A DNA stretch of 64,000 bases. Source: Gemmatimonadaceae bacterium (GTDB taxonomy: Bacteria; Gemmatimonadota; Gemmatimonadetes; Gemmatimonadales; Gemmatimonadaceae). Below, one piece after another: positions 1-64,000 of the stretch. Both the position numbers and the translations under genes were made by a program. The stretch spans positions 124,001 to 188,000 of the forward strand of contig DASXKV010000038.1 of NCBI GenBank assembly GCA_036496605.1. Direction: 5' to 3'. A model generated the notes under the pieces. The model saw nothing but the letters and a program-made list of their open reading frames with translations. It searched no databases and was not told the origin of the DNA. The first letter of the stretch is position 1; each line of letters opens with the position of its first letter.

Positions 1-157
1 CGCCAATGTCACGATGTGAACGCCCGAGAGAGTCAGCGTTCAAGGTAGGTCTCGACGCGTAAACGTCGCACAAAAAGCTGAGGCGCGCTCATAAAAAACT
101 CGTAAAACCCAGAGGCCTGCCGCTGATAAGCGTGATCTCGACACTCATCATTCGATT
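1..157. other. Left edge without recognised gene
   Basis: 157 bases before kdpE. I see A-rich runs (near 70-76 and 92-98) that could belong to a promoter, but no clear -35/-10 pair and no recognisable end of a preceding gene. Confidence 0.3.
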
Positions 158-915
<758 letters not shown>

Positions 916-916
<1 letters not shown>

Positions 917-2715
917 TGACGCTTTTGTTCGAGACGAGTCATCCCGAATCATCCTTCCGCGACTCCTCGACGCGGCGGAGGATGCTCGGTCGCTGGGCGC
1001 TGATGCTGGCGATTCTTGTTCTCGCGACGATCGCGATGTACGTCGTGCGTCGGTCGCTCGACAAGGCGCACGTAACGCTCGTCTACCTCCTCATCGTGCT
1101 GGCGGCGAGCGCGGCGGGGGGCCGCGCGCTGGGCCTCACCGTCGCGGGCCTGGCATTTCTCTGCTTCGACTTCTTCTTCCTCGTCCCGTACCTGACGCTC
1201 ACGATATCGAACCCGCTGGACTGGCTCGTCCTCGTGGCTTTCCTGATCACCAGCGTCGTGGCCGCGCAGCTGCTGTATCGCGCCAACGCGACGGCAGACG
1301 AGGCGATGCAGCGCGCGATCGAGGTCGACCGACTCGCCGCGTTGGGCGAGGAGACGCTCAATGCGGCGGACGCCAACGAAGCGCTCCGCGCGATCGCCGA
1401 CGTCATTCGCCATTCGACCGACGCCGACAGGTGTGAGATCTACCTTCATGGTATCGACGCGCGCATCACGCGCGTCGCACGGGCAGCGCCGAATGACGAA
1501 GGGGGGGCGCTCGAGCATCCGCTCGCGCCGAGTCTCGGCAATGCGGAGCGGGCGTCTCGAACCGCGCCGCGCGGCAGCCTCATCGAATGGATCATCGACC
1601 ATGCGGCGAGCGCGGTCGAGCTCACCGACGGCACGGTGCGCGTCGCGCACGAGCTTCCGCCCCCCCGGCGGTCTCCCGGTGGACAACGCTGGGAGGCTCA
1701 GGCTGAAACCGCGGCTGCTGTTCGCGCCGTGACACGTGTCGAGAGCGCGTCCACGCTTCGACGCTTGAGTGAGAGCCTTCGTACCGCTGACGCTGGTGGC
1801 CGCTCCACCGCCGACGGCCCAGCGGTGCGTGCGATTGCGTTGCCGCTCCAAGCTCGCAGTCACGCGGTGGGCGTGCTGCGGCTCATGTCCGTCGACGGGC
1901 TCTCACTCTCGCCCGAGCAGGCGCGTCTCTTGGTGGCGCTGGCCTACTACGCCGCACTCGGCGCCGAGCGTGCGCGCCTCGTCGCGACGGCGGAGCGTGC
2001 CGAGGCGGAACGGCGCGTCGACAGTCTGCGGAGCGCGTTGTTGACGGCTGTCTCGCACGACCTACGCACTCCGCTCACGACGATCAAGGGCATCGCGAAC
2101 GAGCTATTGCGCGGTGGCGACCCGCGTCGCGCCGCGATCATCGAGAGCGAGGCAGACCGGCTGAATGCGCTGGTCAGCGATCTGCTGGACTTGTCGCGTA
2201 TCCACGCCGGCGCCGTTCGGCCCGCGCTCGCCGTCAACACGGTCGATGATCTGCTTGGCGCCGCCCTGCAAGGCGCCGCTGGCGCGTTAGGCACGCGTCG
2301 AGTCCGCATCGATGTACCAGACGGCGAGCTCCTGGCTGGCCTGTTCGACTTCACCCAAACACTTCGCGTCGTGGTGAACCTGCTCGACAACGCCGCGAAG
2401 TACTCCCCGCGCGGCGGCGCGATCGATATTCGTGCATGTCGGCAAGGCGAGCGCCTAACGATCGACGTCATGGATCGCGGCCCGGGTATTCCCTCTGGGG
2501 AGCGCGATCGCGTCTTCGAGGCGTTCTACCGCCCGCCCGGTGTGCCGCCCGACATTCGTGGCCACGGACTCGGCTTGTCGATCGCTCGCGGACTAGCTGA
2601 AGCCGAAGGCGCGTCACTGCGTTTTGCACCGCGTGTCGGCGGCGGGTCGGTGTTCACGCTCGATCTACCGGCCGCGGCAGCGATGGCGGTCGACGCGGAT
2701 CTGCCGAGCCTCTGA
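916..2715 (+). CDS. kdpD: KdpD C-terminal half: membrane histidine kinase
   Basis: Sensor kinase of the K+/turgor system, but only the C-terminal half of a normal KdpD. It begins with the four-helix KdpD membrane domain (DUF4118, about residues 25-125), then a GAF-like linker, a HisKA dimerisation domain with phospho-acceptor H381 in SHDLRTPL, and a HATPase_c domain (N-box NLLDNA, DRGPGIP, GHGLGLSIA). The N-terminal nucleotide-binding and Usp domains of standard KdpD (about 890 aa in total) are missing here; they are encoded separately at 8862-10103. Length is 599 aa. The start ATG overlaps the kdpE stop, so it should phosphorylate that regulator. Confidence 0.88.
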
Positions 2716-2970
2716 GCGCCTTGCCCGAATGGGCAATGTTGCGGCGTCCGACCTTGCCTTACAACACTGAGATGTTGCGCTGACTGCCCATCGGCTCGAT
2801 TGGCGGCAGCGTGACCACCTGTGTGAGCGCACTCGGAAGATTTGCAGGTTTTTTATCTGATCAACGCGGTTCTTTACGCGCTCTTTATGGATGCACGCGT
2901 AACCTTTGTCGTCATTCCTGTCGGTTCGACGACGCTCGTCGAGCGCTCTGCGAAAGAGGAGTCAACGCCT
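2716..2970. promoter_or_regulatory. Regulatory gap upstream of kdpFABC, candidate KdpE site
   Basis: No gene is visible in these 255 bases between the kinase gene and the kdp structural genes. Two small inverted repeats are present: TTGCCC-GAAT-GGGCAA (2721-2736) and CAACA-N6-TGTTG (2762-2777). A T-rich stretch follows, with two TCTTTA half-sites at 2871 and 2882, 11 bp apart, next to TTTTAT at about 2850. OmpR-family regulators bind direct repeats about one helical turn apart and the E. coli KdpE site is T-rich, so this is a plausible operator. I could not place a convincing -35/-10 pair. Confidence 0.35.
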
Positions 2971-3093
2971 GTGATCGACATCATCTACGTTGTCACCACC
3001 ATCGTGTTTTTCGCGCTTATGATCGCGTACGTCGCCGCCTGCGACCGGTTAGGCCGTGCCGCGGACGTGGAGCGCGGCGGAACGGAGCGATGA
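2971..3093 (+). CDS. Small membrane peptide preceding kdpF
   Basis: A 40-residue peptide starting at GTG 2971 with a good ribosome-binding site (GAAAGAGGAG). It is one hydrophobic helix (about residues 2-22) followed by a short charged tail (CDRLGRAADVERGG). Its stop overlaps the kdpF ATG as ATGA. Short single-span peptides with a C-terminal CDRL-like sequence are often seen immediately upstream of kdpF/kdpA, so a role in assembling or stabilising the Kdp complex is plausible. That role is inferred from position only. Confidence 0.6.
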   Translation: MIDIIYVVTTIVFFALMIAYVAACDRLGRAADVERGGTER

Positions 3094-3182
3094 TGACTCT
3101 CGAAAGTCTGGTCACCGGCATTTTGGCCGTCGCGATTCTCGTCTATCTGATCTACACGTTGTTGCGGCCAGAGCGGTTCTAG
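3090..3182 (+). CDS. kdpF: KdpF, small subunit of the K+-transporting ATPase
   Basis: A 30-residue single-span membrane peptide starting at the first of two consecutive ATG codons (3090 or 3093) and ending LLRPERF, the typical KdpF C-terminus. KdpF is a lipid-like stabilising subunit of the KdpFABC complex in the inner membrane. The gene overlaps the preceding peptide by 4 bp and lies 3 bp before kdpA. Length, hydrophobic core, tail and position all agree with KdpF. Confidence 0.8.
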   Translation: MMTLESLVTGILAVAILVYLIYTLLRPERF

Positions 3183-3185
3183 GCC

Positions 3186-4901
3186 ATGACGCTGAACGGC
3201 TGGCTTCAAATCCTTTTCTACAGCGCGTGCGTGCTGCTCGTCGCGAAGCCGATCGGGCTGTATCTCGTGCGCGTGTACGATGGCACGTATAAATGGCTCG
3301 CGCCGATCGAACGCGCGATCTATGGAGTCTGCGGCGTCGATCCGGCCGAGGACCAGCACTGGACTCGTTATGCGGCGGGGATGCTGCTCTTCAGCGCGGT
3401 GTCGATGTTGCTCACCTACGTCGTGTTGCGGCTGCAGGGCGTCCTGCCCCTGAACCCGCAGCACCTGCCGGCCGTCGTCGACCGGCAGGCGTTCGAGACG
3501 TCGGCATCGTTCACGACGAACACGAACTGGCAATCGTATGTCGGCGAGACGACGATGTCCTATCTCTCGCAGATGTCGCAGCTGGCATTTCACAACTTCG
3601 TATCAGCGGCGGCGGGAATCGCCGTTGCCGTGGCCTTCGTCCGTGGAATCGCGCGGCGCTCGGCCGGTCGCATCGGGAATTTCTGGGTCGACCTAACGCG
3701 GGGCACACTGTACGTGCTGCTGCCTGCGTGTCTGATGCTGTCACTCCTGCTCGTCCAGCAGGGAACGATTCAGAACTTCAAACCCTACCTCACGCTGGCC
3801 ACGCTCGAGGGCGGAAAGCAGACGATCGCGATGGGACCCGTCGCGAGTCAGGAAATCATCAAGCAGCTCGGTACGAATGGCGGTGGCTTCTTCAACGCGA
3901 ACGCCGCGCATCCATTCGAGAATCCGACGCCGTGGAGCAACTTCTGGTCGATGTTTACGATCTTCATGATTCCCTCCGGGCTGACATATCTGCTCGGCCG
4001 AATGGTGAAGAGCCAGAAGCACGGGTGGGCAGTGTGGGCGGCAATGTTCGTGCTCTTCTTCGGCGGCGTGACGACCGCATACTGGGCCGAAGCGCGCGGA
4101 AATCCGATTCACATCAAGCTTGGCATCGACCCAACGACGAGCCACGCGCAGCCTGGCGGTAACATGGAAGGGAAGGAGGTCCGCTTCGGCATCGCGAATT
4201 CCGTTCTCTATGCTACGGTAACGACCGACGCCTCGTGTGGCGCGGTGAACGCGATGCACGACTCGTTCACGCCGCTCGGCGGCCTCGTGCCGCTCGTGAA
4301 CATCCAACTCGGTGAAGTGGTGTTCGGCGGGGTGGGGGCCGGGTTGTACGGTATGCTTGTCATGGTCGTGTTGACCGTATTCATCGCAGGCCTGATGGTC
4401 GGCCGCACGCCGGAGTATCTCGGAAAGAAGATTCAGGCGCGCGAAGTCCAGATGGCGATGTTGTACATACTGATCTTTCCCGCCGCGATTCTGACGATGA
4501 CGGCGGTGTCGGCACTATTGCCGGCTGGCCTCAAGGGCCTGAACAATGCCGGCCCGCACGGGTTGTCGGAAATCCTGTACGCGTTCACGTCCACCGCGGG
4601 CAACAATGGCAGCGCCTTCGCCGGCCTAACGGGGACGACCTACTACTACAACACCATGCTCGGCATGAACACACTCATCGGACGGTTTGCGATGATCGTG
4701 CCAATGCTCGCGCTCGCCGGCTTCCTGGCGGAGAAGAAGGTTGCGCCCGAATCGGTCGGAACCTTTCCGGTGACGACGCCGCTCTTCGTAATTCTGCTCG
4801 TCTCCGTCGTCGTGATCGTGAGCGCCCTCACGTTCTTCCCGGCCCTCTCGCTCGGTCCCATCGTTGAGCACTTGCTCATGGGCTCGGGAAAGCTGTTCTG
4901 A
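3186..4901 (+). CDS. kdpA: Potassium-transporting ATPase subunit A
   Basis: K+-binding, channel-like subunit of the high-affinity KdpFABC pump in the inner membrane. The 571 aa match the family length, with about ten membrane spans. All four pore-loop regions are recognisable: [44 protein letters not shown] and [14 protein letters not shown]. The filter glycines look intact, so the channel should be functional. The gene is 2 bp upstream of kdpB. Confidence 0.97.
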
Positions 4902-4903
4902 CC

Positions 4904-7084
4904 ATGACGACGATTCCTACTTTGCCATTATCGCCATCCGGTGAGGCGCGCACCTCCGCGCACGGCGCGGCTCAGCGACAACAGTCGAACCGCAAGCGTC
5001 CGCTGTTCGACCCTCCCATCGTCCGTCGCGCGATCAGGGACGCCTTCGTCAAGCTCGACCCGCGCCGCATGGTGCGGAATCCGGTCATGTTCGTCGTGCT
5101 CGTCGGCGCGACGTACACGACGGTGGTCTTCGTGCGCGAACTCGCCCATGGGCGATCCGATTGGGGCTTTACGCTGCAGCTCGCCCTGTGGCTCTGGTTC
5201 ACGGTCGTGTTCGCGAACTTCGCCGAGGCAATGGCGGAAGGACGGGGGAAGGCGCAGGCAGACACGTTGCGCAAGTCGCGCACGCAGACAAGCGCGAAGC
5301 GGCTCCTGTCGGCGAACAATGGCCGGATCGATCGGTCGCGTTATGAGGAGGTCAATGCCGAGCGACTGCGCAAGGGCGATCGCGTCGTGTGTTTGCCGGG
5401 CGACGTCATTCCAGGCGACGGCGAGGTGATCGACGGTGTTGCGTCGGTCGATGAAAGCGCGATCACCGGCGAAAGCGCGCCGGTAATCCGCGAGTCGGGG
5501 GGCGACCGCTCCGCCGTCACGGGCGGCACGAAGGTGCTGTCCGATTACATCGTCGTCCGCATGACCGCGAACCCCGGCGAGACCTTCCTCGACCGCATGA
5601 TCGCGCTCGTCGAGGGAGCGTCGCGTCAGAAGACGCCTAACGAGATCGCTCTCACGATCCTGTTGTCCGGGCTGACGATCGTGTTCTTGTTCGCGGTCGC
5701 GACCCTCCAGCCCTTCGCAGTCTATAGCGGCGCGGCGACGACGATTCCGATTCTCATTGCGCTGCTCGTCTGTCTGATACCGACGACGATCGGCGGATTG
5801 CTGTCGGCGATCGGCATCGCCGGCATGGACCGGATGATCCAGCAAAACGTGATCGCGATGAGTGGCCGCGCGGTCGAGGCGGCAGGCGACGTCAACACAC
5901 TACTTCTCGACAAGACCGGGACCATCACACTCGGCAATCGACAGGCGTCGGACTTTCTTCCTGTCACGGGCGTCGCGCCGGAGCTCCTCGCCGACCGGGC
6001 GCAGCTCGCGTCGCTCGCGGACGAAACGCCGGAAGGCCGCAGCATCGTCGTGCTGGCGAAGACGAAGTTCGGCATTCGGGCGCGCGCGATCGGTGGCGAG
6101 CACGACGGACATCGCGACGTCACATTCATTCCATTCAGCGCGAGCACGCGCATGAGCGGCGTGGACACCGACGGTTACCAGGTACGCAAGGGCGCCGGTG
6201 ATGCCGTTCTCACGTGGGTGCGCGATCACGCTGGTCATACGCCGGCCGACCTGGAAACGACCGTTCAACAGGTCGCGCTCGCGGGTGGCACGCCGCTCGT
6301 CGTCGCCGAGAAGGCCAATGGCAGTCGCACCGGCGAGGGCGCGCGCATCCTCGGCGTCGTCTACCTCAAGGACATCGTGAAGGGTGGTATTCGCGAACGG
6401 TTCGATCGTCTGCGCGCGATGGGCATTCGCACGGTGATGATCACCGGCGACAACCCACTCACCGCGGCCGCCATTGCGAAAGAGGCGGGCGTCGACGATT
6501 TCCTCGCTGAAGCAAAACCCGAAGACAAGATGGCGCTCATCAAACGCGAGCAGGCCGGTGGCCGGCTCGTCGCGATGACGGGCGACGGAACGAATGACGC
6601 GCCGGCGCTCGCGCAGGCAGATGTTGGCGTCGCAATGAACACCGGTACGCAGGCGGCGAAGGAAGCGGGAAACATGATCGATCTGGACTCCAATCCGACC
6701 AAGCTGATCGAGGTCGTCGAGATCGGTAAGCAATTGCTCATGACGCGCGGTTCGCTGACGACATTCTCCATTGCCAACGACGTCGCAAAATATTTTGCGA
6801 TCATTCCCGCGATGTTCGTGGCGACCTATCCTGTTTTGCAGACGCTCAACATCATGCGGCTGCACTCGCCGCAATCGGCGATTCTGGCGAGCGTGATCTT
6901 CAACGCGCTCATCATCATCGTGCTGATCCCCCTCGCGTTGCGCGGAGTGACGTATCGCCCGGCCGCCGCGGCGGTGATTCTGCGGCGCAACTTGTTCGTG
7001 TATGGGATCGGTGGGCTCGTCGCGCCGTTCGTCGGCATCAAGATCATCGACATGCTACTGGTCGTCTTGCGCCTGGCATCCTGA
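4904..7084 (+). CDS. kdpB: Potassium-transporting ATPase ATP-binding subunit
   Basis: P-type ATPase subunit that energises K+ transport through KdpA. Visible motifs are the actuator loop TGES, the phosphorylation motif DKTGT, the MITGDN hinge and the [11 protein letters not shown] motif that binds Mg2+. Length is 726 aa against about 680 in E. coli; the excess is mainly a polar N-terminal extension of roughly 40 residues rich in S, R and Q. It follows kdpA directly and precedes kdpC by 20 bp. Confidence 0.97.
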
Positions 7085-7104
7085 CGATCTGAGAGGGAAG
7101 ACTC

Positions 7105-7707
7105 ATGATTCGCAAACAGCTTCAACCGGCGGTAATGATGACGCTCGTTCTGTGTGTCGTCACCGGATTGCTCTATCCCGCCGCCGTGACGGGGCTCGCC
7201 CAGGTGATTTTCCCACGGCAGGCCAACGGCTCGCTCGTGATGGCAAACGGCCGCGTCGTCGGCAGCGAGTTGATCGGACAAGCATTCACGAAGGCCGAAT
7301 ACTTTCATCCGCGGCCGTCCGCCGCGGGGAACGGCTACGACGCGACGGCGTCCGGTGGTACGAACAAAGGACCGACCGACGCGAAGCTCGCCGATACGCT
7401 TATTTCGCAAGCAATCGAAACCGCCGTCAACACCGACGGCGTGATAAAAGGCGGGATTCCGTCGGACATGGTGACGGCATCGGCGTCGGGCCTCGATCCC
7501 GACATCTCGCCCGCGAACGCGCGCCTGCAAGTGCCCCGTGTCGCTCGGGCTCGCGGCGTATCCGAGGCTGCCGTTGGGGCACTCGTGGCTCGTCACGTTC
7601 AGGGACGTCAATTCGGCTTTTTCGGTGAGCCGCGTGTCAACGTCTTGCTGCTCAACATCGCGGTCGACTCAGCGTTTGGCCTGCGCAAGCCATTGTCGTC
7701 GAAATAA
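7105..7707 (+). CDS. kdpC: Potassium-transporting ATPase subunit C
   Basis: Single-span subunit that stabilises the KdpFABC complex and supports ATP binding by KdpB. At 200 aa it is of normal length. An N-terminal membrane helix (about residues 10-33, with LLYPAAVTG) is followed by the periplasmic domain, with the conserved EYFHPRPSA and NVLLLN motifs. A ribosome-binding site (GAGAGGGAAG) lies before ATG 7105. Confidence 0.96.
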   Translation: MIRKQLQPAVMMTLVLCVVTGLLYPAAVTGLAQVIFPRQANGSLVMANGRVVGSELIGQAFTKAEYFHPRPSAAGNGYDATASGGTNKGPTDAKLADTLISQAIETAVNTDGVIKGGIPSDMVTASASGLDPDISPANARLQVPRVARARGVSEAAVGALVARHVQGRQFGFFGEPRVNVLLLNIAVDSAFGLRKPLSSK

Positions 7708-7716
7708 TCGCCTCCC

Positions 7717-8841
7717 ATGTCCATTGCGAACCGAGTGATGCTCGGATCCCTTCTCCTCGCGCCCATCGTTGGCCACGCCCAGGCGGCGGCTGACACGACG
7801 ATCAAGTTCACCTTTGGCGGCTTCATCGATGCGTACTACGCCTACGACATCGACCGGCCGCCAACGATCGATCGTTCGTTCTTTGGCGGCGCATTGTTCA
7901 CCACGCAGCCGGCCCGGCACGACGAGTTCAACGTCAACCTGGCGTATCTCGAGACCAACATCTCGGGCAAACGGTTGCACGGACGCTTTGCGTTGCAGGC
8001 CGGAACGTCGGTCCAATCGAACTACAATAGCGAGCCGACGACCGGCATCGTGAGCGGGCCATCGCTGTCGCGCATGATTCAGGAAGCGTACGCCGGCTAT
8101 CAACTCCGGCCGACGGTCTGGATCGATGCGGGCATCTTCTATTCGAACGCCGGATTGGAGGGTTGGGCTTCCAAAGACAATCCGACGTACACCCGTTCGC
8201 TCGTCGCGGATTACTCGCCCTACTACTCGAGCGGCGTCCGCGCCGTTTGGCAAGCCACGTCGAAGCTCGTCGCTCGCCTGGACGTGATCAACGGCTGGCA
8301 GAACATCTCGGAGACGAACAGCGAAAAGGGCGTTGGGTTACGCCTCGACTACACGCCTAACGGGAATGTCGCGGTCAGCTATTACAACTTGTTCAACGAC
8401 GAAGTCGGCAGCGGTGGCCAGGTCGGCACTCGGCTGCGTATCTTCAACGGCGCCGGCGCGAAGCTGACATCCGGGCGAACGACGCTACTCGGTGAGCTCG
8501 ACTATGGCACGCTTCGTCCATCGTCGACGGGCGTGAACGCATCGAACTGGTGGGGTTATACCGCAATCGCGCGCGAGCAACTGGTGCTCGGCGCAGCCAT
8601 CGTTGCGCGCGTCGAGCGCTACAACGATCCTCGGCAGGTGAACATCGTGACGGGGCTTGCGAATCCCTTTCAGGGCAACGGTGCCTCGCTTGGCGTCGAT
8701 GTGTCGCCGCAACCAGGCTTGATGTGGCGCTCGGAGCTGAGGGGCTTCTTCGCCGCGAGCGCCGTATTCCCGGATGCCGCCGGGTCGATTCCCCGAAAGA
8801 CCGACGGCTTTCTCGTGAGCTCGCTGTCGCTCGCGTTCTGA
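7717..8841 (+). CDS. Outer-membrane beta-barrel porin, OmpL-like (BBP2 family)
   Basis: A 374-residue secreted protein with an N-terminal signal peptide (about residues 1-22, cleavage near GHAQA) and a mature part of alternating aromatic and polar strands beginning FTFGGFIDAYYAYD. This opening and the repeated short glycine/tyrosine-rich strands resemble the putative beta-barrel porin-2 family. The last residues (SLSLAF) end in phenylalanine, as expected for BAM-inserted barrels. It sits 9 bp after kdpC and before the KdpD sensor half, so it is probably co-expressed with the K+ pump. A role as an outer-membrane ion path is inferred from this context. Confidence 0.75.
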   Translation: MSIANRVMLGSLLLAPIVGHAQAAADTTIKFTFGGFIDAYYAYDIDRPPTIDRSFFGGALFTTQPARHDEFNVNLAYLETNISGKRLHGRFALQAGTSVQSNYNSEPTTGIVSGPSLSRMIQEAYAGYQLRPTVWIDAGIFYSNAGLEGWASKDNPTYTRSLVADYSPYYSSGVRAVWQATSKLVARLDVINGWQNISETNSEKGVGLRLDYTPNGNVAVSYYNLFNDEVGSGGQVGTRLRIFNGAGAKLTSGRTTLLGELDYGTLRPSSTGVNASNWWGYTAIAREQLVLGAAIVARVERYNDPRQVNIVTGLANPFQGNGASLGVDVSPQPGLMWRSELRGFFAASAVFPDAAGSIPRKTDGFLVSSLSLAF

Positions 8842-8861
8842 GACTTGACGAGGTCGTATCG

Positions 8862-10103
8862 ATGCCCGACGACACATCGCGTGCGACGGAGCGACGGTTC
8901 ACGCAATCGCGCACGCCGGGCAGCTCCGACTTCCTCGCGCTCATGCGGCAGCGTGAGCGGGGACGACTCAAAGTCTACATCGGCTCCGCTGCCGGCACGG
9001 GCAAGACGTATCGCATGCTGCAAGAGGCGCAGGATCTCCGGCGTCGCGGGGTCGACGTCGTCGTCGGCTACGTCGAGACGCACAATCGCGCCGAGACCGC
9101 CGCGCAGATTCAGGATCTCGAGGTCGTGCCGCGCCGGAAAATCGCATATCGCGGCGTGACGCTCGAAGAAATGGACGTCGACGCAGTCGTCGCGCGTCGC
9201 CCGCAAGTCGCGATCGTCGACGAGCTCGCGCACACCAACGTCCCCGGAGCGCGCAACGGCAAGCGATGGCAGGACGTCCTTCACCTCCTCGACGAAGGCA
9301 TCAACGTCATTACCGCCGTCAACGTGCAACACCTCGAGTCGTTGAACGACGTACTCGAGCGCGAGCTAGGCGTTACCGTTCGGGAAACCGTACCCGACTG
9401 GGTCGTCGGCCAGGCCGACCAGGTCGTCAACCTCGACATCTCGGCGGAAGACCTCCGGCAGCGGCTGCGAGAAGGGAAAATCTATCATCCCGACAAGATC
9501 CAGACCGCGCTCACGAACTTCTTCACCGACGAGAACCTAACGACGCTCCGGGAGCTCGCGTTGCGCGAGGTCGCGAGCTCCGTCGATCGCTCGCGTGAGG
9601 AGATCGTGCGCCGTCAGGAAAATGGCGCGACGGTGGCCCGTCGAACGGTCGACCGCGTCATGGCATGCCTGTCGAGTGACCCGCCGCTCTCGCGCGTTTT
9701 GTTGCGCAAGGCGAGCCGCATCGCGGGCCGTCTCAATACCGACTGGTTCTGCGTCTACGTCCAGCTGCCCGAGGAGCGCGCCGACCGGATCGACAGCACC
9801 GTCCAGCGCCATCTTGTCGAGAATATCCAACTTGCACAGTCGTTAGGTGCAGAAGTCGTCAAGCTCGAAGGAAATGACGTCGCCGGCACGCTCGTCCGAT
9901 TCGCATCCGAACGCGGCGTGACACTCGCGATCGTCGGGGAAACGCGGCGGTCGCGCTGGTATCGATTGCGTCGCGGCTCGATCGTCGATCGACTCCTGGC
10001 CGGACACACCGGTCTCGACGTCCTCGTCGTCTCCGGCGCTGACGAAGCCGAGCTCAAATCAGCGACGCGCGACCACCGCGTCGACATCGGGAGCGACGAG
10101 TGA
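8862..10103 (+). CDS. KdpD N-terminal half: stand-alone sensor protein
   Basis: A 413-residue cytoplasmic protein equal to the N-terminal part of KdpD. It has the KdpD sensor domain (about residues 34-245) with a Walker A motif GSAAGTGKT (41-49) and the Walker B-like DELAHTN (120-126), then a Usp-type domain (about 270-400). It has no membrane or kinase domain. The kinase half is a separate gene at 916-2715, about 6 kb upstream on the same strand. In full-length KdpD this region senses K+ and/or c-di-AMP and modulates kinase and phosphatase activity. Here it would have to act in trans or through the next gene, which it overlaps by 4 bp (GTGA). Confidence 0.88.
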   Translation: MPDDTSRATERRFTQSRTPGSSDFLALMRQRERGRLKVYIGSAAGTGKTYRMLQEAQDLRRRGVDVVVGYVETHNRAETAAQIQDLEVVPRRKIAYRGVTLEEMDVDAVVARRPQVAIVDELAHTNVPGARNGKRWQDVLHLLDEGINVITAVNVQHLESLNDVLERELGVTVRETVPDWVVGQADQVVNLDISAEDLRQRLREGKIYHPDKIQTALTNFFTDENLTTLRELALREVASSVDRSREEIVRRQENGATVARRTVDRVMACLSSDPPLSRVLLRKASRIAGRLNTDWFCVYVQLPEERADRIDSTVQRHLVENIQLAQSLGAEVVKLEGNDVAGTLVRFASERGVTLAIVGETRRSRWYRLRRGSIVDRLLAGHTGLDVLVVSGADEAELKSATRDHRVDIGSDE

Positions 10104-11122
10104 GCCCCGGTTTGGCCAAGCGGCGTGTATCGCGCGCCATCGCATGGCGTCTCGGTGCCGGCGTTTTGCCGTCCATTCTCGCCATCGGCCTCGTCGTCGG
10201 CTTGTTCTATTATGGCGAATACGGCCGCGAGGCTCCGCGAGCATTTCTCGGTGCCGCAGCGGCGCTCACCGTTGCGTCGATTGTCGTTGCCTGGGCCAAC
10301 GCGACCTACTTCGCCGAGCGGCTCGCCCGCCTCGCGCATTCGACGAGCAAGGTGTCCGGCGGGAGCGAGCGCACCGACGAGTTCGACCGCATCGAACGAG
10401 CAGTCGGCAAACTCGATTCGGCCCTCACCGCGGCCGAAGTCGATCGCGCGCGCAGTGACGCATTGGCTGCCGCGCGACTCCAGGAGCAGGCAACCATGCT
10501 CGCCGGGGTCGTGAGCGACACGCTCGCGCAACTCGATCAGGTGCGGCTACCCCTGCAGATCCTCCTCGAAAGCCCATTCGGGGAGTTGAACGAAAACCAG
10601 GAAGAGTTGTTGCGCGACGCGCGCATCGCAGCCGACGCGATCGATCTTGCGCTACGGCGACTGGCGCAGGTTGCCGATGTCGATCGCGACGCGCTGCCGA
10701 TTCAACGCGAGCTCGTGCAGATCAACGACGTCGTGCGCTCGGTGCTTCCCGTGGCGCGCGCTGTTGCCGAGCGACGCGGTGCGCGAACCGAGACAGCGCT
10801 CGAGCCCGGCCTTCCGCGTGTCGTCGCCGACCGCGCGCGCCTCGCCGAAGCGCTGTCACTGTTTCTCGCCGACTCCGCTGGCGAATCGAGTGGCGCAACG
10901 TCGTTGCGCATCTCGACGGCGCGTGTCGGATCGAGCGCCCTCATTCGCATCGCGCCAGTGAGCTCTGCCGCGCGCGCTGCGGCGCCGGTCGACGTGCAAT
11001 CGAACGGATCGCTTCCCGATGGTGCAGAGCGCTCGACACTCATCCTCGCATCCCGATTGATCTCGGCGCAGGGCGGTGAGGTCGGCATCGACGACGGTGC
11101 ATTGGTGCTTCGCGTCGGCTGA
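10100..11122 (+). CDS. Membrane protein resembling a degenerate histidine kinase
   Basis: A 340-residue protein with two membrane helices (about residues 17-37 and 50-68), a charged HAMP-like linker, a HisKA-like helical pair (about 125-200) and a remnant of a HATPase fold (about 205-340). The H-box reads LDQVRLPL at 146-153, with D147 where the phospho-acceptor histidine belongs. The N-box equivalent (LSLFLADSA, about 252-260) lacks its asparagines and no DxGxG motif is visible. It is therefore probably a pseudo-kinase or scaffold. It overlaps the KdpD sensor-half gene by 4 bp, so it may tether that protein to the membrane (inference). Confidence 0.7.
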   Translation: MSPGLAKRRVSRAIAWRLGAGVLPSILAIGLVVGLFYYGEYGREAPRAFLGAAAALTVASIVVAWANATYFAERLARLAHSTSKVSGGSERTDEFDRIERAVGKLDSALTAAEVDRARSDALAAARLQEQATMLAGVVSDTLAQLDQVRLPLQILLESPFGELNENQEELLRDARIAADAIDLALRRLAQVADVDRDALPIQRELVQINDVVRSVLPVARAVAERRGARTETALEPGLPRVVADRARLAEALSLFLADSAGESSGATSLRISTARVGSSALIRIAPVSSAARAAAPVDVQSNGSLPDGAERSTLILASRLISAQGGEVGIDDGALVLRVG

Positions 11123-11201
11123 ACGCGCCAAGCGTTAGGTCAGAACGGGCAGCCAATCATTCATGGTCTGCCTCCCGCATCCAGCACCGGCATCCCCGCA
11201 C

Positions 11202-11471
11202 CTACACTCCGCGCTCGTCGTTGAGATTCTCGCGATCGAAGAAGTCTTCGGCGCGTCGCGCTTCGTATTTATACTGCAGTTGCGCCATGCGCTTGATCAG
11301 CGCCTGAAATTCGTCGTCGGACAAATCAGGAACCAACGGCCGAATTCTCGCTTCCAAATCACGCCGTAATGCCTCGAGCCGACCATCCGCCATCGGACAT
11401 CCCGTTGAATTCGTGACCCAAGTCGCAACCTCGATGCCGTACGGCGTGTCACGCACGGAATGGACGGCCAT
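11202..11471 (-). CDS. Small protein of unknown function
   Basis: An 89-residue hydrophilic protein with a mostly helical, charged C-terminal part (DLSDDEFQALIKRMAQLQYKYE, then EDFFDRENLN). I do not recognise the family. The start is uncertain: ATG 11471 is chosen; a GTG at 11519 would overlap the divergent gene starting at 11505, and an ATG at 11393 would give a 63-residue protein beginning MADGRLEALR. It runs opposite to its neighbours and converges on the pseudo-kinase gene. Confidence 0.45.
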   Translation of the reverse strand: MAVHSVRDTPYGIEVATWVTNSTGCPMADGRLEALRRDLEARIRPLVPDLSDDEFQALIKRMAQLQYKYEARRAEDFFDRENLNDERGV

Positions 11472-11504
11472 TCGCGTCTTCTTCGACGAGATGCATAGTC
11501 CCTG

Positions 11505-12089
11505 ATGCTCGTCGGACACTTCGGCATCGCGCAGCTCGGTAGGGCCGCGCGACGAGAAATCCCCCTGGCGTGGCTTGTCGTCGCGGCGTACTTGCCAGAC
11601 CTGCTCCGCGTGCCGCTCACGCCGCTAACCACGCATCACGAGGTGCTCTCGCATTCGCTGCCCATCGTATCGGCGCTCGCGCTCGCGGTTGCCGTGATCT
11701 GGCTCGTACGCGGCGGACAACTCGGCGCGGCGGGCATTCTCGCCGTCGCGTGCCTGCTCCACTGGCCCGCCGACGTCTTCACAGGGTGCAAACCGACGAC
11801 CTTCACGGGGCCGTGGATTGGACTCATCTCGTATCGTCATCCGATAAGCGATCTCCTTCTGGAAGGCGCCTTGCTCGTCGCCGGCTGGATCGCCGCGCGC
11901 CGCCGCGGTGTCGGCCTGGGCAAGTGGTGGCTCATTGCCGGCTTCGCCGTGCAGATCGGATTTCTCGTCAGCATGTACTACGGATCCGAGTTCTATGTCG
12001 GCGACCACGAGTGGATGTGGAAGCCAGACATCTCGCTCGTCCCGCAGGCGCATGCACTCGAGACGCCGGTGTGTAGACCGCCGACGTAG
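11505..12089 (+). CDS. Integral membrane protein, YdjM/metal-dependent hydrolase-like
   Basis: A 194-residue membrane protein with four or five hydrophobic segments. Histidine motifs (THHEVLSHS at about residues 43-51 and LHWPADVFT near 85) recall the YdjM family of predicted membrane metal-dependent hydrolases. The substrate is unknown. The start ATG at 11505 lies close to the divergent small gene, and no strong ribosome-binding site is visible. It precedes the pyr operon by about 60 bp. Confidence 0.55.
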   Translation: MLVGHFGIAQLGRAARREIPLAWLVVAAYLPDLLRVPLTPLTTHHEVLSHSLPIVSALALAVAVIWLVRGGQLGAAGILAVACLLHWPADVFTGCKPTTFTGPWIGLISYRHPISDLLLEGALLVAGWIAARRRGVGLGKWWLIAGFAVQIGFLVSMYYGSEFYVGDHEWMWKPDISLVPQAHALETPVCRPPT

Positions 12090-12151
12090 TCACGGGCAAG
12101 GATCGAGAGTGAGCTTTCATAACCCGCCCGGCCTTGGCATATTCAGCCGTC

Positions 12152-12703
12152 ATGCCGGCCAAACAATCAACGGTCCTCGACGCGCGAGCGGTCGATCGAG
12201 CGCTGCGTCGCATGGCGGATGAAATCGTCGAGCTGAATGCAGGTACGGACGACCTCATCATCGTTGGAATTCAGCGCCGCGGAGTTCAGCTCGCGGCGCG
12301 ACTCGTATCGAGCATCAGCGATCGCGAAAAGGCGAAGGTCCCGCTCGGCGCGCTCGACATCACGCTCTATCGCGACGACCTCCAGACGGTAGGACCACGG
12401 CCGGTGGTCGGTCCCACGAATATCCCTGCCGACGTCGACGGCCGGGCGGTCGTCATCGTCGACGACGTCCTCTACACGGGGCGCACCGTTCGCGCCGCGC
12501 TCGATGAGCTCGCGGACTTTGGCCGGCCAAAGCGCATCGCCTTGGCCGTCCTCATCGACCGTGGGGGAAGGGAACTTCCGATTCAACCGGACATCGTCGG
12601 CAAGCGCGTCGAGTGCGCGCCGGGACAGCGGGTCGACGTTCTCGTCCAGGAGCTCGATCAACGCGACGCCGTGATCCTCAGCGACCGGGAGGAGCCGGCG
12701 TGA
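12152..12703 (+). CDS. pyrR: Bifunctional pyrimidine regulator / uracil phosphoribosyltransferase
   Basis: PyrR controls pyrimidine genes in response to UMP in Gram-positive bacteria and has uracil phosphoribosyltransferase activity. At 183 aa it is of family length. The PRPP-binding loop [13 protein letters not shown] is intact (about residues 98-110). ATG 12152 is preferred; an in-frame TTG at 12134 would add six residues. It heads an overlapping operon with pyrB. The short stretch upstream (12090-12151) is too small for the usual PyrR anti-terminator leader, and a weak -10-like CATATT lies just before the start, so control may not use the classical mechanism. Confidence 0.92.
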
Positions 12704-13674
12704 GCGGCCATGCCGCCGCCCCGTTAGGCAAAGACCTGCTCGGCCTCGAGCCGCTGACGAGTGAGCAAATCACGCTCATCCTCGACACGGCGGAGCCATT
12801 CAAGGAAATCAGCGAGCGCGTGATCAAGAAAGTCCCGACGCTCCGCGGCGCGACGATCGTCAATCTCTTCTTCGAGGCGTCCACGCGCACACGGATCTCG
12901 TTCGAATTCGCCGAGAAGCGTCTCTCTGCGGACACGGTGAACGTCGCGTCGACGGGCTCGAGTGTGCAGAAGGGCGAGACGCTCGTCGACACGGCGCGCA
13001 ATCTCGAGGCGATGCGGATCGATATGGTCGTGATTCGCCACGGCGCTTCGGGCGCGGCGCAGTTTCTCGCCGACCGAATCGAGTCGAACGTCATCAATGC
13101 CGGCGATGGTATGCACGAGCATCCGACGCAAGGCCTTCTCGACCTGTTGACGCTGCGCGACCATTTCAAGCGTATCGCCGGAATCAAGGTCTGTATTGTC
13201 GGCGACGTTCTGCATTCGCGTGTCGCGCGCTCCAACATCTGGGGCTTGAAGAAGCTCGGCGCGCACGTCGCGGTGTGCGGGCCGCGCTCGCTCCTGCCGA
13301 ACGCCATCGACGAGCTCGACGTCGAAGTCTTCGAACGCATCGAGGACGCGATCGATTGGGCCGACGCGCTGAACATTCTTCGGCTACAGCTCGAGCGCAT
13401 GCAAGCGGGCTACATCCCATCACTCCGCGAGTACAACCGGGTGTTCGGGGTGTCACGCGAACGGCTCGAGCGGGCATCGCGCGACGTTCTCATCCTTCAT
13501 CCCGGACCGATGAATCGCGGTGTCGAAATCGATTCCGACGTCGCCGACGGACCTTTCAGCGTCATCCTCGATCAGGTGACGAACGGCGTTGCCGTGCGCA
13601 TGGCCGTGCTGTATTTGCTGTCGGGCGGCAAGCCGGAGCTGGCGGAGGCCGCCAAGGGCGGAGGCAGCCGATGA
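12700..13674 (+). CDS. pyrB: Aspartate carbamoyltransferase catalytic chain
   Basis: Catalyses carbamoyl phosphate + aspartate to carbamoyl aspartate, the committed step of pyrimidine synthesis. Signature motifs are the carbamoyl-phosphate loop [13 protein letters not shown] and HPGPMNRG. Length is 324 aa from GTG 12700, which overlaps the pyrR stop by 4 bp. No pyrI regulatory chain is present in the window. Confidence 0.96.
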
Positions 13675-14966
13675 GCCGCGCGCTTCTGCTCCGTGGCGGA
13701 CGAATCGTCGATCCGTCCCAGCGCCTCGATGTGATTGGCGATGTGTACATCGCGAACGAGAAGATTGAGTCGTTAGGCGAAGCGGTCGATGTCGGCTCGC
13801 GCGACGACGTCGATGTCATCGACTGCGCTGGCCGGGTCGTCTCCCCTGGCTTCATCGACGTGCATTGTCATTTGCGCGAGCCCGGTCGCGAAGATGTAGA
13901 GACCATCGCGACGGGTGCGCGCGCCGCGGCAGCTGGAGGATTCACGGCCGTCTGCGCGATGCCGAATACGGATCCCGTTACCGACAATCAGGCTGCCGTC
14001 GGTTTTATAATCCGCCAGGCGGCAAGGGCCGGTGCCTCACGAGTGTATCCGATCGGCGCGATCTCACTCGGCCAGCGCGGCGAGTCGCTCGCCGAATTCG
14101 GAGAGATGGTCGGCGCCGGCGCCGTTGCCGTGAGCGACGACGGGAAGCCGGTGGCGAGCGCGCACCTGATGCGCACGGCGCTCGAGTACGCACGCACGTT
14201 CGGAATTCCCGTCGCCGATCATTGCGAGGAGCCCACACTCGCGGTCGGTGGCGCGATGAACGAGGGCATCGTCTCGGCGCGCCTCGGCTTGAAAGGTGTT
14301 CCTAACGAGGCCGAGGAGATCATGGCGATTCGTGACATCCTCCTTGCGCGCCGCACGGGCGGCCACGTGCATCTCTGCCACATGAGCACGCGTGGCTCCG
14401 TCGAGCTCATTCGCTGGGGAAAGGAGCGCGGCGTCAACGTAACTGCAGAGGTGTGTCCCCATCACCTGTCCCTTACAGAGGAATCGGTCGAGGGGTATGA
14501 CACGAATGCCAAGATGAATCCGCCGCTGCGCAGCGCCGCGGACGTCGAAGCGCTGCAACAGTCTGTTCGCGACGGAACAATCGACGTGATCGCAACCGAT
14601 CACGCGCCGCATCACTACGACGAGAAGGAACGGGAGTTCGCTGACGCGCCTAACGGGATCGTCGGTCTCGAGACGGCGTTCGCGGTGAACGTGACCTGGC
14701 TTGTCGCGCGGGGCGTCATCGACGTGGCGATGCTCGTCGAGAAGATGTCCTGTGCGCCCGCCCGAATCTTTCGTCTCCCGGGCGGCACCCTGCGCCGCGG
14801 CACTGTCGCTGACGTAACCGTGTTCGATCCTGACGCCGACTGGACGGTTGATCCGGCGCGATTTCGCTCGAAGGGGCGGAATACGCCGTACGCCGGGCAA
14901 CGTCTAAATGGTCGCGTCCATCTGACCGCCGTCGACGGACGCGTCATTTATCGACTCGAGGAATGA
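13671..14966 (+). CDS. pyrC: Dihydroorotase (type I)
   Basis: Cyclises carbamoyl aspartate to dihydroorotate. An amidohydrolase of 431 aa with the zinc motif [10 protein letters not shown] (about residues 62-71), the MPNT motif and the DHAPHH motif. The start ATG overlaps pyrB by 4 bp and the stop overlaps the aldolase gene by 4 bp, so this is part of one operon. Confidence 0.96.
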
Positions 14967-15658
14967 CGTTCGGAGGACCGGCAGACCTCGGGTTGCGCCA
15001 TGCGATGGTCCGCGTGTGCCGTCGCCTCTACGAGCGCGGGCTCATCGCCGGAGGGGAGGGCAATGTGTCCGCTCGCCTCGACGACGGCTCCATCCTTGTG
15101 ACCCCATCGGGCGTGCAAAAGATCGATGTCGTCGAGGATGATTTGGTGGTCGTAGATCGTACCGGAAAACGAGTTGCGGGGTCTGGATCGCCATCGTCCG
15201 AGTTAGGGATGCATCTGCGCATCTATCAGCTGCGGCATGACGTCGGAGCTGTGGTTCATGCGCATCCTCCTTTTGCGACGGCATTTGCTGTCGCGGGGGA
15301 GGACCTCATGACGCCGGTGCTGCCCGAAATAGTCATACAAATCGGTGGCGTGCCGCTGGTTCCTTACGCGACCCCAGGCAGCCCAGCGCTCGCCGACGCG
15401 ATCGAACCATTTCTCTCGCTTCACGACGCATTCTTGATGGCGAACCACGGCGCCACGTCCTACGGATCGACGCTCTCCATCGCGCACCAGCGGATGGAGA
15501 GTCTCGAGCATGCGGCGGAGATTCTGTTTCATGCTCGAGCACTCGGGCACACCTCGACGCTGACCAGCGCCGAGCGTGAGCGACTGCTCGAGGCACGGCG
15601 GATCGTAAGTGGCTTCAACGAGAGCGGCGCGACGAAGCGCTTCTCGGACTCGGAATGA
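14963..15658 (+). CDS. Class II aldolase/adducin family protein
   Basis: A 231-residue zinc-dependent aldolase of the FucA/AraD fold. Motifs present: GNVSAR, the substrate loop SPSSE, the zinc-binding HAHPP and a later NHG/H region. Such enzymes cleave sugar phosphates, epimerise L-ribulose-5-phosphate or act in methionine salvage; the sequence alone does not decide. Its 4-bp overlaps with pyrC and the next gene suggest co-translation with the pyrimidine operon, which is an unexpected partnership. Confidence 0.85.
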   Translation: MTFGGPADLGLRHAMVRVCRRLYERGLIAGGEGNVSARLDDGSILVTPSGVQKIDVVEDDLVVVDRTGKRVAGSGSPSSELGMHLRIYQLRHDVGAVVHAHPPFATAFAVAGEDLMTPVLPEIVIQIGGVPLVPYATPGSPALADAIEPFLSLHDAFLMANHGATSYGSTLSIAHQRMESLEHAAEILFHARALGHTSTLTSAERERLLEARRIVSGFNESGATKRFSDSE

Positions 15659-16620
15659 AGGAACAGCCCGGACTGGAGAACGTTGCGGCTCTGATACTCG
15701 AGCGACAGCGCATCGAGAACTGGCTTGCCACGCTGGACGCGCGGCGGGCGAGCACTCCCGATCACGTCTATCAGCGAGTGCGTGGTGATTACGCCAATCG
15801 GCTCAAGGCGATCACCGATCAGCTCCTTGCGAGGAGTACGGCGCTCAAGGGACACGTCGATCAGATCAACGCCCGCCTCACCCAGTTCGCTAACGAAGCA
15901 AAACGGCTCAAGGATGTGCGCGCGGAGTCCGAGCTTCGTATGCAAGTGGGCGAACTCAGTGTACCCGACTGGAACACCAAAGCGCGCGAGTGCGACGAGG
16001 GTATCGCTCGACTAACCGAGGCACAGGCTCAGGCGCGCGCGCTGCTGGCTCAGGCGCGCGAGGTTCTCACGATGGTGTCCGGGCAAGCGGGTGCGCCCAT
16101 GCCATCGACGAGCAGCTCGACGTCGTCGCCTCGAGTCTCGCGGCCGATGAATCTCGATCAGATCGCTGGCAATGGCGCGCTGCCGAAGCCCACGCCGTCG
16201 AGCGGCGGTCCCGGAATGGACGAGCTCGCGTTTCTCAACTCGGTGGTCGGCAATTCGCCGCCCGGCGTGCCGCCGCCGCAGCCGTTGACTCAGCCTCCCG
16301 CTCCAGGTTCTCTCGAACTGGAGAGCGAGGGCGCTCCGGATCTGGCCGAGTCACTCCTCAATCGCGTAAATCAGCGGACGAATCCCAATCTTCGCGAGGA
16401 CGGAGACGCGGACTCGTTGCTCAAGGGAGTCGGCACTCCCAAACCCGGGAACACGCAGAACCCCTTGGCCGCAAACGTCACCGAGAGCAACCCCATCGTC
16501 CTCAAGCCGCAGGGCGGGGCTGAGCGGCACAAGACGCTGAAGTGCCAGGAGTGCGGAACGATGAACTATCCGACGGAATGGTACTGCGAGCGTTGCGGAG
16601 CCGAGTTGGCTGCAGTTTAA
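15655..16620 (+). CDS. Coiled-coil protein with C-terminal zinc ribbon
   Basis: A 321-residue protein of unknown function. Residues 1-140 are a long amphipathic helix region (coiled coil), residues about 145-280 are a proline/serine-rich, probably disordered linker, and the C-terminus is a four-cysteine zinc ribbon (CQEC ... CERC, about residues 299-317). This layout resembles DksA- or scaffold-like cytoplasmic adaptor proteins but I cannot name a family. It is the last gene of the pyr operon and converges on rpsT. Confidence 0.75.
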   Translation: MKEQPGLENVAALILERQRIENWLATLDARRASTPDHVYQRVRGDYANRLKAITDQLLARSTALKGHVDQINARLTQFANEAKRLKDVRAESELRMQVGELSVPDWNTKARECDEGIARLTEAQAQARALLAQAREVLTMVSGQAGAPMPSTSSSTSSPRVSRPMNLDQIAGNGALPKPTPSSGGPGMDELAFLNSVVGNSPPGVPPPQPLTQPPAPGSLELESEGAPDLAESLLNRVNQRTNPNLREDGDADSLLKGVGTPKPGNTQNPLAANVTESNPIVLKPQGGAERHKTLKCQECGTMNYPTEWYCERCGAELAAV

Positions 16621-16653
16621 AGAACGCCACGCTTTTCGCAGTGGTTGGAAAGC

Positions 16654-16678
16654 AAAAAGCCCTGCTCCGTGCAGGGCT
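16654..16678 (-). terminator. Intrinsic terminator of rpsT
   Basis: On the minus strand a perfect 7-bp GC-rich stem (GCCCTGC / GCAGGGC, plus one A-T pair) with a 5-base loop is followed by five T residues, 20 bp after the rpsT stop. A strong rho-independent terminator; there is no T-tract for the opposite direction. Confidence 0.88.
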
Positions 16679-16698
16679 CCCATGCGTCGCCGTTAGGC

Positions 16699-16932
16699 TT
16701 AGCTCGCTTTCGCCAATCTGCTCTTGCGCCGACCTGCGGCATTCCGGTGGATGATACCCTTCCGCGCCGCACGGTCGAGCAGCTTCACCGCTTGCAGCTT
16801 GACCTCGGGCGTCGCGCCAGGCGCGTTGGCTTTCTTGAGCGCCGTTCGCAGCGCCGCGCGCTGTGCGCGGTTGCGCACCGTCGCGGCGCGCGTTTTACGC
16901 ATGTTCTTTTTCGCGGAAGCAATATTCGGCAC
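16699..16932 (-). CDS. rpsT: 30S ribosomal protein S20
   Basis: Small-subunit ribosomal protein that binds 16S rRNA. It is 77 aa, basic and helical, beginning PNIASAKKNMRK, the standard S20 opening. That fixes the start as GTG 16932, with a GAGG ribosome-binding site upstream; a longer reading frame to 16998 is not part of the protein. It has its own promoter and terminator and stands as a single-gene unit. Confidence 0.94.
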   Translation of the reverse strand: MPNIASAKKNMRKTRAATVRNRAQRAALRTALKKANAPGATPEVKLQAVKLLDRAARKGIIHRNAAGRRKSRLAKAS

Positions 16933-17028
16933 GAGAGCCTCGGATCGGAAATTCAGCAGCGCGCTCCCCTGAATCCTCAAAGGGGTCGGACGACCCACTG
17001 AGGAAAGTAAACGGGATGCGGAGCCCGG

Positions 17029-17056
17029 AATTTAGGGACAACATGACGGATGTCAA
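17029..17056 (-). promoter_or_regulatory. Promoter of rpsT
   Basis: On the minus strand TTGACA (17056-17051), a 16-bp spacer and TAAATT (17034-17029). This leaves a leader of about 90 bases before the S20 start, containing a small GGGTCG/CGACCC inverted repeat. It lies back to back with the promoter of the site-2 protease operon. Confidence 0.7.
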
Positions 17057-17079
17057 GGCGTGACATCACGTTGAGTGCT

Positions 17080-17109
17080 TTGACAGCGCTCGGGTCGCGG
17101 CGCTAGCTT
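17080..17109 (+). promoter_or_regulatory. Promoter of the site-2 protease/scpAB operon
   Basis: TTGACA (17080-17085), an 18-bp spacer and TAGCTT (17104-17109), about 65 bp before the protease start. The -10 matches those found before rimP and the Roadblock gene. Confidence 0.7.
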
Positions 17110-17175
17110 TCCCGCCGTCCCACCGCCTCTCTCCGCCCGCTCGATCGCGACCAACTCGACCGCCAGACGCTGACG

Positions 17176-17865
17176 TTGGGTTTCCAGGCCTTACTCCTCT
17201 TCGTGCCGATGCTGTTGTTCTCGGTGATCGCGCACGAATACGCGCATGGCTACGCGGCGCTGAAACAGGGCGACACGACGGCCCTGGCGGCTGGGCGGCT
17301 CACCTGGAATCCGATCAGGCACATCGATCTCTGGATGACGATCTTGCTGCCAGCGCTCTTGTGGTATACCTCGCACGGCACAGTCGTCCTCGGCGGCGCC
17401 AAACCAGTACCGGTCGATCCACGCAACTATCGCAACTATCGGCGGGGCGACATCATAGTCTCGCTTGCCGGTGTTGTTACGAACTTGCTCATTGCGCTCG
17501 CCTGTACGGCGCTCATTGCGTTGCTCGGCATCATTGGACGTGCCGACGCCATCCAACCGACAGCGGGAATTCTTCAGGCCATGATGGTCGTCGGCGTGCA
17601 ACTCAACATGCTGCTGCTCGCCTTCAATCTGTTGCCGATTCCGCCACTCGACGGCTCGCAGGTGCTCAAGCACTTCCTGCCCGCGTCGTGGGCGGTGCAT
17701 TACCAGCGCGTTGGTCTGTACGGCATCGCGATTCTGATTCTCATCCTCTATCTCGCGCCACAACTGCTGACCTACTGGCTACAGCCGGCAAACGTGACCG
17801 CCCGAGCGCTGCTCGACGCGGTACGTTCATCGGTACTTCCCTCCGCTTCGCGGTGGCTGCAGTGA
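17176..17865 (+). CDS. Site-2 protease family membrane metalloprotease (M50)
   Basis: An intramembrane zinc protease of 229 aa. The active-site HEYAH (H20, E21, H24) lies in the first membrane helix and the third zinc ligand is in NLLPIPPLDG (about residues 152-161). There is no PDZ domain, as in the small YwhC-like subgroup. An in-frame stop at 17171 forces a start at TTG 17176 or later (ATG 17209). The gene overlaps scpA by 4 bp, an arrangement with the condensin genes common in bacteria. Its natural substrate is unknown. Confidence 0.88.
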   Translation: MGFQALLLFVPMLLFSVIAHEYAHGYAALKQGDTTALAAGRLTWNPIRHIDLWMTILLPALLWYTSHGTVVLGGAKPVPVDPRNYRNYRRGDIIVSLAGVVTNLLIALACTALIALLGIIGRADAIQPTAGILQAMMVVGVQLNMLLLAFNLLPIPPLDGSQVLKHFLPASWAVHYQRVGLYGIAILILILYLAPQLLTYWLQPANVTARALLDAVRSSVLPSASRWLQ

Positions 17866-18629
17866 AGGCGATTCTCCCTTCGGCAGACGGCGCTGCGCCG
17901 GCAGCATTCGCCGTCGAGCTGCCGCAGTTCTCCGGCCCTCTCGATCTGTTGCTCTCGCTCATTCGCGAGGAGCAGGTCGACATCTACGACATTCCCATCG
18001 CGCGGATCGCGCAGCAATTCGTCGAGCGCATTCGCACTTTGGCGCTCAATGATGCCGCCGAGTACCTGGAGATGGCGGCGAGATTGCTTCGCATAAAAGC
18101 CCAGCTCTTGCTCCCCACGAGGGATCAAGAACAATGGGAGGATCCCCGGGCCGAGCTCGTACGCAGGCTGCTCGAGTACCAGCAGATGCGAGAGGTCGTC
18201 GACCTGCTGGAGCGGCGTGGCGAGGAACGACGAAGCCACTTCGCGCGCGCCTATCTACCCGCGCAACCCGCGCCGCCACAGGCTCCGCTCGCGCTCTCGC
18301 TCGTGGAACTGCTCGCCGCCGTGGATCGCGTGCTGCGCGCGGCCTCGCGTCCCGACATGCACGACGTCGTTCCTCGTGCCCTGGACGTGCCTGGCGCAAT
18401 CGAAGTCATTCGTGCCATCCTTGCGCTTCGTGCGCGCGCGCTCCTGAGCGACATCATCGCGAGCACGCGTGAGCCCTGGCAGGTTCTCTCGATGCTGCTT
18501 GGTTTGCTGGAGCTGGCAAAGGTTGGTGAGCTTCGCGTTCAGCAGCCGCGCGCATTCGGCAACGTCGAAATCACTTCCGCCGCACCACCCTCTGCTGCTG
18601 CCCGTGACGCCGCTAGCGAAGCTGCTTGA
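17862..18629 (+). CDS. scpA: Segregation and condensation protein A
   Basis: Kleisin subunit that bridges SMC heads in the chromosome-condensing complex. 255 aa from GTG 17862. The N-terminal motif FSGPLDLLLSLIREEQVDIYDIPI is the characteristic ScpA opening, and the C-terminal winged helix is the SMC-binding part. It overlaps the protease by 4 bp and scpB by 26 bp. Confidence 0.93.
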   Translation: MKAILPSADGAAPAAFAVELPQFSGPLDLLLSLIREEQVDIYDIPIARIAQQFVERIRTLALNDAAEYLEMAARLLRIKAQLLLPTRDQEQWEDPRAELVRRLLEYQQMREVVDLLERRGEERRSHFARAYLPAQPAPPQAPLALSLVELLAAVDRVLRAASRPDMHDVVPRALDVPGAIEVIRAILALRARALLSDIIASTREPWQVLSMLLGLLELAKVGELRVQQPRAFGNVEITSAAPPSAAARDAASEAA

Positions 18630-19155
18630 AGCCGCGCTCTTCGCGAGCGCGCGCCCGATTACCACTGAAGAACTGGCGGCGCTGTCGCCCGACGAATCGC
18701 GCGCGGCGCTGGCTGCGGCTATTGACGAGCTGCGTGAGCACTATGACGTCGATGGACACGGCGTCGAGCTGCAGGAGATTGCCGGCGGTTGGCAGATCCT
18801 TACGCGTGCAGAGTACACCGAGGCAATCGAGCGCGCGCAACTGGCGGCGCGTCCGCAACGTCTGTCCGCCGCCGCGCTGGAGACGCTCGCGATCATCGCC
18901 TATCGCCAGCCGATCAGCCGCGCCGAGATCGAGGAGATTCGTGGCGTAGCAATCGGCGGAGTTCTAAAATCGCTTCACGAGCGTGGTCTGATTGACGTCG
19001 TCGGTCGCGGCGAGGGGTTGGGTCGGCCACTCATGTACGGAACGACGCCCGTATTTCTCGAGCACTTCGCTCTGCGCCACCTCGAAGAACTGCCGCGCGC
19101 GGACGAGTTGGCGATCGCGTTGCGCGTTCCGGCGCCGGCGTCAGTCTCCGAGTAG
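18604..19155 (+). CDS. scpB: Segregation and condensation protein B
   Basis: Winged-helix partner of ScpA in the SMC complex. 183 aa from GTG 18604; the region upstream in the same frame has no ScpB character. Motifs [22 protein letters not shown] and GRPLMYGTT are typical. The 26-bp overlap with scpA implies coupled translation. Confidence 0.93.
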
Positions 19156-19160
19156 CGCTC

Positions 19161-19886
19161 GTGCCCGAGCCGATGCGCATCCAGCGTGCGCTCGCGCGCG
19201 CCGGCGTCGCCTCGCGGCGGCACGCAGAGGAGCTCGTCGCGGCGGGTCGAGTCACCGTCAACGATCACGTCGCACAGATTGGCGAGACCGTTCATCCCGA
19301 TCGCGATCGCATTGCTGTCGACGGCCATCGCATTGGTGCCGTTGCGAGTACCGAGCACGCGACCTGGCTCGTGCTCAATAAGCCTCAAGGCGTCATGACC
19401 ACGCGCTCCGATCCGCAAGGACGTCGCACGGTGTTCGATCTGGTTCCGGATACGCCTGGCCTCACCTACGTCGGTCGCCTCGATTACCTCACCGAAGGTG
19501 TGCTCCTGCTCACCACCGATGGCGATGGCGCGCACCGGCTAACTCATCCGAGTCGCGAGATCGAACGCGTCTACATTGCCACGGTGCGCGGGGATGGACG
19601 CGGGGCGACCATGCGCGCGCGAGAGGGCGTCGAGCTCGAGGACGGATTGGTGTTGCCGCGAGCGGTCGAGAGCCGTCCCGTCGGGAGGGGAAAATGGGAA
19701 TTGGAGCTCACGATCGCCGAGGGTCGATCGCGCGAGATCAGACGCCTGTGCGAGGCTCTCGACCTCGAGGTCGATCGTCTGGTGCGCGTGCGTTTCGGTC
19801 CCGTTTCACTCGGCACACTTCGCAGCGGCGCAACTCGGCAGCTCACGCCGCACGAACTGCGCGCTATTCGCGAGATGACCCGATGA
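19161..19886 (+). CDS. rluB: Pseudouridine synthase, RluB/RsuA family
   Basis: Makes pseudouridine in 23S rRNA (RluB-type) or 16S rRNA (RsuA-type). 241 aa: an N-terminal S4 RNA-binding domain (about residues 5-60, [14 protein letters not shown]) and a catalytic domain with the active aspartate in GRLDYLTEG. The position after scpB is the usual place for rluB. Start is GTG 19161; ATG 19173 is an alternative. Confidence 0.9.
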
Positions 19887-20000
19887 CGGGCACTGCAAAG
19901 TGACGTACAGGCACCTGACTCGTGCGCTGGGGTAGGAGCGGTCAGCACGGTCAGGCCAGGCGGTACTAAACTTGTAACGACGGTCGCACGGCGCGGGCTC

Positions 20001-21020
20001 ATGCACGCGCACGATCTCGCATACCAACGCACACGGAGCTCGCGCGTGGCAACAACGGTGCAGTCCGGGGCAGATTCCCGCCTCATTCAGGACGTTTCGC
20101 GGCAAGTCGCTCGACGTGTCGTCGGCCAGGACTACATGATCGACCGGCTGCTCATCAGCCTCCTCACTGGCGGTCACGTGCTGCTCGAGGGAGTGCCTGG
20201 TCTTGCGAAGACGCTGACGGTGAGAACGCTCGCCGAGACGATCGACACGACTTTCAGTCGCATTCAATTCACTCCTGATCTTCTCCCCGCGGATGTCGTT
20301 GGCACACAGGTGTACGATCAGTCCACCGGGAAATTCCTCGTCAAGCAAGGGCCGATCTTCGCGAACATCATTCTCGCCGACGAGATCAATCGCGCGCCCG
20401 CGAAAGTGCAGGCGGCGCTGCTCGAGGCGATGCAGGAGAAGCAGGTCACGATCGGCGGAGCGACCTATAAGCTCGAGGAGCCGTTCCTCGTTTTGGCGAC
20501 GCAGAATCCAATCGAGCAGGAGGGCACCTACCCACTGCCCGAAGCGCAAGTCGATCGCTTCATGCTCAAGCTGCGCGTCGGCTACCCAACGCGCGACGAA
20601 GAGAAGGAGATCATGCGCCGCATGGCGAGCGGTGAGCCGATTCCGATCGATCACGTCGCGTCGCCGGAGGCCGTGATGGCCGCGCGAGCGCGGATCGCGG
20701 ATCTCTACATGGACGAGCGGATCATGGATTATATCGTCGACATCGTGCACGCGACGCGCGAGCCGGGTGCCGCAGGCCTCGACGATCTGACTCCGCTGAT
20801 CGAGTTCGGCGCGAGCCCACGCGCTACCATTGCGTTAGCGCAGGCGTCACGCGCGCACGCTTTTCTTCGAGGTCGTGCGTTTGTCACGCCCGACGATGTA
20901 AAAGCCATCGGGCCCGACGTACTTCGTCACCGCGTGCTCACGACCTATGAAGCCGAGGCCGAGGAAGTCACGAGCGACGACATCGTGACGAAGGTATTGG
21001 CGAAGATAGAAAGCCCATAG
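20001..21020 (+). CDS. MoxR-family AAA+ ATPase
   Basis: AAA+ ATPase that works with von Willebrand A (VWA) proteins as a chaperone-like system. 339 aa, Walker A GVPGLAKT (64-71), Walker B ILADEIN and sensor ATQNPIEQEGTYPLPEAQ. It heads the Bat-type operon that follows. The start could also be GTG 20046, preceded by GGAG, which would remove 15 polar residues. The 114-bp gap before it holds no recognised promoter. Confidence 0.93.
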   Translation: MHAHDLAYQRTRSSRVATTVQSGADSRLIQDVSRQVARRVVGQDYMIDRLLISLLTGGHVLLEGVPGLAKTLTVRTLAETIDTTFSRIQFTPDLLPADVVGTQVYDQSTGKFLVKQGPIFANIILADEINRAPAKVQAALLEAMQEKQVTIGGATYKLEEPFLVLATQNPIEQEGTYPLPEAQVDRFMLKLRVGYPTRDEEKEIMRRMASGEPIPIDHVASPEAVMAARARIADLYMDERIMDYIVDIVHATREPGAAGLDDLTPLIEFGASPRATIALAQASRAHAFLRGRAFVTPDDVKAIGPDVLRHRVLTTYEAEAEEVTSDDIVTKVLAKIESP

Positions 21021-21028
21021 AGCAGAGG

Positions 21029-21194
21029 GTAGAGGGTGGAGAGCAGAGGGTAAGGGGCAATGACTCCATTGATGTTCTGGCGGCGAGCCAAGGCGAAGAG
21101 GGCGAAGGGCATTGCGCCCTCTGCCCTCCGCGCTCAGCCCTCTGCCCTTGCTCAACCCTCTGCCCTCCGTGCTCAGCCCTCTGCCCTTGCTGCG
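21029..21194. repeat. Tandem repeat in the DUF58 gene with inverted copy upstream
   Basis: From about 21117 to 21194 a 39-bp unit, itself two related halves (CCCTCTGCCCTCC and CCCTCTGCCCTTG), is repeated twice with few changes. It encodes a PSALRAQ/PSALAQ peptide repeat. The intergenic stretch 21029-21058 carries the complement (GCAGAGGGT twice), so RNA from the two parts could pair across the start codon at 21060. It looks like recent expansion of a short low-complexity spacer into the gene. Confidence 0.75.
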
Positions 21195-22109
21195 CATCGT
21201 CCAGACACCGCTCCCCCAACTCGCGGTGTGCCCCCGGAGATTCTGCGACAGGTGAGGCTCATCGAGCTGCGGACGCGCGGCCTCGTGAACTCGCTCTTCA
21301 CCGGCGAATACCGCTCGGTGTTCAAGGGGCAGGGAATGGAGTTCGCCGAAGTGCGCGAGTATCAGGCGGGCGACGAGGTGCGTAGCATCGACTGGAACGT
21401 CACCGCGCGCATGCGACGTCCGTACGTCAAGCGCTACATCGAAGAGCGCGAGCTTACCGTGATGCTCGCGGTCGATCTGTCGGGCTCGGAGCGCTTCGGC
21501 ACTCGGCGACGCTTCAAGAGTGAGATTGCGTCGGAGCTCGCCGCGGTGCTCGCGATGTCGGCAATCCGCAACAACGATCGCGTCGGCGCGCTGCTGTTCA
21601 CTGACCACGTCGAACATGTGTTGCGGCCCCGCAAAGGGAGAAAGCACGCGCTGCGGCTCATTCGCGATCTGCTCGTCTTCGAGCCCACGGGCTCGGGCAC
21701 CGACATTGCCGGAACGACCGACTATCTCGCCAAGATGCTGCCGCACAAGTCGATCATCTTTCTCGTCTCTGATTTTCTGAGCGAAGATATCGAGCGGCCG
21801 CTGAAGCTACTCGCGCAGCGCCATGATCTCATCGCGGTCAGCGTCGAGGACCCGAGCGAGCAGCAGCTTCCGGATCTCGGTGTCGTTAGGCTCGTCGACC
21901 CGGAAACCGGCCACACGATCAGCGTCGACACGAGCGATCCGGCAGTACGCGCGCAATTCGATCAGGGCACGACCGACGAGCTCGAGAAGCGGCGGCATCT
22001 GCTCCGCCGGCTCGCGATCGACGAGATCCCGATCAGCACCGATGCCGGTATCATCGAGCCGCTGCTTCGTTTCTTCCGTTCGCGCGAGACGCGGGTACAT
22101 CGGCGATGA
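21060..22109 (+). CDS. DUF58 domain protein (VWA-like)
   Basis: DUF58 protein of the MoxR/Bat system, with a VWA-like fold. The N-terminal 45 residues are a low-complexity PSALRAQ repeat region that is not part of the family core, which starts near LRQVRLIELRTRGLVNSLFTGEY. The core includes YQAGDEVRSIDWNVTARM and the VDLSGS metal-site motif. 349 aa from ATG 21060. It overlaps the next gene by 4 bp. Confidence 0.9.
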   Translation: MTPLMFWRRAKAKRAKGIAPSALRAQPSALAQPSALRAQPSALAAHRPDTAPPTRGVPPEILRQVRLIELRTRGLVNSLFTGEYRSVFKGQGMEFAEVREYQAGDEVRSIDWNVTARMRRPYVKRYIEERELTVMLAVDLSGSERFGTRRRFKSEIASELAAVLAMSAIRNNDRVGALLFTDHVEHVLRPRKGRKHALRLIRDLLVFEPTGSGTDIAGTTDYLAKMLPHKSIIFLVSDFLSEDIERPLKLLAQRHDLIAVSVEDPSEQQLPDLGVVRLVDPETGHTISVDTSDPAVRAQFDQGTTDELEKRRHLLRRLAIDEIPISTDAGIIEPLLRFFRSRETRVHRR

Positions 22110-23056
22110 CGACTCGGTTCGCGCGGCTTGTCGCCATGGCGGCCTTGATGGCGCCGGTCGCCTCCGCCATGTCGCAGGCGACCGGTGCGCCGATCGTGGT
22201 GCAAGCCGCCGTGGGCATCGAACCGGACACCGTTCGCATCGGCGACCCCTTCCTCGTGCAGATCGGCATCCGTGCGCCGCACGGATCGACGATCACATTC
22301 CCGCAGGCTCCGGATTCGACGAGCGCCGTGCAAGGCTTGGATCCGGTGCGCGTCGAGACACGTCCCGATTCGGCGTCGCTCGTTCAGTGGGGCTACTATC
22401 GCGTTGCGGCATGGGACATCGGCGAGCAGTCGATATCGTTAGGCGACGTCATCGTCTCCCTTGGCGGGCGAACGCGACGCATCTCGCTCGCGGGCCACAA
22501 GGTCTTCGTCGCCAGCGTGTTGCCGGCAGACACGGCGCTCCGCGTGCCCAAGCCCGCGCGTCCGCTCTACGAGTTTGCCGCGCCAGTCTGGTGGCTGTGG
22601 GCCGCAGTCGCCGCAGTCGCGTTGCTCCTGCTCTTGCTGTGGTGGTGGTGGCGCCGCCGCAAACGCGAGCGACCGATCGCGGTGCCCGATCCCTTCGTGC
22701 GCGCCGAGCGCGAGTTCGCCCGTCTGGAGCGCCTCGGTCTCATCGACGCGGGCGAGCGTGGCCGATACGTCGCATTGGCCGTCGAGGTGCTGCGCGACTA
22801 CCTGGCCGCGCGCTATAAGAAGGCCCAGCTGTCGCTGACGAGCACGGAGCTCTCCGCCGTCATGCGCGGCGACCGCGCCGTGCCTAACGACCGTCTCACG
22901 CGCGTGCTCAACGAGGCCGATCTGATCAAGTTCGCGCGACGCGCTGTCACCAATGAGCGAGCACGCGAGCTCGGTCGCGAAGCGCGAGCCATCGTGTCCC
23001 AGGAGCACGCGGCGACGCGACCCGCACCAGCGACTGCCACGGAGAGGGCCGCATGA
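22106..23056 (+). CDS. Membrane-anchored Bat-operon protein
   Basis: A 316-residue protein with a signal peptide (about 1-24, ending SAMSQA), a periplasmic beta-rich domain (about 28-148), a single membrane helix with a tryptophan-rich edge (about 152-176, WWLWAA ... LWWWW) and a cytoplasmic helical region with a YKKAQLSLTSTEL motif. Position and topology match small BatD-like/DUF4381 partners found between DUF58 and VWA genes. Function in detail is unknown. Confidence 0.7.
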   Translation: MTTRFARLVAMAALMAPVASAMSQATGAPIVVQAAVGIEPDTVRIGDPFLVQIGIRAPHGSTITFPQAPDSTSAVQGLDPVRVETRPDSASLVQWGYYRVAAWDIGEQSISLGDVIVSLGGRTRRISLAGHKVFVASVLPADTALRVPKPARPLYEFAAPVWWLWAAVAAVALLLLLLWWWWRRRKRERPIAVPDPFVRAEREFARLERLGLIDAGERGRYVALAVEVLRDYLAARYKKAQLSLTSTELSAVMRGDRAVPNDRLTRVLNEADLIKFARRAVTNERARELGREARAIVSQEHAATRPAPATATERAA

Positions 23057-24045
23057 GCCTCCTGAGCGGTCTTCAGTTCGTCTCGCCATGGACGCTTCTG
23101 CTCCTGCTCGTCCTGCCGATCTGGTGGATCTGGCGGCGCCGCCATCGGCCTCCCGCCATTGTGTTTTCACGCGTACCCGTTCTCGAGCTGGGCCCGCGCG
23201 CGGGACGGGCGATCGCATTTCTGCTGTTCCTCCTCCGCAATCTCCTCCTCGCCGGTGCTGTCATCGCGTTGGCGCGCCCGCGATCCGGTGCGCGCGCCGA
23301 GAACGTCACGAGTCAGGGCATCAACATCGTTCTCGCCATCGATCTCTCGAGCTCGATGCTCGCTCAGGACTTTCAGCCGCAGAACCGCATCGAGGTCGCG
23401 AAGGATGTCGTCAAGAAGTTCATCGCCGCACGGTCGAGCGATCGCATCGGTGTCGTCGCTTTCGCTGCCGAAGCGCTGACGCAGGTCCCCCTGACGACGG
23501 ATTACCCTGTCGTCAACGCAGCCGTCGACAATCTCGCTCCGGGTCAACTGGAGGACGGTACCGCCATCGGAACCGCGCTCGCCACTGCGGCCAATCGTCT
23601 ACGGACGGCGCCGGGGCGCTCGAAGGTGATCATTCTGCTCACGGACGGTGAGAACAACCGCGGCGCGATCGATCCGCGCACCGCTGGAAAGGCGGCCGCG
23701 GCGTTCGGCATCAAGATCTACACGATCGGCGTCGGCACCGAGGGCATGGCACCCGTGCCCGTCGGCCGCGGCTTGTTCGGATTGCGCTATGAGAATCGGC
23801 CCGTGCGCATCGATGAGCAACTTCTCACTGATATCGCCAACGAGTCCGGCGGCAGGTATTTCCGCGCCCGTGACGCGGCTGCGTTGCAGCGCATTTACGA
23901 GCAGATCGATCAGCTCGAGCGGGAGCCGGTGCAGACGAAAACGTACGTGCGCTTCACGGAGCTCTTCCGCTGGCCGCTCGCGGTCGCGCTTCTGGCTCTG
24001 ACGATTGAGCTGGTCCTCGCGGCCTGGCGAGGTCCGCTGCCGTGA
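23053..24045 (+). CDS. batA: VWA-domain membrane protein (BatA)
   Basis: 330 aa: two N-terminal membrane helices (about 10-26 and 55-76), a von Willebrand A domain with the metal-ion site DLSSSM (about 97-102) and LTDGENN, and a C-terminal membrane helix. BatA-type proteins are inner-membrane partners of the MoxR ATPase in stress tolerance. The gene overlaps both neighbours by 4 bp. Confidence 0.88.
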   Translation: MSLLSGLQFVSPWTLLLLLVLPIWWIWRRRHRPPAIVFSRVPVLELGPRAGRAIAFLLFLLRNLLLAGAVIALARPRSGARAENVTSQGINIVLAIDLSSSMLAQDFQPQNRIEVAKDVVKKFIAARSSDRIGVVAFAAEALTQVPLTTDYPVVNAAVDNLAPGQLEDGTAIGTALATAANRLRTAPGRSKVIILLTDGENNRGAIDPRTAGKAAAAFGIKIYTIGVGTEGMAPVPVGRGLFGLRYENRPVRIDEQLLTDIANESGGRYFRARDAAALQRIYEQIDQLEREPVQTKTYVRFTELFRWPLAVALLALTIELVLAAWRGPLP

Positions 24046-25754
24046 TTCTCTTCGGCGTCTACTTCGACTATCCATGGCTGCTGTCGCTCGCGGTCGTGCT
24101 TCCCGTGCTGGTCATCGTGCTCGTGCGGTACAACTACCGGCGTCGCTTCGCTCGACTCGCTCGGCTCGGCACGGCTGACGTCGTCTCGCGACTCGTCCCG
24201 CCTAACGCGATCCGCCGGCCGGGATGGCATGTCGCGCGACTCGCCACCGCGGCGCTCGGCGTCGGCATCGCGCTCGCCGGCCCACGCTGGGGCGCCGAGC
24301 GCAACGTCGTGCGGACGAGCGGGATCGACATGGTGCTCGCCCTGGATGCCTCGCTGTCCATGATGGCGACCGACGACCGCCCGAACCGCCTCGAGCGCAT
24401 GAAACAGGAGGTGCGTCGGCTGCTGGATCAGTCACGTGGCGACCGGATTGGACTCATTGCGTTCGCCGGGCGCAGCTACATCCTCACGCCAATGACCGTC
24501 GATGGAGGAGCCCTTTCACTCTTCCTCGACAATCTCGATCCCTCCGTCGTTGGCCAGGCCGGGAGTTCGCTCGCCCGGGCCATACGCCAGGGTACGGATT
24601 TGCTCATGCTCTCCAACACCGGCGCCGACAAAGCGCTCGTCGTGATGAGCGACGGCGAGGCATTCGAAGACATCAACGACGTGGTCGCCGAAGCGAAGCG
24701 GACCGGCGATCAGGGCATCAGCCTCGTCACCGTCGGCTTCGGGACCACACAAGGATCCACAATTCCCGTGACGAATCCGGACAGAACCACAACGCTCAAG
24801 CGCGACGAAGGTGGTCAGATTGTGGTGACGCACTACACCCCGGATTTCTTGAAGGCTGCCGCCGATGCTGCTCGTGGAACCTTCATCGACGCGGCGCGCA
24901 CGGACAAAGCGTCTCTGGTGAAAAGCGCATTGGCGCGCTTGCGCAGCAAGGCACGCTCGACCATTGGCGGCGAATCGAGAACGCCACGCTATCAGCTCTT
25001 TCTTTTCCCCGCCGTACTATTGCTACTCCTCGATACCCTGCTTGGCGAACGACGTGGCCGTAGTCGGAGTCGTTCTGCCGCCGCTCAGACGACGGTGAAC
25101 GCCGCGGCTGCGATCGTCCTCATGCTCCTGCCGACGCTTTCGGCGTGCGCGGGATTCCTGCCATCCTCTTCGCCGTCGGATAAGGCTGCTCGTGCGTATC
25201 ACGGACAGAACTATCAGCAGGCCGCGGTATGGTACCGGAGTGCAATTGACGGCGGCGATAAACGGCCGGAGACTTTGTACAACTACGGCACGGCGCTCCT
25301 TGCGGGGGATTCCCTCCAGGGCGCTTCCGAAGTGCTGGATCGGCTGAGCGACGTCCAGGATCCGGAGCTGCGTTATCGCGCACTCTTCAATCTCGGCCTC
25401 GCGCAGCTCAAGGCGGGGCTCGCGGCGCCAAAGGACGCTGCCGCCGAGCCACTCGACGCGGCTCTTGCCGCCTATAAGAAAGTTCTACTGATGCGACCGA
25501 ACGATCTCGATGCCAAGTGGAACTATGAGTTGGCACTGAGAAAGAGAGAGAAGGGTGGTGGCGGCGGCGGTGGCGCTGGTGGCGGACAATCCAATACGTC
25601 GCCGCAGCAGCAACAACCGCAGCCGACCGGCGGGCTCGGGCAGCAGCAAGCCGACCAGTTGCTCGGCAGCGCGGCGCGCGAAGAGCGCGACGTACAGGCG
25701 AAGAAGCAAAAGCAAACTCGCGTTGAACCGCCCCCAGGCGGAAAAGACTGGTGA
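24042..25754 (+). CDS. BatB-BatC fusion: VWA domain plus TPR region
   Basis: 570 aa. The first part is BatB-like: membrane helices, a VWA domain with DASLSM (about residues 104-109) and a membrane helix near 330. The second part is BatC-like: tetratricopeptide repeats (about 385-500) and a disordered G/Q-rich tail. At the join, near residue 368, is a hydrophobic stretch ending LSAC, which looks like the lipoprotein signal of a once-separate BatC. In this fusion it would be internal, so it may now act as a membrane span. GTG start overlaps batA. Confidence 0.82.
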   Translation: MILFGVYFDYPWLLSLAVVLPVLVIVLVRYNYRRRFARLARLGTADVVSRLVPPNAIRRPGWHVARLATAALGVGIALAGPRWGAERNVVRTSGIDMVLALDASLSMMATDDRPNRLERMKQEVRRLLDQSRGDRIGLIAFAGRSYILTPMTVDGGALSLFLDNLDPSVVGQAGSSLARAIRQGTDLLMLSNTGADKALVVMSDGEAFEDINDVVAEAKRTGDQGISLVTVGFGTTQGSTIPVTNPDRTTTLKRDEGGQIVVTHYTPDFLKAAADAARGTFIDAARTDKASLVKSALARLRSKARSTIGGESRTPRYQLFLFPAVLLLLLDTLLGERRGRSRSRSAAAQTTVNAAAAIVLMLLPTLSACAGFLPSSSPSDKAARAYHGQNYQQAAVWYRSAIDGGDKRPETLYNYGTALLAGDSLQGASEVLDRLSDVQDPELRYRALFNLGLAQLKAGLAAPKDAAAEPLDAALAAYKKVLLMRPNDLDAKWNYELALRKREKGGGGGGGAGGGQSNTSPQQQQPQPTGGLGQQQADQLLGSAAREERDVQAKKQKQTRVEPPPGGKDW

Positions 25755-28156
25755 TCTCACTCCTCGTATTCGCACAGCTTGCGATCGTTGCTCACGCACC
25801 GGACGTGGTCGCGGCGTGCGATGCCGTCGAGGTCACCGTTGCCGTCAGCGCTCCCGGTAGCACCGCGCCGCAGGTCATTGCCCCTGCCTTTTCTCCCTTT
25901 GATGTATTGCGTTCGTCGGTGACACCGCACGTACAGCTCGATCCACGAAATGGCGGATCGATCATCGCGGAGTACCGCTACGTTCTTACGACGGATCAGT
26001 CGGGGACGTTCACGCTTCCGCCCTTCGAGGCGCGTCTTCGCGATGCGACGATACGCTCCAAACCGGTACGGATTACCGTCCGCGGCACTCGCGCCGGCGA
26101 TGGTGTGCCGACGGTTGTTGCGCGCGCCCGCGTCGACACCAGCCTCGACGTCAACTTTCGCGCGCTCACCGAACCCGAGACGGTGTACGTCGGGCAGCAG
26201 GCGAACTACGAAGTCGCCGTCTTCCTCAACGAAACGGTACGCGATCGCCTGCGTCGCAATCCGACGTTCTATCCTCCCGACATGCAGGCGATGCTCGCGT
26301 ACGACCTGCCTCCAGTCACGGGCGAGCCTCCGAAGCGAAAGGTTGGTACGCGATGCTTCGACGCGCTCGTGTATCAACGCGCGCTTTTTCCTCTCGTACC
26401 GGGCCGATTCGTCATCGCACCGGCGCAACTAGTCTACGCGCTGCCGCTCTCGTCGAGCTTCTTCAGTCGGGAGGAGTCTCACGAATTAGTGACCGACAGT
26501 ACGATTCTCGTCGCGGTCGATCCACCGAGCGCCGGGCGACCGAGCGAGTACATGGGCGCCGTCGGTAATCTGTCGATTGCCTCCCGGCTCGACAGTCGGC
26601 ACGGCCGCGTCGGTGATCCGATGCTGCTCACGGTCAGGCTCTCCGGCGCCGGGAACGTCAAGCTCTTTCCGCCGCCGCGTCTCGATATTCCGTGGGCGAA
26701 CCTTGTCCGTGCCGACGAGCGCGTACAGGTCGACTCGGCGGCGCGAAAAATCCGCGGTGCCAAGGAATTCGATTGGGTGCTGACGCCCAAAGTCGCCGGT
26801 GAGCTGGACGTGCCGCCGATTCGCTACGGGTATTTCAATCCGGACACGCGTCGTTATGCGGTCGCCGCCGCGGCCGCCGAGCACGTCACGATCGCGCCAG
26901 GCTTTCTCGCCGTCGGCGACACCTTGCGTTCGGAGCCGCTGCTGTCGATTCGGCCCAACTATCGCGGGCCGTTGAGCCGCCCGCCGCAGGATCGCGGCTC
27001 TTTCTGGCTCCTGCTGTCGCTGGCGCCGCTCCCGGCCGTCTTCGGACGGATGCGCCGTGCGCCACGTCGCGTCGCACCGCAGACGGCTTCGGCAAGACTC
27101 CGCTCGCTCGCACGAAGCTCAGCCGCGCACGACTCCTGTGAGATCCGTCGCGTCTACGCCAATGCGCTGGGCGAACGGTTAGGCATCGGCGCCGAACAAT
27201 TCACGCGACCCGGAACCCTCTCGCGCGCGCTCAGGCGTGCCGGCGTATCGAGCGCCGTCGCTGCTGAAGCCGAGGTGCTTCTACGACAGCTCGACACCGC
27301 CGCGTACGGCCCCGCGACCTTCCTCGAACGCGACGCCGTCGAACGCGCGCTCGCGATCGTTCGACAGACTAACGTCGAGGCGCTGCCGCGCTACGAACTC
27401 GATCTCCCGCGAACGCTGGCACTGCTCCTGGCCGTCTCGATTCCACTCGCCGCCGGCCGCATGCGTGCGCTACAGACCGATCCGGCGCAGCGCGACTTCG
27501 ACCGTGGCGTCCGCGCGTATGCCGAACACCAGTTCGGCGTTGCGCGCGCTGCCTTCGCGAGCTCGGCGAAGACGTCGCCCTGGGCGCCGGATGCGTGGGC
27601 GAACTTCGGGACGGCCGGGTGGTCGGCGGGGGACACAGCGAGCGCCGTCGTCGGTTGGCAGCGCGCGTTGCGTCTCGAACCGACGGCCTCGGACGTTCGA
27701 GATCGCTTGCAGTTGTCTGACGGCCAGGCTTTCGGTACCAATGGTTTCGTGCCACCGATTTCCTCGACGGTGACGCTATGGGCCGCAATGTCCGCCTGGA
27801 TCGTCTGCTGGCTACTAGCGGCTGTGCTCGCGTTCCGCAAATCGGTCAAATGGCGCGTCGGCGTTAGGCGCTGGACCTACACCGCTGGCATCGTCGGTGT
27901 CCTTCTACTGCTCGCTGGACTCGATCTCGATCAGCGCCTCGCCGCGCGGAATTACACCGTTCTTCGCTCGAGCACACGGCTGAGCAGCGATCCGGCACTC
28001 GGGGGCGAGACGAAAGGCACCGCGATCATAGGCGAGGTCGCGCGCGCTGTGCGACGCCAGGGTCCGTGGACTTTCGTCTCACTCGACGGGGAGCGCGAAG
28101 GGTGGGTCGAGTCCTCGACCCTCGCTTCGCTCGAACGGGGCGCCCCTGTCGATTAA
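25751..28156 (+). CDS. BatD-BatE fusion: BatD, TPR and SH3-like regions
   Basis: 801 aa. A signal peptide (about 1-21) precedes BatD-type immunoglobulin-like periplasmic domains (about 22-400), then membrane helices near 420 and 560, a TPR region (about 575-660), two more membrane helices and a C-terminal SH3-like segment (about 735-801, with QGPWTFVSLDGEREGWV). BatD and BatE are normally separate; here the BatE-like TPR-SH3 part is fused to BatD. It ends the Bat operon, 12 bp before mutL. Confidence 0.78.
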   Translation: MISLLVFAQLAIVAHAPDVVAACDAVEVTVAVSAPGSTAPQVIAPAFSPFDVLRSSVTPHVQLDPRNGGSIIAEYRYVLTTDQSGTFTLPPFEARLRDATIRSKPVRITVRGTRAGDGVPTVVARARVDTSLDVNFRALTEPETVYVGQQANYEVAVFLNETVRDRLRRNPTFYPPDMQAMLAYDLPPVTGEPPKRKVGTRCFDALVYQRALFPLVPGRFVIAPAQLVYALPLSSSFFSREESHELVTDSTILVAVDPPSAGRPSEYMGAVGNLSIASRLDSRHGRVGDPMLLTVRLSGAGNVKLFPPPRLDIPWANLVRADERVQVDSAARKIRGAKEFDWVLTPKVAGELDVPPIRYGYFNPDTRRYAVAAAAAEHVTIAPGFLAVGDTLRSEPLLSIRPNYRGPLSRPPQDRGSFWLLLSLAPLPAVFGRMRRAPRRVAPQTASARLRSLARSSAAHDSCEIRRVYANALGERLGIGAEQFTRPGTLSRALRRAGVSSAVAAEAEVLLRQLDTAAYGPATFLERDAVERALAIVRQTNVEALPRYELDLPRTLALLLAVSIPLAAGRMRALQTDPAQRDFDRGVRAYAEHQFGVARAAFASSAKTSPWAPDAWANFGTAGWSAGDTASAVVGWQRALRLEPTASDVRDRLQLSDGQAFGTNGFVPPISSTVTLWAAMSAWIVCWLLAAVLAFRKSVKWRVGVRRWTYTAGIVGVLLLLAGLDLDQRLAARNYTVLRSSTRLSSDPALGGETKGTAIIGEVARAVRRQGPWTFVSLDGEREGWVESSTLASLERGAPVD

Positions 28157-28168
28157 TCATTAAGCGAG

Positions 28169-29908
28169 ATGATATCTCGCATCGCGATACTCCCCAGCGC
28201 CGTCGCCGATCAAATCGCCGCCGGCGAGGTTGTCGAGCGCCCCGCGTCCGTCGCGAAAGAGCTGGTCGAGAACGCGCTCGATGCCGGTGCCACGTCGATC
28301 GACATCTCCATCGAGGATGGCGGCCGCCAGCTCGTTCGTGTCAGCGACGACGGCTCGGGCATGTCGCGAGACGACGCCGTGCTCGCGCTCGCGCGCCACG
28401 CGACCTCGAAGATTCGTTCCGCCGGCGATCTCGTTGGCGTGCGGAGTTTTGGATTCCGGGGAGAAGCGCTGCCGGCGATCTGCTCGGTGTCTCAGCTCGA
28501 GATCGAGACCGCGCTTGGCGATGGCGCCGGCACGATCGTCCGCGCCGCGGGCGGCTCCGTCGCCGACGTGGCCGACACGGCACGACGACGCGGCACGACC
28601 GTTGGCGTCGGACGGCTCTTCTACAATGCACCAGCGCGCCGAAAATTCCTGCGCGGGGCGCGTTCGGAATGGCGGGGCATCCTCGACAGCGTAACGAGCC
28701 TCGCGCTCGTTAGGCGAGACGTCCGCTTCTCTCTCAGCCACGATGGGAAGTCGGTACTCACCCTCCCGGGGGCAGTCTCGCTTCGGGAGCGCATCGCTGC
28801 CCTGCATGGCACCGCCGCCGCCGCGCGGCTCGTCGACGTCGACGACGTCGCCGGGACGATTCACGTGTCCGGGCTCGTAGAGCGGCCGTCCGAAGTCGGT
28901 ACGGCGGGCCGCCGCGTCCATCTCGCAATCAATGGGAGGTCAGTCCGCGACCACGGAATCGTGCGCGCTGCCGAGGCGGCGTATCGCTCCACCATCCCTG
29001 CCGGCGTGCGGCCGACGCTCTATCTCGAGCTCACCATCTCGGGAGCCGACGTCGACGTGAACGTGCATCCCGCGAAAGCCGAAGTACGCTTCCGCGACCG
29101 CTGGCACGTCGAACGCGTCGTCGAGATGGCTGTCCGCCGCGCCCTCGGCACGATGGAGACTGGTGCAACGATCGGTCGCGTCTTCTGGCAGTCGCCCGCG
29201 TCCTTTGTCCCTCCGACCGTCGACGTCGAAGTGCTGCGGCAACGTCCGGACCTCGACGATGGCATCTTCGCGGTGCAGGAGCTCGGTGAGCAGCCGCCAG
29301 CGGAGACGCTTACTCCCGATGGCGCAGCGGCCGAGATCGACGTGCCGCCGCTGCTTCAACTGCGACGGACATACATGATGTTTGAGCGCGACGATGGCGT
29401 TGTCCTCATCGATCAGCACTCGGCGCACGAGCGCGTGCTCTTCGAGCGATTCATGCGCACGCTCGAATGCGGTGAAGCGCCTGCGCAACGGTTGCTCTTC
29501 CCACTCACGCTCCATCTCGCGCCCGCCGAGGCTGATGCCTTCGACGCCCATCGGGATTCATTCGAGCGACTCGGCTTCGAGGTCGAGGGCTTTGGCGGTC
29601 ACACGCTTCTCGTGCGATCGGTTCCCATGCCGCATCCTCGATTCGACGCCGAGCGTTGCTTGCGCGAGACGATTGCGGCGCTCACGGGCGATCGTGACGC
29701 CTCCGCGGCGCCGAAACACCAGCGCCTTGCTGCGACTGTCGCGTGCAAGGCGGCGATCAAGGCCGGCGATCTGATGTCGCCTGCGGAGATGCGCGCGCTG
29801 TTCGTCGCGCTCGCCACGACGCAGCTTCCCGCGCACGACGTCCACGGCCGGTCGACAATCGTGCATTTATCGTGGGACGAGCTCGAGCGCCGCTTTGGCC
29901 GCCGATGA
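28169..29908 (+). CDS. mutL: DNA mismatch repair protein MutL
   Basis: GHKL ATPase that links MutS mismatch recognition to strand removal. 579 aa; N-terminal motifs ENALDAGA, DDGSGM and GFRGEAL. The C-terminal domain carries DQHSAHERVLFE, close to the DQHAx2Ex4E endonuclease motif (S for A), and ACKAAIKAG, suggesting a nicking MutL as in bacteria without MutH. mutS is not in the window. It overlaps miaA by 14 bp. Confidence 0.95.
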   Translation: MISRIAILPSAVADQIAAGEVVERPASVAKELVENALDAGATSIDISIEDGGRQLVRVSDDGSGMSRDDAVLALARHATSKIRSAGDLVGVRSFGFRGEALPAICSVSQLEIETALGDGAGTIVRAAGGSVADVADTARRRGTTVGVGRLFYNAPARRKFLRGARSEWRGILDSVTSLALVRRDVRFSLSHDGKSVLTLPGAVSLRERIAALHGTAAAARLVDVDDVAGTIHVSGLVERPSEVGTAGRRVHLAINGRSVRDHGIVRAAEAAYRSTIPAGVRPTLYLELTISGADVDVNVHPAKAEVRFRDRWHVERVVEMAVRRALGTMETGATIGRVFWQSPASFVPPTVDVEVLRQRPDLDDGIFAVQELGEQPPAETLTPDGAAAEIDVPPLLQLRRTYMMFERDDGVVLIDQHSAHERVLFERFMRTLECGEAPAQRLLFPLTLHLAPAEADAFDAHRDSFERLGFEVEGFGGHTLLVRSVPMPHPRFDAERCLRETIAALTGDRDASAAPKHQRLAATVACKAAIKAGDLMSPAEMRALFVALATTQLPAHDVHGRSTIVHLSWDELERRFGRR

Positions 29909-30827
29909 GCATCTTCTCATCCCGGTAGTCTGTGGGCCGACCGGCGCGGGCAAGAGTGCGCTCGCACTGTGGCTGGCGCAGCAACAGCCGACGACGATCA
30001 TCGTCGCCGATTCGCGGCAGATCTATCACGGCTTCGATATCGGTACCGCCAAGCCGAATGCGAGTGAGCGCGCGGCCGTTGCTCACCGCGGCATCGACAT
30101 CGTCGACCCCACGGAGCGGTTTTCGGCTGCCGCCTGGGCAGCGAACGCCGACGTGTGGATCGATGAAGCCCAACGTGAAGGACGGCTGCCGCTCGTCGTC
30201 GGTGGAACGGGGTTCTATCTTCGCGCGCTCTTCGAGCCGCTGTTCGACGAGCCCATGCTCGATCCGCAGCGCCGCCGCCGACTCGAGCAAGTGCTCGCTC
30301 CCATCTCGCTCCCCGAATTGCGGCGCTGGACCGGCGTTCTCGACCCCGATCGCGCTCATCTGGGACGATCGCAGCTGCTCCGCGCGATCGAGGTTGCGTT
30401 GTTGAGCGGTCAACGTATGAGCGCGCTTCATCGTGAGCGCGGCCGCCCTGCGAGATGCGCCGCTCGCTATCTTGTGGTCGACCCAGGGCCGATGCTTGCC
30501 GACCAAATCGCGGCGCGACTCGACGGGATGCTTGCCGGAGGTTGGGTGGACGAGGTGAGACGACTGATGACCGAAATTCCCGAGAGTGCACCGGCATGGA
30601 ACGCCTCCGGCTATCGGGCGATCCGTGAGCACGTGCGCGGCACTGTGGATCTCGCCGCCGCTCGTGCGACAATACTCATCGAGACTCGGCAATACGCGAA
30701 GCGCCAGCGCACCTGGCTGCGCCACCAGCTCGATGCGGACGATGTGACACTACTCGACCCGCGCGATGCGTCGTGGAAACCGATCGCCGAGCGCTGGTTG
30801 AACGAAACCGTGCGACGGCCGGCGTGA
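29895..30827 (+). CDS. miaA: tRNA dimethylallyltransferase
   Basis: Adds a dimethylallyl group to A37 of tRNAs that read UNN codons. 310 aa from TTG 29895, which overlaps the end of mutL. P-loop GPTGAGKS (14-21), ADSRQIYHGFDIGTAKP substrate motif and VVGGTGFYLRAL. The mutL-miaA order is conserved in many bacteria. It overlaps bshA by 4 bp. Confidence 0.95.
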   Translation: MAADEHLLIPVVCGPTGAGKSALALWLAQQQPTTIIVADSRQIYHGFDIGTAKPNASERAAVAHRGIDIVDPTERFSAAAWAANADVWIDEAQREGRLPLVVGGTGFYLRALFEPLFDEPMLDPQRRRRLEQVLAPISLPELRRWTGVLDPDRAHLGRSQLLRAIEVALLSGQRMSALHRERGRPARCAARYLVVDPGPMLADQIAARLDGMLAGGWVDEVRRLMTEIPESAPAWNASGYRAIREHVRGTVDLAAARATILIETRQYAKRQRTWLRHQLDADDVTLLDPRDASWKPIAERWLNETVRRPA

Positions 30828-31960
30828 GAATCGGCATCACCTGCTACCCGACGTACGGCGGCTCGGGCGCCGTCGCGACGGAATTGGGGATGGCGCTCGC
30901 GCGACGCGGCCACGAGATCCACTTCATCACTTATCAGCAGCCGTTTCGCCTGCCGTCGTTTCTTCCGCGCATCTATTTCCACGAAGTCGATGTCGGCCGC
31001 TACCCGCTCTTCGAGTATCCGCCGTACGACCTCGCGCTCGCGGTGCGGATGCACGAGGTGGTATTGGCGCATAAGCTCGACCTGCTCCACGTCCACTACG
31101 CGATCCCCCACGCCACGAGTGCGTGGATCGCCCGCGAGATGCTCGCCTCGACGCGGCCGGACATTCGCGTCCTCACGACACTTCACGGGACGGACATCAC
31201 GATCGTTGGCCAGGACCCGTCCTTCCATGCGATTACGAAGTTCTCAATCGAACAATCGGACGGACTGACAGCGGTCTCGCGCTTCCTGCAGCGCGAAACG
31301 ATGCGCGCCTTCGGCTGCACCGGGTGCCAGATCGAGGTGATTCCGAACTTCATCGATCCGGACGTCTATGATCGCAGGAAGTACAAGGCGGCGCTGCGCG
31401 ACCAGTTCGACTCCGCGGACCGGGTGCTCATGCACATCTCGAACTTCAGGCCCGTGAAACACGTTCGCGATGTGGTGCGCATCTTCGCTCGCGTACACAG
31501 GGAGATTCCGAGCGTGCTCGTCATGGTTGGCGACGGCCCCGATCGCGTCGACGCTGAAGCCGAGGCGAGAGAGCTGCGCGTCGATGATCGCGTGTTTTTC
31601 CTCGGCAAGATCGAAGCGGTCGCCCCACTGCTATCGGCTGCGGACCTCTTCCTGCTGCCTACGCAGAGCGAGTCGTTCGGCCTCAGCGCCCTCGAGGCGC
31701 TCGCCTCCGGCGTACCGGTTATCGGAACGAACGCCGGCGGCCTTCCCGAAGTCGTCCGCGACGGCGAGACCGGCGCGTTGTGCGCCGTTGGCGACGTGGA
31801 CGGGATGGCCGCCGCGGCCATCGATATCCTTCGCGATCGCGATCGCTGGCAGGCCATGAGCACCCGGGCGGCGCACGATGCCCGCGATCGATTCGCGATC
31901 GATGACGTCGTCGAGCAGTACGAGTCATTTTACGATCTCGCACTCACCACCCGCTCGTAG
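30824..31960 (+). CDS. bshA: N-acetyl-alpha-D-glucosaminyl L-malate synthase
   Basis: First enzyme of bacillithiol synthesis, joining UDP-GlcNAc and L-malate. GT-B glycosyltransferase (family 4) of 378 aa. The opening IGITCYPTYGGSGAVATELG and later HFIT, HGTDITIVG and SESFGLSALEALASG closely follow BshA. Start GTG 30824 overlaps the miaA stop. bshB and bshC are not in this window. Confidence 0.88.
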   Translation: MRIGITCYPTYGGSGAVATELGMALARRGHEIHFITYQQPFRLPSFLPRIYFHEVDVGRYPLFEYPPYDLALAVRMHEVVLAHKLDLLHVHYAIPHATSAWIAREMLASTRPDIRVLTTLHGTDITIVGQDPSFHAITKFSIEQSDGLTAVSRFLQRETMRAFGCTGCQIEVIPNFIDPDVYDRRKYKAALRDQFDSADRVLMHISNFRPVKHVRDVVRIFARVHREIPSVLVMVGDGPDRVDAEAEARELRVDDRVFFLGKIEAVAPLLSAADLFLLPTQSESFGLSALEALASGVPVIGTNAGGLPEVVRDGETGALCAVGDVDGMAAAAIDILRDRDRWQAMSTRAAHDARDRFAIDDVVEQYESFYDLALTTRS

Positions 31961-31977
31961 CCCTCGCCCTCACTTAC

Positions 31978-32781
31978 GTGACCGTCTTTCAGGCACTGAT
32001 CCTTGGCATCATCCAGGGTCTCTCGGAATTCCTGCCCATCAGCAGCTCCGCTCATCTGGCGCTCGCACCGTGGATCCTCCATTGGCGCGACCCCGGCCTC
32101 GCCTTCGACGTGGCGCTGCACTTCGGGACCCTTGTCGCGGTGCTCTGGTATTTCTGGGCCGAATGGATCCAGTTGTTGATTGCCGCAAAGGACATCATCG
32201 TGAAGCGGCGTGTCGAGACGGAAACAGAGCGGCGCGTGCTGTTTCTGATCGTCGCCACGATTCCCGGCGCGATCGCCGGTTTGGCTTTCGAGAAGCAGGC
32301 AGAGAGTACGTTTCGAGATCCACGCCTCGTGGCCGTGGCGCTCATCATCCTGGGCTTCCTGCTCTGGTTCATCGACCGTTACGCGGCCCGCGATCGAACC
32401 ATTGGGACGATGCGGTGGACCGACGCACTGCTCACGGGCATCGCACAAATGTTCGCCATCATTCCCGGCGTCTCGCGATCGGGGTCCACAATCACCGCCG
32501 GCCGCGCGCTCCGCTTCACGCGCGAAGATGCGGCAGTTTTCAGTTTTCTCATGAGCATGCCGATCATCGCCGCCGCTGCCGTGCTCAAGATGCCCCAGGC
32601 CATCCGCGAGCAAGGTCTGTCTGCGCCAATGATCGTCGGCGTACTCGCTTCGGCGGTTAGCGGCTGGCTCGCGATCAGCGTTCTGCTCCGTTTGGTCGTA
32701 AGGCACAGCTATGCCGTATTCGCCGCGTATCGGATTGTACTCGGCGCCGCCGTTCTCATTGCCGTCGCTCGAGGCGTGTGA
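31978..32781 (+). CDS. uppP: Undecaprenyl-diphosphatase
   Basis: Recycles the lipid carrier undecaprenyl pyrophosphate for cell-wall synthesis. 267 aa, about eight membrane helices, with both catalytic motifs: GLSEFLPISSSAH near the N-terminus and PGVSRSGST near residue 163. Loss or gain of this enzyme affects bacitracin sensitivity in other species. GTG start, 17 bp after bshA. Confidence 0.95.
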   Translation: MTVFQALILGIIQGLSEFLPISSSAHLALAPWILHWRDPGLAFDVALHFGTLVAVLWYFWAEWIQLLIAAKDIIVKRRVETETERRVLFLIVATIPGAIAGLAFEKQAESTFRDPRLVAVALIILGFLLWFIDRYAARDRTIGTMRWTDALLTGIAQMFAIIPGVSRSGSTITAGRALRFTREDAAVFSFLMSMPIIAAAAVLKMPQAIREQGLSAPMIVGVLASAVSGWLAISVLLRLVVRHSYAVFAAYRIVLGAAVLIAVARGV

Positions 32782-32794
32782 CGGCGCGTCGCCC

Positions 32795-33577
32795 GTGCGG
32801 ACCACCACGATGACGTCGACGGCGCGTTATGAGGGCCGCTCGGCGGTGGAACTGGCTGCCATACTCAGCCTCGCGCGCGTCGTCGTGTTCGATAGGGTGA
32901 CGTCGACGCTCGATGTCGTGCACGAGTTGGGCGATCAGGGCGCGCCGGCTGGCACCCTTGTCCTGGCCGAAGAGCAAACGGCTGGCCGGGGCCGAATGCG
33001 GCGATCCTGGCGATCGGATTCTGGCGCCGGCATCTGGCTCACCCTGCTCGAACGTCCGTCGAGCGATGACGCGTTAGGCGTGCTGGCGTTGCGCATCGCG
33101 CTGGCACTCGCGCCATCGCTCGAGGCCTTCACCACGGGCCGGGCGCAGCTCAAGTGGCCTAATGACGTCTACCTTGACGGAAAGAAGCTCGCTGGCGTCC
33201 TCGTCGAAGCACGCTGGCGCGGAGCACGAGTCGACTGGTTGGCGATCGGCGTCGGTATCAACGTGCGCGCTCCCGAGGACCTCGACGTTGCCGCGTTGCG
33301 TCCCGGCTGCGATCGGCTCGCCGTGCTAGCCGCCATCGTGCCCGCGTTGCGTGCCGCGGCCGCCAAAGCGGGACACCTCGACAAAAACGAGATACGGCAG
33401 TTCGAGGCGCGTGACCTGGCCGTCGGCCGCCGATGTCTCGCACCGCTCGAAGGAGTCGTCGCCGGCGTCGGCGCCGACGGCGCACTCCTCGTCGACGCGG
33501 ACGTGGGTCGCTCGGCAATCTATGCCGGTTCGCTCGTTCTCGACTCGGACGCCCACTCGTCAGGAGGCTCGGCATGA
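32795..33577 (+). CDS. birA: Biotin-[acetyl-CoA-carboxylase] ligase, catalytic domain only
   Basis: Attaches biotin to carboxylase carrier proteins. About 260 aa, containing the biotinyl-AMP loop GRGRMRR and LKWPNDVYLDGKKLAGVLVE. The DNA-binding N-terminal domain of E. coli BirA is missing, so this is a ligase without repressor function. The start is GTG 32795 or ATG 32810. It overlaps coaX by 4 bp, a common birA-coaX pairing. Confidence 0.9.
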   Translation: MRTTTMTSTARYEGRSAVELAAILSLARVVVFDRVTSTLDVVHELGDQGAPAGTLVLAEEQTAGRGRMRRSWRSDSGAGIWLTLLERPSSDDALGVLALRIALALAPSLEAFTTGRAQLKWPNDVYLDGKKLAGVLVEARWRGARVDWLAIGVGINVRAPEDLDVAALRPGCDRLAVLAAIVPALRAAAAKAGHLDKNEIRQFEARDLAVGRRCLAPLEGVVAGVGADGALLVDADVGRSAIYAGSLVLDSDAHSSGGSA

Positions 33578-34401
33578 TCCTCGTTTTTGACGTTGGAAAT
33601 ACCGAGACGACCATTGGCTTGTTCGAGGCCGATTTGCTCCGGGGGCACTGGCGAATCATTTCCGGCGTCGAGCGCACGGCGGATGAATTCGGCGTCCTGC
33701 TGCGCGGCCTTCTCGCTCTCGACGGGTTCGGCGCAGACGGCATCGAAGGCGCCGCTATTGGGTCCGTCGTGCCCAGAGTGACGGATCCCTTGGCTGCGTC
33801 ATGTAAGGCGCTCACCACCGGTCCGGTGATCGTCGTCGACGCCCGCGCAGCTCTTCCGATTCGGGTCGATGTCGACGAGCCGCTCACGGTGGGCGCCGAT
33901 CGACTGATCAATACCCTGGCGGCAAGCCGGCTCTTCCAGCGCGACGCGATCGTCGTCGACATGGGAACGGCGACGACATTCGATTGCATAACGGCAGAAG
34001 GCGTGTTCATCGGCGGCGTGATCGCACCGGGCGTGCAGACGGCGCTCGACACGCTGGTTCGGCGGACGTCCAAGCTTCCGGCGACGGAGCTCGTAGTGCC
34101 CCCGAATGTCATCGGCCGCCGGACGGAAGACTGCATTCGCGCTGGCGTCATGTTCGGGCAGGCGGAGGCGATCGATGGGATCGTCCGTCGCATCAAGAAG
34201 AGTTGGCCTCGAAAGCAGGAACCGATCGTGATCGCGACCGGCGGTCTCGCCGAGGTCTTCCGAACGCTGTGCAGCGAGTTTGATCGCGTGGAGCCCCACC
34301 TGACCCTCGCGGGCCTGCAGATGGCCTTCGCTCACCTGACGGCCGCGCCCGTTCGAAGTGTCTCGAAAAGACCCGCAAAGCTCGCTAAGAGAAGGCTTTA
34401 G
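33574..34401 (+). CDS. coaX: Type III pantothenate kinase
   Basis: First step of coenzyme A synthesis, phosphorylating pantothenate. 275 aa; the N-terminal phosphate loop DVGNTETTIG, a GADR motif and the MGTATTFD motif mark CoaX. A ribosome-binding site (AGGAGG) lies just before ATG 33574. It is the last gene before the heat-shock operon. Confidence 0.95.
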   Translation: MILVFDVGNTETTIGLFEADLLRGHWRIISGVERTADEFGVLLRGLLALDGFGADGIEGAAIGSVVPRVTDPLAASCKALTTGPVIVVDARAALPIRVDVDEPLTVGADRLINTLAASRLFQRDAIVVDMGTATTFDCITAEGVFIGGVIAPGVQTALDTLVRRTSKLPATELVVPPNVIGRRTEDCIRAGVMFGQAEAIDGIVRRIKKSWPRKQEPIVIATGGLAEVFRTLCSEFDRVEPHLTLAGLQMAFAHLTAAPVRSVSKRPAKLAKRRL

Positions 34402-34428
34402 GCTTAGTTCGTGTGGCATCCATTGGTC

Positions 34429-34457
34429 TTGACGGGCACTCCAAAAGAGATTAGACT
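34429..34457 (+). promoter_or_regulatory. Promoter of groESL
   Basis: TTGACG (34429-34434), a 17-bp spacer and TAGACT (34452-34457). Transcription would start near 34464, so the CIRCE element lies at the very start of the transcript. This looks like a main-sigma-factor promoter. Confidence 0.75.
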
Positions 34458-34466
34458 GCTCGCGCG

Positions 34467-34493
34467 TTAGCACTCTGCTGAGGTGAGTGCTAA
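34467..34493. promoter_or_regulatory. CIRCE operator (HrcA binding site)
   Basis: A perfect CIRCE inverted repeat, TTAGCACTC-N9-GAGTGCTAA, between the groES promoter and start codon. It is the binding site of the heat-shock repressor HrcA, so groESL is predicted to be induced by heat through HrcA release. hrcA itself is not in the window. Confidence 0.97.
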
Positions 34494-34528
34494 GTCACAT
34501 AGCCACGCAACACGGAGGGGAAGACCGT

Positions 34529-34837
34529 ATGGCCACGAAGAGTGCCACGAGTGTGAAGGTCGCACCGCTGGCTGATCGCGTCGTCGTCAAGGCGCTGGAA
34601 GAGGCGGAGCAGATGCGCGGTGGGTTGTACATACCCGATACCGCGAAAGAAAAGCCGCAGCAAGGCGAGATCATCGCCGTTGGACCTGGGCGCTTCGAGA
34701 AGGACAAGCGCGTGCCGATGGACGTGAAGGTTGGTGATAAGGTCCTCTACGGCAAGTACAGCGGCACCGAAGTCACGATCGATGGTGAGCAACTGCTCAT
34801 CCTGCGCGAGTCGGACGTCCTCGCCGTCATCAGCTGA
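34529..34837 (+). CDS. groES: Co-chaperonin GroES
   Basis: Heptameric lid of the GroEL chaperonin. 102 aa from ATG 34529 with a strong GGAGGGG ribosome-binding site. Motifs [27 protein letters not shown] and the YGKYSGTEV core are typical. There are about seven extra polar N-terminal residues (ATKSATS) compared with E. coli. Confidence 0.97.
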
Positions 34838-34878
34838 CACCGGTGGTTGGTTACGGGATATCGGTTAGTAAACCCTAA

Positions 34879-36573
<1,695 letters not shown>

Positions 36574-36615
36574 CGTTGGTTGCTGGTCGCTCGTAATTGG
36601 TTGGTGGTGGTTTCG

Positions 36616-36655
36616 GATTGGCCGGCGAGCTCTGCTCGCTGGCCAATCGTTTTTT
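36616..36655 (+). terminator. Intrinsic terminator of groESL
   Basis: A 14-bp stem (GATTGGCCGGCGAG pairing with CTCGCTGGCCAATC, one G-U pair) with a 5-base loop, followed by G and six T residues, 42 bp after the groEL stop. Outside it lie imperfect GGTTGGTGG / CCACCAACC arms (36596-36612 and 36663-36686). Confidence 0.92.
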
Positions 36656-36684
36656 CGAGCGAACCATCACCAATCACCAACCAC

Positions 36685-37494
36685 CTAGAACAGCGAATAC
36701 TGCCGCGGATCGTCGAATTTCCTTCCACGCGGCAGGAACGGACCGGCAACGCTGTCCTGCGCCGCGGTCGACAGCTTTCCCTTGAATGACGTTCCGCGAA
36801 GCGCAGATCGCACCGCGTGGTGCGCCATTTCTGGCGTGTTGTTCTGTTCACTCAAATGCGCGAGCACGACATGAGCCGTTCGTGCGGTGACGCTCTCGCG
36901 CGCGAGTGCGCCCGCGTCACGGTTGCTGAGGTGTCCCGACCGACCCGCAATTCGCTGGCAAAGCCACGGTGGATACGGCCCAGCCCACAGCATTCCCTCG
37001 TCATGGTTGGACTCGAGGACGAGGATATCGACTTCACGGCACAACGTTCGAACATGCTCATTGGCATGACCGACGTCGTAACAAATCGCCGCGCGTGCAC
37101 CAGTCGATAAGGTCGTCGCGAGAAAACCAACCGTCTCGAGAGCGTCATGCGGGACAGGCAGGGCCAGTATCTCCAGACCGTCGATGCGCATCGGCGTGCT
37201 CACCGGCAACGGCGTCAGCGATACATCGGCGAGCGCGGGCGATTGCGCCGTGCCTGCGGTCGCGAAGACCGCCCAGCCCCAGCGTCGCACACAGCGTGCA
37301 ACGCCGCCTACGTGATCGCTGTGATCGTGTGTGAGCAAACATGCATCGATCGATGCCGGATCGACGCCGGTCGCCTCGAGTCGTTTGCCCAGGGCGCGAA
37401 CGCCGAACCCCGCATCGATCAAGATGCGAGTTCCGTCGCCCTCGACGAGAACCGCATTCCCGTTGCTGCCAGTACCGAGAATCCAGACCTTCAC
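36685..37494 (-). CDS. MBL-fold metallohydrolase, YycJ/WalJ-like
   Basis: A 269-residue metallo-beta-lactamase-fold protein with the zinc motif THDHSDHVGG (about residues 55-64) and the opening KVWILGTGSNGNAVLVE. The SNGN opening and overall length resemble YycJ (WalJ), which in Firmicutes is linked to cell-wall/DNA-replication control. The start GTG 37494 overlaps the upstream nucleotidyltransferase stop by 4 bp. Exact activity (nuclease or other hydrolase) is unknown. Confidence 0.82.
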   Translation of the reverse strand: MKVWILGTGSNGNAVLVEGDGTRILIDAGFGVRALGKRLEATGVDPASIDACLLTHDHSDHVGGVARCVRRWGWAVFATAGTAQSPALADVSLTPLPVSTPMRIDGLEILALPVPHDALETVGFLATTLSTGARAAICYDVGHANEHVRTLCREVDILVLESNHDEGMLWAGPYPPWLCQRIAGRSGHLSNRDAGALARESVTARTAHVVLAHLSEQNNTPEMAHHAVRSALRGTSFKGKLSTAAQDSVAGPFLPRGRKFDDPRQYSLF

Positions 37495-38795
37495 TCGCTG
37501 TCTCCAACCATCCAACGAGCATCGTGAGCGGCGGAGAGCTGCTGTCGCCCGCGGTCGGTGAGCTTCACCTGCCGTCGCGCCATCACGCGCTCGGCCACCT
37601 CGAGGAATTTATCCAGTCGATAGACGGAATACGGTGGCGCACTCCCCCACGCAAATGGAGGCACCGCTTTCGGTGGTGTCTGTGCACCGTACACGTTCGC
37701 GGCCGCGCCGAGAACGGTGCCTGTCGTCAAGCACGTGCCGATGCCGGTCTTCGCATGATCCCCGAACAATGTCCCGAGGAACTGCATCCCGGTGTCGCGC
37801 ATTCCGCCTGGCGTCCACAACGTCACCGGCCCATATGTGTTCTTGAGATTGCTCGTGATCGTGCCTGCGCCAAGGTTCACCCACCGGCCCATATAAGAGT
37901 GACCGACAAAGCCATCGTGCCCCTTGTTCGCATAGCCGATCATGATCGTGTTGCTCATCTCGCCGCGCACCTTGCAGTGATCGCCGATCGACGAGCTCGC
38001 GATGCGGTCACCAAGCACGGTCGAGTGCCGGCCGATATAGCACGGACCGACGAGCCGCGTGAAAGCATGGACAGTAGTGCCCGCGCCGACATAGATCGGA
38101 CCAGCCGACGCATCGAACACTACCTGCGGCTCGATCGACGCGCCCTTCATGAACACCTCTCCGGCTATTGAACGGTCCGCGGCGACGAACACCGGATGCT
38201 TGCCGATCACGATCGCGTGTGCCGGTGGCGGAACGAAGGCCGATCCGGCGACGACGCCGCCAAACGACGGCTTCTGGTAGAACGCGAGATCGTCAGCCAG
38301 ATGCTCCGGGAGGAGTCGAACGAAATCCCACACGTTGTCGATCCACCAGCCGTCGAGCGTCGTCGTCTCGGCGCCGGACCGTCCCACCTCGTCGAGCGTG
38401 AGACGTCCTTCGGAGAAGTATTCGACTGGTAGTTCACGCGAGGTTCGCGCCGCCGCGACGCGGCCACCAGACAGCCACAGATCGACCGTGCCGCCATCGT
38501 TAGGCGTCTGGCCCACCTCGGGCAGGTGAAGCGCACTCAGCTTCGGGACGAAGCGCGCATTGGCGACAACCGAACCGGCGGGGATTCCAGCGCGCACCGC
38601 CGCCGCCGAGGCGCCTTCGTCGAAATCCGCGAGATGACTCGCGGTGACGACGCCGACGACGGGCAACTGGAGCGCCGTGTGCCATCGCTCGCGCTGGACG
38701 GCCGTCCCGGCCACCATGTCAGCGAGCGGACGCGTGAGCGCGAAAGGCTCGAATTCGCGCGCGCGGCGATCGTCGTAGAGATAGAGGCCGCTCAT
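37491..38795 (-). CDS. Alternative GlmU-type sugar nucleotidyltransferase
   Basis: 434 aa, matching the 'putative sugar nucleotidyl transferase' family related to GlmU (alternative UDP-GlcNAc pyrophosphorylase/acetyltransferase). The N-terminal half is a divergent nucleotidyltransferase (beginning LYLYDDRRAREFEPFALTRPL), and the C-terminal half has hexapeptide repeats of a left-handed beta-helix (IYVGAG, CYIGRHSTVLG, NLGAGTITSNLKNTYG). It probably makes UDP-GlcNAc or a related sugar nucleotide for the envelope. It is coupled to manC by a 4-bp overlap. Confidence 0.82.
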   Translation of the reverse strand: MSGLYLYDDRRAREFEPFALTRPLADMVAGTAVQRERWHTALQLPVVGVVTASHLADFDEGASAAAVRAGIPAGSVVANARFVPKLSALHLPEVGQTPNDGGTVDLWLSGGRVAAARTSRELPVEYFSEGRLTLDEVGRSGAETTTLDGWWIDNVWDFVRLLPEHLADDLAFYQKPSFGGVVAGSAFVPPPAHAIVIGKHPVFVAADRSIAGEVFMKGASIEPQVVFDASAGPIYVGAGTTVHAFTRLVGPCYIGRHSTVLGDRIASSSIGDHCKVRGEMSNTIMIGYANKGHDGFVGHSYMGRWVNLGAGTITSNLKNTYGPVTLWTPGGMRDTGMQFLGTLFGDHAKTGIGTCLTTGTVLGAAANVYGAQTPPKAVPPFAWGSAPPYSVYRLDKFLEVAERVMARRQVKLTDRGRQQLSAAHDARWMVGDSE

Positions 38796-39841
38796 GCGAG
38801 CTCGCGGACCGGTGCCGGCAGCGCGTCGATGAGCGTTTTCAGATCACTCGAGCGATCCACCGTCGTCACGAGCACGAGGCCGTCGCGGACGACGACGACG
38901 AGGTCGGACACGCCGTAGAGTACGACCTGACCGTCCTCGGCGTGCACCACGTTACCGCGCGACGCGACGGCGATGACGTCTCCGCTCGTCGCATTGTCGT
39001 CGTGGTCGTGCGTGCGCACACGCCGAAGCGCGCCCCACGTTCCGACGTCGTCCCACCCGAAATCGCCTGGCATCACCATCACTCGCGCACTGCGCTCGAG
39101 CACGCCCACGTCGACCGAGATCGGCGTGACCGCTCGGAAGAAGGCAGCCGCATCGTTGCCGTGCGCCGCGAGCGCGGCCGCGATCTCGGGCGTGTGCCGT
39201 CGCACTTCGTTCAGGAAGTCGCCAACGCGCCACACGAAGATTCCCGAGTTCCAGAGGTATCCTTCGCGGCACATCTGCTCCGCGCGCTCGCGATCGGGCT
39301 TCTCGATGAATCGCTCGACCCGACGTACGCCTGGCTCGATCTCGCCGTTAGGCTGGATATAACCGAACCCCGGATCGGGGCGAGACGGGACGACGCCGAC
39401 GGTGACCAAACTCTCATGACGTGCGGCCGCGGCTGCCGCGCGGCGCAGCGTGTCCCGAAAGCCCTCGGCATCGCCAACCGCCCAATCGGCGTGCACCGAG
39501 AGCATGATCGCATTCTCGCCACCGCCGGCGCGATCGCGAATTTGCAGCGCTGCCCAGGTCAGCGCCGCTGCCGTTCCACTTGGCCGGGGCTCGGCGATGA
39601 GATTTTCTCGCGGCACGTCGGGTAGCATCTCGCCGATTGCGGGAACGAGCGACGCATTGGTGAGAATGAGCGTTTTCGACGCAGGCGCGATGGGACGCAA
39701 ACGAGCGACGGCCTCTACGAGGAGCGGCTCGCCGCTGACGAGCGGGAGGAGTTGCTTCGGCCGGCTCGGCGTGCTCAGTGGCCAGAAGCGCGAACCAACG
39801 CCTCCAGCCAAGACAACCACCCAAGTGGTCGAAGCGCTCAC
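38792..39841 (-). CDS. manC: Mannose-1-phosphate guanylyltransferase
   Basis: Makes GDP-mannose from mannose-1-phosphate and GTP. 349 aa; signature LAGGVGSRFWPLSTPSRPKQLLPL, FIEKPDRE and WNSGIFVW. It lacks a fused mannose-6-phosphate isomerase domain. It is the third gene of a minus-strand operon with 4-bp overlaps on both sides. Confidence 0.92.
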   Translation of the reverse strand: MSASTTWVVVLAGGVGSRFWPLSTPSRPKQLLPLVSGEPLLVEAVARLRPIAPASKTLILTNASLVPAIGEMLPDVPRENLIAEPRPSGTAAALTWAALQIRDRAGGGENAIMLSVHADWAVGDAEGFRDTLRRAAAAAARHESLVTVGVVPSRPDPGFGYIQPNGEIEPGVRRVERFIEKPDRERAEQMCREGYLWNSGIFVWRVGDFLNEVRRHTPEIAAALAAHGNDAAAFFRAVTPISVDVGVLERSARVMVMPGDFGWDDVGTWGALRRVRTHDHDDNATSGDVIAVASRGNVVHAEDGQVVLYGVSDLVVVVRDGLVLVTTVDRSSDLKTLIDALPAPVRELA

Positions 39842-40266
39842 GAGCCGTCGGCGCCGGGCTCCTCGCCGCCGATACCGACGAGCTCCGCCGCTCGCGCGTA
39901 GAGCTTCTTCGGGCTGAACGGCTTCGTGAGAAACTCGCTCGCGCCGAGCTCGATCGCGCGATGGTGCTGCTGCTCCTGACCCGCGGCGGTGAGAATGATC
40001 GATGGCAGGTCATGCAGGCGCTTGTCGGCCTTCATTGCGGCGAGGACATCCAAGCCGCTCAGATGGGGCATCATCAAATCGAGCAGCACGAGATCGACGT
40101 CGGGATCCCGACGAAGCAGGTCGAGCGCTTCACGTCCGTCGTATGCGAGCGTCACACGAAACGGTCCCTGCTCGAGCTTCATCTTGATGATGCGCCCGAT
40201 GTGTGGCTCGTCGTCGGCCACCAGGACGTGGAACGTCGATTCGGACGGCCTGCTGTCCGGGACCAT
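39838..40266 (-). CDS. Single-domain response regulator (CheY-like)
   Basis: A 142-residue receiver domain with no output domain. Acidic pocket D18-D19, phospho-acceptor D63 (VLLDLMMP), T93 and K115 (TKPF). The start is ATG 40266; sequence further upstream is the Roadblock gene in another frame. No kinase gene lies next to it; the nearest kinase, at 42654-43811, is on the other strand. It may signal to the Roadblock protein or to exopolysaccharide output (inference). Confidence 0.88.
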   Translation of the reverse strand: MVPDSRPSESTFHVLVADDEPHIGRIIKMKLEQGPFRVTLAYDGREALDLLRRDPDVDLVLLDLMMPHLSGLDVLAAMKADKRLHDLPSIILTAAGQEQQHHRAIELGASEFLTKPFSPKKLYARAAELVGIGGEEPGADGS

Positions 40267-40267
40267 C

Positions 40268-40621
40268 TCAAACGAGGGCAGCGATGTGATCTCGATTGCG
40301 CCGGAGCTCGAAGAGCAGCTGGCCGATGTTTGCTTGAGGCGTGAGAAGCACGAGAAGGATTGCCTCCGACGACATCGCGGAAACAATCGCCATGCCTCCG
40401 CGGTACTCCAAGACGGCGGTGAGCAGTTCCGCACGACGAAGCGTGGCGCCCAATTCGTCTGCCGGTCCGATAATCGGTGGAATGAGCGCCGCGACGCGTT
40501 CCGGATCAATCCCGGGCACCGCCTGCCCGTCGATGAGGAGGCCGTCGCGGCCAAGTACCACAGCCGCTTCGACCCCTTCACGTTGTCGAATTGCAGCCAC
40601 GAGATCCCGGATGCTGGCCAC
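40268..40621 (-). CDS. Roadblock/LC7 domain protein
   Basis: A 117-residue Roadblock/LC7 protein, typified by MglB-like regulators of small Ras-type GTPases. It has the expected pattern: VVLGRDGLLIDG near residue 22-33, an ALIPPII helix and a C-terminal GQLLFELRR. No MglA GTPase is present nearby. It is the first gene of the operon, 1 bp before the response regulator, with its promoter just upstream. Confidence 0.85.
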   Translation of the reverse strand: MASIRDLVAAIRQREGVEAAVVLGRDGLLIDGQAVPGIDPERVAALIPPIIGPADELGATLRRAELLTAVLEYRGGMAIVSAMSSEAILLVLLTPQANIGQLLFELRRNRDHIAALV

Positions 40622-40647
40622 CGTATTCCCTCACGAAAGTGGTGGCG

Positions 40648-40676
40648 AAGCTAGAGATCGAAAATGTCGAAGTCAA
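40648..40676 (-). promoter_or_regulatory. Promoter of the Roadblock-regulator-manC operon
   Basis: On the minus strand TTGACT (40676-40671), a 17-bp spacer and TAGCTT (40653-40648), about 27 bp before the Roadblock start. It faces away from the promoter at 40691-40719. Confidence 0.75.
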
Positions 40677-40690
40677 GCGCTGATAATCGC

Positions 40691-40719
40691 TTGAACTCTT
40701 ACTCACCTCCGAATATCCT
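40691..40719 (+). promoter_or_regulatory. Promoter of the lipoprotein/serS unit
   Basis: TTGAAC (40691-40696), a 17-bp spacer and TATCCT (40714-40719), about 50 bp before the lipoprotein start. Confidence 0.6.
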
Positions 40720-40770
40720 ACGCCATTGCTGCTCCATTCCGGCACCACTTCACCGACTCCATTCGGCATC

Positions 40771-41370
40771 ATGACATCGAGATTGCGGACGCCGCGAATC
40801 CTCACCCTTCTCGCGACGGCGTGCGCGATCTCGCTCGGCGGAATCACGGCGTGCAGTAGCCTGACGCGTCCGAAGGCGCAGACCGATAACGTCACCGACA
40901 CCGTCACGATGTACGCGATCAACAACACTCCCGCCGACGCGCCGTCCGGGCTGTGGCTGTTCGGCGAGCAAGCCGTCGTGATCAACTCGTCGTTCAGCTT
41001 CGACGTCGCGTTTGACCTGGACGCGCAGGGTAAGATCACCATGTACACCGTGCGTTATGTGGCCGGCGATCTCTCCGGGGCCCACAGCGTCGGCATGCAG
41101 AAGGTCAGCAACAGTTACGACTCGTTCGACAAAGCACCGTCGACTGGTTACGTGTCCGACTCGCTGTTCACCGCGAACGTCGGCGACGTCTTTGCGATTC
41201 AGAGCTCGGATCCGAGTGCGTGCAGTTTCTCGGTGTATAGCAACGTGATTTACGGCAAGGTTCAGATCCTCTCGGTGGATCCGGTTGCACGAACGCTGCG
41301 GACGCGCTTCACTGTCGACCCGAACTGCGGCTTCTTCTCTCTGATTCCTTCGGGCACCCCGAAGGACTGA
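40771..41370 (+). CDS. Putative lipoprotein of unknown function
   Basis: A 199-residue exported protein with a lipoprotein signal (about residues 1-28): basic start, hydrophobic core and lipobox GITAC with the lipidated cysteine near residue 28. The mature part is beta-rich with no family I recognise. ATG 40771 gives the best signal; an in-frame ATG at 40726 would add 15 residues that spoil it. It lies 12 bp before serS. Confidence 0.7.
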   Translation: MTSRLRTPRILTLLATACAISLGGITACSSLTRPKAQTDNVTDTVTMYAINNTPADAPSGLWLFGEQAVVINSSFSFDVAFDLDAQGKITMYTVRYVAGDLSGAHSVGMQKVSNSYDSFDKAPSTGYVSDSLFTANVGDVFAIQSSDPSACSFSVYSNVIYGKVQILSVDPVARTLRTRFTVDPNCGFFSLIPSGTPKD

Positions 41371-41382
41371 CCCGGAGCGCAC

Positions 41383-42657
41383 GTGCACGATACGCGGGCC
41401 CTGCGCGAGCAGGTCGACCTGCTGCGCGACGCAATGCGACGGCGCGGCGCAGATGATGGCATGCTCGAGCTCATCGATCGTGGCGAGGGCCTCGATCGCG
41501 ACCGGCGCACGCTGATCCAGGCGGTCGAGGAGCGGAAGGCGGCTCGCAACAGCAATTCCCAGGAGGTCGCGCGCCGGAAGAAGGCGAAGGAATCTGCAGA
41601 CGATCTCATTACACTTGGTCGTGACCTCGGTGAAGAGATTGCTCGACTGGAAGGCGAGCTCGATGGCGTCGAGGCGAATCTACGCGCTGTGCTCCTCGAG
41701 TTGCCTAACGTCACGCTGCCCGAGGTTCCCGCTGGCGGCGAGGAGTGCAACCGCGTCGTCGGCGAATGGGGAACTCCACGAGACTCCGCCGGCGTACGTC
41801 CGCACTGGGAGATCGGTGCGGCCCTCGGCCTCATCGACCTCGAGCGAGCCGCGAAGATCAGCGGCTCGGGCTTCGTGTGCTATCGCGCGTTAGGTGCTCG
41901 TCTTGTCCGCTCCTTGATCAACTTCTTCATCGATCTGCACGGACGCGAGCATGGCTACGAGGAAGTCTGGCCGCCGGTGCTCGTCAACCGCGCGACGATG
42001 ACCGGCACGGGACAGCTCCCGAAGTTCGAGGACGATGCGTATGCCGTGAAAGGCGACGACCTCTTCCTCATTCCCACCGCAGAGGTTCCCGTCACGAATC
42101 TGTATCGCGACGAGATCCTCGACGCCGATGTCTTGCCGAAAGGCTTTGTCGCCTACACGCCGTGTTTTCGACGTGAGGCGGGATCGGCGGGGAAGGACAC
42201 CCGCGGGATTCTCCGCACGCACGAATTCGACAAGGTCGAGCTCGTTCGCTACGCACTGCCGGAGGACTCCGCGAATCAACTCGAGATCCTGACTCGTCAC
42301 GCGGAAACGGCGCTCGAGCGGTTAGGCATTCCGCATCGCCGTAAACTGCTCGCGGCAGGCGACACTGGTTTCGCGTCCGCGATGACCTACGACCTCGAGG
42401 CGTGGGCGCCCGGTGTCGGTGCCTGGCTCGAAGTGTCGTCGTGCAGCAACTTCGCCGACTTCCAGGCGCGGCGAGCCAATATTCGTTTCCGCGCCGCCAA
42501 AGGCGACAAGCCGCGCTTCGTGCACACGCTGAATGGGTCCGGGCTTGCGCTGCCACGAACGATCGCCTGCATCCTCGAGCATCATCAGAACGCCGACGGC
42601 ACCGTTGCTGTCCCGGAGGCATTGAGGCCGTATCTAGGGACTGATCGGATCGGTTGA
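41383..42657 (+). CDS. serS: Seryl-tRNA synthetase
   Basis: Charges tRNA-Ser. 424 aa from GTG 41383. The N-terminal tRNA-binding coiled coil (about residues 1-110) and the class II catalytic core are present: VNRATMTGTGQLPKF, TAEVPVTNLYRDEIL, CFRREAGSAGKDTRG and the C-terminal NGSGLALPRTI. The downstream kinase gene overlaps its stop. Confidence 0.97.
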   Translation: MHDTRALREQVDLLRDAMRRRGADDGMLELIDRGEGLDRDRRTLIQAVEERKAARNSNSQEVARRKKAKESADDLITLGRDLGEEIARLEGELDGVEANLRAVLLELPNVTLPEVPAGGEECNRVVGEWGTPRDSAGVRPHWEIGAALGLIDLERAAKISGSGFVCYRALGARLVRSLINFFIDLHGREHGYEEVWPPVLVNRATMTGTGQLPKFEDDAYAVKGDDLFLIPTAEVPVTNLYRDEILDADVLPKGFVAYTPCFRREAGSAGKDTRGILRTHEFDKVELVRYALPEDSANQLEILTRHAETALERLGIPHRRKLLAAGDTGFASAMTYDLEAWAPGVGAWLEVSSCSNFADFQARRANIRFRAAKGDKPRFVHTLNGSGLALPRTIACILEHHQNADGTVAVPEALRPYLGTDRIG

Positions 42658-43811
42658 TCGTTATGCGCCGCGGCAGCCCCGAGCTGATCTTCGCCGCGCT
42701 GATCGCCCTGCTGCTCGGGTCGATTCTGTGGTACACGCATCATGTCGTCGGCGATTTGCGGCTCGAGGCTGCCCGATCGAGCCGTATCTACGCACGTATT
42801 TACCACGCGCTCGGAGACACGACCGAGGGCGCCGGAACGCAGGCACTGCTTGGGCTCTCGCGCAGCATCGTCGAGCAGGGCGTTCCCGTCATCGTCACGG
42901 ACACGGCGGGTAATCCCACCGCAGCGGCGAATCTCCCATTCGAGGCGACCGACGTCACGCGCGACGCGCGCGTCCGCGCCTACGTCCGCCGGCTCGATGG
43001 CGAGAACGCGCCCATCGTCGATCCGATGGTCGGGCAAATTCACTTCGGTAACACGCCACTGGTCGAGGGACTTCGAATCATTCCCGTGCTGCAGGTCGCG
43101 ACGGCGGCAATTCTCCTCATCCTCGGTTTCTATGTGATTCGCGTTCGCGGGAACGTGGCGCGCGAGCGGATCTGGGCAGGAATGGCGCGCGAGTCGGCGC
43201 ATCAACTTGGAACGCCGCTCTCCAGTCTGGCCGGCTGGATCGAATTGTTGGAGGAGCGCGTCGAGGAGCCGTCGACGGCGGCTGCCGCGGGCCACATGCG
43301 CGCTGATCTCGAGCGACTGGATCGTGTCGCGCATCGCTTCGAGCGAATAGGCCGCGATCCGAAATGTGAGGCCGTCGATGTCGCCGTTCTCGTCGATCGT
43401 GTTGCCTCGTACTTTCGGGCGCGCGTGCCGACGCTCGCCAATACCATCACCATCGATGTCACGCACGATGGCGCGAACGCAGCGATCAGCGGCGATCCGG
43501 TTCTGCTCGAGTGGGCGCTAGAAGTGCTGACGAAAAACGCGATCGACGCGCTCGCGGGCCGCGGCGGACGCATTCGCATGTCGACGGCGCGCCAATCCGA
43601 CGGCAGCGTGCGCATTCGCGTCGCGGACGATGGCCCGGGCATTCCCGCAAGCCTCCGCGCCGCGGTATTCGAGCCGGGATTCTCGACGAAGCAGAGCGGT
43701 TGGGGAATCGGACTCTCGCTCGCAAGGCGCATTGTCGAAGAGAATCATCGCGGGAAATTGGTTCTCGCCGCGGCCGACGCCGGTGCTACGTTCGACGTTA
43801 TACTTCGATGA
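42654..43811 (+). CDS. Membrane sensor histidine kinase (orphan)
   Basis: 385 aa from TTG 42654, or 382 from ATG 42663. Two membrane helices (about 10-30 and 145-165) enclose a small periplasmic sensor region. The H-box is of the ESAHQLGTPLSSL type with H183, and the ATPase has TKNAIDAL, DDGPGIP and GWGIGLSLARRIV. No response regulator is adjacent on this strand. It overlaps serS and pcrA by 4 bp each, so its partner must be elsewhere. Confidence 0.88.
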   Translation: MIVMRRGSPELIFAALIALLLGSILWYTHHVVGDLRLEAARSSRIYARIYHALGDTTEGAGTQALLGLSRSIVEQGVPVIVTDTAGNPTAAANLPFEATDVTRDARVRAYVRRLDGENAPIVDPMVGQIHFGNTPLVEGLRIIPVLQVATAAILLILGFYVIRVRGNVARERIWAGMARESAHQLGTPLSSLAGWIELLEERVEEPSTAAAAGHMRADLERLDRVAHRFERIGRDPKCEAVDVAVLVDRVASYFRARVPTLANTITIDVTHDGANAAISGDPVLLEWALEVLTKNAIDALAGRGGRIRMSTARQSDGSVRIRVADDGPGIPASLRAAVFEPGFSTKQSGWGIGLSLARRIVEENHRGKLVLAAADAGATFDVILR

Positions 43812-46165
43812 TGGAAGCACCGACGACAACGACTCTGCAGGACGATTGTCTTCTCGACGGCCTCAATCCCGCGCAGCGCGAGGCCGTGCTGCATCGCGAT
43901 GGTCCACTGCTCGTGCTCGCCGGCGCCGGATCCGGCAAAACGCGCGTGCTTACGATGCGCATCGCTCGGCTCGTCGAAGTGCACGGCGTCGATCCGAGCG
44001 CGATACTCGCTGTCACGTTCACGAACAAAGCCGCCGGCGAGATGCGCGAGCGCATCGAGCGCTTGCTCGGCCGGCCCACGAGGGGAATGTGGATCGGCAC
44101 CTTTCACGCGATCGGTGCGCGAATGCTTCGCGCGGGCGCGCATCTCGTCGAGCGTACACCGGCGTACACGATCTACGATCAGGATGATTCGCTGGCCGTC
44201 GTGAAGCGATTGATGGAGCGTCACGGCGTGTCGCCGAAGCAATACGCGCCGCGTGCAGTGCAGGGCGCCATCTCGGACGCGAAGAACGCGCTGGTCTCGC
44301 CACCCGAGTACGAGTCGCTCGCGATGAATCCGTTCTCCCGCACGGTAGCGCCAATCTACCGCGATCTGGGCGAGGCGCTGCGCGTCGCCAATGCCGTCGA
44401 CTTCGACGATCTCCTCGTCCTGCCCGTTAGGCTGCTGCGTGAGAATCCCAAGCAACTGGCAGCGTACCGCAATCGCTTCCGCTACGTGCTCGTCGACGAG
44501 TACCAGGACACGAATCGCGCGCAGTACGAGTTCGTGCGTCTCCTCGCCGGCGACATTGCCAACGTGTGCGTTGTCGGCGACGACGACCAGTCGATCTATG
44601 GCTGGCGTGGTGCCGACATCCGCAACATTCTCGACTTCAAGAAGGATTTTCCATCCGCCTCGATCGTTCGGCTCGAAGAGAACTATCGTTCGGCGCCGCC
44701 GATTCTCGATGTCGCGAACGCGGTGATCTCCGTCAACACCGGTCGCATGGGCAAGACATTGCGTGCGACCCGAAGCGGCGGCGAGCCCGTCACATCGGTG
44801 CGTGCGCTCGACGAGCGTGACGAAGCCGACTGGATCATCGAGGAGCTCACGAGCCTTCGTGGCATGAAGCATCTCGACCTCCGCGACTTCGCCGTCTTGT
44901 ATCGTACCAATGCGCAAAGCCGCGCACTGGAAGACGCCATGAATCGTCACGCGGTCCGCTATCGACTCGTGGGCTCCGTGCGCTTTTACGATCGGCGGGA
45001 GATCAAGGATCTCATGAGCTACCTCAAGCTCATCGCGAACCCCGCTGACGACGAGGCCTTTCGTCGCGCGGTGTCCGTTCCGAAGCGCGGACTCGGTGAA
45101 ACGACGCTCGAGATGCTCGCCGACGTGGCACGACGTGAACGCATCTCGCTCTTTGCAACGGCATCGCGCTCCGATCTGCTCGCTGGGATGCGTCCGGCCG
45201 CGCGTGGTGCGCTGGCACAGTTCATCGAGTTGATCGAGCGCTTTCGCGCGCAGGCCGAGGAGGCAGCGGTCGATGAGTTGTTGCGCGATCTCGTGGACGC
45301 CATCCGCTACGGCGACTATCTGAAGGCCGAAGGCCCCGAATCGTCAGATCGTCTCGACAACGTGAAGGAGCTCATCACGGGTGCTGCGGAGCTGGTGGCC
45401 GACGAGTTGGGCGAAGTCGGTTTGCGGCCGCTCGATCACTTTCTTCAGCGCGCGACGCTCGTCGCCGACGTCGATTCTCTGGATGGCGATGCGGACGCAG
45501 TGACGCTCATGACGCTGCATAACGCGAAAGGACTCGAGTTTCCCGTCGTCTTCATCAGTGGCCTGGAAGACGGACTCTTTCCTCTCGCGCGGGCGTATGA
45601 CGAGCCTGCGCAACTCGAGGAGGAACGGCGGTTGTTCTACGTGGGCATCACTCGCGCCGAGCGGAAGCTCTACCTCACCTACGCGGAGGAACGTCGTCGC
45701 AACGGCGAGCTGCTCGCGTCCAAGCCGTCCAGCTTCGTCGAATCCATTCCCGACGCGATGCTCGACAAGCGGAGCACCGTCAAGGTGCGAAGCACCGGCC
45801 GCTCGGCGATGCGTGGGCCGTCGTTAGGTTGGGGCGGTGGTCGACGCTCCGGCCGGGATAGCGGCCGCTTCTCCTTCGACGATGGGTTCGATGCGCCATT
45901 CCCTCCTTCGGCAGCGGCGCGGCGCCCCGGCACGCCCGTTACCCGCGAAGGGTACTTTCCGGACGACGAAAACGCGTCGCAGGATGCGCCGATCATCGCC
46001 GTTGGCGCGCGTGTGCGCCACCGAAAGTTTGGCGCCGGCACCATCGCGGAGCTTGCTGGCTCGGGACGCGAGCTCAAAGCGAAGGTGGATTTCGACGACG
46101 AGTCCGTGGGTCGGAAGACGCTCGTCGTTGCGCAAGCGAATCTCGAGCGGGAGATCGGCTCGTGA
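43808..46165 (+). CDS. pcrA: ATP-dependent DNA helicase PcrA/UvrD
   Basis: Superfamily 1A 3'-5' helicase in repair and replication. 785 aa from ATG 43808. Motifs: LNPAQREAV (Q motif), GAGSGKTR (motif I), VDEYQDTNRAQ (motif II), GDDDQSIYGWRGAD and VGITRAERKLYLT. A C-terminal Tudor-like domain (about 725-780) binds RNA polymerase in PcrA. It precedes gatCAB with a 4-bp overlap. Confidence 0.95.
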   Translation: MMEAPTTTTLQDDCLLDGLNPAQREAVLHRDGPLLVLAGAGSGKTRVLTMRIARLVEVHGVDPSAILAVTFTNKAAGEMRERIERLLGRPTRGMWIGTFHAIGARMLRAGAHLVERTPAYTIYDQDDSLAVVKRLMERHGVSPKQYAPRAVQGAISDAKNALVSPPEYESLAMNPFSRTVAPIYRDLGEALRVANAVDFDDLLVLPVRLLRENPKQLAAYRNRFRYVLVDEYQDTNRAQYEFVRLLAGDIANVCVVGDDDQSIYGWRGADIRNILDFKKDFPSASIVRLEENYRSAPPILDVANAVISVNTGRMGKTLRATRSGGEPVTSVRALDERDEADWIIEELTSLRGMKHLDLRDFAVLYRTNAQSRALEDAMNRHAVRYRLVGSVRFYDRREIKDLMSYLKLIANPADDEAFRRAVSVPKRGLGETTLEMLADVARRERISLFATASRSDLLAGMRPAARGALAQFIELIERFRAQAEEAAVDELLRDLVDAIRYGDYLKAEGPESSDRLDNVKELITGAAELVADELGEVGLRPLDHFLQRATLVADVDSLDGDADAVTLMTLHNAKGLEFPVVFISGLEDGLFPLARAYDEPAQLEEERRLFYVGITRAERKLYLTYAEERRRNGELLASKPSSFVESIPDAMLDKRSTVKVRSTGRSAMRGPSLGWGGGRRSGRDSGRFSFDDGFDAPFPPSAAARRPGTPVTREGYFPDDENASQDAPIIAVGARVRHRKFGAGTIAELAGSGRELKAKVDFDDESVGRKTLVVAQANLEREIGS

Positions 46166-46470
46166 CCATCTCGCTCGACGACGTCCGACACATCGCAGCC
46201 CTCGCTCGCCTTGGCGTCAGCCGCGAGCAAGCGCGTGCGGCTGCCGTCGAGCTGAGCTCCATTCTCGAGCACATGCAGGTGCTGTCGCAGGTCGATACCG
46301 GCGATGGCGACCTCGATGGAATCGAGCAGGACGCAATGCTCTTGCGAGCCGATGCGGGTCCGCCCATTCCGTTAATGCGGCCGCCCACCGATTTCGCGCC
46401 GTCCCTGCGCGACGGGTTCTTCCTCGTTCCGCGACTCGCGACGCACGAAGATCCGGAACCGTCTCCGTGA
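46162..46470 (+). CDS. gatC: Asp/Glu-tRNA amidotransferase subunit C
   Basis: Small subunit of the amidotransferase that converts misacylated Asp-tRNA-Asn and Glu-tRNA-Gln. 102 aa, opening with the typical DDVRHIAALARLGVS. Overlaps pcrA and gatA by 4 bp each. Confidence 0.92.
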   Translation: MTISLDDVRHIAALARLGVSREQARAAAVELSSILEHMQVLSQVDTGDGDLDGIEQDAMLLRADAGPPIPLMRPPTDFAPSLRDGFFLVPRLATHEDPEPSP

Positions 46471-47930
46471 TTGACGGCCTCGGCGACGGCGCCGCGCTTG
46501 CCGCGGCTGCCATCCGCGATGCCGTGGCAAACGGTGTCCGGTCGCCGCACGAGATCGTCGACGCAGCATTCGAGCGCGCGGGAGAGGTCCGGGCAGGCGC
46601 GGACGGCCTCAATGCCTTCCTCTGGAGCGACGAAGCGGCCGCGCATAACGAGGCGGACGGCGTCACGACGAGCGTCGCGGCAGGGAAAGCGGGCGCGCTT
46701 GCCGGCGTGCCCGTCGTCATCAAAGACAACATCGCCACACTCGGTTCGCCAACGACGTGCGGCTCGCGGATTCTGGAGCACTATCGCAGCCCTTTCGAGG
46801 CGACAGTCGTTCGGCGCCTGCGCGAGGCCGGGGCGATCGTGATTGCCAAAACGAACCTCGACGAGTTTGCGATGGGCTCGTCCACCGAGTACAGCTCGTT
46901 CGGCCGAACGAAGCATCCGTTCAATCACGCTCTCGTGCCGGGTGGCTCGTCAGGCGGTTCGGCGGCTGCGGTCGCGGCAGGCATTACGCCGATTGGGCTC
47001 GGCTCGGAGACTGGTGGATCGGTGCGACAGCCGGCCGCGTTCTGCGGCATAGTTGGCGTGAAGCCGACGTACGGTCGCGTGAGCCGGTACGGTCTCGTTG
47101 CGTTTGCGTCGTCGCTCGATCAGGTGGGCGTCTTGGGCATCAGCGTCGACGATGCCGCGCTCGCGCTCGAGGTCATTGCCGGCCGCGACGCTCGCGACGC
47201 GACCACCATCGATCGAGAAGTTGTGAATTATCGAATGCCCGCGGGTTCGCTCGATGGCGTGGTGATCGGGCGGCCGCGCGAATACTTCCCGCCGCAGCTC
47301 GATCATCAAATCGCCGAGCACTGCGAGCGCGCACTCGAGCACTGTCGCGCGCTTGGCGCCAAGGTCCGCGACGTGTCGTTGCCGAGTACGAATCTCGCGA
47401 TTCCAGTTTACTACATCGTCGCGCCCGCCGAAGCCTCGTCGAACCTGGCCCGATTCGACGGGGTTCGGTATGGATTGCGCGTCACCGATGACGGCTTGCG
47501 AGGGATGTACGAAGCGACGCGCTCCAACGGCTTCGGCCCCGAGGTCACGCGTCGAATTCTGCTTGGCACGTACGTTCTGTCCGCGGGCTACTACGACGCA
47601 TACTATGCGAAGGCGATGCACGTGCGTTCGCTCATCGCACGTGATTTTGCAGCCGTGTTCGAGTCGGGCGTCGATGTCCTTTTTACGCCGACGACGCCGA
47701 CGCCGGCCTTTCCCGCGGGGTCGAGGACGGATCCGTACGACATGTACCTGAGCGACATCTTCACGGTTACGGCAAACCTCGCTGGCATTCCTGCCATGTC
47801 GCTCCCAATCGGCCGCGTCGGCGGCTTACCCGTTGGCGGCCAGATCCTCGCGCCGCATTTCGCCGAGCGAAAGATGTTTGGCGTCGCTCGCGCGCTCGAG
47901 GGAGCGTTAGGCAGCGCGGCGCATCGATGA
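46467..47930 (+). CDS. gatA: Glu/Asp-tRNA amidotransferase subunit A
   Basis: Glutaminase subunit that releases ammonia for GatB. 487 aa from GTG 46467. The Ser-cisSer-Lys triad is visible: lysine in VVIKDN, and the serines in VPGGSSGGSAAAVAAG and GSETGGSVRQPA. Sits between gatC and gatB with 4-bp overlaps. Confidence 0.96.
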   Translation: MIDGLGDGAALAAAAIRDAVANGVRSPHEIVDAAFERAGEVRAGADGLNAFLWSDEAAAHNEADGVTTSVAAGKAGALAGVPVVIKDNIATLGSPTTCGSRILEHYRSPFEATVVRRLREAGAIVIAKTNLDEFAMGSSTEYSSFGRTKHPFNHALVPGGSSGGSAAAVAAGITPIGLGSETGGSVRQPAAFCGIVGVKPTYGRVSRYGLVAFASSLDQVGVLGISVDDAALALEVIAGRDARDATTIDREVVNYRMPAGSLDGVVIGRPREYFPPQLDHQIAEHCERALEHCRALGAKVRDVSLPSTNLAIPVYYIVAPAEASSNLARFDGVRYGLRVTDDGLRGMYEATRSNGFGPEVTRRILLGTYVLSAGYYDAYYAKAMHVRSLIARDFAAVFESGVDVLFTPTTPTPAFPAGSRTDPYDMYLSDIFTVTANLAGIPAMSLPIGRVGGLPVGGQILAPHFAERKMFGVARALEGALGSAAHR

Positions 47931-49417
47931 GCACTCGCGAATCCGTCGCCGGTCCGGAAACGCTCGATGCGCCGGCTTCCCGCGCCGGCTACGAGATGGT
48001 CGTCGGTCTCGAGGTGCACGTTCAGCTCCTGACGTGCACGAAAGCATTCTGCCTCTGCTCGCCCGAGTTCGGCTCGCCCCCGAATACGAACGTGTGTCCT
48101 GTCTGTCTCGGCTTACCGGGCGCTCTGCCGGTACTCAACGAGCACGTCGTCGATCTCGCCCTTCGCGCCGCGCTCGCACTGGACTGCGAGATTCATCCAA
48201 TCTCGATCTTCGCGCGGAAGAACTACTTCTACCCCGATCTTCCCAAGGGCTATCAGATCTCCCAGTATGATCGCCCGATCGCGACGGGAGGACACCTGAC
48301 GATCGAGAACGCCGATGGCTCCTCGACGGACGTCGGCATCACGCGCGTGCACATCGAGGAAGACGCCGGCAAGTCGATCCACGATCGGTATCCGGGCGCC
48401 AGCGCCATCGACCTCAACCGCGCCGGCGTACCGCTGATCGAGATCGTGACCGAGCCAGACATTCGTTCGGCGGCAGCCGCCGGCGCCTACCTCCGCTCCC
48501 TCAAACAGCTCCTCGAGTTTCTCGAGGTGAGCGACGTGAACATGGAGGAGGGAAGCCTTCGCGTCGATGCGAATATCAGCGCGAGACCGACGGGCACGAC
48601 CGTCCTCGGCACGAAGACCGAAGTCAAGAACATGAACTCCTTCTCCGCGGTCGAGCACGCGCTCGAGGCGGAGTTCGCGCGTCAGATCGTCGTCCTCCAG
48701 GCCGGGCAACGAGTCGTTCAGCAAACAATGTTGTGGGACGCTGGTTCCGGAGTCGTGCGTCCGGCGCGGTCGAAGGAGGAGAGTCACGATTATCGGTATT
48801 TCCCCGATCCCGATCTTCCGCCACTCGTGATCGAGCTCGCACGCATCGAGCAGGTGCGCGGTGAGTTGCCAGAGCTGCCTGCCGCGCGCCGAACGCGTTA
48901 TCGCCAGACCTACGCGCTCAACGCATACGATGCCGACGTCCTCACCGCAAGCAAAGCGTTAGGCGATTACTTCGAGGAAGTCGTGATGCAGCACGGCGAC
49001 GCGAAGACGGTGGCGAACTGGGTGATGGGCGAGGTGCTGGCGTCGCTCAAGGTGACGAAACGCGACATCGAGCACTTTCCAATTCGCGCCGCTGATCTTG
49101 CCGAGCTCCTCAATCTCGTTCGCGATGATGTGCTCAGCGGCACCGCCGCCAAGAGAGTCTTCGCGATCATGGCCGAAACGGGCGAGCGCGCGCCGCAGAT
49201 TGCCCAGCGCGAAGGGCTCGTTCAGGTGCGCGACGACGCTCCTCTGCGTGCCTGGGTCGAAGAAGTCATCGCCGAACACGAAGCCGAGGCGACCCGATTT
49301 CGCCGCGGGGAGCGTAAGCTCCTCGGCGTCCTCGTTGGATTCGTGATGAAAAAGTCGAACGGCCGGGCCGATCCGCGCCGCGTCAATCAGCTACTCGCCG
49401 AGCGGCTTGGGGCGTAG
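47927..49417 (+). CDS. gatB: Asp/Glu-tRNA amidotransferase subunit B
   Basis: ATP-dependent tRNA-binding subunit that transfers ammonia to the misacylated tRNA. 496 aa; opening YEMVVGLEVHVQLLT, zinc-type cysteines CLCS...CPVCLG, KNYFYPDLPKGYQISQYD and a C-terminal YqeY-like region. The presence of gatCAB suggests one or both of asnS and glnS may be absent. Its last 31 bp overlap the convergent phospholipase gene. Confidence 0.96.
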   Translation: MSTRESVAGPETLDAPASRAGYEMVVGLEVHVQLLTCTKAFCLCSPEFGSPPNTNVCPVCLGLPGALPVLNEHVVDLALRAALALDCEIHPISIFARKNYFYPDLPKGYQISQYDRPIATGGHLTIENADGSSTDVGITRVHIEEDAGKSIHDRYPGASAIDLNRAGVPLIEIVTEPDIRSAAAAGAYLRSLKQLLEFLEVSDVNMEEGSLRVDANISARPTGTTVLGTKTEVKNMNSFSAVEHALEAEFARQIVVLQAGQRVVQQTMLWDAGSGVVRPARSKEESHDYRYFPDPDLPPLVIELARIEQVRGELPELPAARRTRYRQTYALNAYDADVLTASKALGDYFEEVVMQHGDAKTVANWVMGEVLASLKVTKRDIEHFPIRAADLAELLNLVRDDVLSGTAAKRVFAIMAETGERAPQIAQREGLVQVRDDAPLRAWVEEVIAEHEAEATRFRRGERKLLGVLVGFVMKKSNGRADPRRVNQLLAERLGA

Positions 49418-50292
49418 AGCGGCAGCTCGAGCTGCTGCGAGAACGTCAGCGCGGAGTTGGGCATCCCGAAATGCCGCTCGGCTTCTTCACGCAGCTCGTC
49501 GTCGCCTTCACGACGCAGTACGTCGCGTCGCACGCGCTTCGCGAGACGCAATGGGTGGTCGCCTGACGGATCGAGGCGATACGGCTCCGATTTTTCGATA
49601 CGGCGCAGGAAATCGACGATGTAATCGAACGACCGCTCCAGGTAGCGGCCCACCTCTCCATCGGTGAGATCCCAGCGGCTGTTCTCTTTCATCAATTGAA
49701 AGATCCGCTGCCACGATTCGGAGTCGGCGACGACAACCATGCCCCGGAAGATCCGTCGATTCGTCGGCGTGCTGAAGATTGTCGGACTCAGTATCCGATC
49801 CAGCAATCCGTCGGATCGCGAGTGATCGAGCGTTATCAAATCACGCGCTCGGCGACTGTACCGCTCGCCAAGGTGCGTCTCGAAACGGCTCTCCCAGTAG
49901 CTGTGGCCGAGTGATGACGTGCTCGACGTGATCGCGAGCTGCTTCGGAACGAAGTAGTTGTGCGCAACGGCATCGGCGGCCAGGTGCGCGAGATAGCCTA
50001 ACGCGAATGCGCGCAGCGGATCATCTTCGGCGCCGTCGTAGATCTCGAGCCCGACGGTCCACGAATGGCAGTGCCGCCCGGCCGGCGCGTATTTCTTCGC
50101 GATACTCGTGTCCGCCGCGATGGAGCCGTACAGAAAGTCGTATGGGTACGCGCGCAACAACTCGGCGATCGCCGACGGAAGCAAGTCGAGCGAGCGCATC
50201 ACCGCTTCGCCGAGGAAGACGTGCGTTCCTGGAGTCCACGCATACGCCGCGGACGGAAGCAGCACCAGCGCTGCCCCTGCCAGCACGAGCAT
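49387..50292 (-). CDS. Zinc-dependent phospholipase C-family secreted enzyme
   Basis: About 301 aa from ATG 50292. A signal peptide ends AAYA, so the mature protein would begin with tryptophan (W19) followed by TPGTH; in zinc phospholipase C the mature N-terminal tryptophan is itself a zinc ligand. Further ligands are plausible in SIAAD, HCHSW, LAHLAADAVAHNYF. The start is uncertain: a better basic signal region lies upstream but only an ATT codon is available there (near 50348). It may hydrolyse phospholipids in the periplasm or outside. Confidence 0.7.
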   Translation of the reverse strand: MLVLAGAALVLLPSAAYAWTPGTHVFLGEAVMRSLDLLPSAIAELLRAYPYDFLYGSIAADTSIAKKYAPAGRHCHSWTVGLEIYDGAEDDPLRAFALGYLAHLAADAVAHNYFVPKQLAITSSTSSLGHSYWESRFETHLGERYSRRARDLITLDHSRSDGLLDRILSPTIFSTPTNRRIFRGMVVVADSESWQRIFQLMKENSRWDLTDGEVGRYLERSFDYIVDFLRRIEKSEPYRLDPSGDHPLRLAKRVRRDVLRREGDDELREEAERHFGMPNSALTFSQQLELPLYAPSRSASS

Positions 50293-50350
50293 GACCAACA
50301 ACGACGGCGCGTGCCTCGATCTCGGCGTGCCGCGTGTCGATTTGTGAATG

Positions 50351-50827
50351 CTAGATACCCAACCGTTTGCGTTGTCGTCGCAGCGCGCGCCGCAGATCGT
50401 GCAGCTCGGTCTCGACAACGTCATCGATTGCCTCCTGGGCCTTGCCGAGGTACTCGCGCACGTGATCGCGAATCTCGTCCCGCGGAATACGGTCCCAGAG
50501 ATCGGTGCTTGCGTCGCGCGCCCACGATGCGCCCCGCGCGCCGAGCTCCGCCGCCCGGGCGCCGGCCCACTTCGCGCCAATGGCCGCGCCACGAAGCATC
50601 GGCGACACGGGCCGACGTCCCGACGGTCCCCGCCGAACCAGCATTGTCGTGCCGACTCCGATCGCGACTCCGATCAGTGCCGCTGTCAGCAAATCATACT
50701 GCTCATCCGTTGCTCCGCGGCCGCGCGCCAACGCCCGGCCTCCCGCGCTCGGCCCCGCGCCGTCGCGAACGGAGCCGCGGTCGCGCGACATCGTCCTCGG
50801 TCGCCTCGGCATCGCTGTCGTAGCCAT
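50351..50827 (-). CDS. YtxH-like membrane-anchored protein
   Basis: A 158-residue basic protein with one membrane helix (about residues 48-65, LLTAALIGVAIGVGTTM) and an alanine/arginine-rich helical tail, reminiscent of YtxH/gas-vesicle GvpP-type proteins. Function unknown. Its N-terminal 125 bp overlap the neighbouring gene in another frame; ATG 50791 would reduce this to 89 bp. Confidence 0.55.
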   Translation of the reverse strand: MATTAMPRRPRTMSRDRGSVRDGAGPSAGGRALARGRGATDEQYDLLTAALIGVAIGVGTTMLVRRGPSGRRPVSPMLRGAAIGAKWAGARAAELGARGASWARDASTDLWDRIPRDEIRDHVREYLGKAQEAIDDVVETELHDLRRALRRQRKRLGI

Positions 50828-51443
50828 CAGTCATCTCCTCCCTGGTATCTGCTTCGGTGTCCAGCTCGAGCTGATCGAGATCCTCGTCCTCTGTTTCCCG
50901 CTCCTCCTCCTGACTCGCAAACTTCGTCCCATTGCCGGGCTCGGACAGGGCGGAGGCGCTGGTTCGCACGCCTCGGACTGCCGACGCGGCCGACACGAAC
51001 ATCTGTTCCGCCTCCTCCTGGACCACTTTCAGGAGTGCGTTGAAGTCGCCGAGTCGATGTTCGGTCATCTGAACGGCTTGTTGTAACTGCTCATTCGCGC
51101 TCGCGATCGTCGCGTTGATCTTCTGCACGTCCGTCCGAATCGATGTCGTGATGTAGTTGACGTTGTCCGCAACCGAGGTGGCGTGACGCACGATCGGCTG
51201 CACGTCACCGTAAAAGCGTGCGAGCAGCCCGTTGATGCGCTGCATGCTTCGTCGAAAGTTCCAAGCGACAGGCACCAGGGCGATCACGAATAGACAGATC
51301 AGGATCGTGAGAACGCCGCTCGCGATTCCGGTAATCCGGTCGAACAAATTTGGCGTCGCGGCGATCTGTTTGGTGAAGATCGTGTCAGGCAGCGCGGCGC
51401 GCTGAACAAGCCATATGCCGGCCCACGTCATCGCTTGGAACAT
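50703..51443 (-). CDS. DUF948-like membrane-anchored protein
   Basis: 246 aa from ATG 51443. One membrane helix (about residues 40-62), then a long helical region (about 65-150) with the pattern of DUF948 proteins, then an acidic stretch (EEERETEDEDLDQLELD) and a basic R/G-rich end. Probably a cell-envelope structural protein. The R/G-rich end is encoded by DNA shared with the next gene. Confidence 0.6.
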   Translation of the reverse strand: MFQAMTWAGIWLVQRAALPDTIFTKQIAATPNLFDRITGIASGVLTILICLFVIALVPVAWNFRRSMQRINGLLARFYGDVQPIVRHATSVADNVNYITTSIRTDVQKINATIASANEQLQQAVQMTEHRLGDFNALLKVVQEEAEQMFVSAASAVRGVRTSASALSEPGNGTKFASQEEERETEDEDLDQLELDTEADTREEMTDGYDSDAEATEDDVARPRLRSRRRGAERGRPGVGARPRSNG

Positions 51444-51749
51444 TGGGTCGACTCTCGCTGAGAAAGTGGTATCGCGCTGGAAGCGCGGCACGCGGCCGCC
51501 GCGATGCAAGTGCAAGGCAGAGGCCGCGCTATCCGTGATCGTAACCTGCGATCGGTAGCGAGTGCAAGCCGCGCTGTCCGCCGTTTCGGCTTTTGAAGTC
51601 CGCCGTCCGCAGCTGCGTCGTCCTCGCCAGCGCTGCCTGTCAGTTGCGCCTCAGGCAGCTGCGCCGTCTGCAGTTGCGCCTTCCCTCATTAGTTTGACGA
51701 TGCGTCTGACCCGTTGTCGTCATAACCCAACGAAATTCCTCGAACGCTC
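51444..51749. other. Gap before murA with short tandem repeats
   Basis: 306 bases without a gene between two divergent genes. They hold an 8-bp inverted repeat GCTGCCTG/CAGGCAGC (51632-51659) and the tandem repeat listed separately. A TTGACG at 51694 could be the murA -35, but no well-spaced -10 is clear (TCATAA at 51720 is 20 bp away). I see no promoter for the minus-strand gene. Confidence 0.5.
51641..51685. repeat. 15-bp tandem repeat upstream of murA
   Basis: CAG(C/T)TGCGCC occurs at 51641, 51656 and 51671 with an exact 15-bp period, and a related CAGCTGCGTCG lies at 51610. It overlaps the inverted repeat at 51632-51659. Confidence 0.7.
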
Positions 51750-53048
51750 ATGGCCGCACTGCAGTATGTCGTCGAGGGTGGATCCAAGCTCTCTGGCACC
51801 ATTCGCCCGTCAGGCAACAAGAACGCCGCCCTGCCGATCGTCGCCGCCGCGCTCCTGTCGGAAGAGCAGGTCACACTCGAGAACGTTCCCCGCATCCGCG
51901 ACGTCGAAACGCTCGTTGAGCTCATCAAGTCCGCGGGCGTGTGCGCGGAATGGAGGCAGCGCAACACACTCGTCATCGACGCGAAGACGGTCCGATCCGC
52001 GGAGCTCGATCCACAGCTCTGTAAGAAGATCCGTGCGTCGATTCTCCTCGCCGCGCCGATGCTCGCCCGCTGTGGCGAGGTCACGCTGCCACCTCCTGGA
52101 GGTGACGTCATCGGTCGTCGTCGACTCGATACGCATTTCCTCGCCTTACAACAGCTCGGCACTCACTTCGATCTCGGTGAGGCGTACAAGCTGAGCACGA
52201 AGCAGCTCCGCGGCGCCGACATCTTTCTCGACGAGCCCAGCGTCACCGGCACAGAGAACGCACTCATGGCAGCAGTCGCCGCCAAGGGCGTGACCAAGCT
52301 TCGTAACGCGGCATGCGAGCCACATGTGCAGGACCTCGCGCGTTTTCTCATCTCCATGGGTGCATCGATCGAGGGCATCGGAACCAACGTGCTCACGATT
52401 CAGGGCGGCCGACCGCTCAACGGCACCACGCACACGATCGGTCCCGACCACATCGAGGTTGGTTCATTCATAGGCCTGGCCGCGGTCACCGGATCGGAGC
52501 TGCGAATTGCCAGCGCGGGCGTTGAGCACTTACGCTCGATTCGCCTTGGCTTCGGTCGTCTGGGTGTGGAGTGCAAGACCGAAGGCGACGACCTCATTGT
52601 CCCCGCGAAGCAGGAAAAGACGATCCAGAGCGATCTCGGTGGGCACGTTCCCAAGCTCGAGGACCAGCCATGGCCGGCGTTCCCCGCGGACGTGATGTCG
52701 ATCGCGATCGTGACCGCGACCCAGTGCGAAGGCGTGATCATGATGCATGAGAAGATGTTCGAGTCGCGAATGTTCTTCGTCGACAAACTCATCGGTATGG
52801 GCGCGCGAATCATCCTGTGCGATCCCCACCGCGCGGTCGTCGTCGGTCCCTCGCGGCTGCGCGGTGCGCAGGTGGAATCGCCCGACATCCGGGCCGGAAT
52901 GGCAATCTTGTTGGCCGCGCTGTGCGCGACCGGCGAGAGCACGATCGACAATGTCGGTCAGATCGAGCGCGGTTACGAGCGAATCGACGAGCGCCTACGC
53001 GCGCTCGGCGCCAAGATCGAGCGAGTCGAGGAACGCCGGTCGACGTGA
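51750..53048 (+). CDS. murA: UDP-N-acetylglucosamine enolpyruvyl transferase
   Basis: First committed step of peptidoglycan synthesis, using phosphoenolpyruvate. 432 aa, EPSP-synthase fold, with SGNKNAALP and the active-site loop. In E. coli this loop reads PGGCTIGAR with catalytic Cys115; here it reads PGGDVIGRR with D119. Cys-to-Asp at this position is known to leave MurA active but insensitive to fosfomycin. It overlaps pgeF by 4 bp. Confidence 0.94.
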
Positions 53049-53746
53049 CGATCCTCTCGGAATCCGAGACGGTCGACGACTTCGCGCCTTTCGGCATCAC
53101 TGCTTTCACGACAACGCGCGCCAGTGGCTCCTTTGGACTAGCGTCCGACGAGCCCTCGGCTCACGTGATGAAGCGCTGGCGCCAGCTGCGCGAGGAACTT
53201 CGCCCGGGTGGGGTTCGCCTCGCGTCGGCTTCGCAGGTGCATGGCGCCAGAGTGGTGGTACATGGCGCTGATTGGGACGGCTGGCTCCGCGTTGACGAGG
53301 CGGACGGACACGTCTCGGCTTACCGCGGCCTCGCACTCGTCGTCACTGTCGCGGACTGCGTACCGGTGTTTGTCGCCCATCCCTCAGGTGCGGTGGCGCT
53401 GTTGCACTCCGGATGGCGAGGTACCGCCGCTCGAATCGTCGAGCGCGGAATCGACGCGCTGGCCCAGCGCGGATTCGCGATCTCCGAGCTGCGGATCCAT
53501 TTGGGACCCGCGATTTGTGGCAAATGCTACGAAGTCGGTGCCGACGTTTATCGCCAGCTCACCGGTCGCGACTCGTCAGGCACAACCACTTGCGTCGATC
53601 TCAGAGCGCTGATCGCGGACCACGCCCGCGGCGCTGGCGTTCGGCACGTCACGAGCAGCTCTTTCTGCACCCGCTGCGACAATGATCGCTTCTACTCGCA
53701 CCGCGCAGGCGAGTCTGGCCGACAGCTCGGGGTGATACTCGGCTGA
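53045..53746 (+). CDS. pgeF: Peptidoglycan editing factor PgeF (YfiH/laccase domain)
   Basis: 233 aa from GTG 53045. Cu-oxidase_4/laccase-domain protein; in E. coli PgeF removes wrongly incorporated L-serine from UDP-MurNAc precursors. Zinc-site motifs [26 protein letters not shown] and [13 protein letters not shown] are intact. Being coupled to murA supports a role in wall-precursor quality control. Confidence 0.88.
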
Positions 53747-53782
53747 GCCGCGGAACGTCGTAGTCGACAGTCTGCCTTCAAC

Positions 53783-53811
53783 TTGACGGGCCTCTCCGCG
53801 TGGCCTAGCTT
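53783..53811 (+). promoter_or_regulatory. Promoter of the rimP-nusA-infB operon
   Basis: TTGACG (53783-53788), a 17-bp spacer and TAGCTT (53806-53811). Transcription would start near 53818, giving a leader of about 80 bases that contains the hairpin at 53844-53873. Confidence 0.65.
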
Positions 53812-53843
53812 ACGTCGCGCGCGGCACCAGGGGCCGCGGGACG

Positions 53844-53873
53844 AAATGTGGGGGATGCTCCCCACATTTTTTT
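53844..53873 (+). terminator. Intrinsic terminator/attenuator in the rimP leader
   Basis: A perfect 10-bp stem AAATGTGGGG / CCCCACATTT with a 6-base loop, running into a T tract (seven T in all at 53867-53873). It lies 98 bp after pgeF and between the putative rimP promoter and the rimP start. It can end murA-pgeF transcripts and could attenuate the rimP-nusA operon. A smaller GCGGC/GCCGC hairpin sits directly before it (53821-53837). Confidence 0.8.
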
Positions 53874-53899
53874 GTTCCGCTAACCTTCCTCGATACCAC

Positions 53900-54358
53900 A
53901 TGAGCGATGAGCTGGAAAACGTTATTCGCCAGGAACTTGAAGGTTCTGGCTACGAGTTCGTCGAGCTGCGGCGAGGGGGTACGCGCAACCGTCCGCTGAT
54001 CGAGGTTCGTATCGATCGTCGGGATGGCAATCGGGTGGCAGTGAGCGACTGCGCGACGGTGTCGCGAGCAATTGAGGCCCGGTTGGACGGCAGTACAATC
54101 GTACCTGAGAATTACGAGCTGCAAGTTTCCTCGCCAGGCGATCGGCCGTTGCGGTCACCAGGCGATTGGAAGCGGTTCGTCGGAGAATGGGCGAACGTCC
54201 TCAGCCCGGCGCAGGGCGGACGATTCGAGGGAAAGATCGCAGCAGTCGAAGGCGGAGAAGGCGCCGAGGTGGTCGTGCTCGAGCTGGAGCGCGGTCCGGA
54301 ACGACGCATCCCGCTGTCGGACGTGAAAGAAGCTCGGCTCGCGTTTCACTTTAAATAG
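53900..54358 (+). CDS. rimP: Ribosome maturation factor RimP
   Basis: Assists 30S subunit maturation. 152 aa from ATG 53900; motifs YEFVELRRG, IDRRDGNRVAVSDCATVSRAIE and YELQVSSPGDRPL are typical. First gene of the conserved nusA/infB cluster, 44 bp before nusA. Confidence 0.93.
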   Translation: MSDELENVIRQELEGSGYEFVELRRGGTRNRPLIEVRIDRRDGNRVAVSDCATVSRAIEARLDGSTIVPENYELQVSSPGDRPLRSPGDWKRFVGEWANVLSPAQGGRFEGKIAAVEGGEGAEVVVLELERGPERRIPLSDVKEARLAFHFK

Positions 54359-54402
54359 ACGGCATCGGAGGGGACGCACTTGCCTCCGAACGAGGTGTCG
54401 GG

Positions 54403-55764
54403 ATGATCGGTTCAGCAGAGATTCTCGCGGCGTTCCGGGAGCTGTCGAACGTCAAGCAGCTCGACCGGGCGGAGCTCTACGGGTTGCTGCAAGACGGCAT
54501 AATGGCGGCGCTCGCGAAAAAATATGGGCCGAACGTTCAAGCCGAGGTCGACATCGACGACGGCAAGGGCGAAATCCGCATCGTTCTGCTCAAGGACGTA
54601 GTGGAAGGCGTCGAAGACGCCAGCCGCCAGATCTCGGTCGAGGACGCGCGCAGCTACGACGAAGGGTTCCAGGTCGGCGACGTGCTCGAGGAACCGATCG
54701 ACTTCGCCGTCTTTGGCCGCGCCGCGGTTCAGGCGGCAAAGCAGCGAATCATCCAGCGCGTGCGGGAGGGCGAGCGCACTCGCATCCGCGACGAATTCGC
54801 TACCCGTGTCGGTGACCTCCTGTCCGGCGAGATCCAGCAGATCGAGCGCGGCAAGCTCGTCGTTATGCTCAACAAGTTTCGCGAAGCGGAAGCGATCATT
54901 CCCTATCGCGAGCAGAATCATCGCGAGCACTTCCACCAGGGCGAGCCGATTCGCGCCGTCCTCAAGCGCGTCGAGGAGACCCCGAAGGGGCCGCGTCTCA
55001 TTCTGAGTCGCGCCGACGCCTTGTTCGTGAAGGCGCTCTTCAAGCTCGAGGTCCCGGAGATTCAGCAGGGAATCGTCGAGATTCGCGCGACGGCCCGTGA
55101 GGTCGGCAGCCGCACGAAGATCGCCGTTTTTTCGCGCGACGATTCGATCGATCCGGTCGGCGCGTGCGTCGGCCTCAAAGGCTCACGCGTGCAGGCAGTC
55201 GTGAACGAGTTGGGCGGCGAGCGTATCGACATCGTACCCTGGTCACCCGACCCGGAGCGGTTCGCGAAGCTGGCGCTTGCGCCGGCGAAGGTTGCGCGTG
55301 TCTTCAGCGACCCGACCACAAAAACCATTCAGGCCGTCGTCGATGAGGATCAACTCTCGCTCGCCATCGGCCGCAATGGTCAGAACGTGCGGCTCGCGTC
55401 AGAGCTCACGGGCTGGAAGATCGATCTCTACTCGAGCCGCGAGTGGCTGGAGCGCGGGACAGATTCGCCGCTCTTCGCCCCGTTGCCCGAGGAGTCCGAC
55501 GAGATGGCCGATGTCCGGCTCTCGGATATCCAGGGCTTGCCGCCAGCCACCGTCGCGGTGTTGGAAGACGCTGGATATCGGACGCTCAACGACATCATCG
55601 ATCTCGAGCGTGAGGATTTGCTAAAGCTTCCCGGCATTGCTCCGGCGGAGGCCGATCGCATCATGGGAATCATCGACGAGTTGACTACCGAGGACACCTC
55701 CGACGAAGCCGCCGGTGGTGGCGAACGCTCGACCGAGCCGGGGGAAGCGGGGTCGACAGCCTGA
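54403..55764 (+). CDS. nusA: Transcription termination/antitermination factor NusA
   Basis: RNA-polymerase-binding elongation factor. 453 aa: N-terminal domain (about 1-125), S1 domain (about 135-200), two KH domains (about 230-350, including ACVGLKGSR and LAIGRNGQNVR) and a C-terminal helix-hairpin-helix repeat (about 370-430). The acidic tail ends in a G/S/E-rich stretch. No ylxR follows. Confidence 0.96.
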   Translation: MIGSAEILAAFRELSNVKQLDRAELYGLLQDGIMAALAKKYGPNVQAEVDIDDGKGEIRIVLLKDVVEGVEDASRQISVEDARSYDEGFQVGDVLEEPIDFAVFGRAAVQAAKQRIIQRVREGERTRIRDEFATRVGDLLSGEIQQIERGKLVVMLNKFREAEAIIPYREQNHREHFHQGEPIRAVLKRVEETPKGPRLILSRADALFVKALFKLEVPEIQQGIVEIRATAREVGSRTKIAVFSRDDSIDPVGACVGLKGSRVQAVVNELGGERIDIVPWSPDPERFAKLALAPAKVARVFSDPTTKTIQAVVDEDQLSLAIGRNGQNVRLASELTGWKIDLYSSREWLERGTDSPLFAPLPEESDEMADVRLSDIQGLPPATVAVLEDAGYRTLNDIIDLEREDLLKLPGIAPAEADRIMGIIDELTTEDTSDEAAGGGERSTEPGEAGSTA

Positions 55765-55781
55765 ACGCGTCAACAATCTCC

Positions 55782-56114
55782 GTGGAGCGAGGTGTGTCCG
55801 AGCGCGTGCTCCGATTGATCGGGCTTGGCGTGCGTGCACGGACGGTGGTCATCGGCGTCGAGCAAGTGCGCGCCGCGGCGAAGAAGGGCACCTTGGTGTT
55901 CGCCGTCGTTGCTCCCGACGCGTCGGCACATAGTCGGGGGAAGGTTGTGCCGCTGCTACGGGCACGTGGTGTTAATTTCGTTGAGGGGCCAACGGCTGCC
56001 GAACTCGGCGCCGCCGTTGGACGAGAGCAGACGGCGGCTGTCGGCGTCACGGACGCGCAGCTTGCCCGTGGTATTCGCGCGCTCGTGGCTACGAGCGTCG
56101 TCAGGGATTCGTAG
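55782..56114 (+). CDS. YlxQ-like protein of the L7Ae/L30e family
   Basis: 110 aa, with the L7Ae-type fold (LIGLGVRARTVVIGVEQVRAAAKKG, VVAPDASAHS). YlxQ homologues bind RNA near the ribosome. It occupies the usual place between nusA and infB. Start GTG 55782; GTG 55792 is out of frame. Confidence 0.8.
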   Translation: MERGVSERVLRLIGLGVRARTVVIGVEQVRAAAKKGTLVFAVVAPDASAHSRGKVVPLLRARGVNFVEGPTAAELGAAVGREQTAAVGVTDAQLARGIRALVATSVVRDS

Positions 56115-56123
56115 GAGGGGTGT

Positions 56124-58925
56124 TTGAGCAAGCTTCGCGTGCATGACATGGCTGGTGAATTCGGGATCTCGTCCGACGAAGTGATCGTCTTGCTTCGTCA
56201 AATGGACATTCCCGTTCGCAGTCATTTGAGTTTGCTCACGGATGACCAGATCGCACGCCTTCGTGCCCGCTGGGAGCGCGAGAAGCGGGCGCGCGCCGAG
56301 AAACAAACCGCACCCGCGACAACCACGCGTCGCCGACGATCGTCAGCGGTTGCACCGGTGGCCGAGCCTGCCGCCGCCGTCGCCGGCGATGCCGGCATTC
56401 GTCGTCGCCGCCGCAGCGAGATCCCCGTTGCGCCGGTCGACGTCGAGGAAACTGCGATCGCGCCGTCCGAGTCGCCTAACGAAATCGCCGCCGAATCGAC
56501 ATTCACGGTCGAGCACGAGGCAGAGTCGGTCACCGAGCGCACCGCGCCGGCGGAAGCCGCGCCTCACGAGCCGCCAACGGTCGAGCGTCGGCCAGCCCCG
56601 CCAACTCCCCAATCGGCGACCGGGGAGCACGAGCGTGTACAGCCGCCGCGATTCACCGAAGAAACGCGTACGCCCATTGCGCCGGCTCACGCAGGTGGCT
56701 CTACGTCGCATGCGCCGCCGGCTCGGCCAGCAGGGCCGTCGTCCGTCTCGGGCATGCCGGATCGGCCTCGCCCGCGTCCCATTACGCCGGGTGCTCCGCG
56801 TCCGCGTCCCGTGGCGAGCAGTGGCTCCTTCATGCCGCCGCGCCCAATCGCTTCGGCCGCACCCGGCGGTACGGCGACGCCTGCACGCCGCGACGATCGC
56901 CAGCAATCAGGTGGTGGTGGTGGTGCTGGTAGTGGCGGAGGTGGCGGTGGTGCTGGAGCGCACGTCGATCGCGGCCGTCGCAAGAAAGGAAAGCGCGGTG
57001 CCGTCGATCAAGAGGCGGTGGATGCGAACATTTCAAAGACGATGGCAACGCTCCGCGGCGCTCCACAGCGACGGAGCTCGAGCGATCTCCGACGTGGTGC
57101 CCGCGAGGAGATTGAAGCCGCACGCGCGGCGGAGCTCGAGCGCGAGAGGAAGACCGTCCGCGTCAACGAGTTCATCACCGTCAGCGAGCTCGCGCAGATT
57201 CTGAAAGTGCCGGCGACGGAGATTGTCGCGTTCGCGTTCAAGAATCTTGGATTGATGGTCACCATCAATCAGCGCCTGGATTTCGATCAGATCGAGCTGA
57301 TTGCAAGTGAGTTCGGCTTCGAGGCTGTTCGCGAAGATGCCTATCAGGCCGAGGAAACGGGCACGGAGACCGTCGATCGGCCCGAAGATCTCCAGCCCCG
57401 GCCGCCGGTCGTCACCATCATGGGTCACGTCGACCATGGCAAGACGTCACTGCTCGACTACATCCGAAAGGCGAACGTCGTCGCGGGAGAGGCGGGTGGC
57501 ATCACGCAGCACATCGGCGCCTACCACGTCACCCTGCCTAACGGCAAGGAGATCAGCTTCCTCGACACGCCGGGCCACGAGGCGTTTACCGCCATGCGTG
57601 CGCGCGGTGCGCAGGTCACGGACATCGTCGTGCTCGTCGTCGCGGCCGACGACGGCATCATGCCGCAGACCATCGAAGCGATCTCGCACGCGAGGAATGC
57701 CAGCGTTCCGCTCATCGTCGCGATCAACAAGATCGATTTGCCGCAGGCCAATGCGTCGCGCGTGAAACAGGAGCTGCTGCAACACGGCGTCGTACTCGAG
57801 GAGTTCGGCGGTACGGTGCTCTCGGCGGAAATCTCCGCCAAGAAGGGCACGAACATCGACGCGCTGCTCGACGGCATCCTGCTCCAGGCGGAAATCCTCG
57901 ATCTCAAGGCGAACCCCGATGGTCGTGCGGAAGGCACGGTGGTCGAGGCGCAGCTCGATCCGGGGAAGGGTCCGGTCGCTACGGTGCTCGTTCGCAACGG
58001 AACCCTCAAAATCGGCGACGACTTCATCTGCGGTCTCTTCAGCGGCCGCGTTCGCGCGCTGTTCGACGAGCGCAGTAAGACGGTGAAGGCTGCGGGTCCA
58101 GCGATCCCGGCACAGGTGCTGGGCGTCGAAGGCGTCCCGATGGCCGGTGACAAGCTGCTGGTCGTCGAAGACGCGACAGCGGCGCGCGAGGTTGCACAGC
58201 GTCGCCAGCGTCTCGACCGTGAGGCGAAGAGTCGCCGGACATCGCGTGCCGGTGTCTCGCTCGAGGATTTCATGGCGCAGTCGGCCGCGGGCGAGCTGCG
58301 AACGCTTCGCATTCTCATCAAGGCGGACCAGGGCGGTCCGGCCGAGGCGCTCGCCGACGCGCTTGGCAAACTCTCCACGAGCGAAGTCAACGTGGAGATC
58401 GTGCACCGCGGCGTCGGCGCGATCACCGAGGGCGACATCCTGCTCGCGAAAGCGTCGGGCTCGATCATCCTCGGCTTCCATGTACGCCCGGACAACAACG
58501 CGCGCACCGCTGCCGAGCGCGAGGGTGTCGACATCCGGCTCTATCGCATCATTTACGAGGCAGTGAACGACGTTCGCTCGGCATTGGAAGGACTGCTGCG
58601 TCCGGAGCAGCGCGAAGTCATTCTTGGCGAGGCCGAGGTGCGCGAGGTGTTCAAGATCTCTCGCATCGGTACGATCGCCGGCTGCTCCGTTCGGAGCGGC
58701 CTGATCAATCGACAGGGTCGGGTTCGGATCATCCGGGATGCCGTGGAGGTCTACGACGGCACGATCGCCTCGCTTCGTCGTTTCAAGGAAGACGTGCGCG
58801 AGGTGCGCGAAGGCTTCGAGTGTGGCATCGGCATCGAGAACTTCAACGACCTGAAGGTCGGCGACGTCATCGAGTGCTACCGCACCGAACAGGTGGCGCG
58901 CACGCTCGAGGCGGCGCCGCGCTAA
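56124..58925 (+). CDS. infB: Translation initiation factor IF-2
   Basis: GTPase that delivers initiator tRNA to the 30S subunit. 933 aa from TTG 56124. A long P/A/R-rich and glycine-rich N-terminal region (about 60-310) with an IF2_N domain at each end, then the G domain with GHVDHGKTS (about 433-441), DTPGHEAF and NKID, followed by domains II-IV. The glycine-rich linker is coded by a GGTGGTGGT-type run near 56910-56960. Confidence 0.97.
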   Translation: MSKLRVHDMAGEFGISSDEVIVLLRQMDIPVRSHLSLLTDDQIARLRARWEREKRARAEKQTAPATTTRRRRSSAVAPVAEPAAAVAGDAGIRRRRRSEIPVAPVDVEETAIAPSESPNEIAAESTFTVEHEAESVTERTAPAEAAPHEPPTVERRPAPPTPQSATGEHERVQPPRFTEETRTPIAPAHAGGSTSHAPPARPAGPSSVSGMPDRPRPRPITPGAPRPRPVASSGSFMPPRPIASAAPGGTATPARRDDRQQSGGGGGAGSGGGGGGAGAHVDRGRRKKGKRGAVDQEAVDANISKTMATLRGAPQRRSSSDLRRGAREEIEAARAAELERERKTVRVNEFITVSELAQILKVPATEIVAFAFKNLGLMVTINQRLDFDQIELIASEFGFEAVREDAYQAEETGTETVDRPEDLQPRPPVVTIMGHVDHGKTSLLDYIRKANVVAGEAGGITQHIGAYHVTLPNGKEISFLDTPGHEAFTAMRARGAQVTDIVVLVVAADDGIMPQTIEAISHARNASVPLIVAINKIDLPQANASRVKQELLQHGVVLEEFGGTVLSAEISAKKGTNIDALLDGILLQAEILDLKANPDGRAEGTVVEAQLDPGKGPVATVLVRNGTLKIGDDFICGLFSGRVRALFDERSKTVKAAGPAIPAQVLGVEGVPMAGDKLLVVEDATAAREVAQRRQRLDREAKSRRTSRAGVSLEDFMAQSAAGELRTLRILIKADQGGPAEALADALGKLSTSEVNVEIVHRGVGAITEGDILLAKASGSIILGFHVRPDNNARTAAEREGVDIRLYRIIYEAVNDVRSALEGLLRPEQREVILGEAEVREVFKISRIGTIAGCSVRSGLINRQGRVRIIRDAVEVYDGTIASLRRFKEDVREVREGFECGIGIENFNDLKVGDVIECYRTEQVARTLEAAPR

Positions 58926-58943
58926 TCGACCGTCGACAGGCTC

Positions 58944-59225
58944 GTGGTCATCGGCGTGCGCTCGTTCGAGTTGCACCTCGCGGCCGCCCACTCGCTCAAG
59001 GACAAGCGGTCGGTGCTCAAGAGTCTCAAAGATCGGCTGCATAACGAGTTCAACGTCTCGGTCGCCGAGACGGCTCGCCACGATGCGTGGCAATCCGCGG
59101 AGTTGACGGTCTGCGTCGTCTCCACGGAGCGCCGGCACGCCGAGTCCGTTCTCGAATCCGTCGATCATTTCATCGACGCCAATCCGCAGTGCCGCATCGT
59201 CGACACCGCGACCAGCTTTCTCTGA
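58944..59225 (+). CDS. DUF503 family protein YlxP
   Basis: 93 aa, opening IGVRSFELHLAAAHSLKDKRSVLKSLKDRL, the DUF503 signature. It sits between infB and rbfA as in many bacteria. Function poorly understood. Confidence 0.88.
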   Translation: MVIGVRSFELHLAAAHSLKDKRSVLKSLKDRLHNEFNVSVAETARHDAWQSAELTVCVVSTERRHAESVLESVDHFIDANPQCRIVDTATSFL

Positions 59226-59228
59226 CGC

Positions 59229-59630
59229 ATGGCGAGCAATAACCGTCGTCCGGATCGCGTGGCTGAAGCGATCCGTGTCGAAGTCGCGACTTTTCTCAGC
59301 CAGGACGTGAAGGATCCACGGATCGTCGGTCTCGTCACCGTGACGGGCGTCGACGTTTCGCGCGATCTCCACGTCGCGACGGTCTTCGTGAGCATTTACG
59401 GATCGGCGTCCGAGCGCGCGGCAACTCGCGATGGCCTCGACAGTGTCGCGAGCCACTTGCGCGCGCGCGTTGGACGTGCACTTCGTCTCCGCGTCGCGCC
59501 CGAGATCGTCTTCAAGCCGGACGAAAGCATCGCCCGCGCGGCGCGCATCGAGACGCTGCTCTCGCAATTGAAGGATACTCCCGCGTCCGAGTCTTCCGAT
59601 CGTCCGTCCCGTGAGGACGACACCGACTGA
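59229..59630 (+). CDS. rbfA: Ribosome-binding factor A
   Basis: Helps late 30S maturation and cold adaptation. 133 aa; opening NRRPDRVAEAIRVEVATFLSQDVKDPRIVGLVTVTGVDVSRDL is typical, with a KH-like fold. Overlaps truB by 20 bp. Confidence 0.93.
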   Translation: MASNNRRPDRVAEAIRVEVATFLSQDVKDPRIVGLVTVTGVDVSRDLHVATVFVSIYGSASERAATRDGLDSVASHLRARVGRALRLRVAPEIVFKPDESIARAARIETLLSQLKDTPASESSDRPSREDDTD

Positions 59631-60477
59631 CGGTGTATTGCTCGTCGACAAGCCTGCCGGGATGACGTCGCACGACGTCGTCGCCGTTGTCCGGCGCGCG
59701 CTCCATACGCGGCGTGTTGGTCATACGGGTACCCTCGATCCCTTTGCGACGGGATTGCTCGTCGTATTGATTGGGCGCGCGACTCGTCTTGCGCAGTTCG
59801 TCGACGACGAGCCGAAGGTCTACGACGCCACCATCGAATTTGGCAGAGAAACGACGACCGACGACCTAACGGGCGAAACGACGCGCCAAGCGAATCCACC
59901 GGCCGCTTCGGACATCGATCGCGGCGTTCGCGAGCTCACCGGCCAAATCGAGCAGCGACCACCCGACTACTCGGCGAAGAAGCTCGGGGGTCGTCGCGCC
60001 TACGCGGCCGCGCGCGCCGGTGAACCGCTGGACTTGCCGCCGGCTTCCATTTTCGTTCGCGAGTGGCTCGTGCGCCACCGAACGTCGACGACACTCGACG
60101 TGACCATAACGTGCGGCGGCGGGACGTATGTTCGTGCGCTCGCGCGGGATCTCGGGCGACTCACGGGGAGCGCGGCGCACCTCACCGCGCTGCGGCGAAC
60201 GCGCAGCGGCGTATTTGACGTCGCTCGAGCAATTTCCGTCAGCGCGCTGGGGGAGGAGCATCCGCCGGCGTTGTTGCCGTTACGTTCAGCGATTCCTCAT
60301 CTGGCGACGCGACGCGTCGCCGACGCGGAGCTCCGCCGCGTGCAGCACGGCAACGTCGTCGACGCCGAGGGCGATGCGAGTCTCGTCGCCCTCGTCGACG
60401 ATGACGGTGAGCTGGTCGCGCTCGCGGAGCGCGAAGGTGCCGTCCTCCGTCCTCGCGTCGTCGTGCGCGATGCCTGA
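59611..60477 (+). CDS. truB: tRNA pseudouridine(55) synthase TruB
   Basis: Makes pseudouridine at position 55 of tRNA. 288 aa from GTG 59611; catalytic aspartate in HTGTLDPFATGLL, plus RRALHTRRVG and the GTYVRALARDLG motif. It starts inside rbfA and overlaps ribF by 8 bp. Confidence 0.94.
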   Translation: MRTTPTDGVLLVDKPAGMTSHDVVAVVRRALHTRRVGHTGTLDPFATGLLVVLIGRATRLAQFVDDEPKVYDATIEFGRETTTDDLTGETTRQANPPAASDIDRGVRELTGQIEQRPPDYSAKKLGGRRAYAAARAGEPLDLPPASIFVREWLVRHRTSTTLDVTITCGGGTYVRALARDLGRLTGSAAHLTALRRTRSGVFDVARAISVSALGEEHPPALLPLRSAIPHLATRRVADAELRRVQHGNVVDAEGDASLVALVDDDGELVALAEREGAVLRPRVVVRDA

Positions 60478-61411
60478 CGCGCGAGAGATGGCGACCGCCC
60501 TGCCGCGCCTATCGTTAGGTTCGGTGATCACCGTCGGCACCTTCGACGGGGTTCACCGCGGCCACCGTGATCTGCTCGCGCGTGTCGCCGCGCGCGCCTC
60601 GGCGCGCTCGCTTCCGAGTTTGCTCGTCACGTTCGATCCGCATCCGCTCGAGGTCGTGAATCCCACGGCCGCGCCACCCCTCCTCACGACCACCGAGGAG
60701 AAGCTCGAGGCCATTGCCGAGAGCGGTCTCGAGTACGCTGCGGTCGTGCCATTTACTCCCGCCCTTGCCGCTCTCGACGCGATCGAATTCGTCGAGCGGA
60801 TTCTGCTCGATCGATTCTGTGTGCGCGAGCTCATCATCGGCTACGATCATGGGTTTGGCCGCCGCCGCGCCGGTGACGTCAACATGCTTCGCGAGCTCGG
60901 CAAGCGGCACGACTTCCTGGTCGGTGTCGTCGATGCCGTTTCGCTCAATGGATTGCCTGTGTCGTCGAGCGCGATTCGACGCGCGGTCTCGTACGGGGAT
61001 TTGGCGGGCGCACATCGGATGCTCGGTCGGCGCTACGCGTTCAGCGGACGCGTCGGTCATGGCGACGAGCGCGGGAGGCTGCTTGGGTTCCCGACGCTGA
61101 ACGTCAGGATTCCGTCAGCGCGAAAACTTCTTCCGCCAATGGGTGTATACGCGGTCCTCGTTCAATCCGAGCACGGTTCGTTCGGTGGAATGATGAACCT
61201 CGGTCCGCGTCCCACATTTGGAGATCTGGCGTTGTCTCTCGAGGTGCATCTCTTCGGTGCGAGCGGCGATTGGTACGACTCCTGTGTGCGAGTGGAATTC
61301 GTCGAGCGGCTGCGTGACACGATGCGCTTCGAGTCTCCGGACGCGCTCGTTACGCAGCTCCGCGCGGACGAACGCGCGGCGCGTGCTGCGTTGACTCAAC
61401 TCGAAGTGTGA
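60470..61411 (+). CDS. ribF: Bifunctional riboflavin kinase/FMN adenylyltransferase
   Basis: Makes FMN and then FAD from riboflavin. 313 aa from ATG 60470; adenylyltransferase motif [14 protein letters not shown] and FDPHPLEV, and the riboflavin kinase motif [27 protein letters not shown]. Overlaps truB. Confidence 0.94.
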
Positions 61412-61460
61412 GATACCCTTAGAAGCTGCGCGAAATCCTATCCTTCCTACCGGCAGTGCC

Positions 61461-63152
61461 ATGTCCAATCTGAAGTACCGCATCGGGCTCATCGTCGCGC
61501 TTTGTATCGTTTCGATCTGGGCACTCTTCCCTCGTGACGTCAAAGTTCGCCAGTTCGGCGCCGACGGTGTTCCGCGCGACGTCGTTCAGCGCCTCGTGCC
61601 CTTGCGGAAGGGTCTGGACCTGCAGGGGGGAACCTACCTTGCCCTCGAGGTCGACGAGTCGAAGCAGGCGATTCCGGCAGACAAGATTCCAGATGCGATC
61701 GACCGTGCCCTGAAAACCGTCCGCAACCGCATCGAAGGCATCGGCGTGTCCGAGTCCGTCGTGCAGAAGCAGGGCAACGATCGGATCGTCGTTCAGATTC
61801 CTGGTATTCAGGATCCCGAGCGTGCAAAGGCGATCGTCCAGCAGCAGGCGTTCCTCGAGTTTCGCATTACGGACAAGACACAGGCACTCGAGCGCGTGCT
61901 GCCGCGATTGGATCAGGTCATTCGCGACAAGGGACTCGCTACGACCACGGCGGCGAAGGGTACTGTAGCGGCGCCGACTCAGCCCGCGACCTCGAAGGGA
62001 CTTCAGGGACTTCTCACGTCGACGGACACGGCCAAGAACGCCGCGAAGAAGGACAGTGCGAAGTCGGATACGTCGGTCGCAGCACTGCCGACGGGCGGGC
62101 CCTTCTCGAGCCTCATTCAGCAGAGCCCGAGCCAGATGCCTGGTGAGTATCTCGTCGACGCGGACAACGCAGCAAAGGTCGAAGGCTATCTCGGGTTGCC
62201 CGAGATCAAGGCCGCGATGCCTCCAGGCAAGGAGATGCTGCCGAGCAACGACTCGACGTCGCTGCAGGGCAAGACGTACAAGCTCTTTTACGTCGTCGAC
62301 GCCAAGCCGATCATCACCGGCGAGGCCCTCACCGATGCGCGGCCAAATACGTCGCCGCTCGAGGGAACGATCGTCCAGTTCACGCTCGACAATCTCGGCG
62401 GTCGTCGTTTCAAGACGGAAACCGGGCGTCACGTGCACGATTACATGGCCATCGTCCTCGACCACCGCGTGATGGGTCGGCCGCCGATCATCCAGGGTGC
62501 GATCGGTACGAGCGGACAGATCACGATGGGGCAGGGACGTGACATCCGTGACGCGCAGGATCTCGCGCTCGTGCTCCGTGCCGGCGCGTTGCCCGTTCCG
62601 CTGCGTGTTGCGGAAGTTCATAACATCGGCCCCACGCTTGGACAGGACTCGATCAACAAAGGCTTCCGCGCCGGTGCCATCGCAATCGGGCTCGTCGTGT
62701 TGATCCTGCTCTTCTACTACCGCTTTTCCGGAGCCCTCGCGGTTGCCGGACTCGCGCTCTACGTGCTCTATACACTCGCCATACTCGCCGGCTTCGACGC
62801 CGTGCTCACCCTCCCTGGTCTCGCGGGCTTTGTCCTGTCGATCGGTATCGCCGTCGACGCGAACGTGCTCATCTTCGAGCGAATACGAGAAGAGCTGGAT
62901 CGCGGCAAAACGGTGCGAACGGCGATCGACGAAGGATTCCGCCACGCACGGCCGGCGATCATCGACTCGAACGTGTCGACGATCCTGACCGCTGCGGTGC
63001 TGTATCAGTACGGCACCGGCCCGGTCAAAGGCTTTGCCGTCACGCTGATCGCCGGTATTGCTGCTTCTCTGTTCACGGCGATCTTCGTCGTACGCACTTT
63101 CTACATCATCTGGCTGAACCGCTCGCGCGGCGCCCAGACGCTCAGCATCTGA
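61461..63152 (+). CDS. secD: Protein translocase subunit SecD
   Basis: Uses the proton gradient to complete protein export through SecYEG. 563 aa with an N-terminal helix, a large periplasmic domain ([14 protein letters not shown] ... [11 protein letters not shown]) containing a low-complexity A/K/T/S-rich insert at about 170-210, and five C-terminal helices with [15 protein letters not shown]. Ends 9 bp before secF. Confidence 0.95.
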
Positions 63153-63161
63153 GGGCTGCTC

Positions 63162-64000
63162 ATGCTACGCATTCTTCACGACACGAAGTACGACTTCATC
63201 CGCTACTGGAAGCAGGCGGCGGTCATCACCATCGCCTGGATCGTCGTCGGTCTCGGCTTCCTCGCTTTCCACGGGCTGAACCGCAGCATCGAGTTCACGG
63301 GCGGCACGCTCGTGCAGCTGCAGTTTCATCAGCCGCCGCAAATCGACGACATTCGGGCGATTGTCGATCAGGCCGGATTCCCGAATTCAGAGATCACGAA
63401 ATTCGGCTCCGACACGGACTACACGGTGCGTGCCCAGCAGCATGGCGGCGGTACTGCGGCGTCCTCCGGTGCTTCGAGTGACACCACCGCGACGATCATC
63501 GAGGCGGCGCTCACGAAACGTTACGCCTCGAACGTCCGTTTCATTCGCAGCGAGTTCGTCGGGCCTCGCGTCGGTGCCGAGCTGAGTCGCAACGCCGCGA
63601 TCGCCGTGCTCATCTCGTTCCTCGTCACGTTGATTTACCTCGCGGTGCGATTCGAGTGGCGGTTCGGTCTCGCCGCCGTCATCGCGACGGCGCACGACGT
63701 CCTCACCACGTTCGCCTTCATGGCGATGTTGCGTCTCGAGATATCGCTCACCGTCGTCGCCGCGATTCTCACCGTCATCGGGTACTCGCTCAACGACACG
63801 ATCATCATCTTCGACCGCGTCCGTGAGAACTTGCGAAAGCAACGCAAGGAGTCGTTGCGCGATGTGCTCAACCGCTCCATCAACGAAACGCTGCCGCGGT
63901 CGGTCTTGACGCACGCCACGACCCTTGCGGCAACGCTCGCGCTGCTCTTCTTCGCCGGTGAAGTGATCCGGCCATTCGCCTGGATCATGGCATTCGGAAT
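63162..64000 (+). CDS. secF: Protein translocase subunit SecF (5' part, runs off window)
   Basis: Partner of SecD. 279 codons are visible from ATG 63162, and the gene continues past the window end. An N-terminal helix, SIEFTGGTLVQLQF in the periplasmic domain, and later GYSLNDTIIIFDRVRENL are typical. A short Q/G/S-rich insert lies around residues 92-106. Confidence 0.95.
   Translation, partial: MLRILHDTKYDFIRYWKQAAVITIAWIVVGLGFLAFHGLNRSIEFTGGTLVQLQFHQPPQIDDIRAIVDQAGFPNSEITKFGSDTDYTVRAQQHGGGTAASSGASSDTTATIIEAALTKRYASNVRFIRSEFVGPRVGAELSRNAAIAVLISFLVTLIYLAVRFEWRFGLAAVIATAHDVLTTFAFMAMLRLEISLTVVAAILTVIGYSLNDTIIIFDRVRENLRKQRKESLRDVLNRSINETLPRSVLTHATTLAATLALLFFAGEVIRPFAWIMAFG

Follow-up and report, generated by a model that had tools for sequence, protein, structure and literature searches.

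A degenerate histidine kinase adjoining the short KdpD chain of Gemmatimonadaceae, a candidate partner of a predicted serine kinase

Recent work has shown that KdpD unites serine-kinase and histidine-kinase functions in a single protein. In Escherichia coli, the KdpD domain is described as an atypical serine kinase that phosphorylates S162 of KdpB and thereby inhibits the potassium pump at high K+ (Silberberg 2024, PMC11018627). According to the same source, this serine kinase functions without the histidine kinase domains, and the two activities can occupy separate chains. Such split KdpDs are reported there to be commonest in Acidobacteriota and Chloroflexota; Gemmatimonadota do not appear in its main text.

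A kdp cluster from a Gemmatimonadaceae bacterium raises a further question. Directly behind its short KdpD gene lies a gene for what appears to be a histidine kinase stripped of its catalytic residues. What would such a protein do beside a serine kinase? The question is addressed here from a 64,000-nucleotide stretch of DNA (the window) and from the relatives of its genes in Gemmatimonadota.

A split KdpD cluster with a third chain

The cluster lies on the forward strand of the window, in the order kdpE, KdpD-C, kdpF, kdpA, kdpB, kdpC, a BBP2-type porin, KdpD/Usp and the degenerate kinase, here called pHK. The response regulator gene kdpE (158..916), recognized from its sequence and Pfam, is followed by KdpD-C (916..2715), an intact kinase with the layout DUF4118-GAF-HisKA-HATPase by Pfam and alignment. 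The start of KdpD-C is inferred from a TGATG overlap with kdpE, and positions 868-2715 were used in searches. A kdpF-like frame (about 3090-3182) stands ahead of what we take, from gene order and likeness to known Kdp sequences, to be kdpA, kdpB and kdpC (3186..7707), as we do for kdpF itself. The porin (7717..8841; Pfam PF07642, 4.6e-60) separates kdpC from the KdpD/Usp gene (8862..10103), whose stop codon overlaps the GTG start codon of pHK (10100..11122, 340 residues) by 4 bp in the sequence GTGA (10100..10103). This overlap had been seen in the initial annotation and is confirmed.

The KdpD/Usp chain is matched by Pfam KdpD (PF02702, 1.9e-94) and Usp. Its Walker A motif, its Walker B pair (D120/E121) and R201 correspond to those of E. 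coli at a constant offset of 11; W39 of E. coli is a Tyr in the window, and its adenine-binding partner R201 is kept. Judged from these motifs (Walker A, Walker B and an adenine-binding pair with Tyr for W39), the chain would be the serine-kinase half of a split KdpD, and positions 158-2715 encode a separate, intact histidine kinase together with KdpE. This is the arrangement described for split KdpD, with the serine- and histidine-kinase halves on two chains within one kdp cluster (PMC11018627). The passages of that paper on split KdpD do not mention a third, dead-kinase chain, and the short KdpD chains described there have no membrane part. The top NCBIfam match of KdpD/Usp is NF038185, “KdpD-like non-kinase potassium sensor”, at 397 bits, below the cut-off of 550; this model covers the KdpD chain, and pHK falls outside it. 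The initial annotation had placed a pseudo-histidine kinase beside the KdpD “sensor half”. The pairing of a pseudokinase with a short KdpD stands, but in the light of PMC11018627 the latter is better called the serine-kinase half.

The KdpB of the window contains the sequence ITGESAP, and TGES is present at every locus whose sequence spans that part of KdpB. The TGES motif is general to P-type ATPases, so its presence is uninformative on phosphorylation of S162.

Two further DUF4118 kinases are encoded outside the kdp cluster of the window's genome (C22:19947-21440 and C3:35519-36988), both 51-55% identical to KdpD-C in the kinase part. At other loci, kdpA (L063) and KdpD/Usp (L064, L061) are broken across two reading frames, probably by assembly errors.

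The fold and the lost motifs of pHK

Two membrane helices can be placed by hydropathy at residues of about 18-36 (10151..10207) and about 48-66 (10241..10297), within helices that AlphaFold puts at residues 3-40 and 47-81. The loop that joins them is short, and no Pfam sensor domain was matched. In the AlphaFold model, which was made from a 13-sequence alignment (mean pLDDT 82.9, pTM 0.57), the two membrane helices are followed by a long helix that runs into a helical hairpin and by an α/β domain. The linker helix and the DHp-like hairpin comprise helices 93-157 and 165-195 (10376..10684), and the CA-like domain covers residues 204-340 (10709..11119).

A Foldseek search with this model retrieved histidine kinases, led by GacS (E 8.1e-12) and followed by RetS chains. 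VIA-align placed it closest to CpxA (Z 17.8 over 216 residues, 4.1 Å), GacS (17.6) and DivL (16.2), and among PDB sequences the pHK profile also retrieves ZraS, DivL and RetS. Searched by itself, the pHK sequence gives no Pfam match to HisKA or HATPase_c at E up to 1, and HATPase_c is matched in one of the 13 aligned members (E up to 0.01). No Pfam match to DUF4118 or GAF, the domains that precede HisKA in the kinase half of a full-length KdpD, was obtained for pHK. As modelled, pHK has the fold of a DHp-CA transmitter. The two-helix anchor and HisKA-like layout read earlier from the sequence are thus borne out by structure prediction.

The catalytic residues are another matter. The intact kinase at locus L116 served as the reference for the register, being the best-scoring intact kinase in the pHK profile search. 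Helix 1 and the hairpin align with it without a gap (VSDTLAQLDQVRLPLQILLE..FGELNENQ in pHK and VSHQLRTPLTALRMSIHLLLE..VGALNEKQ in the intact kinase). What looks like an RxPL motif (RTPL) then corresponds to the RMSI stretch, seven residues along, and a MAFFT alignment of pHK with KdpD-C gives the same offset of seven. The phospho-histidine column is occupied by S139 (10514..10516). The initial annotation had named D147 as the substitute for the phospho-acceptor. The residue is in fact D146 (10535..10537), seven residues (two helix turns) beyond the histidine column, and this register rules it out as the substituted histidine; that no histidine stands there is correct. A phospho-acceptor histidine occurs in none of 48 pHKs at the S139 column and in none of 47 at the D146 column, so its loss holds whichever alignment is used.

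In the CA-like domain, the N box, G1, G2 and the ATP lid are missing from the window's pHK, as had been noted before. The N-box asparagine is found in 1 of the 48 pHKs (its column is occupied by D258 in the window), the G1 aspartate in none, and the ATP lid is missing. These motifs are kept in all 20 KdpD-C and all six full-length KdpD kinases of the alignment. A histidine 14 residues beyond the lost one is present in 45 of the 48 pHKs, with Q153 at that place in the window. These counts omit five of the 53 pHKs (L057, L088, L089, L096 and L114), in which the hairpin motif lies outside the search pattern; by eye, the residues A, G, E and S were found between them at the histidine column of L057, L088, L089 and L114, and L096 ends at a contig edge. 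Neither of the features that mark an active HisKA/HATPase_c kinase, the phospho-histidine and the N box with G1/G2, is present in pHK, and the protein is predicted to be inactive as a kinase. With a modelled DHp-CA fold and no catalytic motifs in the alignments, it would count as a histidine pseudokinase in the broad sense. That pHK is a real and conserved pseudo-histidine kinase appears nearly certain.

The gene is under purifying selection, with dN/dS between 0.037 and 0.245 over 20 pairs of relatives. Conservation is unevenly spread. Response regulators dock beside the histidine box, and among the four pHK regions measured this box shows the lowest conservation, with 2.44 bits of entropy per column vs 0.44 in KdpD-C. 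The lower half of helix 1 with the hairpin tip has the lowest entropy of the four, 0.85 bits. Read from these columns, the phosphotransfer site is released by selection and the hairpin is held. A relay of phosphate by pHK, which had been entertained as well, finds no support in a protein whose histidine box is the most variable of the regions measured.

Distribution, pairing and descent

A KdpD domain was found in 54 of the 179 genomes of the family. In 46 of these, a short KdpD is accompanied by an adjoining pHK, two fusions included. The other eight lack pHK: six of them have a full-length KdpD, and two (G042 and G077) a short one. In all, 47 family genomes have a pHK, the window's among them; in the one beyond these 46, G102, the contig ends within the gene. 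The occurrence of relatives in matching gene order in 46 other family genomes shows that the open reading frame is not a product of chance.

Of 12 relatives identified by name, 11 come from metagenome-assembled genomes of Gemmatimonadaceae or other Gemmatimonadetes, and the twelfth is labelled only “bacterium”. In a 395-genome sample of the phylum, pHKs score at least 140 bits (44 places), and the rest score at most 79 bits among the matches listed. Six pHKs belong to two other families, each adjoining a KdpD/Usp gene, for a total of 53 in Gemmatimonadota (locus L006 was excluded as a duplicate of L112). Outside the family, nine loci of the full-length KdpD type have no pHK; two of these loci are truncated by the end of a contig.

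Where the two genes are separate, the pHK start codon lies at a 4-bp overlap with the KdpD/Usp stop in 38 of 50 pairs and at a 1-bp overlap in three. In two further pairs, from related genomes (L087 and L095), KdpD/Usp and pHK are fused into proteins of 685-696 residues without membrane helices. KdpD-C is found within the cluster at 28 of the 31 loci with sufficient upstream sequence; it is absent from the upstream stretch in G043, G162 and G116, where similar kinases are encoded elsewhere in the genome, in G043 at a distance of about 1.9 Mb. The open-access literature searched yielded no account of KdpD paired with a pseudokinase. Split KdpD and histidine pseudokinases are each known, and for the pairing of both, as it appears in these sequences, no earlier report was found.

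A tree of the 48 pHKs and 31 intact kinases unites the pHKs in a single clade, with the L117 and L116 kinases as the nearest. No relative with intact H, N and G boxes was found inside the family. A recent inactivation is ruled out, as intact relatives are absent from the clade. Descent from KdpD-C or from the kinase of a full-length KdpD was also rejected, since the clade is separate from both, although the 31 intact kinases include only five beyond the KdpD types, picked by their similarity to pHK. Among the intact kinases of the 395 genomes, the one at L116 scores highest against the pHK profile; it is a HAMP-HisKA-HATPase protein with a weak PAS match from the kdp cluster of G179. Its neighbors are a sigma-54 response regulator and a KdpD/Usp chain extended by a PTS IIA domain. 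The arrangement in G315 resembles that of G179, but its kinase scores 45 bits against the pHK profile. It may be that pHK descends from such a cluster kinase, which became redundant once KdpD-C/KdpE took over transcription.

The proposed role of pHK

Taken together, the evidence makes pHK a likely partner of KdpD/Usp. Counted in favor of this are its place beside the short KdpD in 46 of 54 genomes and its absence from the six with the full-length form, as well as the 4-bp overlaps and the two fusions. With less assurance, we favor the view that pHK is a long-established membrane anchor and dimer module of KdpD/Usp, and probably its signal input. The low dN/dS, the conserved hairpin beside an unconserved histidine box, and the retained serine-kinase residues all argue for this reading. 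The scaffold or anchor role put forward initially is thus still the best one, with KdpD/Usp as the likely partner and without the relay.

In the proposed mechanism, KdpD/Usp, translated just ahead of pHK, would be tethered by it at the membrane. By analogy with E. coli, its serine kinase would phosphorylate KdpB and stop the potassium pump at high K+, and transcription would be handled by the intact KdpD-C/KdpE pair. The DHp-like hairpin would pass control to the serine kinase. Binding, tethering and control through the hairpin are what we infer from the data as a whole, and control of the serine-kinase activity is plausible.

Some observations count against this reading. G042 and G077 have a short KdpD without pHK. 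The value for co-variation between pHK and KdpD/Usp (partial Mantel 0.365, n = 16) barely exceeds the one for the neighboring porin and KdpD/Usp (0.325), and adjacency may explain it. Moreover, the E. coli KdpD domain by itself is described as phosphorylating KdpB (PMC11018627), so a partner is unnecessary for catalysis.

Known regulators of similar fold offer a different model. RetS of Pseudomonas, whose histidine-kinase region is near to pHK in fold, acts via another kinase (PMC9491836), the histidine kinase GacS. Accordingly, pHK might form mixed dimers with KdpD-C and so inform KdpE, and hence transcription, of the state of KdpD/Usp. KdpD-C does share the cluster at 28 of 31 loci, and RetS and DivL are among the top structural matches, although this is evidence on fold only. 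However, the hairpin of KdpD-C is shorter in alignments, KdpD-C is missing upstream in G043, G162 and G116, with similar kinases elsewhere in those genomes, and the co-variation between pHK and KdpD-C disappears on correction for KdpD/Usp (-0.07, n = 19). This possibility is considered unlikely.

Slightly less likely still is a passive tether, with no sensing function, that would only keep KdpD/Usp at the membrane close to the pump. The short loop between the helices and the lack of a matched Pfam sensor domain would suit it, and it shares the evidence of adjacency and fusion with the preferred reading. The entire transmitter fold is retained, however, which goes beyond the needs of a tether, and nine pHKs are maintained without any membrane helix.

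DivL of Caulobacter has a histidine-kinase fold without kinase activity, as predicted for pHK, but it regulates a different histidine kinase and serves as a sensor of a response regulator (PMC4211667, PMC9491836). In pHK, unlike DivL, the histidine box is lost and the partner would be a serine-kinase chain. A DivL-like reader, in which the DHp face of pHK binds phosphorylated KdpE and reports to KdpD/Usp, draws on the structural match (Z 16.2) and on the precedent of DivL as an established pseudokinase of this type (PMC4211667), but is very improbable given the entropy of the histidine box (2.44 bits vs 0.44 in KdpD-C).

A short KdpD/Usp of Deinococcus is activated by c-di-AMP (PMC11018627). 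A diadenylate cyclase is encoded in 71 of the 179 family genomes, the window's included. It is present in 28 of the 47 pHK genomes and missing from all six that have a full-length KdpD. Thirty-five of the 47 pHKs have two membrane helices, 18 of them in genomes without the cyclase and 17 in genomes with it; two have one helix, both with the cyclase, and one is cut by a contig end. The nine pHKs without a membrane helix, from five genera, all occur in genomes with the cyclase, and two helices are found in all 18 cyclase-less family genomes with a complete pHK. The restriction of helix-less pHKs to cyclase genomes fits a replacement of the membrane input by c-di-AMP. Across few lineages or events, and in partly incomplete genomes, the pattern suggests that the membrane part of pHK matters where c-di-AMP is absent. 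A more far-reaching version, put forward tentatively, is that pHK is a transmitter turned control subunit: the state of the membrane or of K+ would move the dead DHp-CA and so switch the Walker-type kinase of KdpD on KdpB, and lineages without membrane helices would have shifted control to c-di-AMP.

If the preferred reading is true, a dead histidine kinase would be in the service of a serine kinase and not of another histidine kinase. A serine-kinase half with a dedicated partner, on separate chains in a compact operon, would also allow its control to be studied without the histidine kinase.

Some features of the clusters lie outside this question. In the kdp clusters at L116 and L121, a short KdpD is accompanied by an intact HAMP-type histidine kinase and a sigma-54 response regulator in place of KdpD-C/KdpE. 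The domain added to the C-terminus of KdpD/Usp in G179 (L116:15097-16758) is a PTS EIIA type 2 domain (PF00359, E 3.9e-17), which may link control of the potassium pump to the phosphotransferase system. A BBP2-type porin lies between kdpC and kdpD in most clusters examined, of the split as well as the full-length KdpD type (L104-L109); such an association of an outer-membrane porin with the operon of a potassium pump seems to deserve attention.
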